The position numbers were made by a program, and so were the translations under genes. The notes under the pieces were generated by a model that was not told the DNA's origin, did no database searches, and saw only the letters and a list, made by a program, of their open reading frames with translations. Positions 1 to 64,000 of a stretch of 64,000 nt of DNA are shown piece after piece; positions within the stretch are counted from its first letter, which is position 1, and each line of letters opens with the position of its first letter. The stretch covers positions 22,625,419 through 22,689,418 of the forward strand of contig OY987243.1 in the NCBI GenBank assembly GCA_963920765.1. Reading direction: 5' to 3'. Origin of the DNA: Ulota crispa. Its lineage: Eukaryota; Streptophyta; Bryopsida; Orthotrichales; Orthotrichaceae.

Positions 1-279
1 GGAACAATTTATGAGAGACCAATCTTCTAATAAAAGTAGTCACATGGTTGAAAAAATAAGCGCTTACTTTCTCAAGCATACTTGGATGTACTTCATGTGT
101 TTCACACAATTCTTGCACTAAGTAGTTGAAGTGATACATAATACACATTTAAAATGTTGGCACTCTTAGAAAACATTCACACCAAGTGTGACAAAAACAC
201 AATCTCAATGAGTTTTAACCCTTTAAGGATCACACCCATTTTCACAAAATCCACTGAAAACAGGGGTTGTAAGCTTAGA
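1..279. other. No gene seen
   Basis: AT-rich sequence at the left edge. The reading frame that begins at 154 is short, has no recognisable domain and runs into the repeat that follows. I see nothing functional here. Confidence 0.5.
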
Positions 280-835
280 TTTGGAATTAACTCAAATATG
301 GACCCATATTCAATAATCCAACCATACAAATGGGAAGTGCACCTTGTTTATTGTAAAGCACCAAAATTTCAACTAGATATACTGTTGGAGGTGAAACATT
401 ATAATGATTGAGTGAGCCATATGCAGAAAATCTCTAGTGTTTCATTCTTGTATAGTTTTGAATGATAACGCTTCATGCAAGCTTTGATTGAAAAGAGCTT
501 TACATTTCTAAAAAGCAGGGTTTCCCACCTTTCCAACAAGACTAGTTTCATACAAAATAAACAAAAATAGCAATAATAAGGTGTAGCTAAGTGGACAAAA
601 AGGGTCAAAAACCCCACTTTCTTTGCTACCCTAAAATGGTTCTACAAGAAATTTGATAATTATTTGGAAAATCCAATTGTTGAAAACAATCAAGAATTGG
701 CCTTAAATGTAGGATGACAAATTTTAAAACCAAAATGACAACAACATTTCAGTAGATTTTCAAATACTACAATTACATTACTACCGTATATGAAAACAAT
801 ACAAGCATATTTCTTAAGCAATTTGAAATTTTTTA
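280..835 (+). repeat. Dispersed repeat B, copy 1
   Basis: This stretch is repeated in reverse orientation at 15,612–16,165. Landmarks shared by both copies are the blocks around GGTTTCCCACCTTTCCAACA, GTGTAGCTAAGTGGACAAAA and GGTAGCAAAG (read on one strand or the other). Identity looks roughly 80–85% by eye, with small indels. No conserved reading frame crosses both copies, so it is probably a non-autonomous repeat of unknown class. Confidence 0.7.
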
Positions 836-1849
836 GAATCGTGCAATTGAAATTTGACATTCTTCTTGCATACTTGATGCATTGTGTTGTTGCTTTGATC
901 CATCGTTGACAAAAAATGGATAAGTATTTTGAAGCCATTCCGTATAAACACCATTATTTGTCAACTCACATACCCAATTGCATTATTATTTTTTTAGATG
1001 GATGCAATATCACATGAGTTCTTCAAGACCAAATTCCAAATTAGTGAACAATTTCAACCTACATGCCAAAGACCACTCCCAACGACCAAAATATGGTTGC
1101 GTGGTCCTTAAAGGTTAACTCACAACCCATGCGAGGATAAACAAACCCCCAACAGTTGAAAGCCTGTTCAAACAAAAATGGAATAAACAACTTTCAAGAG
1201 GTGCACATGGAACTATAAAAACCCCACCCTCCCCATGGGGTTTAAATGCACTCACTACTTCCTTCCCAAATCTCAGGGCGGCCCTGGTTTTTCTCCCAAG
1301 GGGGTTTTTCACTAGTAGTTCCTTCCATTATTAGAATATTTTGAAGATTACAGTTCCATGGGAATAAGTTACAACCCTTGCAAATCTACACTAATAATAG
1401 GTTTGGTTCCATTAGTTGGGTAGTTGGGTGTTTATAATAGAATAAAATCTCTATTAGTTAAGTAGTTGGGTGTTGCTCCAAGAAAATGAAGTGGCGGTTA
1501 TGTGGCAATTATTCTTATGGGGTGGTTGCCTGGAGGAGGCAAAGCGTGTAGGTAGGCATAGTACAGGTAAGGTCATTGTAACCGAAAGGAGAAGAATCTT
1601 GAAGAAGGTGATTATGAGGAAGGTCATGTTAATTTTTTTGCAAGGATCCCCTCCTGTGATGGCCCTCCACCGGAATGGCGGGTACAAGGGTCCACTAGTT
1701 TAAGATATAACCCATCAGCCAAATAATATGCCACATTGTATTTAGGGTAAAATTAGACCTTTTGATTTAAAAATGAGATGAGAATATGAAATCTAAACCT
1801 CATAAGTTTCATATTACAGTGTACCTTAGGAGTTGAGAACATTTAAAAA
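836..1849. other. No gene seen; short direct repeat
   Basis: No recognisable gene. A short imperfect direct repeat lies at 1,408–1,474 (two copies of ATTAGTTGGGTAGTTGGGTG-like sequence about 48 bp apart). Overlapping frames on both strands at 1,454–1,703 have no domain signature. Base composition is slightly higher in GC than the neighbouring palindromes. Confidence 0.4.
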
Positions 1850-2751
1850 AAACTTAAGTACAGTGGCCTCACAAAAACATTGTCGCCCCCTCTTGTTGCA
1901 TTCAAAGAAGTTTGCACAATACAAAACCTAATTGACATTTCATTCTCATATTGATGCTATCTGATCCTCATGCAATCCCAAACAAGTACACCAAATTTGA
2001 GTTTATAAAAATCAAAATCCTATTTTTGGTAAATTGTTTTGTGTCTAAATCATGGTTTTACAAGAAAGTTGATTAAAAAAAGTTGGTGATGAATTTTTGA
2101 GATTTGATTGCATTGATGAGTATTAAGTAGGAGACATTCATGTGCACATCTTTCTTTGAAACAAACATTTTGATATTTTTTAATTCCTTCTGTAGAGATA
2201 TTAATGTTAGGGTGATCATGCCCAAATTTAGTAAAATACATATTTCATCCTAGAAATTAGTTTTTGTTATTTGACTCAGACATTGTGATTAAGTTTATAC
2301 CATTAAACATGATGATATGTTTATTTTGCCAAAAACTAATTTCTAGGATGAAATATGTATTTTACTAAATTTGGTCATGATCACCCTAACATTAATATCT
2401 TTATAGAAGGAATTAAAAAATATCAAAATGTTTGTTTCAAAGAAAGATGTGCACATGAATGTCTCCTACTTAATACTCATCAATGCAATCAAATCTCAAA
2501 AATTCATCACCAACTTTTTTTAATCAACTTTCTTGTAAAACCATGATTTAGACACAAAACAATTTACCAAAAATAGGATTTTGATTTTTATAAACTTAAA
2601 TTTGGTGTACTTGTTTGGGATTGCATGAGGATCAGATAGCATCAATATGAGAATGAAATGTCAATTAGGTTTTGTATTGTGCAAACTTCTTTGAATGCCA
2701 TGAGAGGGGGCAACAATGTTTTTGTGAGGCCACTCTACAATACCCTCAAGA
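1850..2751. repeat. Palindrome unit 1
   Basis: The left end reads CAGTGGCCTCACAAAAACAT and the right end is its complement, ATGTTTTTGTGAGGCCACTC. The arms meet at a ~65-bp loop centred on 2,298. Mirrored 63-codon frames occur at 2,050–2,241 (minus) and 2,355–2,546 (plus) and differ at only two residues, so the arms are close to identical. Confidence 0.85.
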
Positions 2752-3612
2752 AAGTCTATGTACCATCCTTTTATGGCACCCAAAGAAGTATGTATATCAA
2801 AGAATATAACTAACAGTTCATTCTCACATTGTTAGTATGTGATCCTCATGCAATCTTGACCAAGCATACCAAGTTTTAGTTACTAAAATCCAAAATCCTA
2901 TTTTTGGTAAATATTTTTGTGTCAAAATCATGATTTTACAAGGAATTTGATTAAAAAAAGTTGGTGATGAATTTTTGAGATTTGATTGCATGGATATGTA
3001 GGAGATATCCATACGCACATCTTCTTTTCAAACAATCGTTTCCAAAAAGTTTCAAAATTCTTTCTATAGAGATATTAATGTTACAATAATCATGACCAAA
3101 TTTAATAAAATACATATTTCTTCATGGAAATTAGTTTTTGGCAAAATAAGCATATTAACATGTTTAAAGGTACAAACTTAATCACAATGTATAAGTCAAA
3201 TAACAAAAACTAATTTCCATGACGAAATATGTATTTTACTAAATTTGGTTATGATCACCCTAGCATTAATATCTCTATAGAAGCGATTTTGAAACTTTTT
3301 GGAAATTTTTGTTTCAAAGAAAGATGTGTTTATGGATGTCTCCTACATATCCATGCAATCAAATCTCAAAAATTCATCACCATTTTTTTTAAATCAAATT
3401 TCTTGTAAAACCATGACTTTGACACAAAACCGTTTACTAAAATAGGATTTTGATTTTTAGTAATTGAATCTTGGTATGCTTGGTCAAGATTGCATGAAGA
3501 TCACATACTAACAATGTGAGAATGGAATGTCAAAATTATTCTTTGTTATACATACTTCTTTGGATGCCATAAAATGGTGGTACGTAGACTTCTTGAGGTG
3601 ATTGTATAGTAC
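2752..3612. repeat. Palindrome unit 2
   Basis: The ends are ACCCTCAAGAAAGTCTATGTAC on the left and a complementary GACTTCTTGAGGTGATTG stretch on the right. The inner arms read TTAGTTTTTG and CAAAAACTAA around a centre at 3,172. It is more diverged than unit 1. Confidence 0.8.
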
Positions 3613-4548
3613 AATGGCCTTGAATAAAGTTTGTCGCCTTTTGTTTTATCAATTACATGTCATGTCATGTTATGTTTTGAAATTGAGTTCAATTGGGCTT
3701 TTTTGATCTTGCTTTTTTTATATCTCAATCTTGCTCCCAATGCCAACCAAGTATACCAAAATTCAACCTCAAAAAACTAAAATCCAAAATTTGACAAATT
3801 GCTTTGTGTCACAAATCAAGATTTTACATGGTTTTACAAGAAAATTGATTGAAAAACATTGATGATGAACTTTGGAGATTTGATTGCATGGATATATAGG
3901 TAACATCCATACGCACATCCATGTGCACATCTTCCGTGCTAAAAAAAAACCCCATAAGTAAATAGAAATTGATCTTCATAAGGTTTAGTGTGACATGTGA
4001 TATGTCTAAACCTTGTAAAATAGATATTTTCTATTGATAATCAAATTTTGCTATTTTACTCATACAATATGACTAAGTTTGTAACTTTGAACATGCTTTT
4101 ATGTTTATTTGGTGAAAAGATAACTAAAAATTAAAAATATCTATTTTACAAGATTTGGACATATCACTAAACCTTATGAAGATCAATTTCTATTTTCTTA
4201 TGGAGATTCTTTTTAGCATGGAAGATGTGCATATGGATGTGCGTATGGATGTTACCTATACACCCATTCAATCAAATCTCCAAAGTTCACCATCAATGTT
4301 TTTCAATCAATTTTCTTGTAAAACCATGTAAAATCTTGATTTGTGACACAAAGCAATTTGTCAAATTTTGGATTTTAGTTTTTTGGGGTTGAATTTTGGT
4401 ATGCTTGGTTGGCATTGGGGGCAAGAATGAGATATAAAAAAAACAAGATCAAAAAAGCCCAATTGACCTCAATTTCAAAACATAACATGACGTGACTTGT
4501 AATTGATAAAACAAAGGGCGACAAACTATATTCAAGGGTACTGTACAG
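3613..4548. repeat. Palindrome unit 3
   Basis: The ends carry TTGAATAAAGTTTGTCGCC and the complement GGGCGACAAACTATATTCAA. The centre is at 4,082. The outer arm contains short ATGTCATGTCATGTTATG tandem words, mirrored on the other side. It is the same subtype as unit 4. Confidence 0.8.
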
Positions 4549-5487
4549 GCCTCCAACAAAGACTGCCAACCCTTCTTTTGTCAAGTAGAGATCATGTCAT
4601 AATATGACATGAAGTTAAGGTCCATTGGCCATTTTTTTTCTTGCATTTTTATATTTTGTTCTTACCCCCAATCCCAACCAAGCATACCAAAATTCAGCCC
4701 CAAAAAATCAAAATCCAAACTTTGATAAAAAAATTTGTGTCACAAATTATGGTTTTACATGGTTTGACAAGAAAATGAATTGAAAAACATTAATGATGAA
4801 TTTTGGAGATTTGATTGCGTGGGCATATAGGTAACATCCAACCGCACATCCATATGTAAATCTTCCATGCTAAAAAGAACTCCCTTAAGTAAAACAGAGT
4901 TGATCTTTGAATAGTTTAGTGTGACCCGTGATATGTCCAAATTTTGTAAAGTAGATATTTTCTTATGATAATCAAATTTTGCTATATGACTCATACATTG
5001 TGACCAAGTTTGTACCTTTGAACATGTTGTTGTGCTTTTTTGGTAAAAAGCTAACTAAAAATGAAAACCATATATTTTACAAAATTTGGACATATCACGG
5101 GTCACACTATATTTTTCAAATATCAACTATGTTTTACTTAAGGGAGTTCTTTTTAGCATGGAAGATTTACATGTGGATGTGCGTATGAATGTTACCTATA
5201 TGCCCACGCAATCAAATCTCCAAAATTCATCATCAATTGTTTTCAATCCATTTTCTTGTCAAACCATGTAAAACCATAATTTGTGACACAAAACAATTTA
5301 TCAAAGTTTGGATTTTGACTTGTTAGGGTTGAATTTTGGTATGCTTGGTTGGGATTAGGGTGAGAATGAAATATAAAAAATGCAAGACAAAAATGGCCAA
5401 TGGACCTCAATTTTCTATAAAAGCATGCTATGTCCTCTAACTAGTGGAATGGGAGGCAACATACTTTGTTGGAGGCCATTGAATAGT
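4549..5487. repeat. Palindrome unit 4
   Basis: The ends read GGCCTCCAACAAAG and the complement CTTTGTTGGAGGCC. The centre is near 5,013. The arms share long blocks with unit 3 (CTTAAGGGAGTTCTTTTTAG compared with TTATGGAGATTCTTTTTAGC). Confidence 0.8.
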
Positions 5488-6340
5488 ACGCAAAAGAAAA
5501 AGTACATAACACCCTTTTGTGGCATCCAAAGAAGTATGTATAACTATGTATAACAAAGAATACAATTGACATTTCATTCTCACATTTTTAATGTGCAATC
5601 CTCATGCAATCTTGATCAAGCATATCAAATTTAAGTTTATAAAAATCAAAATCCTATTTTTGGTAAATTGTTTTGTGTCAAAATCATGGTTTTACAAGAA
5701 AGTTGATTAATAAATAGTGGTGATGAATTTTTGAGATTTGATAGCATGGATATGTAGGAGACATCCGTATGCACATCTTCCTTTCAAACAAACATTTCCA
5801 AAAAAATTCAAAATTCCTATTGTAGAGATTTTAATGTTAGAGTGATCATGACCAAATTTAGTAAAATACATATTTCTTCATGGAAATTAGTTTTTTGCAA
5901 AAAAAACATATCAACATGTTTAAAGGTACAAACTTAATCACAATGTATAAGTCAAATAACAAAGCTAATTTCCATGAAGAAATATGTATTTTGCTATATT
6001 TGGTCATAATCACTCTGACATTAAAATCTCTACATAAGGAATTTTGAAGTTTTTGGAAATATTTGTTTGAAAGGAAGATGTGCGTATGGATGTTTCCTAC
6101 ATATTTATGCAATCAAATCTCAAAAATTCATCACCATTATTTATTAATCAACTTCCATTTACCAAAAATAGGATTTTGGGCTTTAGTAACTCAAATTTGA
6201 TATACTAGATCAAGATTGCATGAGGATTGCATATTAAAAATGTGAGAATGAAATGTCAGTTGTATTCTTTGTTATACACACTTCTTTGGACGCCATAAAA
6301 GGGTGTTATGTACTCTTTCTTTTGGATACTGTACAGTACA
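5488..6340. repeat. Palindrome unit 5
   Basis: The ends read AAAAGTACATAACACCCTTT and the complement AAAGGGTGTTATGTACTCTT. The centre is at 5,928. The sequence is closest to units 1 and 2. Confidence 0.8.
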
Positions 6341-7220
6341 GTTGGGTCCATTAATCTTACGAATTGCCATTTTGAGGCATTCAGATTTTTTAGTGAAACG
6401 TGGAGTACAATTGGTATTATTTTGTCCAAAAATTTATCATTGCATTCTCACATAATCCCAATCAAGCATACCAAATATTAATTTCAGAAAAGCAAAACTT
6501 CATTTGTGGTGAAATATTAAAGCAAAATTCCATGGTTTTACATGGTATTTTATCAAAAATAATTGGTGATGAATTTTTGAGATTTGATTTCATAGGTACA
6601 AAGGAAACATCCATATGCACATCTTCCATGCTAAAAATTACCCCCTTAAGTAACAAAAACTTAATCAACACAAGATTCAATGAAACTTGTAATAGGCCCA
6701 AATCTTGTAAAATACTTTTTTTTTTTTTAACTAGCTTTTCATCAAGTAAACAAGATATCACGTTCAAAGATACAAACTTAGTCACAATATTTGAGTCAAA
6801 CAACAAAATTTAATTTTCATAAAATAAAATAAAAATTCCAAATCTGGGCCTATTACAAGTTTCATTGAATCTTGTATTGATCAAGTTTTTGTTACTAAAG
6901 GGGGTAATTTTTAGCATGGAAGATGTGCATATGGATGTTTCCTTTGTACCTATGAAATCAAATCTCAAAAATTCATCACCAATTATTTTTGATAAAATAC
7001 CATGTAAAACCATGGAATTTTGCTTTAATATTTCACCACAAATGAAGTTTTGCTTTTCTGAAATTGATATTTGGTATGCTTGATTGGGATTACGTGAGAA
7101 TGCAATGATAAATTTTTGGACAAAATAATACCAATTGTACTCCACATTTCTCTAAAAAATATGAATGCCTCAAAATGACAGTTCGTAAGATTAATGGATC
7201 CAAGTGTACAGTATGGTTAC
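6341..7220. repeat. Palindrome unit 6
   Basis: The ends read GTCCATTAATCTTACGAA and the complement TTCGTAAGATTAATGGATCC. The centre is near 6,772. The mirrored frames 6,400–6,813 and 6,810–7,145 are almost identical over about 100 codons, so this unit is young. No domain is visible in them; they are by-products of symmetry. Confidence 0.8.
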
Positions 7221-7662
7221 TTTTTTTATGCCCAGGCTGGGTTTGTAGAGTTGGAGGGGAAGGTTGTACTGTGGAGTGCAGGGACTGTGGAAGGCTTTTT
7301 CATGAAATTAACCACTAACTTATTGACTTGACTGATATTACCATAACATTCAATAGCAGTCAGCCTCACTGCCCTCCTTCCAACTGAAGAGTATGGAATA
7401 TTCCACACCCATCAGTAGCTAAGAGGACACTTGGCTGAATTTGTTAAAGAATTTATGAAAAAGAGGCTCAGTAGTGCACATACGTTGATGTGGGGGCCAG
7501 CCATGTCAGAAAATTAATTAAAAAAAAAAAAAAAAAAAAAAACTTTTTTTTTTGTCATGATGAAATTCGTGGATGATACCTAAAGAGAGGGAAAGGCAGC
7601 CTCTCTTCATGCTACTGAATGTTATGACAATCACCAACTCAGCTTGGGAAACCTTACTGTAG
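7221..7662. other. No gene seen; A/T homopolymer
   Basis: No recognised gene. An A-run followed directly by a T-run lies at 7,518–7,553. A 60-codon minus frame at 7,226–7,408 has a protein-like composition but no recognisable domain or splice context. Confidence 0.4.
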
Positions 7663-8029
7663 TTAACCCTTAAATGCCAAGAAAGACGTTTACGTCCTCC
7701 AACCCGAAAAAAACATTTTGCATGATAGATAAAAGTCGTATTTCATCTAATTTTTTTTCACAAATGATCATAAACACATGGTCCATTGTGGAAGGCAAAA
7801 AATAATCTCATCAAATGTGCTCATATTTTTTGGTAACACAAGTTGTGAAAAAAATTGGAGTCACGGTGATAGGTCTCAAGCTGCCCTTATTGCAAATTTC
7901 AAGAAGTCAGCATGCACTATTGACTTTTGAAGCTTTTAGAAACAATACTACAGGTGCTCACATATCAAAACACTATAGAAGCTAGAGCTTGGGCAGGCTG
8001 CGGTCACTCACCAGGCGCTTAAGGATTAA
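7663..8029. mobile_element. TTAA-flanked MITE, copy 1
   Basis: The left end is TTAA followed by CCCTTAAATGCC. The right end is GGCGCTTAAGGA followed by TTAA. No coding capacity. It belongs to the CCCTAAAGGAC-ended family described in the findings. Confidence 0.6.
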
Positions 8030-8104
8030 TCAATTCTTGTATTGCACTAAGTGAAGTGGACATACCCAAGACTTGAATCTAGCAACAATTTTGCCCCCAT
8101 ATAA

Positions 8105-8608
8105 TAGCATCTCCACTGGTTGGCCGGTGGAATGACATGCCATATGGCTCAGCCCGGCCCTTTCATGGAGAATTAGCTTGTTATATAATTCTCATGTCCA
8201 TTGAATTGAGTTTAAGAGGATGCGTTACAAGGTTTGGAATTAAAGGCTATGCCAAAAATAGCTGCAATTTATGGATGCTCCAGGCATCTTTGCCTTTGCA
8301 ACATGGGATGCTCTAAGCATCTTTGCCACAATAGCATGGGCAAGTTAATAGTTTAGACTTTAGAGAACTGATGGCAAATAAATTGGGGCCTCACCAACCA
8401 TCAAGGTAATAAATAAAAGTGTCAAAGCCACAATTCAAGCTGGCTACAAATGAAAATTACCACGGCAGCTGAGAGTGCTCGGAACCTTCTTTGATGTGGC
8501 TAGGTAAAAATTTGCTATCACTTTGTCAATGTTAGACACTCTAAAATCAAAAACAATCCTAAGGACACGATAAATGACAGGCCAGAGCCAATCGGTGGAG
8601 ATGCTCTA
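8105..8608. mobile_element. GCATCTCCA-ended MITE, copy 1
   Basis: The left end TAGCATCTCCACTGGTTGGC is mirrored on the right by GCCAATCGGTGGAGATGCTC. Termini of the form GAGCATCTCCA are common in plant Tourist/Harbinger-like and hAT-like MITEs, but I cannot fix the superfamily because the target duplication is unclear. No coding capacity. Confidence 0.6.
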
Positions 8609-10146
8609 AGTGCATAATGTGGGAACTTTGGTACCCATGTCCTAAAGCAAATCTGCTGCCATTAATTTTAGTATCTCTTTTAATGATGTACCTTATGGAT
8701 AGGGCCCGGCAAAAAATAGTTAAACAATTTTTTTTTTTTTTTTGCCTTACAAGATGTTTGTGATTTTAGCAATTGTTGAGGCTTAATTTTGTAAATTATT
8801 AAACAATATTCTTCTAAATTAAGGCACCATGTGGCCGTCACCTGAAATTTGAAAAACAAGTGGAGGATAATGAAAGGGAGGGTGATGGTTGACGAAAGGG
8901 AGAAAAAAAAAAGCAGGTGAGACCGTGCAAAGGTTAAATGAGACCGCTAGTAGTGTTAATTGAGAAGAATGCGCCAACCTTGTCCTTCACCTACAAAGTG
9001 CTTGATGTCTAGGTTCAAGAGATTGAATCACTTAAAATTGACCTCTTTATTCATACAACACAAGAAAAACACGTTCTAAATGACTAGTTCACAATGATCG
9101 CAAATATTCTAAACAATTGTAATGTTGTTTAAGATATTTGCACTTGTTGTGAACAAGTTGTTTAAGACACATTTTTCTTTTGTTGAAATTCTTGTGCAAC
9201 ATAATTCCACGTTTTAACAACATTGAGCTTATAAGTAGACTTTTACAATTACTTGTTGACTGCCATCTCTTAACAATTCACGTATACTAAACTCGAGACT
9301 AAACTATTATGTTAAGTACAGTTTTTCATGTCCACAATGCTCTTATAATATTTATTTATTTTTGTATCAAAGAGCTATGCATGTAAAGATACTTACTTGG
9401 TGCCAATTTGGATCCTGACTCTCTTAGAGAAGGAGTTCATTTCGTTTTGGTGTTGATATGTAGAAATCGATAGTTTAGAACCATGTGAAGTGGATTATGG
9501 AATAAAAATTATATGAAGTTAGACTTGAATGGAGATGGAGATTAAGACTAGATGGAGGCCCTGAATGGACGAGGTGGCCATTGAAATCTTAGTCTTTTCA
9601 TTTGCTATCATCTTTAGTTTTGGCAACTTTTTCTTTCCATTCTTCCTAGGTTGAGTGTAGATGTTTGTTTTCTCAAATGAATCAAAGGTGTTTGTAAAAA
9701 TCCAAATTAATTACTTTGGTGTGCCTCATTTTATTTTGTTTCTATGGTTGTATATAAGTATAAACATTGTGTAGCAGAAATTAATGGGTTGGAGAGGCAC
9801 CTTGTGTGTGACAAGGATGCTTTGTGGCAAAAATGGAAACATTAGTTGCTAGGTTGGATTGTATGTGTTTTGTGATTGTTTGCTTGATTTGAGGTTGAAC
9901 AACATATGTTAGTTTGTGAGATTTGTTGAGTTTTTTTATTGCTATGTTGTATCTCCTTATATATGTGAATCTTTAAGAAGATTTCTTGTTGTATTAGTAG
10001 GCTCTAAAAGGACACAAGAAGTAAAAAGCAATAAATAATTTGAAATTGCTGACTACAAGGTGAGTAGCCACCAAATAATTTAGGTGAGAGGGAAGTGCAT
10101 CCCAAATCATGTACCATTTGGAATGGATGGTGTTGTTAGAGGCTAG
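8609..10146. other. No gene; small foldback at 9,055–9,187
   Basis: AT-rich, no recognised gene. A foldback at 9,055–9,187 has ~60-bp arms (ACACAAGAAAAACACG against a complementary block near 9,170) with the centre near 9,121. A short T-run lies at 8,729–8,743. Confidence 0.45.
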
Positions 10147-11073
10147 TTATCTCCTAAAGGACCGCAGCCTTTATTTTGTCAAAAGACACTCAAAACTGCC
10201 ATTTCTATGGCAAAGAGTAAAAAAGTTTGAAAATTGGTCTTTTTGCATATTAATCGTAGGATCTTGTACAATACAAGACAAGTATAAAAATGTGGAAAGA
10301 AAATTTAAAAAAATTGACTGCATAGATTGCAAGATGTTTGTTATCAAAGTGTAAAAACAAACTTTTTTGCACCTTGCATGACTAGGTTATTTGACTTTGA
10401 ACTTTTTAACTTAATTTTTTTGCACCACAAAATTTGGAGGTTTAAATCTTTCTAGTGGAAAATTGATTTAAGAATCTTTGGAAAAAATTAAAACACTAAA
10501 TATTTACTTTTCATTGTTAAAAGAAATTAGGTGGAAGAAAGTATGAGATTGAACCAAAACTTAAAATTGTTAATAACTTTGCAACGGAGTTGATACACAA
10601 TAATCCCAATGGTGAGATTTTTCTAGAAAGCAAACTTCACCCTTTCCAACGCTATTTTTTGAAAAGATGTTAAACTTGTGTTCAGAAATGAACTTTGTAA
10701 GTTATTTTTTCAAGAAGATGCTTAAGTTGTTCAAAAAACAAGATTGTCCATATCTTTCTCATAACTAGTCCAAAATGGAATGAATCAAAGCTTCATATGT
10801 AGAGAAAAATATAATGTATGAGAAAAAACAAAATTAAAGAAAACCAAGTTTTTGTAAAAAAAATTGCTACTCAAACTCCCCAAATTTGTACTTATTTGGG
10901 CATTACTTTTGCTCCCGGGCATAGATTGGAAGAAAGTTTATATTCCCAAAAAGCCAATTTATTTGTCTATCTTCAAAAGAAGTTAAAAAAAATCAAGACA
11001 AAAATAGAGGCCGTAGGTACCTGCCCAAAATCCCATTTGTCCCCCAAAGGGACAACGATCCTTTAGGGGTTAA
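10147..11073. mobile_element. TTAA-flanked element, copy 2
   Basis: The left end is TTAT then CTCCTAAAGGACC; the right end is GATCCTTTAGGGG then TTAA. It matches the element at 43,497–44,442 in reverse orientation along most of its length (shared blocks include TTTTGTCAAAAGACACTC and CAAGATTGTCCATA). The two short frames inside (10,109–10,354 and 10,818–11,066) are not conserved as proteins. Confidence 0.65.
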
Positions 11074-11919
11074 ATAGGTTTATACAATCTACTTAGCCAC
11101 TTTTATTTTAGCCACTACCAAGAGTAAAAGAGTTGGGACACCTTATGATGAGACTAAACTCTAAACATCACTCACAATATACCATGCATACAAAAGAAAT
11201 AAAATAAAATTAGTAAATTGTTCCATTAAAAACAAAGTCTCAGTATTTGCTTTAAAAACTTGAGTCCATTTGTTGTAAACAACACGCAAACCACCATAAG
11301 AAAATCTCCTATTCATTTGAAGGGCAAATTATTCTACCAATTTAGAGTGTCAAGAAGAACTACACAACCACAATAAGCAAATAGGGCTAACAAACTATTC
11401 ATCCATTTATGGATACTTTGTTCATCCATTACTATCCTTTAACCAACAGTTTGCAAAAGGAGACAACCTCATATTCGCACAACAAAAACTTTACTTTTTC
11501 TCAGGAGCAAAGATTCAAACTCCATTTTCAAGAAACATAAGGTTCTTGTTTTTCTTTCTCTTCTTAATAGCAACTCTTTGTACTTTTTAATTTAAAATTT
11601 TGAAATTTGCAAATGATATGTGTTTGAACTAGGAACTAACTTTTCATGTGACTTCATGTGTATGGGGTTAATCCAGACGTTTGCAGAAATTAGTCAGCGT
11701 GGGTACTGGTTTTTCAACACGAACTCAACCCTCTGATGCCTGGACCACACAAGCCAAAACAGAGAAGTAAATTGTATTTTGTGAAAAATTGAGGGATAAT
11801 CAGTTTGCTCGAGGTTTCATATTTATGTTTTACTAAAGATAGCCTCTCCACCATCCAAGGACGAGAAGTTGGGGAATTTGGTTTATGAACACTCAAAACG
11901 GGGGATTTTTCTGAGGCAA
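11074..11919. other. No gene seen
   Basis: AT-rich spacer without a recognised gene, repeat end or homopolymer worth noting. Confidence 0.4.
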
Positions 11920-12212
11920 AAACGTGTCTAAATCTTATCTCAAATTGTCACTCACTATCATAACACTGTATAAATATGGTAAAAAAATGGACAAAATTGC
12001 CAAATTCTTCTCCAAGTCAACACCAAATTTGCTGGATTTTGGATGAAGTTTACTACAATTAGTATAGTTTATGGATGAATATGCACATGTTGACAATACT
12101 ATCCAATTTTGTCGATTTTTTCCTTACTTGCTTCAAGACTTGCTTGCATTGTTGGATATGGGTAGCTCTACCCTTGTAAAATGAAAAAAAAAAAAAAAAA
12201 AAAAAAAAAAAC
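11920..12212 (+). repeat. A-tailed retroposon-like repeat, copy 1
   Basis: It shares with copies at 17,585–17,870 and 34,565–34,870 an ordered set of blocks: CTAAATCTTA, then GCCAAATTCTT, GATTTTGGATGAA, CCAATTTT, TTCCTTACTTG and a terminal TAGCTCTACCCT. It ends in an A-run at 12,183–12,210. The fixed 3' end and A-tail suggest a SINE-like retroposon. No clear A and B boxes were found. Confidence 0.55.
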
Positions 12213-12862
12213 CATGATTCAAAACTATTGATTTGGAACAAACCAAAAAGTTGGGCAAAATTATCCAAAAGAATCTACTTTTCCATAAAGAAGTAAATGC
12301 AGCCACCTGTTTTTTTTATTGAGAGTGGTTTTATTTTGGTGTGACTTGGCCTCAAGGACAACACTTTTCTTGTTCGAAGCTACAAAAACCAATTTTCAAA
12401 TCACAAGTGGGTCCTAGGTCCTTGAGAAATGGCCAATAAACCCAGTACTACTACTGCTAAGAAAATATACAAAAACTAGTATAACATGTTTGTCCTACTG
12501 CCACACTTTGGAAAATAATCCATTAAATGTTCAAACATGTCTTCCAAGGCCTTTTGACAAAAGATGTGTGAATAAGTAAATGAGTCTCACCAAAATACAT
12601 TTTGAATGTTTGACAATAGTCATACGCACCCATCCGTCTCACTAAACACAAAATCATTTCAAGCCCAACTATGCAAAACATTCCCCCCAAAGAAAATAAT
12701 TCTTACTTTTTATTTGCACATTCCAATTTCAAACTTTACCCATTTAGTAAAATATTTGTTTTTGTTTAACAAATAATCCCTTGTATTAAAGCATCTTTTT
12801 GTTCTGTACCCATTACCCACACATAAGAAGGAACATTGTTATTTTCTCATGCATAATGATAT
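12213..12862. other. No gene seen
   Basis: AT-rich, no recognised gene. It leads into the duplicated T-rich block that follows. Confidence 0.4.
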
Positions 12863-13302
12863 TATTTATTTTTTACCAACACAATTTTTTTACCCACATA
12901 GTAATCATTCACACAATTTTTTCTTTTTTTTGGTTTTTATCCAACAATTTTTTTACACGTGCCATTTTTACTCATGCAATTTTTTACCCATGCAACAAGT
13001 TTTTCCATATGCAAGATTTTTTATCCATAAGTTTCCACTATGTTGCAACTAATAGAAACCAACAAACAACCTAATCTATTACATATACACATAAAATTAT
13101 TACTTACTTTTTACCTACACAAATATTTTATCCACGTAGTAATCATTCACGTAAATTTTTTGTATCTATTAATTTTTACCTGGATTTTTTTTACACTTGA
13201 CATTTTTTACTTATACAATTGCAGCAGGTTTTGCATATGCAATTTTTTTACCCTCAACTAATACAACCGACAGACACCCCTAATCTATTATATATATACT
13301 AG
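12863..13302. repeat. Degenerate two-copy tandem repeat, T-rich
   Basis: Two ~220-bp copies (12,863–13,087 and 13,102–13,302) share the order: TTTTTACC, GTAGTAATCATTCAC, CATATGCAA, CCTAATCTATTA. Each copy also contains repeated TTTTTTACCCA-type words. The short hydrophobic frames on the plus strand are translations of the T-rich repeat. Confidence 0.55.
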
Positions 13303-13489
13303 CATGTCCCACTTCCTATGGACACATGAGCTCTCAATTCAGGACTTGATCAATTGAGCGCTTGCTTGATCGACAGTCAAAGGTTTATTAAAAGAAAAAA
13401 CTATATCTATTATTAGTATAGATAGATGTCCAGTAACTTACTAGTGCAACTGTACTTAACTTACTTTCAAGCAGAGAGGGCTTCTAAGC

Positions 13490-13960
13490 TTAACCCTAAA
13501 GGACTGTTGGCCCTTTTGGGGGACAAATGGGATTTTGGGCATGTACCTATGACTAAACCACTTTGTGTGATTTTTTGAAAATTTTATAGATGATGGGGAA
13601 TTCAAAGATTTACGTGGGCATCTAATTTTTTCTTCATTTTAACATTTATTGAAGAAGTTAAAAATGGATTTATGAAAAAAGGGCAAGAGCGGGCAGCCCA
13701 AATACTTCTTTAAAAATTGCATTTTCTAAAATTTAAAAATACAAAATAGGTTCTTTAGACTTATATATAGGTGGGGAGCTTTGAATCATTTGATTTTCAT
13801 TAATGAGATGAAAGTTATGATAAGTTTTTGTTTGCAAGTAGGTATGGTTTCCCTCAAAACCACACCTACCCACAAACAAAAACTTATCATAACTTTCATC
13901 TCATTAATAAAAATTGAATGATTAAAAGCTCCCCACCTATATATAAGTCTATAGACCCTA

Positions 13961-14035
<75 letters not shown>

Positions 14036-14265
14036 GCAAATTTAAAAAAAGTTTTTGGGCTACCTGATCTCGCCCTTTTCTAGAAAATCATTTTTTACTT
14101 TTTCAATAAATGTCAAAATGAAGAAAAAATTAGATGTCCACGTAAATCTTTGAATTCCCCATTATCCATAAAAGTTTCAAAAAATCACGCAATAGTTTAG
14201 ACATAGGTATATGCCTGAAATCCCATTTGGCTCCCTTCCGGGGACAACGGACCTTTAGGCGTTAA
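13490..14265. mobile_element. TTAA-flanked palindromic element, copy 3
   Basis: The left end is TTAA then CCCTAAAGGACTG; the right end is ACGGACCTTTAGGCG then TTAA. The whole element is one foldback centred near 13,857, with arms mirrored from the ends to a ~45-bp loop. The right arm contains an (AT)n run. A truncated relative lies at 31,560–32,100. Confidence 0.7.
13965..14033. repeat. (AT)n microsatellite
   Basis: About 34 AT units in the right arm of the palindromic element. The left arm lacks it, so it expanded after the palindrome formed. Confidence 0.9.
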
Positions 14266-14687
14266 ACAAAATCATGAATGCACTCCTGGTTTGGTTTGTT
14301 CTTCTGAAGCATATTCTTGCCTTCAAACTTCACAGGCTTCTGAATTCTGAATCTAAGTTACGAGTAACTGGTATTGGCAGTTTGGTCATAATGGAAGCCC
14401 AGCATCTTACACTAAGTTACTGGGCCAAAGCTACTAGCATTGGTAAAAATGATGCCATAGCTAGGCATAATAACGGAACAGAGGGGACTAGGGGGTGGGA
14501 CTAGGGGAGTGGGACTGCGGGCCCCTGTAAAAACAACGCAATTACTGCACAGCACTCATGAGTCATGACTGTACCCAGTTCAGTTGAAGTTGGGAAACGA
14601 GCTGGTATCTTATCACTAGAATCAGACCAGCAGACCAACGGAATTACTATTTCCCCCTTCAATTACAAGCCCCCCACATGATTTGAA
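14266..14687. other. No gene seen
   Basis: Somewhat higher GC than its surroundings. A 76-codon plus frame at 14,274–14,504 has no recognisable domain. Confidence 0.4.
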
Positions 14688-15607
14688 TTAACCCCTAAAA
14701 TTCTTTCTTGTTTAGATGCCCAAAACTGCTTCAAAATACTAGTCTCCAAAGTAAGGGCAAAATCTTCACTGAAACTTATTTTTTAACAAATCTAACAGTA
14801 GGACCCTTTGGTTGACTTGCATAAGTACATTATTCCAAAATTTCAAAATCAATATCCTCACCAATTGCAAGATCAATGTGCCTAAATTTCAAAATGTAAG
14901 CTTTTCTAATCCTTCCAAAAGGTGAAGTTTTCTTTTTCAAATTTTTTAGAGAAAAACACGTATATTGTATTTCTTGTGCAATTTTGACAATATGCTGGAA
15001 AATGGGTTGAAAGCATATGTTAAAAAATTCAACCAAAAAAATTTTGGATTCATTTTTAGAAAAATTGTAAAGTGAAAGGTATTGATGAATGAAAGATATA
15101 ACTAATATGCTAATAAGTTTTGGAAGAGTTTGAAAATTGTTAATCCCAATGGTGAGAATGCTCTAACATACAATTAATAACTTTAATTTTCATTTTCATT
15201 TGAAATTTTCAAAATTGAGAGTAAAAGATAATTTTATGTATTTTTTTAATCCTCTTCCTACCTTCATTGCCTGCAAAATAAAACTCCTTTTAATTCTTAC
15301 CTCATTGTTTGGAATTGAGTGATTCAATTTTTTTTGAGTAGGTATCAATCTATACAATTCTATAAATAAAAAAAATAAAAAAATAAGAATGTAATTTTTG
15401 TTGCCCGTTTTGAAATTGAAATTGAAAAAACCTTCTAACTTTTGCATTACTTATTGAAATGACATGAAATAAAGCTTCACATGTAGATTATGATGAGTAG
15501 CATCCATCCTAAAAATTTCATGAAAAAATTCCAAATTATGAAGTCAATAGAGCCTCCCCGAGTTCTCATGGAGCCCAAAGTGGGCTCCTTGGTCCTTTAG
15601 GGGTTAA
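14688..15607. mobile_element. TTAA-flanked element, copy 4
   Basis: The left end is TTAA then CCCCTAAAATTC; the right end is TTGGTCCTTTAGGGG then TTAA. Internal sequence is AT-rich without coding capacity. The ends are of the same type as copies 1–3. Confidence 0.6.
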
Positions 15608-15611
15608 AAAT

Positions 15612-16165
15612 ATTCAAATTGCTTAAGGAATACACCTATGATGTTTCTTTGTATGGTAGTAGTACAATTGTGGTATTTGAGAATCCATTGAAATGATACT
15701 ATCGTTTTATTTTTAAAAAAATCATCCTACATTTAAGGCAAATTCTTGATTGCTTTCACTGATTGGGTTTTTCATAATAATTATCAAATTTCTTGTAGAA
15801 CCATTTTAGGGTAGCAAAGAAAATGAGATTTTTGACCCTTTTTGTCCACTTAGCTACAACTTGTGATTGCTATTTTTATCTATTTTGTGTGAAACTAATC
15901 TTGTTGGAAAGGTGGGAAACCCTACTTTTTAGAAATGTACGGCTCTTCTCAATCAAAGCTTGCATGCAGCGTTAACATTCAAAACCACACAAGCATGAAA
16001 ACTAGAGATTTTCCATGTACGGCTCACTTAATCATTATAATATTTCACCTCTAACAATAAATCTAACTGAAATTTTGATACATTACAACAAACAAGGTGC
16101 TTTTCACATTTATACGGTTGAATTATTCAAATTGGATCCATACTTGATTCAAATGCACATCTAAT
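15612..16165 (-). repeat. Dispersed repeat B, copy 2 (inverted)
   Basis: Reverse-orientation partner of 280–835. It starts just after the preceding TTAA-flanked element. See copy 1 for shared landmarks. Confidence 0.7.
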
Positions 16166-16212
16166 TTTAATGCCCCGATTTCTAATGAATTTTAGGAAAA
16201 TGTGTGTGGTCT

Positions 16213-16291
16213 TTAGCCCCTCAACGCCCCTCCTTTTCAGAATACACTGAAAAGGAGCAAAAATTTAGCCCCTTTGGCGTTGAGGGGTTAA
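16213..16291. mobile_element. 79-bp mini palindrome of the TTAA family
   Basis: The left end is TTAG then CCCCTCAACGCC; the right end is GGCGTTGAGGGG then TTAA. An inner small hairpin reads CTCCTTTTCAG and CTGAAAAGGAG. Probably an extremely short member or relic of the TTAA family. Confidence 0.45.
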
Positions 16292-17029
16292 AGGGTTAAG
16301 CTTCACCTGCAGTCTGGCCTAGTTTTGTACCAGAACAGTCCTCTAAACGCTGGTACCAGCACTTACCGCTGGAAGCGCCAGCCCTGCTTCTTCTTCTCTA
16401 GTTTTTCAATTGCAAAAGGATGATTGCTCTTCCATTGACCCATCTAAGATTCCATGTATTTGGTAACAAAGTTTCATATTAAAACGATAGTTAGTATCTT
16501 GGATTTTTTTTTTCAAAGGACTTTAAAATTATTTTGAAATCAATCAACATTGGGAATTGCTAAAGGCATACCCAAAATTGCTAACATCACACCCAAGGTG
16601 TGCTTTGAGCACAAAATGTGAGAATTTAATGCTGATTTTTATGATTGGGATCAAGAGGTTTGTTTTACCTTTATCATTCTAAGACTATGTTCAAAAAATT
16701 GAAAGTGCTTACGATCAAAACAAAAAACATTGGTATATCAAGAAAACACCAATGGTGTTATAATAGTTCAACAAAAATTTGTATTTGTTCTTTTTCTTTC
16801 AAAGAGGTGATTATGGTGTGATTGAATGAATGATAAACCACTTGAATAAAAAGAATAACATTAAATTCTCAAATAACATGCTCACATGAGTGTGGCGTTA
16901 GCACTTTTGGGTGTAGCTTTAGCAAATCACTTAGACATTATTTTGAGTTTTACGATCAAAATGTAAAATGAATGTGCTCAATTGCAGACCTGAATACACA
17001 ATTATATACAAGCAGGGAACCTTTTTCTA
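16292..17029. other. No gene seen
   Basis: AT-rich spacer. No recognised gene or clear repeat end. Confidence 0.4.
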
Positions 17030-17190
17030 GGAAGTTATTTTTGTCGAAATCTTGCCTCCTTTTGACACTGGTAACCTTATCACTAAAAACATTTGGGTGA
17101 AAAAATCGATGGAATCTCCAAATTCGTCTCAAAGCTGCACTAGGTGTTAAAATTTGGATGAAATTTACGAATAGTAGTATGTTTTTCCGG
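17030..17190 (+). repeat. Retroposon-like repeat, partial copy 4
   Basis: It carries the inner blocks of the A-tailed family (AAATCTTGCCT, ATCGATGGAATCTCCAAATT, TTTGGATGAAATTTACGA) in the same order but lacks the 3' end. It lies about 400 bp upstream of a fuller copy. Confidence 0.45.
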
Positions 17191-17584
17191 AGTGTGAATG
17201 ATAGGCAAAAAGAAGAAAAAAAATAGCAATTCTGTCCTAGCACAATTTTTAAGACAAAGATTGTGTGTGATATGCGGATTTATGTTTACCAATGATTTGT
17301 TCAAATTTATTGAGTGAATATAAAATGTGGTAGAAAGTCATCATTGATTTGCAACATTAAAAAACTTGTGGTTTAGATCCAAAAGTAGCATGCAATATTT
17401 TATGAAAACTATATTGTCCTGAGCATTTTATTTTTTCGAAACAAATGAAGGGCTTCATTGCAAAGGTAAAATACAACAGCATAGCCAAAAAAGCTTGGAG
17501 GAGACACATAAATTAGAAGACAAAGGCATTGTCCAAAACTTTCAAAAGACTACATCGTGCACCAAAACTAACAGATGCTACACT

Positions 17585-17870
17585 CCACGTTTATTTATTT
17601 TTGGCAAATTTTTGCCTAAATCTTACCTGCAACTGGCTCTAGCAAACGTCACACCGAGAATTTCGAGTGAAAAACTGGATGAAATTGCCAATTCCATACT
17701 TACGCAAACATTCGATTAGCCAATTTTTGGATGAAGGTAGCTTAAATTAGTAAAATTATTGGATAAACATTTACACTTTTTTTATTCCAATTATAGTCAA
17801 ATGTTCCTTACTTGTGTGCATTACGGGGTGCGAGTTGCTCTACTCTCACAAGAAAAAGAAAAGGAATTGT
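17585..17870 (+). repeat. A-tailed retroposon-like repeat, copy 2
   Basis: Ordered blocks GCCTAAATCTTACCTG, AAAACTGGATGAAATTGCCA, TTTTTGGATGAA, TTCCTTACTTG and GGGGTGCGAGTTGCTCTACT, followed by an A-rich end. It agrees block by block with the reverse complement of 34,565–34,870. Confidence 0.6.
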
Positions 17871-18213
17871 TAAATCCACCATATTTTTTGCTAGATCCAC
17901 CACAGGGCCCATGAGAGACACCACACCACACCACATGCCCCACCCCATACCCCACCCCACTCTTTCACATCCAACATTTTAATCCATGCACCAGAAAATG
18001 ATTAATTAAATTGGTTTTTAACCGATTGATTTTAGTTTCACTCAACCTTTTTCACATTTATTTGGCTAACTTTTTATTGCTTCTTGGTTCTCCCCATACA
18101 TTACTTAGAAGTTCCTTAAAGAAAAAAAAAGGATTGATATGGCATTAGCAAAATTTTGAGCCCTCCAGAAGGCCCTTAAAAACCGTGCTGCGTTACGTAA
18201 TGAAGTTAAGAAA

Positions 18214-18241
<28 letters not shown>
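18214..18241. repeat. (AAT)n microsatellite
   Basis: About nine AAT units in the left arm of the foldback; absent from the right arm. Confidence 0.85.
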
Positions 18242-18244
<3 letters not shown>

Positions 18245-18736
18245 CCGCCATCACACATGATCTGACTGCTTGCATATGTTAAAATCTACCATTTTTGACT
18301 ATCAAAAATGGCAGCTTTTTTCTCTATATGCACATCTCTCATGTGGAATTAGGGGCCTTTTAGAGGGCTCAAATTTTTCCTAATGGCACACTTAGGGTTT
18401 GATCTATGCATACCCCTTAGGGTAAATTTTAGATTTTTATCATCAAAAAACTGAATTTGAAAACTTTGAATTTAGATTTGGACTTAGAGACCTTGATTTA
18501 GTCTTGAACCATAAAGGAGGTTACAATTGAATAACACCCAATGTAAAAGCTTAGTTTTTTTAAACAAACAAAAGTAAAAGTAAAACTTTCCCCCTAGCTA
18601 AGCTTTTACATTGGGTGTTATTCAATTGTAACCTCCTTTATAACTCTAGACTAAATCAAAGTCTCTAAGTCCAAATTCAAAGTTTTCAAATTTAGCTTTT
18701 TGATGTTAAAAATCTGAAATTTACCTTGAGGGTAGA

Positions 18737-18823
18737 TCAAACCCCGGGTGTGCATATGTCAAACCCCGGGTGTGCATATGTCAAACCCCGGGTGTGCATA
18801 TGTCAAACCCCAGGTGTGCCCAT
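18737..18823. repeat. 22-bp tandem repeat, four copies
   Basis: The unit is TCAAACCCCGGGTGTGCATA plus TG, repeated at 22-bp steps with the last copy slightly changed. There are no spacers, so it is not a CRISPR array. The left arm of the foldback has one related unit, so amplification happened only on this side. Confidence 0.85.
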
Positions 18824-19125
18824 ATCAATCCATTTTTTTCTTTAAGGAACTTCTAAATAATGTACGGGGAGAGCCAAGAAGCAATTAAAAGTTAGCCAAA
18901 TAAAATGTGAAAAAATTTGAGTGAAAATAAAATCAAATGGTTAAAAACTAATTTAATTTTTCATATTCTGGTGCATAGATTAAAAAGCTAGATGTAAATG
19001 AGTGGGGTGGGGTGTGGGGTGGGGTCTAGGGTGGGGGCCTATGGTGTGGTGTCTCTGGTAGGCCCTATGGTGGATCTACTAAAAACTTTGGTGGATTTAG
19101 CAGTTCCCAAGAAAAAACGCTAATA

Positions 19126-19546
19126 AAGTAGCAACATCCATAAGCGTTGTGTCCCCATGCATTCATAAGCGTTGCGACCCCATGCCCGTCACCTGATAGT
19201 GGCAAGGCTAATCAATAAAAAAACAAATGGTTGTGAGTGACTGAGTGATAGTTATGGGTGATGAAGTGATGGATGTGGGTGACTAGCATGAGATTTTGAG
19301 TACCCATCTCACTATTTACGAATCAACAAGTCTTGTGATTAAGATCTCTTACACATGGTTCTTACAATTTCAATGATTTTGGACTTTGAAAAATCTTTGT
19401 GAACAAGTACTTACAGTTGAAACTATTGAAATTGATGCCAATATTTTTGGTTTCCATTTCCTAACATACAGTATTTTTTTCAAAGTTAGTCAATTGTTTT
19501 ACCTACTCTAAAACCCTTATTTCCACGCTTATGGGTGCGCCTACCT
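19126..19546. mobile_element. TA-flanked MITE, CACCCATAAGCG type, copy 1
   Basis: Flanked by TA on both sides. The right end reads CACGCTTATGGGTGCGCCTACCT and the left end AAGTAGCAACATCCATAAGCG, its degenerate complement. A second copy with cleaner ends is at 41,936–42,249. Confidence 0.6.
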
Positions 19547-19548
19547 TA

Positions 19549-20345
19549 GACTCTATTGAGAAACAATATAATCTCAAGCACGTGTGTGATTTCTTTGACC
19601 ACCTGACCTAACTTACTCCTTCGCTTGTCTTCTTCGCTACTCGCGTGGAAATGACTGGTGGAGAATTTGTTTTCCAATATATAAATTTGCTCTGCCAACT
19701 TTAATCATCAAAGATTACACCAGCACGTAGAGATTTACCCTTATGTGATAGTGTATTTTTTTTCTTGGATTTTTCATTGGCCTAGCAACACGCACCCTAT
19801 TATGCATGGAAGTAATGAAAACCTAAATAGAATCATCCATGTGTGCATGTCCATCCATAGATTAGCTATTGTTGCCAATTTTATTTTGTTTGTAGGTGCA
19901 CTTTTTTTCTAATAAGGCATTATTCACTTTTCTCTATTCTTGCATTCTAAGGTAGCTAATGTCAAATGAGGTAAAATATGTCCCCAACAAATTGAGTTGT
20001 CTAATGTGAATAAATACTATGTTTCAAAGCTAGTTATTACCTATAACTTGTGTGATTGGGCACACAACTTATCATCATAAAACAAATTTTGTTGTGGAAG
20101 GGAAACCTCACAACATCAGGATACACGCTTGCAATTTTTGGCTACCAATTTCCCTCACCTACAAGGACTAAAGAAAAAACAAGGTCAATTTATCAAGCTA
20201 ATTCAATATCACATGATAATTGAGAAAGTTCTTCATAAGATTTGCATGATACATGGGTATTTTATCCAAACTTGAAACCCCCTCGGTATGGGGGTTGTAG
20301 TCCCCACCAATTAGTAGAGTGTGCCCTGTGGATAACGGATTAAAG
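19549..20345. other. No gene seen
   Basis: AT-rich spacer without a recognised gene. Confidence 0.4.
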
Positions 20346-20348
20346 AAA

Positions 20349-21163
20349 TAAGTTAAAGGGAAAATATCAAAAATGACCCTAACAAAGGACCATATTTTGA
20401 AAGTAACCCTGACATTCTGGAAGTATCAAAAATAAACCTCAGCTATCATTTAAGAACGGTTGTTTACTAGAAACAAGTATTGAGAAACAATTGCATGTAT
20501 GAGGACATCTTCAATAAACCCGGCATAAAGGTCGGGTATATCAATCCTAATCTATTTATAGCAAATAGTCAATCACACAAAAATTATATGATTTGAAGGG
20601 CATGAGAATTTCCATTCTAATTGTGTATTAAAATTTTGGTTTGGCCATTGCATGATTTAGAAATATCACATCAAATGTTGACTAACTTCCAAAAACATAG
20701 AGGCCTCTCCAAATTAAGCCTAAATAAAGAAATTTTATTAAAGTGAACGGCAATTGTACCAACCCCTTTACTAAAATTTCCTTATTTAGGCTTGATTTGG
20801 AGAGGCTTCTAAGTTTTTTGGAAGTTAATCAACATTTGATGTGATATTTCTAAATCATGCAATGGCCAAACCAAAATTTTAATACACAATTAGAATGGAA
20901 ATACTATGCCCTTCAAATCATATAATTTTTGTGTGATTGACTATTTGCTATAAATAGATTAGGATTGATATACCTGACCTTTATGCCGGGTTTATTGAAG
21001 ATGTCCTCATACATGCTATTGTTTCTCAAAACTTATTTCTAGTAAACAACCATTCTTAAAATGATAGCTGAGGTCTATTTTCGATATTTCCAGAATGTCA
21101 GGGTTACTTTCAAAATATGGTCCTCTGTCAGGGTCATTTTCAATATTTACCTTAAGTTAAAAC
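20349..21163. mobile_element. Foldback element (0.8 kb)
   Basis: The arms are highly similar from the ends (AAAATGACCCT, GACCATATTTTGAAAGTAAC against the complements near 21,095–21,145) to a short loop around 20,750. The inner arms read TCCAAATTAAGCCTAAATAA and a complementary TTATTTAGGCTTGATTTGGA. Non-coding. Confidence 0.75.
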
Positions 21164-21424
21164 TTCAGTTCAAAATAGAATAAAGCGGTAAATAAAGGAC
21201 ATGGTAAATTGGTAAAATTTCTAGCGTTGAAGTGACAAGGTCAGTACGAGATGGCAATTACCCATCAGCTACTAGGCATTAGTTCATCCATTATTATTTG
21301 ATGGATTTACTCACTCCCTGTCAAGTTGCAATAAAGGCTTGGACGTGACCCTTGGGTCCCAAGCAAAGTTTACAGAAGGTGGCTGAATTGACCAAACATT
21401 TATGCCCCCAAAAAGAAGGATATA

Positions 21425-21749
21425 AGGTAGGAGGCTCATAAATGGAGCATCTCAGGGCTGAAACTGAATTTTGGGTAGGTGAAACTCCTTGAAATTATTT
21501 TCAGTAAACTTTCCTTGAAAGACAAGAAGAATTGGCATCTAACCCAAGTTGTTTCATAATTTTTGAAATTTGTGGAATTAGTTATGAATATTTGAAGTGG
21601 AAAGGTCATAGGGCTCTTAATGGAGCACCTCCTCAAATGTACATGAGCTGTACATTGTTGAAGGGCTATGAAAAATAAGATGTATAAAAGGAATATATTT
21701 GAGAAGGTATTCCATTTTAGAGCCTGCTCCGAATTTGAGCCTCCTACCT
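21425..21749. mobile_element. TA-flanked MITE, AGGTAGGAGGCTC type, copy 1
   Basis: The left end AGGTAGGAGGCTCATAAATG and the right end TTTGAGCCTCCTACCT are complementary, and TA lies directly outside each. Internal blocks (CTTGAAAGACAAGAAGAATT, TCTAACCCAAGTTGTTTCAT) reappear reversed in the copy at 31,730–32,046. TA duplication is typical of Tc1/mariner-type elements. Confidence 0.75.
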
Positions 21750-21753
21750 TAGT

Positions 21754-22032
21754 TATAAAATTTTGTAAGTTGTAAATAGTATAGGGTGGAAATTATTTAG
21801 CACATCGTGCAAAAGAATTAGCCACTTCAGCTGAATATAAAAATCACATCTTGGAAAGTAATCAACATACAGTAGTTCTTTTAACGTTCATTTATTGAGT
21901 AAAATACCCCTAGTTAAAGTCTACAATTCAATGTAGGATTGTTTTGTTAGACTTTTCTTTAAAATAGGAAACCATGAGATTCCATGCAAACAAACTTGCA
22001 AAGACTAGTTGTTTCCCATTTCTTTTTTGCAT
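21754..22032. other. No gene seen
   Basis: Short AT-rich spacer. Confidence 0.4.
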
Positions 22033-22972
22033 TTGACCCCCAAAAGGTTTTTGACTATGTTTTCACCAAAAGTGCTCCAAAATTGTCATTTCTAGTACAA
22101 GTACCAAATTTTAGATAAAAATCATTTTTGGACACATCTAACCAGAAGATCATGTATTACACTAGTATCCAAAGATGTGAAAAAAATTCATAAATTTCTA
22201 TCATGTAGTTTGTTAGATAATTGAGTTTGAATTGACAAAAAGTCATTTTTATCCCTGCAAAAATTTGGGTAGCTACATGTCACAAGGTCATATTTGTATG
22301 AAAAACATTTCAAAATGGTTGTGATTTTTTGGATTCATTTTTAGGGCAAGTTAGGTACACACTTGAAAATTTTAAAATCACTTGGAATTGTACCACACAT
22401 AAGAAAGAAATAATAAGTAAAAAGAAGTAGAGAATGATTCAAAACACTAAATTATTAAGAATTTAATCATGAAAAATAAAAATGCATATCTAACTGGTTA
22501 TAATGTTGTAATAAACAATCTACATCCTTTGGGGGGTTTTCTTTTTTCCAAAATACTAAAAATTGAGTAAAACATATGACTTAAAAGTGTTTTATTGAAT
22601 AGAGAATCCATAACTCCTTGCAAATAGAATCTCCTCATAACTTTCATCTTGTTGATCAATTTTAAATGATTCAAAGATTCCCAAGTACATATAAATCTAA
22701 ACAACCAATTTCAAAAAATAATAACTTGTAAATGTAATTTTTGAATTTGTTTTTTTGAACTGCATGGGCTGCCCCCAAACAAAGAAAATTACACATCATG
22801 CAATAACTTTGAACCATGTAGTCAAAGGTTCAAAAATTGTTAGACCTTAAAGCTACTCCTTGGGCACATGTTGTATAGAATTTTCAAGGAAAAAAAATAA
22901 AAACTCCATTTGTAGTGAGTTACCCAAAATCAAATTTGTCCCCTATAGGAACAATGGACTTTTAGGAGTTAA
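22033..22972. mobile_element. TTAA-flanked element, copy 5 (weak left end)
   Basis: The right end is clear: GGACTTTTAGGAG then TTAA. The left end is only a degenerate TTGA then CCCCCAAAAGG. The internal text just before the right end (CCAAAATCAAATTTGTCCCC) matches the subterminal sequence of other copies. Confidence 0.45.
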
Positions 22973-24174
22973 GATCCAATGATAATAGGATAAATTACAT
23001 GTACACACATTTTCAAAAAAAAACAAAATGCGTTTTAACCATGGTTTGCTTTGGTGTGAGATCTCTACTCTATTTTCCTTCCAAAATTGCGGTGACTTCA
23101 AATCTTCCTAAATATATTTGAAAGTTTGACTTACAAGAATCTTGATTTCATTTTTAAAAATATAGCAAAGCACACCATTCATGTGGAGGTGCAAAATTTT
23201 ATAGATTAAAAGGTTATGATATTTGAACACGTGGTAGGAGGTTCCATTCTATAAAATCAAAACGTTTGGTAGGAGTCCACCAAAAATTGTGCTTTCCTTG
23301 AAAAAAACTTGCAAGGATAATCAAAAGGATTACTATCTAAGTAGTAATGAAAAATGAAATTCATTGATCCTCACCTTTGTCATTGAAGAGGAAAAACTCA
23401 TACTGAAGAGTCTATAAATCATATTTGTGCATTGATAAAATAATTTAAATACAAAGATAACTGTTGAATCAACGTCATATTAGGTAAATTGGGAAAATCA
23501 AAGGGATCATTTTGTACTCCACCTTAATTTTATATACATGAAATACAGGCATAGCTATAGCTCAAAGTTGTGATTATTTGGAATTATTGAAGACAATCAT
23601 TAAGACTTCACCATTGTATAAGAAAATGCACGCTTGTATTGTTGTAACATGCTAAATTGTACATAATGACAGAAATAGTGGAAGTCCCCAAACGTACAAT
23701 TTTTCCCAATCTATCTAATATGGTTTTTGATGTTGTTATGATTTAAAATGACCATGTTAGGGCTTTCTTGTAATATTGCAAAAATTGTAATCACAAACAT
23801 ACATTCATCAATTGTTTAATGTCTTTGTGAATTATTGCTTCTAATCATATTTACTCATATTTGTGTACAAATTTAGGTATGACAATCTTAATAACCTTAT
23901 CTTTTTCATTTATAATTAATAGAAAAAATATTAATTGCACATCCTAATAAGGCCTTTTTGCAAGGAACATCCACAACAAATGCAATGTGCTGACTTTTTT
24001 TGTTTGTTTGTTGCAAGTACTCTATTATCATATCTTATACTCCCAACTTTTTATATTTGAGATTCAAAGCCATTCCTTCCACACTGTTGGCAAATTGCAC
24101 CATTTTTGAAATCAAAACTTGTTTAATTCTTAGATATGTACAATACAATCTCTAATTCATATCATTTGATTGAT
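22973..24174. other. No gene seen
   Basis: AT-rich, about 1.2 kb, no recognised gene. Confidence 0.4.
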
Positions 24175-24921
24175 TTAACCCTTAAACATCATTGAAGCCA
24201 TTTTGTGGAATGACTAAAAAGTGCTCTGATAGTGAAATAACATTGTTTTTCATCTAAGATTCTGTTGGAATATGAATAGTACAATTTAGAGCATGTAGAT
24301 AGATAGCTTTTGGATGCATAATGTTCACAAAAGGGTCCCACTTGCCAATTGAGTAGTAAATTGAGAAGTAAAGATGCACCACCGTGTACGTGTAGTGTAT
24401 TTTGAATTTTGAGGATCTTTTTACCAAAACTCAATATGAGTTATTAAAATCATGTGTTTTTACTTTGAGCATAACAACCTATAGAAAGTTGACCAAATCT
24501 AGTTTCTCCTTGTACTTTAAGATTTTGAAAAAATTTAAGTTTTGAAAAATTTATTACTGTCACAGGTTGAGTACCTATTACCATGAAATGGTTATTTTTT
24601 CTAATTTTACCAACATGGGAAGAGACATTCCATCATGATGATCTTCATCATGATTCACATCCACAATAAAAAATTTGACATAATTCAATACATTTTGTAA
24701 TTTATATGAATTTCTTTAGCATTTGCTTCAAAAAATTACAATAATTTCAAATTTCACCAAAATTTATAAACATTTTTTATACATGTAGTATGCACATACC
24801 TTCTTTTACTAAAATTATAATATTTAATTTTGATGTTGATTACATTGCCAAAATAATTCCTAGAAAATAATTATAAATCCATACAAAATCCATGGTTGTA
24901 GACCTGTCCTTTAAGGGTTAA
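24175..24921. mobile_element. TTAA-flanked element, copy 6
   Basis: The left end is TTAA then CCCTTAAACATC; the right end is CCTGTCCTTTAAGGG then TTAA, so the TTAA is perfect on both sides. Non-coding. Confidence 0.65.
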
Positions 24922-25454
24922 GCAAATTCATACTCAACATGAAGTGCTTAATGTCATTGTAACAGGAGAACCAAATTATCAATCCAAGCTTTGCTTTAAA
25001 TGTCTTCAATCATTTATTTGGAAATTATGATATTTATCATTAGAATTTAAGTTGTTACACTACGTATAGGAAAGAAACAGTTCGAGTGTTGAAATTAAAT
25101 CGTAGGAATAAAAAAACAGATTCAAGTTTTATGTTTTATGAAAAGATAAATTTTCTGTCTTTTAATCATTGGTTTCTCTCGAGTAAGTACTCAATTGGCA
25201 TGAATGAATTTCATCTAATGGAACACTTGTTGATCAAATAGCAAGGCTTTTTTATTCACACTAAAACACTACTATACTTGGAAAAGATGGCTTATTTTGT
25301 GATGATACTTTTGGTTTGAGTGACGACAAAATTGTGCTTGTGAAATTTTAATAGACTGGGGCTATGGTATTGGACTAAGCCAATTTAGAGAAACTTGGGA
25401 TGCGACAACAACCCTTTGGTGGAAAAATTTAGGAATCCTGAGCTAAAAGGTTGG
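24922..25454. other. No gene seen
   Basis: AT-rich spacer. Confidence 0.4.
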
Positions 25455-25549
25455 TTAACCCTTAAAGGACGAGGAGCTCGAAAAAAGTCTGCCAGAAATA
25501 CTCGCGGTGCAACCATTCCATGATAACCAGCCCGTCCTTTAAGGGCTAA
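25455..25549. mobile_element. 95-bp minimal TTAA-family element
   Basis: The left end is TTAA then CCCTTAAAGGACG; the right end is CGTCCTTTAAGGG then CTAA. The 13-bp terminal inverted repeat is perfect, and only ~60 bp lies between. It is the best definition of the family termini in the window. Confidence 0.7.
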
Positions 25550-26277
25550 CCTCTTAAATTTACATGGTAATAGTGGATGCAATGCCAAATAATTGGTATT
25601 TGTTATTAACAAGAAATTTTATTTTGGGATTCAAATAGTGCACTAGAGTTACATTCATTTATATTTCAACTTTTTTGTTGATCTTAAATGTAATAAAGAT
25701 GTGTATCCAATCCAAATACAAGAAAAATATCTTGTGTTATGTTGGTTGCAAAGAATCTTCAAGACATTTAAACGGTAAAATTGTACTACAAGTACTACGA
25801 CTATTATATTAGGGGCCTGAAAAAATCAACATTGTCCACTTTTGTTAGGGTTGAATGTGTAGCACACACTTGTCTGTTTGGTATCATGTGCTATCCGGTA
25901 GTACTTGTGACCACATTTCTCCCAACACAAGGTACATTTCCTTGTTCACATTTAGAAATCTAAAAAAATTGCAAATATTATAAGCAAAAGTTGGCCATTT
26001 TTTCTAACTACATCACGCTACTACAAACCCATTTCAAATTTTTTACATTAAAATTTTCAACCGTTTCCTTTATGCAAGAAAGGTCCCTTGTTTTGGATAC
26101 ATGCAAAGGAATGAAACTTTACTATTTTCCAAAACTAACACTCTTTGTGCTATCTTGAATTTCCATAATTTGCTTCAAATGTCCATTTTTGGCCATTGGG
26201 ATTTAGGAGCAAACCTTACGCAGTTGTAACATGCGCCATTTGTCCCTTGAGGGGACACTTGGTCCTTTAGGGGTTAA
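25550..26277. mobile_element. Right end of a TTAA-family element, left end lost
   Basis: At 26,240–26,277 the sequence reads TTGTCCCTTGAGGGGACACT, then TTGGTCCTTTAGGGG and TTAA, the standard right end. I could not find the matching left end. No gene seen in the rest of the interval. Confidence 0.4.
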
Positions 26278-26808
26278 AATTTGAAAAGTAGATTATATCA
26301 TCTTCACGCCTTTAACCCATGTCAAGTGCAATTTTACATGATCAAATATGCTATGTTTACCAACTCATTTATAATTCCATCAACTTTTAAGCTTTTAACC
26401 ACCTTTTAGAGCTTGAAATTGCCTAAACTCAAATGAGCTTCTTGTAGATAGAAAGAGGGATACAATGCACTAAAATTTGACATCAATCAAATAGGAGAAG
26501 TGTTAATGAAACAACATTTGGTAAAAGCATCAAATCATGATTAAAATGCTTTTAAATTCATTACAAGTCCACCATCAATCTATCACCAATACATTCTCAA
26601 TCTACTCTTAGAGCTTGCAAGATATGTAATAATAAATTTTAGATTTAGTAAAGTATTGATTGCGTGAGAGGATATTGAGTGAAGAATGAATTTGTGTCCC
26701 CTTCTCTATTTGTTACGTTCTAGTTACATTGAAAGGATCTAAACTAAAAAACATCATCAACTGGATCCAAATCAAGCCTCACAACATCAACTTCATTAGA
26801 ATTGCATT
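26278..26808. other. No gene seen
   Basis: AT-rich spacer. Confidence 0.4.
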
Positions 26809-27179
26809 AAACACAATATTCATTAAATTGGGAAAAAACATACATTTTGGGAATTTTGGCCCTTTATTGTCAAGTGTGCAATTGACTGTTTTTCAATGAA
26901 ATGAGATATATATCTTCCAAAAATACGCTCTTTATTACCCAAGAAGTCAAGAATCTTCCAAAAATACTCTCTTTATTACCCAAAAAGTCAAGAACAAGAC
27001 CTACTTGCTCCACAAAATAACCATATTTCTGAAATTTTGCACACAAAGTTCATTAACTACATTTAAATTCACCTCCTTAAACATTTAAGTTGACATCTTT
27101 GAACATTTAATTTGACTTGAGAGGTTTTAGGTGAAATACAGTTTGGGATTTTTTTTTCCAATTTAATGAATATTGTGTT
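26809..27179. mobile_element. MITE with AACACAATATTCATT ends
   Basis: The left end AACACAATATTCATTAAATT and the right end AATTTAATGAATATTGTGTT are perfectly complementary for at least 20 bp. Inside, a 41-bp unit (CTTCCAAAAATAC(G/T)CTCTTT and onward) is tandemly duplicated at 26,912–26,995. Non-coding; superfamily unknown. Confidence 0.7.
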
Positions 27180-27507
27180 GTTATTCAAAGTACTGAAATT
27201 GTGACATTCAATTACACAAAACTTATGGTATAGAATTATATTGTAAAATGCTGGCCTCTAAGTAAAGGTCGTTGTCTTGAATATTTGCCTAATTGATGTT
27301 TTTGGTCAAGATCTAGACCTAGCAAAGGTTACAACTTCCTGGGCATTGCAAGTCTTTGTAGACTTAAGGATGTTCAACTACAAAAAGAACACTAGAATGT
27401 TGGGCTACATGTTGCTAGTTATGTGTAAAGTAACGCTTGACAAATTAAGAAAGTATTTATAAAATACAAAAAATAAAGTTCACAATGACAGCAGAGCTTG
27501 ACAAAGA

Positions 27508-27542
<35 letters not shown>

Positions 27543-29100
27543 CTTTCTTTCTTGTAATGCTTCATGAGTCAAGTGTTACCCAACGTAAACCCTCAAGGAG
27601 GGTAGTGAGTGGTAGCAGTAGAAAACTACATGCAAACAAATGATAGGGTGCCTAAAAAACAATTGGCCTAAAAATTATAATTTGCTTTTTTATACTATAG
27701 GGTACAAAATGCCATGACATGCCTTCAAACTACTATTGGGTGTAGAAAAATATGTCCAATTAGAAAAAAATTAGAAAATAAAAATTAGACTTAGGATACC
27801 CTCCTTTTTATTAATATTTTTGGCCAAAAGTATTGAATGATGTTGCCTTGTGAGTGGCATATTCAAAGTGTTCAATAATTTTATGCCTTCCTAGTAAATG
27901 AGTGTCATTGACAAATTTTTACTAAAGATACAATAGTAGTATTGACTACACTTTTTTGTTAAGTTCCATTTGTAAGTAATCATTAGTGGGGAAAAAAAAG
28001 TTTGAAAGAAACTTAATGTAGGATAGAAATTGTAGCAATTTTTTTAAATCTAAATTTCCATATTGTTTATTCATATCAATTTAAAATTACAAATAATGCA
28101 AGCCCCTTTTCTAATAATCCAAAGTAGAAAATTATATAATGATAGCGTGCTTAAAATAAATAAAAAGTAATACCCCATAAAATATACTTGATGTTTGCAC
28201 CCATCCCCTTATTTTTTTTACACAGTGACCCCTGAGCGTAAACCACTTCAAGGAGAGAAAATGAACATGTTTTTTTAGGAAGTAAGTAATTTCTTAATGA
28301 TAAGTATGTAATCTCCAATTGTGTTAGAAAACTTGCAGAGTGATTCCAAAACTCTAACCTTGCAAAACACTACGCCTTGAAATTGAAACAAGATATTTTC
28401 ATGCAATGGTTTCTATTTTTGGAAGATCTATAGATGTTTCACTAAATTTAGAACTAGAAAAAAACCTTAGAAAGTCAAAAATTACAAGAATAAGTCACAT
28501 TTAAATAAATTTGGCATTTGGTTGGATATGGTTGGTTAAATCCAATAACTATCTCATATATGCTTGCCTCAACTGGTAATTTAATAAATATTGCAGAAAT
28601 TATTTGTAAAAACAACAAACCATGGGACTGTTCTAGTAAACTTTGTGCAAATCAAAGCAAAGAAAGTGTTGGACTAAAATCATCTCTTTAAAGGAACAAA
28701 AAGCAATAAAGAAAACAAAAAATGTCCTCACGTTTTTCATGGCATTTGAAGAGAACATGTGAACATTTTGATTCCACTTGGAGACTACCATTCTAGTGTA
28801 ATGGAAATACATTTGGTGTGTCTTAGTGTTTATATAATGTTCCACTTCCCAACTCAACAAGTCCTAGTTCATCTCGATATCTCAACTTATAATTCTGCAA
28901 GAAAACCATAGAGTTTTGAAATCTTTTAGTAAAATTTAAAAACCTAATTTGGATGTCAAAGTCCCTACAAAAAAACCACATCAAAATGTGCAAACATTTT
29001 CAAATAGGATTTTTTTCCCTTCACAACCCAACATTTTGCTTTGCCTAGCATTGTTATTTTAACACATTTTTTTCCACAATTGTTTTATTTGCAACAAAAA
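27180..29100. other. No gene; poly(T) tract at 27,511–27,542
   Basis: Very AT-rich, without a recognised gene. A T-run of ~32 followed by (CTTT) words lies at 27,511–27,555 and could be the tail of a minus-strand retroposon; I could not define its body. Confidence 0.45.
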
Positions 29101-30172
29101 GATTTGTGATTTTTTGAAGGGATTTCAAGCTTTATTGGTGAGGATGGTGACAAGGTTTGATGTCTTGTTGTCAATCTTTCACAAGAGAGAGGCTTGAGGT
29201 GGTGATGGTTGAAGTCTTATGCATCCTTTAATATGCATAAAGGAAGTTAATTTTCTTGTGACAAAATTATGATTTGCAAGAAAAAAATTCAAATGTCTCT
29301 TGAGAAAACCCACTCTGCAAACAAAAAAGCTAGGAAAAACTTGGTTTTCCTTGAATTGGAATCCCCCACTAGATCCAACTCTTGGATAAAAGCTTGACTT
29401 TTTTGTAACCAATATATTCAAAAAGTGCTGCCATGTAGGTATATTTCAATGAACAAAAGAGACATGGAATATAATGTGAAACTATAAGTTCTAAATTTCA
29501 GCCTCTTAACCCTATTAAATTTGGAAATTTTAGTGGGAAAACCTTGGACTTAGAGTATAGTATAAATTGTCTCTTTAGAACTTCAAGCATTGAAATCTAA
29601 GAGGCCACAAATACAAATCTTAAAAATTGGCAATTAGCAACGGCATTAAAATGATTAGATTAGAAAAAAAATCACAAAAGATAAACCTAAACTAACTAGG
29701 TAAATACCTCTTTTATATAATAATTTTAAAATAAGGTTGGATTAATTTCATTTTCTACGTGAAATCAAAGTACATTACCTTTAGACTTTTCTTTATGGTT
29801 TCAACAAAATTAAGTACTTGTAATTCAAACATGATTGCAAGTTAGTGATTTGCTTCTAAATTAAATATTGCAAGTCTTCTTATTATATAAAATTTTACCA
29901 ATTTCAACAAAGTAAATTTCATTTAAATCTCAATTTGAACCCTAAAATTTGATTGACAAGTTTTCTTTTGAGTTATTTAAAAATTCAATTATTTTCGTAT
30001 TGTAAAATCAACGATAAATTATGAGACAAGTTGGATTTTCTTATAAGTTGTACTTTTTGGATTTACGTACGTATTTACAGCTATGTACACAAGAGCTTTT
30101 GAACAAAAAATTCATAGTACATCCACTGATATTAATCCTTGATTGCTCTAAGGGACAAAATATGTAGCATGT

Positions 30173-30215
<43 letters not shown>

Positions 30216-31559
30216 CTCTTTTTAAAAAGCTGGCAAAGGGAAAAACTAATCATCATATGCACTTCAAACTAAGCTTCTAAAAAAAGAAGTGGGTGTGAGA
30301 TTTTTGCTTTGTCAATTGTCACTGATATTACTCATTTTTTGGAAAACACAATAATTTTAATGAACACAAGGTAGCAAGCATGTTTTTTGCATTAGCTTCA
30401 TTGTAAAAGTGCTACAAAATGAGATTTTTAGAAGGAAAAACATTCATTGGGATTCAGTAATTGATTTAAAAAAGTTTTCCCTAACATTACATGAATGAAA
30501 TAAAGAACCAATTAAATGAGCCTACATTAGATATTTTAATTATTTCAACATATTCAGTTGTTTAATTTCTCAAACAAACTATTGCACATAGAAAAATATT
30601 GAAAAAATACGATTTTGAAGAGAACATTTTGTTTACAATGTCTGAAATCTTACATTTTTTTATAGTTGGGAATTTAATTGATGCTTATTTAAATCAAGGG
30701 AAAATTTGATAGATATTCTTGAAATTTGCAACATTTGTACAAACATCCTTGATTTTTCAAAAATTGCATAAACACCCTTGGACCAAAATTTCAAGCAGAT
30801 TCTTTCTCATTTATTCTTAAGATATTTTTTTCTAGTTAATTTCAAGAGTTTTTCAACTGCTACGGTATAATGCAAACAATATTTCATTCCACATAGCATG
30901 CAAATGATTGCTTCTCATGCCTTGCTTCTTGTTTTGCTACACTGTTTCATATTTATTCACGACACAAACTTTTGCGCTTGTTTGTATGGAAGCTTTAGAA
31001 ATTGGTCAATACTTCTTGTTGATGCAAGAGCTTTGTAGATATGTTGTAAGGATGGCGGTTATTCAATGCTTTGAAATGTGCATCATATCAGCCAACTCAT
31101 TGCGGTTAGAGTGAGATATCAACATCTAAAGTGAAGAAAAAAAAATCCTTGTCTGTCCAAAATTTTTAGAAACCTTTGACCTCTCTTATAGCAAGAAAAT
31201 TGCTTTACACAAAGTTGAGGTTTATTTTATCCATGTAGAAGACCAAGTTAAGTATGTGTAGAAGAATCTTCAAATGAATTGGAGGTGTAAAACACACTCC
31301 AGCAAATTTTTGAATGCCAAAAGGTCATGAGATATGCAAGTACACTAGGCAAAATTGGAGGATTTACGTAAAATTCAGAAATCTGAATTACATTAATCTA
31401 AACGGTGAAAGGCAAGGGCTCTTAGCCCAATACAAGTTGGAAATCAAAAAAGAGAGAAAGAAATACATTAACTATTTAAAAAATGAAAGTACCAAATTTT
31501 ACTAGGGGCAAAAGGAATGACCCACTTTGGAGCCAACACCTACTTACAAAGGAGAGGCC
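29101..31559. other. No gene; poly(T) tract at 30,175–30,215
   Basis: AT-rich, with short frames only. A T-run of ~40 lies at 30,175–30,215. No domain, repeat end or splice pattern seen. Confidence 0.45.
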
Positions 31560-32100
31560 CTACTTGAAGTGCCCCTCCTCCTCTAGTTTTGATAAATTAT
31601 TGCATGACTTCTTCAATAAATGTCATAATGAAGATTTTTTTTGATGCCCATGAGATCTTTGAATTTCCCATCTTTCATAAAAGTTTTGGAAATCACACAA
31701 AATAATTTAGCTATAGGTAAGGTAGGAAGCTCATAAATCATCTAGGCTCTAAAACCCGCCCACCCTCTGAAATGTACTCCTATTGTATATGCTATTTTTC
31801 ATAAGTTTCCAAAATGTACAAGAAATGTATATTTGAGGAGGTGGGCGGATATAGAGCCCTATGCCACTTCAGCTTCAAAATTTCATAACTAATTCTACAA
31901 AGCTCCAAATAATATGAAATAACTTGGGTTAGATGTCATTTCTTCTTGTCTTTCAAGAAAAAAATATTAAAAAATATTTCAAGAAGTTTCACCTCCCCAA
32001 AATTCAATTTCAGCCTTTAGATGGTTGGTTTATGAGCCTCCTACCTTATATGCCTGAAATCCCATTTGTCCCCCGAGGGGACACTAATCCTTTACGGGTT
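31560..32100. mobile_element. Truncated copy of the 13,490 element with nested MITE
   Basis: The flanks match the right half of 13,490–14,265: CTTCAATAAATGTC, GATCTTTGAATTTCCCAT and TTAGCTATAGGTA before the nested insertion, TATGCCTGAAATCCCATTTG after it. The right end is degenerate (TTTACGGG). A 317-bp TA-flanked MITE interrupts it. Confidence 0.65.
31730..32046. mobile_element. TA-flanked MITE, AGGTAGGAGGCTC type, copy 2
   Basis: The ends AGGTAGGAAGCTCATAAATC and TTTATGAGCCTCCTACCT are complementary. Removing the element and one TA restores ATAGG-TA-TATGCC, exactly the word found uninterrupted at about 14,205 in the related host element. It is reversed relative to copy 1. Confidence 0.8.
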
Positions 32101-32180
32101 GTCAATATTTTTTTCAAAGTTCATCACTTTATTTTCCTACTCCATAATCCTTCGTTTCACGCTTATGGGTGTTGCTACCT
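32101..32180. mobile_element. Fragment of CACCCATAAGCG-type MITE
   Basis: TTTTTTTCAAAGTT followed by CACGCTTATGGGTGTTGCTA then CCTTA matches the right end of the 19,126–19,546 element. Only the last ~80 bp is present. Confidence 0.5.
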
Positions 32181-33148
32181 TACCTACACATGTTCTATTT
32201 CAAGTGGTTTTTGGTTTTTAGTTTAGTGAAGTGTTGGCACAAGTGAAGGTATTCTGTTGAAATTTTATGGCTTGGAATTGTTCCGTTAGAGCCATCGAAT
32301 TGATAAAAAAGGCCAACATTCCATGCTTCAGGTGGTGCCACATTCACCGACAAGCAAGAGCGGAGCAGTTCGGTGGGGAATTAAAATGTACAAGAGCATC
32401 TCCACTCAACGTTTAAACAAAGTCTAGCAACAGGGTTTTGTCAATCGCTTGTATTTCTCCCGCATAATCTATTTTGAGCCTTGCATTTTCATAGACGCCA
32501 CATTTTGCTTTAGTTGATTGATGTCTTACTTGCATTTGTCATCGTTGATTTCAACTTGCCCACACTAATTCCTTGACATTTTACACTACATAAATATTTA
32601 TTGATACGGCAATAATTCTCATCAACAATTACCACAATAAACAAATTTTAAAGGGTTTGACAACAACAAATTTACAAAATAACAAATTAGCAATATCCAA
32701 GTTAAAATCTATGTAAAATCCTAGTATCCAGATAGTTGTAGGCACCTCCAAGTGAGCCAAGCCATGACGGGTAAGGCAACTTAATTATCAAAGCAACCTA
32801 AACGCAATATCAAGTGTAGGGTAAAGGGTTAGCATGGATCCGTGTTATTGTTTTTGGCAATATAAAGCTAGAAAATGATTTTTTTAGGGTGGCTGAAATT
32901 AGTGCTAGAACTACTGTTTTCTCTCATATTTATTCGCCAAAATTCTCTAAAATTCTCCTTTCAAAGGACTACTTTGGCCTTCCTTTTTCCACATGTCACG
33001 CCATAATCATTTGCTTTAAATATCTATTTGCACTAAAAAGTTGGGGTCCCATGTGGACTTCACCAAAAAATAAATGAAAGGAGCCAGATTTGCACCCAAA
33101 AAAAAAAGAAGACAATCAACAAATTAGCACCAAACACAAAAATCCAAT
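32181..33148. other. No gene seen
   Basis: Mixed composition. A single GAGCATCTCCACTCAACG word at 32,395 looks like one MITE end without a visible partner. A 62-codon plus frame at 32,889–33,077 has no recognisable domain. Confidence 0.4.
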
Positions 33149-33202
33149 TTAACCCCTAAGCTCCCAGAGTTATTTTAGAATTTAGGAGAAATGGGGGGTT
33201 AA
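33149..33202. mobile_element. 54-bp TTAA-family relic
   Basis: TTAA then CCCCTAAGCTCC at the left, and GAAATGGGGGG then TTAA at the right. The inverted repeat is short and imperfect. Possibly a deletion relic. Confidence 0.35.
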
Positions 33203-33383
33203 ATGGCCACCACAACTTGGAAAACTACATCCAAAAAAAGTGACCGTAGGATTTGAAAAAGGACTACCTTCTCTATTGATGGGGACCAACCATGATTGTT
33301 TTCACAGTACAAATCAAGAGAAAAAATGAGATAAAATTGTGGGCCCCAACAACAAGATCCGGTCGCTGGGGTGCATAAGGGCT

Positions 33384-33650
33384 AGGGCATCTCCATCGAT
33401 GGCTCAAGCACGCTCAAAGTGGATGAAAAGTAGCCAGGCCCCTCTCAAGACCTTCTCAAACTCTCTTATCTGGCGAGTCTAGCAAGCCACTCTCCAAGCC
33501 ACTATTCATGCACTATTCATGCACTATTCACCCTAACTTTAGTGATCTTTATCCTCTATTTTCCTAAATAAGTGATCAACTGCTTATTTATGGGGTGTGT
33601 TGGAGTGTAAGGCCACCTTTTCAAAGAGCATGGGTGGAGATTGATGCTGG
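33384..33650. mobile_element. GCATCTCCA-ended MITE, copy 2
   Basis: The left end AGGGCATCTCCATCGATGGC is answered by GGGTGGAGATTGATGCTGG on the right. Internal text (AAAGTGGATGAAAAGT, GGCCCCTCTCAAGACC, CTTATTTATGGGGTGTGTTG) matches 40,871–41,180 in reverse orientation, so both are copies of one family. Confidence 0.65.
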
Positions 33651-34025
33651 GGCCACACAGGTTTTAAAACCGGCTGTTTGAAAAGGCAGTTTTCAAAACT
33701 GCTAGTTTTAGCAACCGGTTTTATAAATTTGGGCCACACCTATTTTTACTATTCAGCCTACTTCTAGCCCACCTTACCTCCATAATTCTAGCCCTAGCCA
33801 AGTTCTAGCGTCGCAAGGAAGTGCCATTTGGCACTCTCAAAGAACAATTCTTTTTAAAATACTAGAACTGTGGTGGAAAGTGGGAACTGGCAATTTTGCA
33901 GTTCTAGAAACTGACGTTATGAACCGAAGGCTGAAATTGAAAAAGGGACTCTAAAAGTGAGGAATCCATTTTGAAAAGTCAAACTACCTTTAAAACTGAC
34001 AGTTTTGGGTCCTTGGTGGCCCAGC
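33651..34025. mobile_element. Possible TIR element with GGGGCCACACAGG end
   Basis: The left GGGGCCACACAGGTTTTAAA is loosely complementary to GTTTTGGGTCCTTGGTGGCC on the right. The interior has small inverted words (AACCGG, GCAGTTTTCAAAACTGC). Boundary uncertain. Confidence 0.35.
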
Positions 34026-34095
34026 CTTGAGAGCCTTCAGGCCTTGCTATACCAGATGGAAAACTTTGAGCGAGTCTGCACCGGTGGAGGTGCCC

Positions 34096-34476
34096 TTAAA
34101 TACTGGCATGATGGAGACCAGGGAAGAAAACCCCCTTGAGGAGTATCCGAATCACCAGTTCACCACCATTTACAGAAGAGATGCGCCGTACGAATTGAGA
34201 GTGCATTCCAGCAGAATCTGTAGCATTTCGTAGTGGATTGTCTGAACCTCCAGAAGCCGACAATAACGAACAAGGTTCCTTCGCTGCGCTTCCAGGAGAT
34301 GAGAACATCCCAGCCTGTTCGATTTGAATAAAGCCAAAGCAAGAGATAAGTTCTCCAATTTTGATTCTTCTATTTTGGCCACGGAAAACAAAAAGGATGA
34401 GCTGGATCTGGATTCTGGAATGTGGAGATGTGGAATTTACGGTACGCAGCAGCGGCGCCAATAATAAAAGGCGCAT
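34096..34476 (-). CDS. Unrecognised 126-codon frame with TATA-like box
   Basis: I do not recognise the product. The frame codes 126 residues with a short hydrophobic Leu-rich N-terminus (MRLLLLAPLL), a basic stretch near residue 35 and a Ser/Gly-rich middle; no catalytic motif is visible. On the minus strand a TATATTTA word lies about 40 bp upstream of the first ATG (34,515–34,522), so a core promoter is possible. It sits in the GC-richer island, the only part of the window that looks like ordinary single-copy DNA. Short overlapping frames in the same place weaken the case. It could equally be non-coding exon or chance. Confidence 0.25.
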   Translation of the reverse strand: MRLLLLAPLLRTVNSTSPHSRIQIQLILFVFRGQNRRIKIGELISCFGFIQIEQAGMFSSPGSAAKEPCSLLSASGGSDNPLRNATDSAGMHSQFVRRISSVNGGELVIRILLKGVFFPGLHHASI

Positions 34477-34514
34477 TACGTCGGGTAAGAACTAATAAGA
34501 CGCATATGGAGAGT

Positions 34515-34522
34515 TAAATATA
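34515..34522 (-). promoter_or_regulatory. TATA-like box
   Basis: TATATTTA on the minus strand in a GC-richer context, ~40 bp before the ATG of the 126-codon frame. Confidence 0.25.
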
Positions 34523-34564
34523 GCTGTGTGTCCACAAAAGGAGCAGGGCGACGGGGAGGGGCTG

Positions 34565-34870
34565 TCACAGGGTTTATTTTATTTATTTTTTCCAGGGTAG
34601 AGCGACTCGCACCCCCGAATTCATTCAGGCAGGTAAGGAAATTTGGGCTAAAATTGGAAAGAATGAACGATCATCAGAAGTTCATCCAAAATTACTAATA
34701 TGGGTTTATTTCATCCAAAATCTGACAAATTGAGTTTTTGCTAAAGTAAGAATTTGGTGATTCCATCCAGTTTTACACGGGAATTTATTAGTCTAGTGGT
34801 CGCCAGCAGCCTGTCGAGGTAAGATTTAGGCTGAAAATTCGGCAAGTATTTAAACGCCGGAGGGCACCTG
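34565..34870 (-). repeat. A-tailed retroposon-like repeat, copy 3 (reverse)
   Basis: Read on the minus strand it gives, in order, CGTTTAAATACTTGCC, GCCTAAATCTTACCTC, AAAACTGGATGGAATCACCA, GATTTTGGATGAA, CCAATTTTAG, TTCCTTACCTG and GGGGGTGCGAGTCGCTCTAC, followed by an A-rich tail with AAATA words. It is the best-preserved copy at the 5' side. Confidence 0.65.
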
Positions 34871-34950
34871 GCGCAGAGGCGCGGTCGTGGGTGCTGACCT
34901 ACGACTCTACGAGGCGAGTCGCCCTCGTCCCTTCGAAAAAGCAAAGAAAA

Positions 34951-35018
34951 CAAACAATCAATCAAACAAACAATCAAACAAACAAACAATCAAACAAACA
35001 ATCAAACGAACGAACAAA
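34951..35018. repeat. (CAAA/CAAT)n microsatellite
   Basis: About 17 tetranucleotide units, mainly CAAA and CAAT with a few CGAA. It lies just upstream (on the minus strand) of the retroposon-like copy. Confidence 0.85.
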
Positions 35019-35827
35019 GGCAGCTGCGCACAAAACGTCTTCATCCAAAAGCGACCTGATCCGGGCCTACCTTCGCAATAAGTTACCCGGATGCTCATTG
35101 CTTCCGTGCTGGTCTCTGGCAGGACTCCGGATTTGACCTCGAACGACCTCCACAGAGGCCAGGGTGTCACAGTTGCCCCCACCGCACCCACTTATGATTC
35201 TCTCCATTGCCGGAGGCCCACATTCATAGCCGCGATCCATCCGAGGAACAGTGCGCCAATTGCCAATAAAAACTTCCTGCACCTCCACATGGGTTGGGGT
35301 TAGATGGCATAGGCAGTGGTGGGACCAGGGTGGCAAAATCTCATTGTTTTTTCAAACCAAGGTAAGAGTGATACTTTGCCCCTTATTTTTGTGTTGTTTA
35401 AGGATATCCTTTCCTAGGATTTTCTAAAATAGGGTCTCTGAATCTCAATCTAAATTCAGAATCCCCGAATTCAAACTCCTGATGGGTAAATCGATACACT
35501 TATTCATTTTCTGGCCACTGAAAGAGCTGAAATTTAATACCCTGGCCCCACAAAACGGCATGCCATCTAACCTCAGCCCTCCACATGCTGGCCACCCTCG
35601 GTTTTCATCTATTCACGTAAATTATGACACCACCCCTGCGGCGTCACCAGGAGCGTAGTAATAACGCGGAGCTGGCTTCATCATACAACTTACTTCACCT
35701 GATGGAAATGGCCGCCCTTCTGTCAGAAGCACAGTGCCCATCAGTGCAGCTTCATCCTTCAAAAGTTAAAACCTTGCGCTCTCCTAGATGACCGACTTTC
35801 TCGGGTTGCTGGCGAAGATAGCACTCC
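35019..35827. other. GC-richer DNA, no recognised gene
   Basis: Frames up to 89 codons (35,067–35,336, minus) have no recognisable domain. GC is visibly higher than in the flanking tens of kilobases. Confidence 0.35.
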
Positions 35828-36062
35828 CTAATATTGGCTGAATATGGGCTGTTCAATCTCGTCTGTTAGGAGTAACACATCAAGACGACAATTCGGCGTA
35901 ATACCCATTGACATAGCGTTATCATGCCCACTGCAGATTCTAATAAGATTCTTTCTATCTCTGCCTGCATTCTGAATCTGGGGCAGCTCCGTCAGATTTC
36001 TCTGCAGGTAGATGATAGAGCTCTGGTAAGCAGTGTGGCTAAATCTCACAAGACTTAGATCT
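35828..36062 (-). CDS. Possible terminal exon, unrecognised protein
   Basis: I do not recognise the protein. On the minus strand a T-rich stretch ends in TTGCATTGTTTTTTAG, a good splice acceptor. It is followed by 78 codons with mixed, protein-like composition (…RFSHTAYQSSIIYLQ…, then …LPQIQN…, then …LDVLLLTDEIEQP…) that end at a TAG near 35,828. An upstream exon could lie around 36,190–36,296, where another acceptor (CCTTTGCAG) opens a frame and a GTAAAAG donor would join it in phase. Evidence is only splice-like signals and composition. Confidence 0.25.
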
Positions 36063-36568
36063 AAAAAACAATGCAAGATGTGAACATCACAGTGTTAAGC
36101 TTGAAATTTTAGCACAAACGATGGTGTTTTTAGCAATTGTGAACATCAATTTTAGGAGTGGTGGTAAGATGTTAACCGCAAGGATATGCAGTCACCTTTT
36201 ACGCCTTCGTAACAGCAAGACAATTGATGCGGATAAAGTGGTCAATGGTTGGACCCACTTCTGCCTCCAGAGTCCAGTCTCGGGCTGGCGTCTGCAAAGG
36301 TTTGGGTCCGCCGCGGTGGGTGACCACCATGCTACTACTGTATAGACTTATTAAGATTGTACAGGACTACAGGTACATCAACGTACTGCGACGATTTTGT
36401 ACCTACACAGCGCCGTCCCACTTGATCCTCACGCAAATATCGCTCTGCTCGGGCACCAGATTTTGCTGTAGGGCCCAACTTCAGGATTCCCTTACATGAG
36501 ATAACCGTACAAATACACGTGATCCGTACAGATGTAAGAGCCAGATACATACTATACATATACCTTTT

Positions 36569-37027
36569 TCAAATTTGGAATGCAGCTACATGGACAAAGG
36601 ATGGCCCCATTATGTCGAAGCTGGAGTTTGGACTCTGGAGGTGAGAATCTGCCAGAGGAAACGGCATGAATCTGGATCTGAGGCGGGTATAAAGTATAAA
36701 CAACTACTCGGAGCTTTTTTGCAAAGTGCCTCACCTGCGATTTATCATCACCAGCATTGGGTTTTTGGCAAAATGCTCGATTGGTGAGGATTCTTCCAGA
36801 GAAAAACAACCGAAGTACCTCCCTCTGACAAATAAGTTAACAGGATGGCTTGGCAGAATAGAATCTCCAACTATTACGCCTTTCGGCCTAGCGAGGCTCA
36901 CATCCGTAAGTGGCCCATAGATTCGTTGACTTGCTACTTTTGCAACTTGCGATGCTCCAGCGCAAATCCAGGCAAGCGTCATCTTGCAGCATCTATACCA
37001 AATTGTGCAGCATCTTTCGCGAATCTC
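36569..37027 (-). CDS. Possible two-exon gene end, unrecognised protein
   Basis: On the minus strand, an acceptor GAATTTTCAG precedes an open frame from 37,027 to 36,735 (97 codons, including …ICAGASQVAKVASQRIYG… and …GVIVGDSILPSHPVNLF…). A consensus donor AG|GTGAGG follows. The next acceptor, CCGCCTCAG at 36,678, continues the frame in phase for about 35 codons (…SSFDIMGPSFVHVAAF…) to a TGA at 36,569–36,571. Phase continuity across a GT–AG intron is the main support. No family recognised. An upstream coding exon may begin near 37,200. Confidence 0.3.
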
Positions 37028-37321
37028 CTGAAAATTCCATCATAACGATTTGAATTCCCCACCATGCCATGGGAATCGGGTAGCTCGGTGGTGCCAGGCC
37101 CTATATTTTCTAGCACAATGCTGATGCACAAAAGCAGATGTTGAACCAACAGGCAGTCCGGCACAACCAACAATTGATTAAATTGAGCTTTCATAACAAA
37201 AAATGGTATAGGTTTGATTCTGCTGCTCAACTTCTACGAATTTCCAGTAAAAAACATTCCCGTTCTGTGGATGTTGAAATCCTCATCCCTAAATGGTAGT
37301 ACAATAATACTGGTTAAAATT

Positions 37322-38167
37322 AGGGGTAGTCACTAGTCAGACCTTCTTTACCCCATTCTCAATCGGCACCTTCTTCACCCCATTCTTAATTTTCAGAGAA
37401 TGGGCTCGTGGCACAAACTTTTGCAAAGAATGAGAAGTGGTGGAGTGAAAATAGGAGCAAATGGGCACACTTCTCCATGAAAGAAGGGGTGACACCCTTT
37501 TGTTGGTGGTAAAGAATGGAGAATGGAGAATGGTTAAAGTAGGAAGAGCTAAAGTGAAAGTAAGAGAAATAACTTCTAAAAATGGAAAAGGTATTGCTAA
37601 AAAGGAAAAGCAACGGTAAACAAAAACCAAGGGTAAAAACAAGACAAGAGTGGGTAAAAAGTTAGCATGTGAAGATTTCCACCCAATTATTCACCTCTAG
37701 AGGTGAAAAGAAAACTTCTCAATCTTCAAAAAATGAGGCCTCAACAGATTACAGAAGAACTGCCACAACCCCATTCTCTAAAAATTGAGAACTTGATGGA
37801 AAAGGTGTGACTACCCCTACTCTCTCCTTGATTTGCAAAGGCCCTATTCTTTGAAAATAGAGAAGTTTTTTTCTTCATCTCTTGAGGAGAAATTGGGTGT
37901 GAAGAAGATTTAGCATGTGAAATTTTTCTTGCTCTTCTTACTTTCACCCTCCTTATAGTTGGAGACCTTGGTTGAGTGTGTGAATGCAACTTGCTTTCTT
38001 ACTACATCGCCATTTCCAAGGTATAACTCATTCTCCATTCTCCACCGCTCACAAAATAAGAGTCACACATTCTTCATGGAGAAGTGCTCCCATTGTCTCC
38101 TATTTCCACCCCACAACTTCTTATTGTTCACAGAGGTTTCATTCTCGGTGAAGGTGTGACTACCCCT
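37322..38167. mobile_element. TIR element ending in GGGGTAGTCAC
   Basis: The left end TAGGGGTAGTCACTAGTCAG and the right end GAAGGTGTGACTACCCCT are complementary with an indel. An internal copy of the terminus (GTGTGACTACCCCTAC at ~37,805) suggests a nested or composite structure. Repeated words CATTCTCCATTCTCCA and GAATGGAGAATGGAGAATGG mirror each other in the two arms. Non-coding. Confidence 0.55.
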
Positions 38168-39908
38168 CTTGAACAACACGGCTTGACTCTGCTTTACAGA
38201 ACTGCAAAGCAGCACATCAGATTGCACCACGTCAGTTCCCTGTTGCACGTGGATTTAAAAAATAAGAAGAGGGTTGCAATACAATATATCAAATCTGCTA
38301 ATCCATGGACTATTTCCAAAATCCAGCTTAGCAATAGACCTCCGGAAACAAACACCATCAGAATCACACACTCCACATAGTCCAAAAGTAGCTCTATGAC
38401 CCTTTTAAAAACCTGCCAACACGCACCCTGGCTCGTGCTGAACCTCAACGACAGCATAAAAGTGGAACCGCCTTGATAGCATAATTAGGAATTTCATCCT
38501 CGAGACTGAAAAATATTCGTTCCAAAGTGGATATACAGTCCACATCTGCTGGTTTTTCAAAATCCTAAGAGACTGAAAACTCAGTCTGCCAAAATTTTCC
38601 TAGGAAGGGATGATCCTTCCCACATGACAAGAATGGAATGTGCAGAAGAATATTCTTGAAAGATTCAAAATTGAATGCATCGAAAGCGTAGACCTAAGAC
38701 AGCAGAAGCACGACCACGTTGACAGAGGGGTTCAATGTGTTCCAGAGTTTGGCTCAAGCACTAAATCAGCGTATTTAACGAACTTTGGTCCTGCTAGTTT
38801 TTCTCAGTTTTCTCTGAACCTTGTTCATGTTGACTGCAACAAACGGTGAAAATGAGATAACTCGTTAGATAGCTTAAAAGTACATGGTTGAAAGCACATG
38901 CGACAAAAACACAGAGACATGCGAATTGATATAAAAAGTAAAGGAATTGCCTGCAGGATTGCAGGATGGTCATTCAGGATGGGACATGTAGATTTCTTAA
39001 AAACTCTTGCGCTTGAAATGCTTTAATCCACGTGAGTTCAAGACACCATCATGCTTGAGTTTTGGTCTGCAACACCTCCATAAAGCACTTCGCAACATCA
39101 GACAGTTCATCAGTGTCCCTTAAGTCGCAATGCAAGGGTTTAAACTGGATTACCAAGAACAGAGCTGAGTCAAGAAATGTTAGAACACACCAATAACATT
39201 TCCTAGACCTATTGCTAGAAATGGACAGTCTTTCTTCCAAAAAAACTTCAAGATAAATGTGAGAAAATCGCTATTCAACAACATACCAAATCGTAACCAA
39301 TTCAAAGCGCTGCACAACCTCGCCATTCCAACTCGTACTAAAAGACTAAAGGCAAAGCTTTTCACCAAGAACAAAAGCAAAGCGATACGGATCAAAGGCA
39401 CAGCTCAAGCATCGTTCAATGCTGAAGAAGAGTTTTAACTCCCGGGCACTAAGCCCTAACCCTAAAATGTAATCCGAAGGAAAAGCCTGCCAATTGTACA
39501 ACGATCGTTTTAGATTAGTACTGGATGGAAATTTCATGCAGACAAAGACCGATTCAAAATTCTTTCCTTCAGATATGTACAATGAAGAAACACACACATA
39601 CACAAGAACGAAAGTTAGACCTACCAATTTTCTCTCCTTTTTACCGAAATCAAGACACGCTTGCAGACAACTCATTCCCCTGTTCGATCCCCGAACACCT
39701 TGGCTACGCAAACAATATGTGCGCAACACGAGTAACGCCGGACATGCGAGAAAGGAATCTAACCCGCTCCGATACTGTCGTCAAGTGCCGGAACACACAC
39801 CCTTGCAGTCGCAGTACCTCCCGTTATTCTGATATAACGGTCCTAGAAGCGTATCTCCAGCAATAGCGCTATATGACACTCAGTAATGGAAAACATTCTT
39901 GTATGTCA
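38168..39908. other. GC-richer DNA, no recognised gene
   Basis: Frames of 113–127 codons on both strands at 39,346–39,866 overlap one another and show no recognisable domain. I cannot tell whether this is part of a host gene's untranslated region or promoter. Confidence 0.35.
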
Positions 39909-40835
39909 GGCCACCTTAAAAGTGGTAAATTCACTTTTATCCAAAACTAGCTTAAAGGTGGTACATGGCTAGATTTAAAAGTGCTTATATCCACTTTTAA
40001 TCATTTTACTCATTTTTTTGGGTATCTATCACAATCCGAGAAGTTTTTTTAGCTTAACCAGTCAATATCCGACATTCTCTTGGGCCAACCGGTTGTTTAG
40101 AGTATACTCCCGACTAAGCCAATAGAAAAAAAAGAAACATTTTCATTTTTTCCTCTTAAACGGTTGGTTTTTTTCCTTAATTTTTGAATTCAATTCAGCA
40201 ATTCTCAAAATCAATCGGCTAGCTTGTAACTAAATGCCGGTACTTCCCGTACATTGGTGTCTATGAGCCTATTTGAGTCAAAACCACAAATTGCTCTAAT
40301 TGCAGAACACCTTCCAAGGGCAAATTGGTAATGGACTTGTTGTATTAGTCTTTCTCCCATCAAAGGATGGAGAAGTCAAATTCCATAAATGCAGTATTTG
40401 GAAACAATGTGGCAACACCTCTTGCCCAATCAAGCAGCAATTTGTATCGCTGACAAACATGGAGAGCATGCTAGGGTCAAATCTAGCACAAGATCATTTG
40501 GCGAATGTCATCTTCAACTAAAAACAATCTACAAAAAACTAGAAAATGATACACTAGAGAATGGTTTGTGAAAATGATCTTCAAAATACTGGACAACAAT
40601 AGAATGGAGAATGGTAGTAGAATGGAGAATGGTAGTAGAATGGAGAATGGTATGTAACACAGCAAAGAACCTCAGCCACAAGTCACAAATGACATATTGA
40701 TCATATCCTTCCCTGGCTTCACTGACTTCCCTCCTATTGATGCCTCCCAACACGTGACACTTAAAAGTGAGAAATGACTAGTCTTAGAAGTGGTAACAGT
40801 GGCATTTATTAATAGATTTCTACTTTTAAGGTGCC
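39909..40835. mobile_element. TIR element ending in GGCCACCTTAAAAGTGG
   Basis: The left GGCCACCTTAAAAGTGGTAA is answered by TTCTACTTTTAAGGTGCC on the right. Inner words ACTTTTAAG/CTTAAAAGT recur. It contains three 17–18-bp tandem copies of TAGTAGAATGGAGAATGG at 40,595–40,650. Non-coding. Confidence 0.6.
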
Positions 40836-40870
40836 TTGTTGTATGTGTTTGGAGCCCAACCACCAGTGCT

Positions 40871-41180
40871 CTAAGAGCATCTCCATCGCTCCGAGCTCTT
40901 TCAAAGTATTTTGTTTGTTTTGGCTAGCCCTCAAGCTCCTTCATCTCCACCCATGCTCTTCAAAAAGGTGGCCTTGCACTCTAACACGTCCCATAAATAA
41001 TCAAATGACCACTTATCAAGGAAAGTAGAGGATAAAGTTCACTTAACTTAAGATGAATAGTATCTTGAAGGACTGTTGCTAGATACGATAGGACAAAATG
41101 TCTTGAGAGGGTTTTGAGAGGGGCCTCAACACTTTTCATCCACTTTGAGGATGTTAGAGCCACCGGTGGAGATACCCTGA
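40871..41180. mobile_element. GCATCTCCA-ended MITE, copy 3
   Basis: The left CTAAGAGCATCTCCATCGC and the right CCACCGGTGGAGATACCCT are complementary. The interior matches 33,384–33,650 in reverse orientation (GAAAGTAGAGGATAAAG, GAGAGGGGCCT, TTTCATCCACTTTGAG). Confidence 0.65.
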
Positions 41181-41935
41181 GGTAGGTAGCTTGAAAATTG
41201 CCACTTTATGGCTGGTTGGATTTTTCATGGTCTTCCTGAGACATTCCCAAGATAGGAAGAGTTTTTGTCTAATTTTCAAACAAACAAAAATAGATGTCAA
41301 ATGTAACACAATTTTTATTTTGTTTTTTGAAGCATTATTGAATTGTTGGTGAATTTTCAAAGTTTTCTAAAATAGACACTTATTTGCAACTCTAGGTCTT
41401 CCAAAATCCGTCCCCTTGCAACTTGTAAAGAGATAGGTGAAACCAAGGAGTTTGAATGGCTCTCGCAAAAGAATATGCCTTTTTTCTTATCCACTCTATG
41501 GCTAAAAAGGGTCCATTTAAGGATCACTACACACCCATTCTTGAGCTAATTATAGAGACACTTTAGATGAGAGGGTTGCAATTCAAACAAACTACCTTAC
41601 ATGAAATTTTTAATTCTTTCTCTTTTGAAAGTTTCTAGACTATAAGTTAAGTACTGAACCAATGTTTGAGAAGAACTAGCTATGAATACAAAGTTAATAG
41701 TCAAAAATTTGGGTAGAAATTGAAATTACCAACTAAAAACCAACTTCCTCTTTTTTAATTCAATTATAATATATTGCAATATGAATATAGGAAAAGATCC
41801 AATGCTTGCCCGTGAAAGAAATGGTTAAAAATGGGGGAGTGGAGGAAAGAAGCCGGTGAAGCTAAAATTTCTCCTCTAGCAGTGGCTTGAACTTTGTGGA
41901 TCCAGGATCTTTACTCGTGAAATAAATGATATATA
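41181..41935. other. No gene seen
   Basis: AT-rich spacer. Confidence 0.4.
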
Positions 41936-42249
41936 AGGTAGGAACACCCATAAGCGTTAGTGTCCCCATAACCGTCACCCCTAAAATCTTAAAAAATCTC
42001 TGAAAGTAAATAGATATAATTACAAGGATGTACAACATGTGAACATGAAACCTTAGTGTTGGTTATGGGTGCAATGGCAATTTGCTTTTTAAAAATTCAC
42101 AACTTACTCTCACAGTATTTAAATAATACAATCGAAAGTGCAAATTCATTATTTTTCTGTTCCTAATAGGATCCTATAATTTGCTACATATTTATTAATA
42201 GTAATCATGTTTGAAACCCTTAGTTTGACGTTTATGGGTGCTCCTACCT
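41936..42249. mobile_element. TA-flanked MITE, CACCCATAAGCG type, copy 2
   Basis: The left AGGTAGGAACACCCATAAGC and the right GTTTATGGGTGCTCCTACCT are complementary, with TA outside both. 314 bp, non-coding. It shares the AGGTAGG tip with the GGCTC-type MITEs, so the same transposase may have moved both. Confidence 0.75.
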
Positions 42250-42336
42250 TAGAAGAAATGACTATGAATGCGTGAGGAAACTCTAAATGGCATGCCTCCA
42301 CAGATTTTGGTTCAAATAGCTCCAAGTTTTGATGGC

Positions 42337-43110
42337 TTAATCCCTAAGCGTCTTGCTAAGAAAATTCAGCATAACTTCAACATGAAACCTTCAACACATT
42401 CCCCTAGTTTTTGGAAAGTTGAACAAGTAATCACATAATCCAAACCAGTCATTCTATACCCAATTGTAAATCAAATGCTTCAAACCGGGTTGATTTCAAA
42501 TCCAAGTAAATTTGCAAAATCCCCACTATTGAGAATCTCATGTTTTCCAATTTGGGCAACAATTCAAAATATGGATTTTAGGCTTTCCTATAATATTTTC
42601 TCAAAAAAAAATTTACATAATGGCTGATCCCATGAGATTGTGTCTTGCTATAATTGATGGAAAATAAAACTCCACAAATGGAAAAAAACTCCAAAAGATA
42701 TGGTCACTCACAGTAGTTAGATTTCACTAGCTCCTTACTTTAGAGCTATAAAAACTTTGCCCAAATTAAGAAAAATAAAGTGACACAAATCCAAACTCCT
42801 CCCTTGTACAATACAAGACATGATAGCACCCATCCCATCCCCTCTCTAAGCCACTCCCTTTGTTTGCCCAAAAACATTCTTCTCTTAATTATTGAAAAAG
42901 TAGAATATTTTCCATATTCCATGTAGAATCTAGAGCAAAGGAGGTGCATCAAGGAACAACATGCCAATCAGAAATTTTATTGAACTAGCAACTCCATTTG
43001 CACTTGAGTGGCAGATCAAAATTTGAACTAAAGATGCCTCTTTTATATACTTTCACACCTTCAAGCACCCCCTTTGGCCATATTGGGCTCTTTGGTCCTT
43101 TAGGGGTTAA
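42337..43110. mobile_element. TTAA-flanked element, copy 7
   Basis: The left end is TTAA then TCCCTAAGCGTC; the right end is TTTGGTCCTTTAGGGG then TTAA. Non-coding. Confidence 0.6.
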
Positions 43111-43496
43111 TATCTAATTCTACGTTGATTTATTCAAAGAGCAAGTATCTAGTCACTTGTGAATAATTACTCTTTTCAAACACCATATGTCAGATCGATA
43201 TGAAAAAGATGAAGTCCATCCAACTATGCATAAACAACAATTTTTGTCTATTTTTCAATGAAGGTGTCTAATTTGATCATCGGATGCTTTATGATTTTTG
43301 TGCAAGGACACTAGATCAATTTGTGTCAAGATGGAAGAAACAAAAAACATTTAAATAATAAAATCTTACTTTGGGAATCCTCTTAGCCACACTATATGAT
43401 TTTTTTCCCCTTAAAAGTCCCCCACTAGACTCATATAATGAACATTCGAGGTTGTTCTTGAAACCACATGAACTTGTAATATTAGTTTAACCCCTA

Positions 43497-43723
43497 AATT
43501 CCTCAGTGTCCCCTTGTAGATAAATGGGATTTCAAATATGTATCTATGGTCTCAATTTTTGTCTTGATTTTTTGAAACTCTTTTGTATATAGAAAAACAT
43601 AATAGCTTTTGGGGAATATAAATTTTATTTCAATCTCTGACCAAAAGCAAATGTTATGCCTAAATAATCAAAAATTTATGGAAATCAGGCAGAATTTTTT
43701 TTTACAATTTTTTTTTTTTACAA

Positions 43724-43755
<32 letters not shown>

Positions 43756-44442
43756 TAAATTTTTCTTTTCATAAGTTATAGTTTTTCCTACATCCAAAGC
43801 TTTGATTCATTCCATTTGGACTAGTTATGAGAAAGTTATGGACAATCTTGTTTTTTGGGCACCTCAAGCATCTTCTTGAAAAAATTACTTAAGAACTTCA
43901 ATTTTGAATGAAATTTTAACATTTTTTCAAAAAAATTGTTGGAAATAGTGAAGTTTGCTTTCTAGAACAATCTCACCATTGGGATTATTGCATTTCAATT
44001 CCATTGTAGGGTTATTAACAATTTAAGTTTTTTTTCAATCTCATACCTTCTTCTACCTGATGTTTTTTTAAAGAATGAAAACTAAATATTTTTTGTTTTA
44101 ATTTTTTTCTAAAGATTCTCAACTCAATGTTTCACCATTGAAAAATAAACCCCAAAACTTTGTGGTGCAAAAATTTGAAGTTAAAAAAGATCAAAGTCAA
44201 ATAATTTAGTCATTGAAAGTGCAAAAAAGTTTGTTTTTGACACTTTAAACGCAAATATCTTGCATTCTATGCGGTCAGAGTTTTTGAATTTTTGTTTCCA
44301 CATTCTTATACTAGTCTAGTACAAGATCCTATGGTTAGATATGCAAAAAGACCAATTTTCAAACTCTTTTACTCTTTGCAATAGAAGTGGCAGTTTTGAG
44401 TGTCTTTTGACAAAATAAAGGCCCTAGGGATTTAGGAGTTAA
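43497..44442. mobile_element. TTAA-flanked element, copy 8
   Basis: The left end is TTAA then CCCCTAAATTCC; the right end is GGGATTTAGGAG then TTAA. Reverse-orientation relative of 10,147–11,073. It contains a T-rich tract at 43,689–43,748. It ends only 55 bp before the target duplication of the large transposon. Confidence 0.65.
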
Positions 44443-44510
44443 ACAACTCAAAGTTGATTTGGCTTGTATCATAAGCCATGGTGTAAACACCAACGCTTAG
44501 TTTGATAACC

Positions 44511-44692
44511 AATGATGCTACTGAGAGAGCAGCGAGCGGTGAGCTTGTGAGCTGCGAGCAAGAAAGTCATGAGCGTGGAGTCCAAAGCCTAAGAATTTTG
44601 AGTATAACTGGAAATTTACAATGATGAGTTCAAACATTCATAATATTGAAATAAAAAGGGCTGAAATTAAAAGTGGGGTCCTATTACCGTGG
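44511..44692 (+). repeat. Left terminal inverted repeat region
   Basis: It starts AATGATGCTACTGAGAGAGC, continues in GTGAGC/GCGAGC words to about 44,575 and includes the subterminal word GGTCCTATTACCGTGG. The right end has the same order of parts but ~95 bp fewer between the two blocks, so the match is interrupted rather than continuous. Confidence 0.65.
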
Positions 44693-45359
44693 ATATTATG
44701 CTTCACCCATGATCTTGTTGTTGGAGGGGATTGAGCTGAATGTTTCAGAGGTTTACTAAATCATTCGAGCACATGAAATGGAAATACTAAAACAAAATAG
44801 GTAGTGTTCAGCAAAATGAAGAAGAGGTACAAAATTGGGGGAATTTGATTTACCATGATTTGGTGGTGTACTATAGAGTTTAGGGAAGAGGGAGTTCTGA
44901 TCAAATGAGCAACAGTGAGGGCATACCTCAGGGTACCATTATTTGGTTTCAGAACAAAGAAGAACAAAGTAAAATTTTGGGTTCAAGAGATGTGTGTGTC
45001 ACAACCAACTAACATGTTTTGGGATCTTAGAAAAACAAACAAAAATTGATATAGAAGGATCAAAGGATTTAGGATTTAGGGGAATACATCCATCAGAATT
45101 ACCTTAAGATTATAAGAGGGTAATTTTACACCTTCAAAGAAATGTACAAAGGGAATGCTATGCATATAATACATTAAGTATTGTGGATGTGGGCATAGAC
45201 CAGAATATATTAAGAAGAAAAGTAGTGATAGCATCATTTTCATTGAGTATACATGCATGACAATGACTATAGAAAAGAACATTGGTATGTAACATACGAG
45301 AGGAACATTAATATCAATGCTGATAATCAAAATAGCAATGAACAAAATCACAGTTTTAT

Positions 45360-46766
45360 CTACTCTTTTACTTTTATGATCCCTGCTTGAATGAGGAGGA
45401 TCTTAACCTTAGAGTAGCTAAGGCTAGGGGCATGAATAAAAGTATCTTTCATGAGGTCCATCTTGCAGTGGTAACCAAAAAGGTAATACAGATGTTTGCA
45501 ATTCACATATTGCGATCGACCTCTGATGGCAACAATAGCCATGTTGGTAAAGTTAGGGCAATTGCAGGCAAGAAAATTTCCTATTGTAATTCAATAGATG
45601 TTGCGATGCCCCTTAGATCCTATTTGGAGAGAAACAATTGCTCCAAAGGTAGGTAGTGGCAACATCATTGCTCCCAAAATTGATCCGGATACATTACTTG
45701 CACTTTCCCATTTATTCCTCTTCTCAGAAGTTGGAACATTAGATAGACGTCAAATTGTGGAGTTTTGCCTCTTCTTTGGGTACACATCTGCATTGGGCGG
45801 GTCCACTACATCATATGTGGTGCACTCAAAGGCAGTAGACATGCCAAACAGTTGACGTGGTGACAATGACGGCTGCTTCTGCAAGCGGAAACCTGCATGT
45901 TGTAGTAGCATAGACTCTTCACAAGTAAATTTTGTCCTGGAAAGTACTGGCCAAATTTTGGGAACCGTGGGCTAGTCAATTACTAACTTTTGCTTAGAGC
46001 CTTTGACACAACGTTCAATGTCATCAACACAAAACCAAAAATCTGTTGTGACTTCACAACGTCCATAATCCACTTTCCTCCCATTATATGTTGGAGCAGG
46101 AATACCCTTTGCACCTTCCCCAACTTTTGCAATACATTTCAAACCTATATTGCTCTGTTGAGCGTGACACTTAATGCTGGACTTCGACTTGATTCTAGCA
46201 AAGTGCCATTTTGATGGGTCGCAGTCACTCTCAAAAGGCATAGCAACATAGCCAAAATCAGTAACCTCTGGCAAAGTACTAGGTCCTCTAAGGGTGTCTT
46301 CAAAGCTGGATGAGAATCTTCTTGTCACACGTGGTTCAGAAAAATTCACCTTAATTGGGCGGTGAGATTTCCCCTTGTCACCAACTGGAGTTACCGCTTT
46401 TCTCTTTGTGCTACCAAAAACTTCTTCACCTTCCAAATGGGGAATGCGTGTTCTAAGATCTTTCGCCCCAAGCAATGTATTGAGTGCCTTAGCAATTTTT
46501 TTAGGATTGCCGCTCCGCCTTGCAGCTCTTAGTTTTAACTTGCTTGTTGAAGGACTGGAACCAAAAGCATTTCCACAAAATAGATATGCCCTAAAGTTGG
46601 TCATTTGTTGCCATGCTCGAATGCCGTCGTCACATGTAGCTTCAAAAATATTACCTCCTCGATTTCCAGACATCTGGAGCCACTTGTTGTGAATGGTCTT
46701 TGACAAATTGCAAGTTGGCATATCTGCCAGCTCTTGTAGGTTGAAATTTTGTATATAGCACCACAC
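45360..46766 (-). pseudogene. Transposase C-terminal part with SWIM zinc finger
   Basis: The 264-codon open stretch 45,972–46,766 begins …LQELADMPTCNLSKTIHNKW and ends …FCVDDIERCVKGSKQKLVID before a TAG. In the same frame it continues PTVPKIWPVLS…MLLQHAGF, then after a TGA to QIGSKGH, another TGA, and the SWIM finger. That finger has Cys-x-Cys at 45,558–45,566 (ACNCPNF) and Cys-x-His at 45,492–45,500 (VNCKHLYYL), separated by 20 residues, followed by FIHAPSLSYSKV and the stop. SWIM fingers (CxC…CxH) are a hallmark of MULE transposases. A plus-strand frame at 45,387–45,656 is just its antisense. Confidence 0.8.
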
Positions 46767-46769
46767 ATT

Positions 46770-47460
46770 GAGAGTTATATAAATTTGTAGGAATTATGTT
46801 GAAAATTGATATGGGTAGTCATACCTTTGGTACATCATTCTTGGCAAAATGTTCACTTGCAAAAAACTTCTATGGATTTATTTATATTTCTTTGTGGATA
46901 GTAGTGACTCTAAGAATATCATTCTTGGAAGAATGTTCAAACTAATTTCCTTACAGACCCAAAGCACCTTATGACATCAGTTTTAGGAGTATTTTGAAGT
47001 CATTTTCTTTGCAGACTGTAGGCACCCGTGGACATCATTCTTGGAAGAATGTTCAAGTGCATGACTTTACAGATCTAAGGCACTCCATGAAATGGTTACC
47101 ACAAGATTGCCAATGCTAATTTGTTCGCGGAGGGAACGCATCCGTGGACATCATTATTGGAAGAATGTTCAAATATTAAAACCGTTTGAGAAAGAATTCC
47201 AGTGATTTATGCAATGTATTTTCACGACATTACAACATCGTCAACATCATTCTTGGACAAATGTTTAGAGTGACAAACCAGTCTCTAACATTAACTAAAC
47301 AAAGACCAATTTAAATTGTATACAAGAGTTTCCAATAGAAACTAGATTGCACCAACATGGGTTATTTATACATGTCAAACACTATGTACAATGATGCTGA
47401 AAGACATCAGTGAAGTTGGTACGACCGCGAAACACATACGATTTGTGAAGAGCCTCTCCA
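46770..47460 (-). other. Probable intron of the transposase with minisatellite
   Basis: No continuous frame joins the core (ending …LDFWHFRYKQW near 47,461) to the next exon at 46,766, and the frame changes between them. The interval carries five dispersed copies of a CATTCTTGGAAGAATGTTC word. Exact splice sites were not fixed. Confidence 0.5.
46832..47266. repeat. Five spaced copies of a palindromic 24-bp word
   Basis: ACATCATTCTTGGAAGAATG followed by TTCAA occurs near 46,832, 46,918, 47,030, 47,149 and 47,243 with small changes, so spacing is about 85–120 bp. The core CATTCTTGGAAGAATG is nearly palindromic. The words TGGACATCATT and CTTTGCAGA/CTTTACAGA also recur, so it is a degenerate ~115-bp tandem array. 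Confidence 0.7.
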
Positions 47461-48141
47461 TTGCTTGTAACGAAAGTGCCAGAAGTCTAGCCAATGGTTG
47501 AAGTAAGTCAGAACATCCTCTCATGCAGCTCCCGAGGATAGCCACCATGACCGAATAGCCAAATATTGGGTCTCCGCATCATCCATCGAGTTTGAGTCCT
47601 TATATTGTTTGCACAGTATAATATGTTGTTGCTGGAATGCCTCTTTGATGTACTTGTGCATATGTTTGACCAATGAACTGCACCAGTGGAGAAGGCAAGT
47701 CCATTCTTGGTTCTGCATGACTTCTTTAGGAATTCCAGATTCATAAACAATTCACACAGCTCTCCAATTAGCCATGGCGCTGTTTGCCATGAATCTTTTG
47801 AAGTTCAAACTTTCAACTTCAAACTTTGACATGATGGCATTTAATAATATCCAAAACCAAACCTGTATTTCAATATTCTCTGACTGCATATCACATGTAG
47901 CTATAGTCATCACCTTCTTATACCCGAAATTGTACACATGGCAGGCCATGGTAGTCCAGTCATCTATTCGCTTTACGTGGTCAAACATCATCCAAGAGAA
48001 TTGCAGATCACTTCCTACTTGCATTCTTCAAACTAAATTGACACCACTCCCTAGTCCCTCTGTTAACATTTTGAATAAGTACACTTTCTCTCGACCTTGG
48101 CCCGGAAACACACTATCATGAATAAATTAAAGCTGCGACAA
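47461..48141 (-). pseudogene. Transposase core (MULE DDE-type region)
   Basis: Same frame as the N-terminal part. It reads VFPGQGREKVYLFKMLTEG, then (after a stop) FSWMMFDHVKRIDDWTTMAC, TIATCDMQSENIE, FMANSAMANW, and, after another stop, LLHWCSSLVKHMHKYI with DDAETQYLAIRSWW. These match a MULE core I remember, in which the second acidic residue lies in an F-M-A-D-S motif; here it is Asn, a change one G-to-A transition would explain. The stop between …ANWRAV and IVYESG replaces an expected Arg. The order and spacing leave little doubt about the family; catalytic assignments are inference. Confidence 0.75.
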
Positions 48142-49488
48142 TCATTTCATTGTCATTAACTTGTCAATCACACCTCCTTGGTTATTTGACCTTAACGCCA
48201 AGATAACATTACGTATATTTGGACTATTGAGATCATGGAAGCGGTCCATGAGTTTGTTCCTGCCGTTTGCATCAAGCATAATTTTTTCACCATCACCGTT
48301 GTGGTACAAGTGATTGGCGAGGAACTCATTGCTAGCAGCTAATGCAATGGTCAAAGCTGTTGCTTTAGAAGTTTTAGCTACTTGGGTTGCAATGAGATTG
48401 CGGATTTTGTTCACCGCATCCCTGTATAAACCATTAGCAACAGGGTGATCGTGACTCCCTAAATGAATAGCTGCCCATATCATTCTAACATTTTTGCTGT
48501 ACACGTAATACAATCGTGCATTGCATATTTTGACGCAAATAGGGGCTGTTTTGCAAACCTTGCAGAGTATAGTGCAATCTTTTGGAGGGACATCACCCAC
48601 TCGAAATGCTGATGTTGAGCTACCAGTCCACTCTGTCTCGTTACGATGGCCAGCTCTGGCTACAAACTCACAGCTTGCAATGACACATGCTAAATGACCG
48701 ACACAATTAGTAAACCAAAAAGTCATATTACTATCATTGTGGATATATGTAGTCTTCAGTTTACACCACAAGTGACCATCATATCTTTTCTCCATACCTT
48801 CTAAGTTTTTGGCAGAAGTTGCTGCAGCTCCAAAATGACATGGGGGGAGTTCAAAAATCACGTTGCAATCATAAGATGGGGGCAAATAATCTACACAATG
48901 ATGCTTCAGAACAGAATAGTTAAACAAAGACAGTTCACTTCTATGGCGATGCATACCCGCCAACTTCTTTAAACACTCTACAATACTAAGACGCTTGGTA
49001 TTTGGGTGAAGTGGAGGTCATGAATGGTTTGACGGTGTTCCAATGCTAGATAAAGTAATGGGCTTTGAGGACTCTAAAGCTTCTACAGGATGGATATCCT
49101 CAGATAGTGAAAATTTAGATGGAACGTCATTGCCACTAACCTTGCCCTTGGATTCACTAGACAACTCAAGAATGGAAGGAAGCTTTTCTAATTTGATAGG
49201 TTTAAGAAGGAGGTCTGTTGTGTCAACAAAATCTTCATGTTCAACAGTAGCTAAACGAAGCACAAACAATATGTAGGGCATATCCACGCTAGAACCACTC
49301 GAATTATGACTTGGCTTGTTAGTAGAGATCGAAGCAGTCACCAATGGAACACCATACACCCGAAATGATCTAGCGTATAAGTTCTAGAACTCAAAAGCAC
49401 TCTCTGCGGTTTTCAACATTGGAATGCACTCGAGCAAAACTCCATCAGTTGACCTACTCTCCTCCTCAATGTAAATAGATGCCTCCAT
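48142..49488 (-). pseudogene. Transposase N-terminus: FAR1-like start and zinc-binding region
   Basis: The start resembles FAR1-type modules (AESAFEF, a stop, then NLYARSF). After an acidic Ser-rich linker and a TGA at 49,018 the frame continues through …CHFGAAATSAKNLEGM… into a Cys/His region: FTNCVGHLACVIASCEF, then CKVCKTAPICVKICNARLYY and finally IHLGSHDHPV. The closing C…H-x-H pattern is that of WRKY-GCM1/FLYWCH-type DNA-binding domains found at the front of MULE transposases. A helical segment follows (ATALTIALAASNEFLANHLY). The uninterrupted frame 48,142–48,963 is 273 codons. Confidence 0.75.
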
Positions 49489-52216
49489 GAGACAAAATCG
49501 AACATGCAAGAGGTGATTTGACACTGGCTTTACCAAGAGCATCTAGTGGAAGAACTAGAGGGATCACGTGGCCGTTTGCCCATATCAAAGCCATACTGAT
49601 GAAACAACGCACTACCAAAACAACACGTTAGACATTGGGTCCACTGAACAGTACAAGAGTGAAGTGAATGACAATGAGAGAACTGAAATGTAGACAATAT
49701 TGACATATGTGATAGGGAATGCACCCAACATAGAAGATATCAAAAGCAATAGGACAGGTAGGTTGCGATATTGAGATAGAGTAGGCTCATAATGAAAAAC
49801 GGTTACTAAATCCAAGAAAGCAAGACTTATTTCAAAGATATGCACGCAATGAGTTCAAAAGAGAGTGGCTGGTCGGTATTTATTGCCTTGTCAAGCAAAT
49901 ATTTGAATCACATGGACACCATATCAGTGACAATTACAGGTTTAATGAAAACCGTCGCAACTGTATAGAGAGGAGGCGGAACCCAAATTTGGTAGAGGAA
50001 CGTAAGTTGGTTTTTTGTGGAAGAAAAAAATGTCTGATGATTCTGCAAACTGTAATGATGGTCAGCCACGTCAATAAGAGTGGGTATACTAGGACCAATC
50101 TTGTATTCAAAATCTTGTAATAATGCTTTCATGGTGGCGGTGTAAAAGCAAACGAGAGATATGCAGAGATTGAGAACATCCGAGCAGCTATACTTCTGGA
50201 TCTTGTACACTAGTGTCTTCAAACCCACTATTCCACAATTGAAACTGTAGATACGTTTTCCAGTAGAGGATTTGTAATCTCTCATACTTCAATACAGTGA
50301 ATTTATAAGGAGTTAGAGTTATTGACCACCCATTTGTCAGACATGGTACATTGTATGTAAAAAATTCCCGTCAGTTCAGTACATTAGGTTTGGAAATAAT
50401 AATTCCCGCACTTGTTTCTAGAAGAGATACGTCAGCCCAAATTTTGAATCTATGCATCTCCGTGAAGAGCTAGGAACTTTAGAGTTCTCAAAGTATTTTA
50501 AATTGTCCATTTTAATTTACGCAAGCAATCTTTATAAGAACCTTGTCATTTGTAACAGTATGGTAGCACTAGCGATGGCGTCTTATCCTTGTTGGGCTTA
50601 GAAGGTTCTTTCACTTGAGAAGTTTGATTTTGCAAACAAAATTGCAAAATAGAGCACTAGACCTATCATGAAAGACACAATCTAGAAGGAACCTATTCAA
50701 ACGTCAACTTCAAATGAGACAGAATCTGAAGAGGAGGTATTTCTGTTTTGCATTGATCCGGACACGCCCTTTACCATTCTTAGTTAAGATCATGTGTAAT
50801 TAGTTCTAGTATTGTGGGAATTGTGCCTCTACTATTGGTCATGCCGTAACCCGTAGGATGTTGGCGACAACCACATACTTGTAGGAAACATTCGCAAATC
50901 TGATCTTATAATTAAATTGAGGAGATAAACATTTTGCAAGGATGTTGCCGTAATGGTCATCAGTAACGCATGATGAACTATATGAAATGAAATTGCACAT
51001 TGATTAGCACACCTTTTGCTTTATGAATTCCTAAGATGTTATTGTGGACGCAACAGCAATTGTAACTATACTCCAAGAACTGATGATTAAATAGAAATGA
51101 AAATTGACTCATGAGCAAAGGAAACTAAGAGTGAATGAAATTTACAAATACATGGAGCATGGTTTCACAAATGTTTGAGAATATTGTATAGCCGATTAGT
51201 AATATAGTCTATGATAATGGAAATGCCCTTCAGCGGAACCAAAAAACCAATAATTAAACTCATAAAATCATGAAGTAACTGGCCCTAAACAGAATATATG
51301 GGCACCGACCTGTTGTTGCATTTCATCGCGTTGATGTCAAAACCCTAGATAAACAAGGTTCCATCCAGAAAGTGGATACAAGTCCAAGCCCTCCTGGATG
51401 CATTATGATCATTGGCTATCCCTCGCGATCACGTCACCAGCGTGCATGCAGCATTCCCCTGAAACTGCCGCCGTTTGTAACGCCGCATTTCTCCCGCTTC
51501 CATGTTACTCTCTTCTCCCCTTGCGCTGGTTGCTCCAATGCTGTTCAAGTGTATTGAGCGCCATAGTTAGGTTTGAAAGTCATTTTCAATCAGCGTGACA
51601 CTCTAGAAGTACTGCCGCATTCTCTAGCAACAGGGCTGTCGAGGATGATTGCCGACGGTGGTCGATGATCCAAGGGTTCTTTTGAGGCCGACTATACGCA
51701 AACTCTTCTGGCGCTGTTGTCTCTCCAGAAGCCAGAGGGCGAATCCTTTTGACCTAATTCTTCACTGATTTCTGAATTTTCCTGTAAATATGAGAGGGAG
51801 ACAAATATGTAGGAATGGAGGCACTGCTGCTACGTGTGAGCAGTGCTGTGTCAAGTGATGCAATTTGGAGATTAGTAGAATTGTGTGTCTTACTGTTCTT
51901 AGCTGTGGGCGACTCAACTGCAAGCCAACCTTCGTAGTACCTTCCCATGTATGTAACCATTGCTCTGTGATGGTTGTCTTTTTGGTATCGTGGCTTTTTC
52001 ATTGACCATGTCAAGATCGACCTAGTAAAAAAAATTTTGAGAGGACGTTGAAAGTAAGTCACTTGAAGCTTGAATATCGTGATTCTTGCTATAATGAATT
52101 CCCTTGCTGTACGTCCCTATACTATGCCGGGTTGTCCCAACAATATTACTCAATTGGACAAGGGCTCCTTTGTCCACCCTGTAGAGCCATTAAAATTGTA
52201 CGTTTTCTTTTGCAGG
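49489..52216. promoter_or_regulatory. Central divergent region of the transposon
   Basis: About 2.7 kb between the start of the transposase (minus) and the first supported exon of the methyltransferase gene (plus). By position it should hold promoters and first exons of both. I see an AAACCCTAGA word near 51,342 (telo-box-like, common in plant promoters). An unrecognised 125-codon minus frame lies at 49,908–50,285; it has no domain I know and could be a small third gene, an upstream exon or chance. Confidence 0.4.
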
Positions 52217-53106
52217 TGGACGCAGTGCCCAAAGCAATGACAAGAACAAGAAATTCTTGGAAGACTGCAGTAGTGGATTCTGAATCTGAGAACGATAGGT
52301 TGCAGCAACGGCCGATAGGTCGTAGCAACGGCCGATAAAAGCATTTGTGGACCTAGATGTGCAAGTCTTTGCTTCGGCAATTGACATTCCAAGTGAATGA
52401 GATGACGCCAAAATGCTGCTAGCAAATAAAAGTTGTGAGGTGGATTCTAGCATGCCCTCACCAATTGTAGACAAACATGACATTACTCTCAGCGGGTCCT
52501 ATATTGGTGAGACCAAGAACTCCGTATTTTCATTTGCGTGTTCCATAATGTAGTCGACGGTGTAAAGCATCCAATTTTGCTGAAGCCGAAGAGGTCATTT
52601 TAATTGTTGAGAACATGACATCAGTATTGGACGTTTGTTATTGTAGATGACACTCACGGGGCTTAGCCAAGCCCTGACGGGGATTGAACTTAGCGTTTGG
52701 AGGAGGTGACGTCCATTGGGCTAAGCCAGATTAGAACGGATATATGCACCCCGCCAACAAAGGAGATGACTCAATTTGAATTTGGCAAAGAAGATAATGT
52801 AGAGAGGGTTATGGAGGAGGAGGCCAATGAGGAAGAAGCTAAGCTCCTCAAAAATGACCTGAGGCGCATGCAGAAAGTGGACGCCATTGCAACAATAGCA
52901 AGCCTTTGAATGAAATTAGAGGCTGTGTTTCGGTTTTGAGTGCCATTGATTCGTCTAGTACCAATGCCAATGGTGAGGCCAAATTTATTGAGCAATGTGA
53001 CCAAATTGGAGAATGAATTTGTCCATGGCTATTAGGACGGTTCATCTGTCTTTTACATATCCACAACCAATGAGCTAGGGGAGAGCAGTGAGTTCACGCA
53101 AAGGAA
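52217..53106 (+). pseudogene. N-terminal acidic region of the ParB–methyltransferase gene
   Basis: An acceptor TTTTGCAG precedes 52,217. The first ATG in frame is at 52,237 (MTRTRNSWKTAVVDSESEND). Further fragments in shifting frames look coding: KAFVDLDVQVFASAIDIPSE, EVDSSMPSPIVDKHDITLS, a Glu-rich stretch at 52,790–52,860 (VMEEEANEEEAKLL) and VFYISTTNELGESSEFTQR at 53,045–53,105. Frames change several times, so exon limits are not fixed and decay is advanced here. Confidence 0.45.
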
Positions 53107-53363
53107 ATGTCATCTTGGGGAACATTTTGGAATGCAAAGAACACCACTTTCAAAGAGACCGTTGGTCAGCATCTAGAGCTCTTGTACCTGATGAACCTGA
53201 AGCTCTATGTTTGTGATGGAAATCACAGAAGACTTGCGTGGATGAAACATATCACAATGCATCACCCCCTTGATCCGACGTGGCATATTTCAATTGACGC
53301 AATTGTACTAGAGACAAAGGGACGGAATGAGCTTGTCATGCAGGTTATGCATGACATAAATAA
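53107..53363 (+). pseudogene. Exon with ParB/sulfiredoxin-like DGNHR motif
   Basis: The open frame reads …ETVGQHLELLYLMNLKLYVC, DGNHRRLAWMKHI, then …WHISIDAIVLETKG… and QVMHDINK. The D-G-N-H-R motif followed by a short helix and strand is the signature corner of the ParB/Srx fold (compare the G-x-x-R motif of ParB). The exon ends at a consensus donor, AATAA|GTGAGT. A one-base frameshift near 53,117 separates it from the upstream TQR segment. Confidence 0.65.
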
Positions 53364-53480
53364 GTGAGTAAAAACAAGATTTCCTTTACACGATAACTGC
53401 ATGTACTCTTTTGCTATCTATTGAATGAAGGGGGCTTGCAGTTGCACCAGTAATTTGAAAGTGATTGGTTGAATGATCAG

Positions 53481-53889
53481 GCACACAGAGGACTTGCATG
53501 TGAAGACTAATTTGGTTCACACAATATACCAGGTTCAAAAGTACGGGCTTCTCCCATTGGATAAGTTTTTGGAGATGCTGCGCCCCTCTGAAGTACAAAT
53601 GTGCGCCATAATGGCGATGCAAAAAACTTGGTACTCTACTCTAGCGAAAGTCCTGACATCATTTATATATTGGATAATTCTATTGAACTCTAAACTCATA
53701 AACAAATTATGGATTTTCATCTTCTAAACATATGCATAATCTACTTGATGTAGAAGAAATGCCCCATTACGGCGTAAAGAAACATATCATGAAACCCGAG
53801 ACAACAAGGCTGGAACAGTCATGCAAAGACTTCTTTGATGAAAATTATATTCAAAACCAGCTACTTCTCTCAAACATGGAACGCATAAC
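53481..53889 (+). pseudogene. Exon after the ParB motif
   Basis: It begins after the acceptor GAATGATCAG and joins the previous exon in phase (DIN-K-HTEDLHVKTNLVHT). It reads on through YQVQKYGLLPLDKFLEMLRP to about 53,700. After a frame change the coding-like text MHNLLDVEEMPHYGVKKHI and LEQSCKDFFDENYIQ continues to a TAA at 53,889. The GC-rich minisatellite starts at once after it, so the end of this exon may have been overrun. Confidence 0.6.
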
Positions 53890-55225
53890 TTAAAGAAGTA
53901 GCGCAGATGCACGCGCCACCTAGAGCAGCATCGCCGACGACGCCGCTTCAGGTGGAGCGCGCACTCGCGCCATTTCAAGTATTCTCAGCTACCCCCACCT
54001 CCCATTAGCGGTATCCATTCTCTTGTTGATGAGTGTATCGCTCAAGAGTGGCGCAGATGCGCGCGCCACCTAGAGCAGCGTCATCGCCGACGATGCTCCA
54101 GGTGGCGTGCGCATCTGTACCACCCTTTCTATTTTGAGCTGCCCAAAGACTCCAACATAGGTATGCCTTCCCCGCCTTTTGATTATCATGTCCCAAGGTG
54201 GCGCAGATGCGCGTGCCACCTGGAGCCACATCACACTGACGCAGCTCTAGGTGGCACGCACATCCGCGCCACCCTTTCTATTTTGAGCTGCCCAAAGACT
54301 CCAACATAGGTATGCCTTCCCTGCATTTTGATTCCCCAAGGTGGCGCGGATGCACGCGCCACCTTGGATACCTCAAGCTACCCGCAACCTCCATTAGCGG
54401 TATCCCTTCACTTGTCTATGAGTGTAACGTTCCAAGGAGGCGCGGATGCGCTTGCCACTTGGAACAGCGTCGTCGCCGATGATGCTCTAGGGGGCGCACG
54501 CATCCAAGCCACCTTCAGTACCCCAAGCTACCCACAACTTCCATCAGTGGTATCCCTTCACTTGTCTATGAGTGTATTGCCCAAAGGTGGCACGCTCATC
54601 CGCGCCACCTTTTATACTTTGAGCTGCCCAAAACCTCTAATATATGTATGCCTTCCCCGCCTTTTGATTATCATGCCCCAAGGTAGCGCGGATGTGCGTG
54701 CAACATTTAGTACCCGTAGCTATCCGCAACCTCCATCTTTAATATTCTTTTGCTTGTTTTTGCGTTTATCGCCTCAAAGTGGCGCACATGCGCGTGCGAC
54801 CTTGGATACCCTAAGCTACCCGCAATTTCAATCAATGGTGTCCATTCCTAGGTATCTCAATGTACCGCTCCAAGGTGGCGCGGATGTGCGCGCCACCTGG
54901 AGTAGCATTGTTGCTGGTGCTGCTTGCAGTGGCGAGCGCATCCGCGCCACCTTGGGTACCCCAAACTACTTGCAACCTCCATCATTGATATCCATTCACT
55001 TGTCTATGAGTGTATTGCTCAAAGATCGCGCGCGCATCCGTGCCACCTTTTGTACTTTGAATTATCCGAAGCCTCCAACATAGGTATGCCTTCCCTGCTT
55101 TTTTATTATCATGCCCCACTGTGGCGCGCGCATCTGTGCCACCTTAGATATCCGTAGCTACTCGTAACCTCCATCAATGGTCTCCATTTCCAGTTGTCTG
55201 AGTGTATTGCTCCAAGGCGGCGCTG
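53890..55225. repeat. GC-rich minisatellite in the large intron, part 1
   Basis: The repeat carries GTGGCGCGGATGCGCGCGCC and its inverted form, then (GTACCC)AAGCTACCCGCAACCTCCA and CACTTGTCTATGAGTGTAT. Starts near 53,896, 54,044, 54,195, 54,339, 54,435, 54,583, 54,680, 54,776, 54,872, 55,020, 55,117 and 55,214 give steps of about 97 or 148 bp. The 51-bp difference is an optional block containing TCGTCGCCGACGA that turns the unit into a palindrome. GC content contrasts sharply with the AT-rich surroundings. The 251-codon frame at 54,328–55,083 is a translation of the ~96-bp period, not a gene I recognise. Confidence 0.85.
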
Positions 55226-57340
55226 TTGGATTAAGAGGAGCGCGCTTTAAAAACACACAGGGTATCTTGCTGCGATCATACGTTGCTGGCTAAAATTGTC
55301 TTCGGTTTTTATCTTCAATCTTTAGTCTTCCGTTGGCTTATCTTGTGATTGGCTCTAGGGATATGAAGGTCAAGATAGAGATAAGAGCCCACTAGATACG
55401 GGACGGGTAGATTGGCATAGCAGACACGAGCTGCCGTCCGTATGACAGGATCTTAAATTCAAATTCACGATCTGTTAGCCAAAATTTCAGATTGTGAGAA
55501 CAGAGCAAGTCTCGACCATGTGAGTGATCAATCCCACTTTGTCACTACGACAATAAATGAGATTAAGTTTGGTTTATCTCAAACTACCCGCAACAAAGTC
55601 TACAAAACATAATGGAAATGAATTGACAAACGAGCCTCCAAAATCGGCTAAGAATAACAAAAACACATCCCTTACATACATAAAAAATAAACCCAAAACA
55701 TTTCCCTTGAAATCTTTATATCTTCAGATCTTCAAGTCTTAATGTTTTAATAAAAACAATGGAGAAAATCACAAATAAAAAGCCATAGAAAGGCTGCAAC
55801 TTTCTATCTAGTGCCATAGATGATTCAAAGATCCAATGGCTAAATGTAATAGCAATTTGAAAAATTCTTCTAATTTTCTAAGATCACTTCAAATTTCAAC
55901 TCAATCTAAGCGGTCATCCAAAAGTTATGCGGATTCAAAGTAGAGGCTCTTCTTCCTCTTTGCAAACTAAACACTGTCTCTATAAACCTCTGTAACTTTT
56001 ATTCTACATATTACCCATAGAAATATAATATTAATTTGAAAAGATGATATTATTGGCTATAATATGTATAATTTTTTTTTTAAAATAAAACTTTGTCTAG
56101 AAATTCTAGTCAATCAAAGTGTGGGTCTCAATTTTTTAGAGAGCACCCAAACCTCCAACATCTACACGCTATAACTTCTTCAATAAGACTTCAAATGGAA
56201 TGATTGAAAATAATTTAGAAAGCTGTGACAATAAAATATCATTTTCTAAAAATTTGAGAAGAAAATTTCATACAATCCAAAAGTTGTAGCTTTTCAAAGT
56301 TTTAGCTTTTTCATAACAAAAAGGCAGCCACCTCCAATCTTTCACACTTTCATAACTTTTTCTTCTAAGCTTTAAACCTTGAGTTTAAAGACTTTTTATA
56401 AAACTAAAATTAAAGTGAACACTCTCTCAAAATCTTGTTGCAAAATGATATACAAATCATAAACTATGGCTTGTCAAAGTCTTAATCTTTCTTCATAGTT
56501 TAGTTCATTGACTCCAAAATTCAAATACTCATAACTTTTGCATCACAAGTCCAAATCAAACTTGCAAATTCATTTTGAAAAGGTAATCACACAAGAAAAA
56601 ACTCATCCAAATTTCAATTCCAAATCATGTGTATTTAGAAAGTTCCCTTATATAAAAGTTTAAGGATTTCTTCTCTCTTCCTACCAAAACTCATACACTA
56701 ACTTCCAACATACTAAGGAATCTCTTCTCCTTAATTTTGACCATACCTAAGGTAGGAAAGTGGGACACATCAGCTCATGCCTCTCTTCATCCTAATCTCA
56801 CCATAGATGCCAAACTTTTTTTTTTTTCACACCATTCCTATTCATTTTTAAATCCTTAGTATTTTTTTATTCAAACAAAGGCAAAATATATGAGCCTTCC
56901 AAAACATCTAGATAAACATATAAAAATGATTAAATTACAAAATAAATACCACCATAAAATAGCCACGTGCTTTTACGAGCATATAATAGCGTCAAACGCT
57001 TGTCTTCAGTTGCCAAATCGTAGACTTGGTTGGCTTGAGAAGCGGTCGTCTCTGGTCACTCGCCGGTCCGGGTTCGAACCCCATCAGACTCGCCGAGCGG
57101 TGATGGCGATTCACTGCTTGGCAGCTAGTGAGGCAAGAAATTGGCCCAACCAACCCATTGCCTACCTCCCTGAGCTAAACATGTGACAAGACGACGAAGC
57201 GCATTGGAATCTATGGCCATTGTTCTGTCACCAAACCGTGGTTCTCATCACGACCACCTATTTTGCCTTAACTGTTGATTTATTAAAATAAATAAAAGCA
57301 TAAATAAATAACAAGTATCTATATGATGGAGGGATCTCCA
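55226..57340. other. AT-rich insert splitting the minisatellite
   Basis: About 2.1 kb that interrupts the array: the unit breaks after GGCGGCGCTG at 55,214–55,224 and resumes with TGTGCGCGCCACC at 57,356. The insert is AT-rich, rich in ATAACTTTT-like words, and holds a tRNA-like segment near its right end. I could not identify terminal repeats or a target duplication. Confidence 0.5.
57015..57250 (+). repeat. tRNA-derived (SINE-like) segment
   Basis: A perfect pol III B box, GGTTCGAACCC, lies at 57,071–57,081. About 38 bp upstream is a degenerate A box (TGGCTTGAGAAGCGG). The segment is GC-richer than the surrounding insert. It cannot fold into a full tRNA with normal stem lengths and lacks a plausible 3' end, so I read it as a tRNA-derived SINE head rather than a tRNA gene. 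Confidence 0.5.
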
Positions 57341-57960
57341 TCAAGACAGCTTCGATGTGCGCGCCACCTAGAGTAGCGTCGTCGCCGATGCTGCTGGAAG
57401 TGGCGCACGCATTGGTGCCAATTTGTATACCACAAGCTACCCGCAACTTCTATTAGTGGTCTCCCTTCTCTTATCTATTAGTGTATCAGTCAAAGGTGGC
57501 GCGGATGCTCTTGCCAGCTAGAGTAGCATTGTTGTCGACGTTGCTCCAGGTGGCATGTGCATTTGCGCTACCTTGAGTACCCGTAGCTACACGCAACCTC
57601 TATCATTGGTATCTATTTGCTTGTTTATGAATATTTCGCTCAAAGGTGGCACGCGCAACCACGCTACTTTGGGTATCTCTAGCTATCCGGAACCTCCATC
57701 AGTAATTTCCATTCCTTCATCTATTAGTGTATCGCTCAAAGGTGGCGCGTGCATCTGCACCACCTTGGGTATTGTCAGCTATCCCTGTCCTCCATCAGTG
57801 GCAACTGTTCCTCTATCTTTGATTGTATCACTCAAATGTGGTGTGTGCATGTGCACCACCTTTTGTATTCTCAGCGGCCTTGGACCTCCTTCATTTGAAT
57901 GCTTCCGTTTCTGTTTGATTGAAGTGATCTAAGCCGATGCGGATGCACATGCCACTTAAT
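57341..57960. repeat. GC-rich minisatellite, part 2
   Basis: Continuation of the array beyond the insert. Units start near 57,491, 57,641, 57,737 and 57,833, again at ~150 and ~96 bp. It is more degenerate toward the right (GTGGTGTGTGCATGTGCACC). The block TCGTCGCCGATGC of the long unit is present once near 57,378. Confidence 0.8.
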
Positions 57961-58100
57961 CTAGCGTATTCTTGGGACGCCGATGGATTCTAGTTTTGTT
58001 TTTTTTTAATAGTATTGCCTGCTTGTATCTGAATAATTTAGATTTGTTACTTCATATTAATCGTAGCAATTTCTGATGATTGTCAATATGTTTTTTGCAG

Positions 58101-58295
58101 CAAGAGATATGTGCGGCTATGGAATACGCTTTTGGGAAGTATAATGAGGCAACAGCAAAAGAGGATTAGACTGAAAAAAGTGTTGCTGATGCTATGCATG
58201 CTAGTGCTAAGGCAAAGACCAAGAAGCTTTATGGGAAGATGATGAAGCTTGTGGCTATTGCCCACCATGCTAATGGCAAAGTTTTCCTAGAGCAG
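58101..58295 (+). pseudogene. Methyltransferase-gene exon, helical region
   Basis: Acceptor TTTTTTGCAG, then 65 codons to CAG|GTGTGT. It reads QEICAAMEYAFGKYNEAT, a TAG at ~58,167, then ADAMHASAKAKTKKLYGKMM and AIAHHANGKVFLEQ. One in-frame stop. It joins the next exon in phase. Confidence 0.6.
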
Positions 58296-58378
58296 GTGTG
58301 TATACATGTTATTTTGTTTAGACTTTATGGCATTATAGAAAATTCAAGTGGTTTATTTGATGAGCTTGTTATTTTTAG

Positions 58379-58584
58379 GTAGAGATTCATTATAGCACAA
58401 ATGAAACTCCAAAGATGACATTGGACAAGCTACAAATTGTTGCTACCTGTTATACCACTGCTTTCCATAAGACCAAATTTTTGAAGTGGTGGAACTCATC
58501 ATTGCCCTCACGAAAGGCAAGGCGATTTCCTCCAAGCCCCGTGCCTGATGACCTATTGATGCTTTTTGTGACCAAGTGCGTTTG
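58379..58584 (+). pseudogene. Methyltransferase-gene exon, intact frame
   Basis: Acceptor TATTTTTAG, donor TTTG|GTATGT. The open frame reads VEIHYSTNETPKMTLDKLQI, then HKTKFLKWWNSSLP and VPDDLLMLFVTKC. No stop. Function of this region unknown; probably helical, linking the ParB-like and methyltransferase parts. Confidence 0.65.
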
Positions 58585-58726
58585 GTATGTTGTGGTATGC
58601 TTGAATTCAAACTTGATGCTACTTTTGTGCTGTTGCATGAATTTTGTAGTTTTGATATTATTACATGGTCTTTCTGGTTCAAACATGTCATGCACATAAT
58701 TTGCTTTTGTTTGTATCTGTAATTAG

Positions 58727-58956
58727 CTTGAAGATGGTGTAGCTGCTCACTTTGTTCTGAAGAAGGACAATTTGCATGTGAATATGGCTGGTCCTCAAGA
58801 GCCTGAGATGCTTCAAGAACATATTGAAGGGTGGCGTTGAAAAATCTAGGATCAAGGGTTTTATGGGTACCTCAAAGGCGGTGGGAACTTCAAGAAGGGT
58901 GAAAGTTTTACCAAATTCAATGGATCCAAACAAGTTGTTCAACGGGTCTTGCATTG
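58727..58956 (+). pseudogene. Methyltransferase-gene exon with frameshift
   Basis: It reads LEDGVAAHFVLKKDNLHVN and EMLQEHIEG, then shifts by one base (an extra G near 58,842) into GVEKSRIKGFMGTSKAV and LPNSMDPNKLFNGSCI, ending at a GTAACT donor. Removing one G in the GGG run would restore a single frame, so this is either decay or an assembly error. Confidence 0.55.
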
Positions 58957-59228
58957 GTAACTTTTTCATATTCAGGCCGTTCATTTTGTCTTCTCTGGGC
59001 TGCCGTTCTGAGGTACGGTACCATTGGTACTGCGCCCATGATATTTTTAAATGATTTTTGGATTTATCTTGGTCCATTCCTATATCATTGCATTGGGTAG
59101 GTTTATAGTTATCTTTATAGATTGTTCATTCTCCAGTTGTCATGGAATCTTTGAGTTTTTAGTTCAATTCATTATTGTCCCCTAAACTATCATGGTGAAA
59201 TGTTGTTACTTTGATTTTGTTGTTGAAG

Positions 59229-59956
59229 ATATTTCAAGCTCAAGCTTCTCGCTAAGCAAGCTATTTCACGTGATGACCTACCCCCTTTCCTGTCTTCCTG
59301 GCAAGATAGTAGTTCCTCCAAATATATGTTTATAGCTACTCAGTACCAAAACTTCACCACAGCACATTTGGCTAGTAATTGGTTGGTATTTGGACCGTGG
59401 TGTTGAATTCATGCACCCTTCAGAATTGCAATTGCGTAAATCGCTTGAAGAGGTTGGGGCGGTGGACTTAGATAGTAGTGAGTTTAAGGGGTTGGATAAT
59501 GCGGCAAGAGCCAAAGCTATAGAGAAGAGGGCAAAACTAGATTCAAAGAAGGAGCTAAAACATGCCAGCATTGTTGTCCATAAGGCTGCCAAAGAGGCTA
59601 AGAAAATCAAGAAAGCCAAAGAAAAGGCTGCTGAAAAAGAGAAGGGACATAAACCAAGAAGCAAGGCTGCAAAGGTGGCGGTCCCGATCGCGCCTGATCT
59701 AGCTGCGGTTCCGGTGGCGGGTACCTCCAACGTAAAAATCCGGTCTTAGAGCAGTTTGAAGAAGAAAAGTGTCGCCATTGATTTGACTGATGAGGCAGAG
59801 ATTCTTCTTGGAGGTTCAGACATCATTGTTGTTGACGACATTTTTGATGTTGTCATGGATGACATGATCATCAATGCCTCTATTTCTGATGTTGTGGAAG
59901 AGATGGATTGTGAGGGCCCAAATAGTTACACCAAAATTTTGCAGTTCTTACCGAAG
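59229..59956 (+). pseudogene. Exon with Lys/Ala-rich basic region and acidic stretch
   Basis: The frame YFKLKLLAKQAISRDDLPPF … FTTAHLASNW shifts one base near 59,382 into LDRGVEFMHPSELQLRK. It then enters a strongly charged Lys/Ala helix at 59,490–59,690 (KEAKKIKKAKEKAAEKEK), a likely nuclear-localisation and coiled-coil segment. A second shift near 59,745 leads to an acidic stretch (DLTDEAEILL, VVDDIFDVVMDDMI) that ends at CCGAAG|GTGATA. Confidence 0.6.
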
Positions 59957-60089
59957 GTGATAATTTCCCCCCTTTATTGTTTGCTTTTAATAGCATCTGC
60001 AACTAGTCATAGCTCGCAATTACTCTAATCTTCCTATTAATGTTTAGAAGAATGATATTGTTAATTATAATCATGGGATGATGTTGCAG

Positions 60090-60404
60090 GTTGCCAAAGG
60101 CAAGGATCAGTTCTACGAGGGGAAGGTGGACACGGATGTTCTTGTCGACCTTGTACTTGTTGATTGCCCGAAGAACCTAACTGTTCCTGGGATCTCTGCA
60201 CCGGCAATAGATATACCCTTCTGGAATTTGGACAAGGAGTTTGACCTAATGAACGCTACTTTTGCCTTTGTTGAAAAGCTCCTCCATGACAATGGTGCTG
60301 TTATAATGGTGCACTCCTACAGCAAAACCTCTAATGCTTGCATTGCTGGCATGGTTATCTTCCCCGACATGACGACAACTCGACAAACTCGATGTCACAA
60401 ATAG
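60090..60404 (+). pseudogene. Exon with motif IV-like DCPK
   Basis: Acceptor GATGTTGCAG. The open frame reads VDTDVLVDLVLVDCPKNLTV, FWNLDKEFDLMNATFAFVEK, LLHDNGAVIMVHSY. The strand–D-x-P-(Y/K) corner followed by W-x-x-D, a helix and G-x-x-x-x-hydrophobic strand is the arrangement around motif IV of N6/N4 DNA methyltransferases, where D-P-P-Y binds the target base. Here the motif is D-C-P-K. After ~60,365 the text (ATGACGACAACTCGACAAAC) no longer looks like the family. Confidence 0.6.
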
Positions 60405-60905
60405 ACAAGAGACCCTCCGTCCGTTTAGTAAAGCCAACTTTAAAGTTGATTTTTAAATAAAGCATTTTCTATTTCTAATCTTGACATATTAATGTTTCAT
60501 TTTATTAAAGTATCTCAATTTTATATACACTTATTAAAATCTACAATTTGGATCATATTTAAAGTAGATTGAAATAATTATCTCAGCTTTTAAAAAGGGC
60601 CTTATTAGACAAAATCATCACTCATACTTGACACTTGTCATGTGCAACATCAGACGTCAAACAAACAACACGACAACCAAACCCCAAAACATGTCCGACA
60701 AGACAACTCTGATTGCTGGGCTGTGCAAAACACCTGGGATGACCTTGCAAAAGAAATGGGAAACGATGAATCACTTGCACTTGACTTCAGCTCTTGATAC
60801 ATCCTCCACTATGATTTTTATATGCTTCGTTTTTTTGTTATGGTCACTAACCTTCATGCACTTGCTGTTTATTGATGGGAGGTTTTGAATTCTTTTTGGT
60901 TGCAG
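60405..60905 (+). other. Intron or inserted AT-rich DNA
   Basis: Between the motif IV exon and the next supported exon. AT-rich at 60,420–60,610. The 86-codon frame at 60,628–60,888 is unrecognised. The exon expected here by comparison with other methyltransferases (target-recognition part) seems damaged or replaced. Confidence 0.4.
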
Positions 60906-61179
60906 ACCCAAAAGTTTGGTGTTTCTTTATTGGTAAAAGATCTTGGTGAAGACAAATTCTCGGCTTTCTCCTTCAATTTGACAGTGTTGATGGAGAAGAT
61001 GGGTGTTGCTGTCGAAGATGATCACATGCCAACTAATTTTGTTGGCAAAAATCACTTGACGCTTAATGTGAACACCCCTTGAAGGGGCCCTAGAGAGAAA
61101 GGCGCTCTCTTTTATCAGCTTCTTATAGAAGCTGGTTCAGCTATTGGAGATGTTGTTGTGGACTGCATTGCCTCAACTG
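60906..61179 (+). pseudogene. Exon leading to motif I
   Basis: Acceptor TTGCAG. It reads TQKFGVSLLVKDLGEDKFSA … TLNVNTP, a TGA at 61,079–61,081, then RGPREKGALFYQLLIEAGSA and VVVDCIASTG. The stop sits where Arg is likely (CGA to TGA). The segment R-x-x-R-E-K … L-I-E … G-D-V-V-V-D corresponds to the conserved approach to motif I (P-x-x-L-I … G-D-x-V-L-D-P-F). Donor CTG|GTAAGT. Confidence 0.65.
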
Positions 61180-61270
61180 GTAAGTTTCCTTGCTATATCA
61201 TACTTGATTATTCTATTTGAATGAAGCTCCTTATCTTTTTTAGAGTCATCATTGGATTTCATTTCTGCAG

Positions 61271-61476
61271 GTGCGTCCATCAAAGCCTGCCATGCAAGTG
61301 GACGCAATATTCTAGCATTAGAGGCGGGCGGCGCTATTTTCAAGGGTGTTTTAAAACCTATGATTTGCCCTGCACCTGCTCCCACTAATGTTCCTGCTCA
61401 AATGGAAGTAACTCCTGCATCATTGACATCTCAGGACCCAGAGGCCGGTCCTATTATTGCCATGGAGTTTCAATGA
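61271..61476 (+). pseudogene. Exon completing motif I and C-terminal part
   Basis: Acceptor TTTCTGCAG. In phase with the previous exon it gives STG-ASIKACHASGRNILALEA, GGAIFKGVLKPM, then a Pro-rich tail to TGA. The pattern G-A-S-x-x-A-C-x-x-x-G-R-x-x-x-x-x-E matches motif I and its following helix and strand (G-T-x-x-x-A-x-x-x-x-R-x-x-x-G-x-E) in N6/N4 methyltransferases. Confidence 0.7.
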
Positions 61477-61579
61477 AAGACTAGAGTTTGTAAGTAAGTT
61501 CAATTCTTAAATTCCTACCTTACTTGCTTAACATGCACAAGTGTATTAGCCTAACACTTTCGGCGTCCTTTTTATTCAG

Positions 61580-61847
61580 CCAAGCAAGGATGAAGAGGAA
61601 GAAGAAGTCTTTGGGCAAGTCCAACTCGCCTGCATGGATTAGTCTGGATGAGACTATCTTCTACCTAGATTATGCACAGAAAATGGGCAATGCATATGCG
61701 GTTTATGGTGTTAAGAAGCCTTTATTGTTTGCTCCTAAGCACTCTAGTGGCGTCTTAGAGTTCATGGATGTGATGGTAGCGGTAGGATAAGGATCATCTG
61801 TGGACCCTTCTGATATTACTTCTGACGATGAGAGTAGTCAGGGTTAG
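61580..61847 (+). pseudogene. Possible last exon
   Basis: An acceptor CTTTTTATTCAG follows a GTAAGTAAG donor-like site near 61,491. Two frames look coding in turn: PSKDEEEEEVFGQVQLACMD, and WISLDETIFYLDYAQKMG … FAPKHSSGVLEFMDVMVA then (after TAA) GSSVDPSDITSDDESSQG to TAG at 61,845–61,847. It is acidic at both ends. The frame switch suggests an indel. Confidence 0.45.
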
Positions 61848-61968
61848 CATTTTTGTACTCATGCGCTTTGGGTACATTATCATTTTTTGTATCGGTTTAT
61901 ATATGTCATGTATTTTTGCTTGGATTTGTTTGATTTCACCCATCTCCAGCAAACTTATTTTGATCATC

Positions 61969-62155
61969 CCTAAACCCTTTTTTATTAATAGTGTGTTTCT
62001 TTACTGACTACGTCTCTTCACCCTAAGCCGACCACTGCAAATCCCTAAACCCTAAACCATCTTTGCAATTTACACCCTAAATTAGCTCCGTCTTGACCAC
62101 CATGCTTCTACGGTGATAGGTGTGCGGCTTATCTTGGTCACCCTAAACCCATGGT
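61969..62155. repeat. Cluster of CCCTAAA telomere-like motifs
   Basis: CCCTAAACCC occurs near 61,973, 62,043 (two full plant-type units, CCCTAAACCCTAAACC) and 62,141, with CACCCTAAAT near 62,075. It lies just inside the right end of the large transposon. Possible telo-box regulatory cluster or captured sequence. Confidence 0.5.
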
Positions 62156-62230
62156 AATAGGACCTCCCTATAAATTTTAAGGTCCAAAACTAACTGCTCA
62201 CAGGCTCACATGCTCACCTCCTAGCAACCC
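62149..62230 (-). repeat. Right terminal inverted repeat region
   Basis: On the minus strand it starts GGGTTGCTAGGAGGTGAGCA, continues in GTGAGC words and reaches GGTCCTATTACCATGG. It matches the left end in order of parts. Directly outside is the 13-bp duplicate at 62,231–62,243. Confidence 0.65.
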
Positions 62231-62243
62231 TAGTTTGATAACC

Positions 62244-63160
62244 CGTGTGGCTTAAGAGATATAAAGCATTTGAAGGTAATACAACAAGTTATTTTGACCT
62301 TTGTCTCCAAATTCTCAAGTCACTTTGACCACATACTGTAAACAATTGCACCATGGATATGGGAGAGATTTGTCTAACATGCTCTAAATTATGTTAGACA
62401 TATTTTCACAAGTTTTCATGACCAAAATTCTCATGATATGAAGGTTTTTTTCAAACTAGACTTATGATGGTGATTTTTGAAAATTGAAAGATGCCAATGG
62501 CGGATTGGAAGGTTTTGATTGTATTGACAACCACACAAAAATATTCAAAAAACAAATCAAATTCCTTTTAGCTATTGCAATTCAAAAATTAGTGTATTTA
62601 TCAAATACAAAAATGAATTTATCTAGTAAACTACTGCTTTTGGAACATTCAAGTGAAGGGTCATGCCTTCATTGGTGGCCCTTGAGAGAAGTCAACAAAA
62701 TTTGGCATGCTTAGCCTGTCCTTTGAACACCAATAACTTTTGAATTGTGAAATCCAAGTTTAATAAAAATTGTACCCCCGCATAGCGCTTGCAAAACTTT
62801 ATTCTAGAATAAACTTCAAATAAATTGATCAAAAATCCCAATAGAATATGCCTGCCTAAAATCCATTTTTTCCTCCATATGGACAGTAGGCTTTGAGGGC
62901 TTCAAAAAATCCCACTTGGGGGAAAGGAACTAGAGCGTCCGGAGACGTGGTGCTGGTTTCTTTGAGGGATTAACCCTATTCCCTTTATCCAAAAGTGGAG
63001 GACATGGGAACCTACTCTTGGAACCAAGTTTTTTTTTTGCACTGTAGATGAACATGAAGAAGCCTCTATGCGCATCCAAGAATGGAGGAATTGTAGAGGG
63101 ACGCAGATGCATCAGCCAATACCAAAGAAAGAAAAAGCAAATTTGATTTCATGCAACCAG

Positions 63161-63162
<2 letters not shown>
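62244..63162. other. No gene seen; possible degenerate TTAA-family ends
   Basis: AT-rich. GCCTGTCCTTTGAACACC near 62,715 and TGGACAGTAGGCTTTGAGGG near 62,880 resemble subterminal words of the TTAA family but the TTAA itself is gone. No gene recognised. Confidence 0.35.

Positions 63163-63188
<26 letters not shown>
63163..63188. repeat. Poly(A) tract
   Basis: About 26 A residues, 30 bp before a second transposon-like terminus. It may be the tail of a plus-strand retroposon whose body I could not define. Confidence 0.6.
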
Positions 63189-63193
<5 letters not shown>

Positions 63194-63212
63194 ATTGAAA
63201 CATGACTATACA

Positions 63213-63270
63213 AGCAAGGTTGCTAAAATGTGAGCAGGGAGCAATGAGCAGTGAGTGTTGAGCGGTGGGC
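63213..63270 (+). mobile_element. Second GTGAGC-rich terminus, element leaves the window
   Basis: AAGGTTGCTAAAATGTGAGC, then AGGGAGCAATGAGCAGTGAG and TTGAGCGGTGGGC. It resembles the ends of the large transposon (GGTTGCTAGGAGGTGAGC) in left-end orientation. It is probably the start of another member whose remainder lies beyond 64,000, or a solitary end. Confidence 0.5.
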
Positions 63271-64000
63271 AAACTTTTCATGAAAATTGAGAAATTGAAA
63301 CTAATATTTTGGTGATTTTTATACGTTTGTAAATATGCAAAAATGTCACTACATGAATAGAAATTTTGGATGATATTTGAAATTTATCCATTGATACAAA
63401 TGAATGAAAAACAATACCAAATGAATGAAAATGCAATGGATGAATGTAGATGAAAATAGGACAACAATTATGATGAAAACGCATTTAAGAAGATACATTA
63501 TAAAAGCAAGCAAGGGAGACTACTCAAAATCAGAAAATACAAAATTTCATTGATACCCACTTTTTGAAAGAAAAAAAATCAAGTATAAGATTTCTTGCAT
63601 TACTAACAATTTCAAAAAAACAATATCTAAAAATAGATTTACATTGAACCTTTCAAATATTACTATTATACTTTTGTTATACTCTCAATTCAAAAGAATC
63701 CAAAATCCTTAATTTTTAATTTGCAATGTTGAACACGTTCAAATTTTGAGGATACAAGTCTATAATAATAGCAATGAAATAAATATTATAATCTCAATAA
63801 GAAGAAATTTGAATTTATATCTCAAGTTTTACAATGAAAGTACACTTTTTAATTACCTCTTCAATACTTTTGAATGTTGATATAGTATTTCATTTAATAG
63901 ATTGTAAACATTTTGGAACAAATTTTGAACATATATTTAATCAAAAAATAATTTTTGGTGAAAAACTTCAAAATTGAATAAACTTGTAAAATCATTAGAA
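63271..64000. other. No gene seen
   Basis: Very AT-rich to the window edge. If the terminus at 63,213 is real this is its interior. Confidence 0.4.

Follow-up and report, generated by a model that had tools for sequence, protein, structure and literature searches.

What does a gene resembling a DNA methyltransferase do for a DNA transposon, and is its product still an enzyme? The question is raised by an interval within a 64,000-nucleotide stretch of Ulota crispa contig OY987243.1 (hereafter the window), which the first-pass annotation had read as a Mutator-like transposon (MULE) carrying a fused ParB–methyltransferase gene. We conclude that the interval is a single old, inactive copy of a DNA transposon with two genes (Table 1). 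With a probability of roughly 60%, we read this inactive two-gene transposon as having encoded, as its second protein, a non-catalytic DNA-binding partner and not a methylating enzyme.

The transposon identity of the interval is supported by a 10-bp target duplication and by a multicopy family with the same ends. The 13-base direct repeat from which the element was originally delimited (TAGTTTGATAACC, at 44498-44510 and 62231-62243) is present, but a 13-bp duplication was dropped in favour of the 10-bp GTTTGATAAC once the termini of the family had been aligned. Its three extra bases are the element's ends or a chance match. By itself the 13-mer is little proof: seven exact occurrences were counted genome-wide, and 22 of a reversed control pattern. 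The ends had also been described as inverted versions of one another. GTGAGC words and the shared, inverted GGTCCTATTACC bear this out, but the terminal inverted repeat is imperfect, with 12 of the 24 first consensus positions in agreement. Subterminal GTGAGC words reach 10.6 per kb at the ends versus 0.2 per kb inside.

Other copies with these ends, the check that had been proposed, were found in the genome. The left end gave 40 scored matches (45 candidates) and the right end 40 (42 candidates), far above chance; left and right ends were paired at distances of 1.3-20 kb. Target duplications matched at 9-10 of 10 positions in 18 of 24 two-ended copies, a count in which right ends were picked with the duplication as a guide and copy E4, whose right end was cut wrongly (3/10), was entered as a miss; none of 552 swapped pairs reached seven or more. 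A separate free-offset alignment also gave 10 bp. With up to two mismatches allowed, GGTCCTATTACC lies at the left in 23 of the 24 copies, at the right in 18 and at both ends in 17. Movement of the element would have been by cut and paste.

The interior was said to hold exactly two genes. Two divergent genes reading toward the ends are indeed there, but so are a nested insert, a tandem array and a 2.1-kb repeat (∼55,234-57,349) that copy E6 has too. Units of the internal array are present in 9 of 18 stretches of the family. Both genes are broken in the window copy, and its methyltransferase exons carry two stops.

Table 1. Features of the transposon copy, in window coordinates.
Feature	Positions	Strand	Details	Evidence
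Left target-site duplication	44500..44509	.	GTTTGATAAC, 10 bp	boundary alignment across family; swapped-pair control
Whole DNA transposon	44510..62232	.	17,723 bp including nested inserts	boundary alignment across family; copies
Left terminus	44510..44533	+	family consensus CAACGACGCTACCGGGGGAGCGGC; imperfect inverted repeat	aligned termini
Subterminal word	44677..44688	+	GGTCCTATTACC	sequence; copies of family
Transposase gene	45360..49400	-	broken; toward left end	sequence; relatives
SWIM-like motif	45485..45570	-	CxC...CxH, by eye	Pfam SWIM E=0.06 on copy E11
Transposase, C-terminal coding part	45972..46766	-		
Transposase core	47452..48195	-	D-D-E-like by eye; in-frame 4 TGA and 1 TAA, counted disregarding introns; contig 22672870-22673613	
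Transposase, N-terminal coding part	48142..49384	-		relatives P0003, P0005
Second gene, 'ParB-like' exons	52688..53670	+	motif VCDGNHRRLAW at ∼53,215; broken	
Tandem array	53900..57950	.	degenerate, GC-rich units; interrupted by 2.1-kb repeat	
Second gene, three exons	58095..58957	+	fold unassigned	
Second gene, linker exon	59239..59956	+	lysine-rich	
Second gene, methyltransferase exon with motif IV, first half	60090..60349	+	D-C-P-K-N-L at 60,162-60,179	
Nested insert	60350..60711	.	362 bp; 8-bp duplication ATTGCTGG; within motif IV exon	
Second gene, motif IV exon, second half	60712..60813	+		
Second gene, motif X / motif I exon	60906..61181	+	one in-frame stop	
Second gene, exon following motif I	61270..61485	+		
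Second gene, C-terminal exon	61602..61848	+		
Subterminal word, inverted copy	62153..62164	-	GGTAATAGGACC on + strand	sequence; copies of family
Right terminus	62209..62232	-	imperfectly inverted repeat of left terminus	aligned termini
Right target-site duplication	62233..62242	.	GTTTGATAAC, 10 bp	boundary alignment across family; swapped-pair control

The Mutator label holds less firmly than the transposon itself. Of 71 genome matches listed for the MULE profile PF10551, none falls at these transposase loci, and Pfam MULE finds no match in the family copies or in three metagenome relatives of the transposase. The label is drawn from the length of the duplication and from a weak SWIM finger, which scores under the Pfam cut-off (copy E11, E=0.06). 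The CxC...CxH pattern was picked in 4 of 18 stretches (E11, X3, X6 and partly X2), the window copy not among them. A profile of the transposase had no match in PDB, and the predicted structure of its relative P0003, made from 12 sequences, had a pLDDT of 44 and was not taken into a fold search. The 10-bp duplication falls inside the MULE range of 8-11 bp, and non-TIR MULEs are on record (both as given in PMC6446971). Duplication length and SWIM-like finger together suggest Mutator membership. That the element instead belongs to another D-D-E superfamily with long duplications is the less likely reading but retains some weight: the blindness of Pfam MULE in the genome, the copies and the metagenome relatives speaks for it, as do the weak inverted repeats, whereas the duplication and the finger speak for Mutator, along with a D-D-E and C-x2-H spacing that by eye we take to be MULE-like.

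The two genes belong together well beyond the window. Their pairing is strongly supported: 81 of the 101 typed transposase loci lie no more than 20 kb from a divergent ParB-like exon, against a random mean of 0.5 and a maximum of 3 in 200, with two cases in convergent and one in same-strand orientation. The first-pass annotation had asked whether the two genes are always paired; in our tables, 16 of the 101 loci have neither a ParB-like nor a methyltransferase exon. Typing covered 101 of 150 transposase matches; the other 49 comprise 17 near a typed locus and the rest, which merge into 26 weaker loci that entered the methyltransferase pairing only. The typed loci form two groups, ∼50% identical to each other and separated at a cut of 57% identity set by eye, and each has its own type of methyltransferase-like gene. 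Within 20 kb, A-type exons accompany 34 of 44 group-A loci and B-type exons 30 of 57 group-B loci; each type is absent from the other group's loci partly because we gave exons, by hand, to whichever query scored better on them. The weaker loci add 13 B-type and no A-type cases, so that 77 of all 127 transposase loci have one type or the other. The underlying tables hold at least 56 A-type loci, with scores for 113 of the 426 candidates, at least 108 ParB-like loci among the matches listed (those left out being mostly of the last exon) and 59 B-type loci, leaving out extra exons per locus and matches where the group-A query scored higher. The gene pair is an old, stable unit, with a distinct version of the second gene for each transposase group.

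The ParB domain assigned to the second gene is a matter of motif resemblance. CDGNH is intact in four of four aligned copies, and we take this DG-x-H-R type of motif to be ParB-type. No profile match accompanies it: PF02195 has no genome match at E≤10, yet the same profile matches in 11 of 14 control genomes, and searches of Pfam, PHROGs and PDB gave no ParB match for this part. A protein search with the 1,042-aa second-gene composite found no match; a search with alignment A1 retrieved one metagenome protein, P0001 (E=2.2e-21). Eighteen pattern matches in viral contigs yielded no confirmed case. In phages, tblastn gave 260 records, all below 60% identity and with E of 0.04-0.1 for those listed, which we do not take as evidence.

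The methyltransferase assignment fared better. Over the whole genome PF01555 gives four weak matches, none at second-gene loci, but individual copies support a beta-class (N6/N4) fold: PF01555 matches 5 of 14 at E≤0.1 (best 2.8e-4), a PHROG DNA methyltransferase matches 11 of 14 (best 1.9e-6), and a profile finds the beta-class N6/N4 enzyme DpnA (PDB 5hek, E=0.0011). The two share fold and motif order, IV, X and I, by sequence profile; it is the motif X-I part that makes the match significant, the DPPYN/DCPEN part contributing only 2.7 bits. Where DpnA has DPPYN and DPFMGSGTT, the family has DxPEN and DCTASTGAS.

These substitutions bear on whether the second gene encodes a working N6-adenine or N4-cytosine methyltransferase that marks its own element, with D-x-P-E-N-L, likely the ancestral form of motif IV, as a tolerated variant. 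Such an enzyme would fit the retained motif order, the purifying selection described below and the Asp and Asn of motif IV, which group A keeps (with Pro in 12 of 20), and self-marking has been proposed for a similar gene by the authors of PMC12477816. Yet at the fourth position of motif IV all 23 copies read (20/20 group A, 3/3 group B) carry E or K in place of Y/F/W, and none has the catalytic D/S/N-P-P-Y/F/W; these are decayed, hand-chosen copies, 20 from the 56 or more A-type loci and three B-type. Motif I reads D-C-T-A-S-T-G-A-S by consensus, not D-P-F-x-G-x-G-T, and in place of its first Gly, which none of the 21 group-A copies keeps, 18 have Ser. A change of SPPY to APPA abolished activity in the bdelloid N4CMT, as described in PMC8885841. 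Because the aromatic residue is missing from every copy read, self-marking by 6mA or 4mC, which the first-pass annotation had offered, is disfavoured, and we consider an active enzyme unlikely.

Nor does the gene look like passenger DNA, captured once and spread along with an element to which it is useless. Captured gene pieces are known in MULEs (PMC6446971), and members of ∼1.3-1.5 kb and 6.7-10.4 kb without the methyltransferase core have multiplied, but elements as short as these can be mobilised in trans. Against a passenger, too, the second gene has been retained with both transposase groups, and the domain shows a median pN/pS of 0.44 over 207 pairs and a median dN/dS of ∼0.23 over computable pairs, synonymous sites being close to saturation in the distant ones. 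This reading is disfavoured, and we hold it to be very improbable. Of 21 A-type copies, 20 have the domain interrupted by at least one stop and the remaining one is partial, so a working source copy did not turn up. On the sequence evidence, the fold is retained under purifying selection while catalytic motif IV is altered, a combination that favours a changed or a non-catalytic role. Since motif IV was altered although selection kept the gene, the second gene probably helps the element in a way other than methylation.

We therefore return to the non-catalytic partner. Such a protein would bind DNA, recognising the element's own non-coding repeats, and might either aid assembly of the transposase on the ends or shield the element from silencing, the latter option by analogy with VANC in VANDAL elements (cf. 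PMC5735166). A broader version is more tentative and falls somewhat short of even odds: large DNA transposons here would long have used a pseudo-methyltransferase, its aromatic swapped, probably for glutamate, before the two transposase groups split, and selected and co-inherited since for DNA binding in transposition or anti-silencing, not for writing marks.

VANC is, to our knowledge, without a methyltransferase fold. It resembles the second protein in layout, as an accessory protein beside a MULE transposase (PMC10398659), and it is described as binding, within its own VANDAL family, short motifs that are tandemly repeated in non-coding parts (PMC10398659); the subterminal words and internal-array units here may be the counterpart of those repeats. 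The closest layout is that of Ectocarpus Sola1, described as a giant DNA transposon with a ParB-like plus N4/N6 methyltransferase gene opposite the transposase (PMC12477816). Its second protein has 1,104 aa, against the 1,042-aa composite here with its motif-based ParB part. The earlier statement that no MULE with such a methyltransferase was known must accordingly be set beside a ParB-plus-methyltransferase accessory gene already published for Sola1 and algal transposons (PMC12477816). Unlike the Sola-1 element as described there, the Ulota family has 10-bp duplications, more than 100 transposase loci in two groups, a gene version for each group and an altered motif IV. Retrotransposons in Symbiodinium and charophytes likewise carry a DNA methyltransferase (PMC5890265), but theirs is a C5-cytosine enzyme with a demonstrated ability to methylate CG. 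Another eukaryotic instance of a permuted (beta) bacterial amino-methyltransferase is the bdelloid N4CMT; it differs in its canonical SPPY and demonstrated activity, and in the description available it is not presented as a transposon gene (PMC8885841).

A recent proposal treats the ParB-plus-methyltransferase genes of eukaryotic transposons as a self-marking accessory class (PMC12477816). The Ulota family adds a like layout with a different transposase, at ∼80 loci and in two co-inherited versions, and a catalytic motif seemingly unfit for methylation despite selection on the protein. The self-marking idea thereby becomes testable, and the family suggests that this fold has a second role in the conflict of transposons with host silencing.

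The element in the Ulota crispa window occupies positions 44,510-62,232 and is flanked by a 10-bp target-site duplication. The first-pass annotation had bracketed a 17.7-kb transposon with a 13-bp direct repeat; TAGTTTGATAACC is indeed present on both sides (44498-44510 and 62231-62243), but the family termini reduce the duplication to 10 bp. In the 274.8-Mb assembly (157 contigs; the window is C2:22,625,419-22,689,418), TAGTTTGATAACC has 7 exact places versus 22 for a reversed control pattern, and is therefore weak evidence on its own. Genome searches with the left 293 bp and the right 254 bp of the element returned 40 scored matches each (from 45 and 42 candidates, respectively), many of them paired in the same orientation 1.3 to 20 kb apart. 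Twenty fetched stretches together with the end loci from these searches gave 34 stretches, or 32 after removal of two duplicates, and 24 of the 32 tested contain both ends. Scored in a fixed 10-bp frame, the duplication matches at 10/10 positions in 13 of these 24 copies and at 9/10 in five, which makes 18 of 24 at 9-10/10. The other six match at 7, 6, 4, 3, 2 and 1 of 10 positions; boundary alignment identifies some of them as 9-bp duplications or misplaced ends. Left flanks compared with other copies' right flanks reached at most 6/10 in 552 comparisons, which together with the duplicated ends fixes the limits of the window element. The ends had also been described as inverted versions of one another. 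They share GTGAGC words, whose density over the outermost 200 bp at either end is 10.6 per kb compared with 0.2 per kb in the interior, and also GGTCCTATTACC in inverted orientation (near the left end in 23, the right in 18 and both in 17 of 24 copies), but the terminal inverted repeat proper is poor, at 12/24 positions.

Relatives of the transposase core were scored at 150 places among 187 candidates in the genome and were divided by eye into loci with at least 57% identity (group A, 44 typed loci) and those below (group B, 57 typed and 26 weaker loci). There are also fourteen metagenome proteins with a match to a group-B core. Among Pfam profiles the transposase copies yield only a weak SWIM match (E=0.06), and none of the 71 genome matches listed for PF10551 falls at these loci. 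The proposed MULE transposase is thus retained as MULE-like by duplication length, a candidate rather than an established member. In a blastn map by which member kinds were sorted, both transposase halves occur in the window copy and in the genomic copies E11 and X6; the methyltransferase region is also present in the first two, and for X6, which is cut by the fetched stretch, it lies beyond that stretch. Copies E1-E10 (6.8-10.4 kb) are without the transposase core, and a single junction common to them all deletes the methyltransferase core; they thus spread as a non-autonomous line. X2 and X3 (about 7 kb) carry different deletions, and a short member kind measures 1.3-1.5 kb. Inserts are nested within the family: the reading frames of a retrotransposon in E11 suggest a Ty3/gypsy-like element, and the 362-bp insert in the window copy might, as a guess, be a small non-autonomous element of hAT type.

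Features of the window element and examples of a compact two-gene kind
Feature	Position	Direction	Description
Transposase gene	window about 45,360-49,400	leftward	broken
Second gene	window about 52,690-61,850	rightward	about ten exons
Tandem array	window 53900-55240 and 57340-57950		degenerate, GC-rich palindrome-like units
2.1-kb repeat	window 55234-57349		splits the tandem array; 79% identity to a stretch in E6
362-bp insert	window 60350-60711		inside motif IV exon; 8-bp duplication ATTGCTGG, similar inverted ends
Compact-kind locus	C2:6135838-6138154		
Compact-kind locus	C5:8400381-8402711		
Compact-kind locus	C11:3903134-3905320		

The gene pair predates the divergence of transposase groups A and B and was retained. 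A divergent ParB-like exon lies within 20 kb of 33/44 group-A and 48/57 group-B transposases, or 81/101 in total, at a median distance of about 4.8 kb; 200 random placements averaged 0.5 pairs and reached at most 3. The first-pass annotation asked whether the two genes are always paired; neither a ParB-like nor a methyltransferase exon is tabulated at 16/101 typed loci. The group-A methyltransferase query finds a divergent locus within 40 kb of 36/44 group-A transposases (34/44 within 20 kb) and of 1/57 typed group-B transposases, and the group-B query pairs 30/57 group-B loci at a median of 9.2 kb. With the 26 weaker transposase loci included, an A-type or B-type methyltransferase locus accompanies 77/127. 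Among the weaker loci the share is 13/26, and about ten of these lie only 1.3-1.9 kb from the divergent methyltransferase-like exon, as a compact form of the two-gene layout. No listed transposase accompanies 27/108 ParB-like, 20/56 A-type and 18/59 B-type loci, which may be decayed copies or have partners below scoring limits.

In the second gene, exons with a VCDGNHRRLAW motif are followed by exons without an assigned fold, then by one rich in lysine and finally by the methyltransferase-like domain. CDGNH is conserved in 4/4 aligned copies, one of them distant, and none of the profiles searched supports the ParB label. The methyltransferase assignment is supported by N6_N4_Mtase (5/14 copies at E<=0.1, best 2.8e-4), PHROG 6952, a DNA methyltransferase family (11/14 copies, best 1.9e-6), and a profile match to DpnA (E=0.0011). 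The last aligns DCPEN opposite DPPYN of DpnA, with the score coming from the motif X-I part and only 2.7 bits from the motif-bearing part. PF01555, searched exon by exon over the whole genome, has no match at second-gene loci. The domain also occurs in metagenome protein P0001 (1,371-bp contig), apparently with an intron read through, and the gene is therefore not confined to this genome. Across 207 pairs the methyltransferase region has a median pN/pS of 0.44 (range 0.30-0.81), and computable pairs have a median dN/dS of 0.23, distant pairs being near saturation; the region evolved under constraint. Stops interrupt 20 of 21 copies and the remaining one is partial, leaving no working copy among them.

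The catalytic motif was read in 20 group-A copies, picked among 56 loci so as to be well spread and to carry few stops. Motif IV begins with D (19/19) and C (19/20, one stop), continues with P, L, Q or S (12/5/2/1) and E or K (12/8), and ends in invariant N and L (20 each). C-to-T decay would turn P into L and E into K, which makes D-C-P-E-N-L the probable ancestral sequence. In group B, the motif in three copies is DMPENL, DVPKGL and DILEGL. Canonical motif I is D-P-F-x-G-x-G-T; the copies have D-C-T-A-S-T-G-A-S. It is possible that the second protein is an enzyme marking the element's own DNA, by 6mA or 4mC as first proposed, but the fit to motif IV is poor, and its aromatic residue is absent from all 20 group-A and three group-B copies read. 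In the bdelloid methyltransferase N4CMT, changing SPPY to APPA abolished activity (PMC8885841).

Genes resembling the second gene are already known from transposons; in the mostly open-access literature, we found no report of them in MULE-like elements and no description of the motif IV change in such genes. The second protein is more likely a DNA-binding partner, a role proposed by analogy with VANC, the anti-silencing protein of VANDAL elements. The tandem repeats to which VANC proteins bind carry motifs and belong to the proteins' own VANDAL family; the proteins also counteract silencing (PMC10398659). Inside the present family there is also a GC-rich tandem array; 9/18 stretches, some of them cut, hold its units (the window copy, E2, E3, E4, E5, E6, E7, E10 and E11), and window 1-44000 holds none. 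By this likeness, the second protein would act as the DNA-binding partner of its own element.
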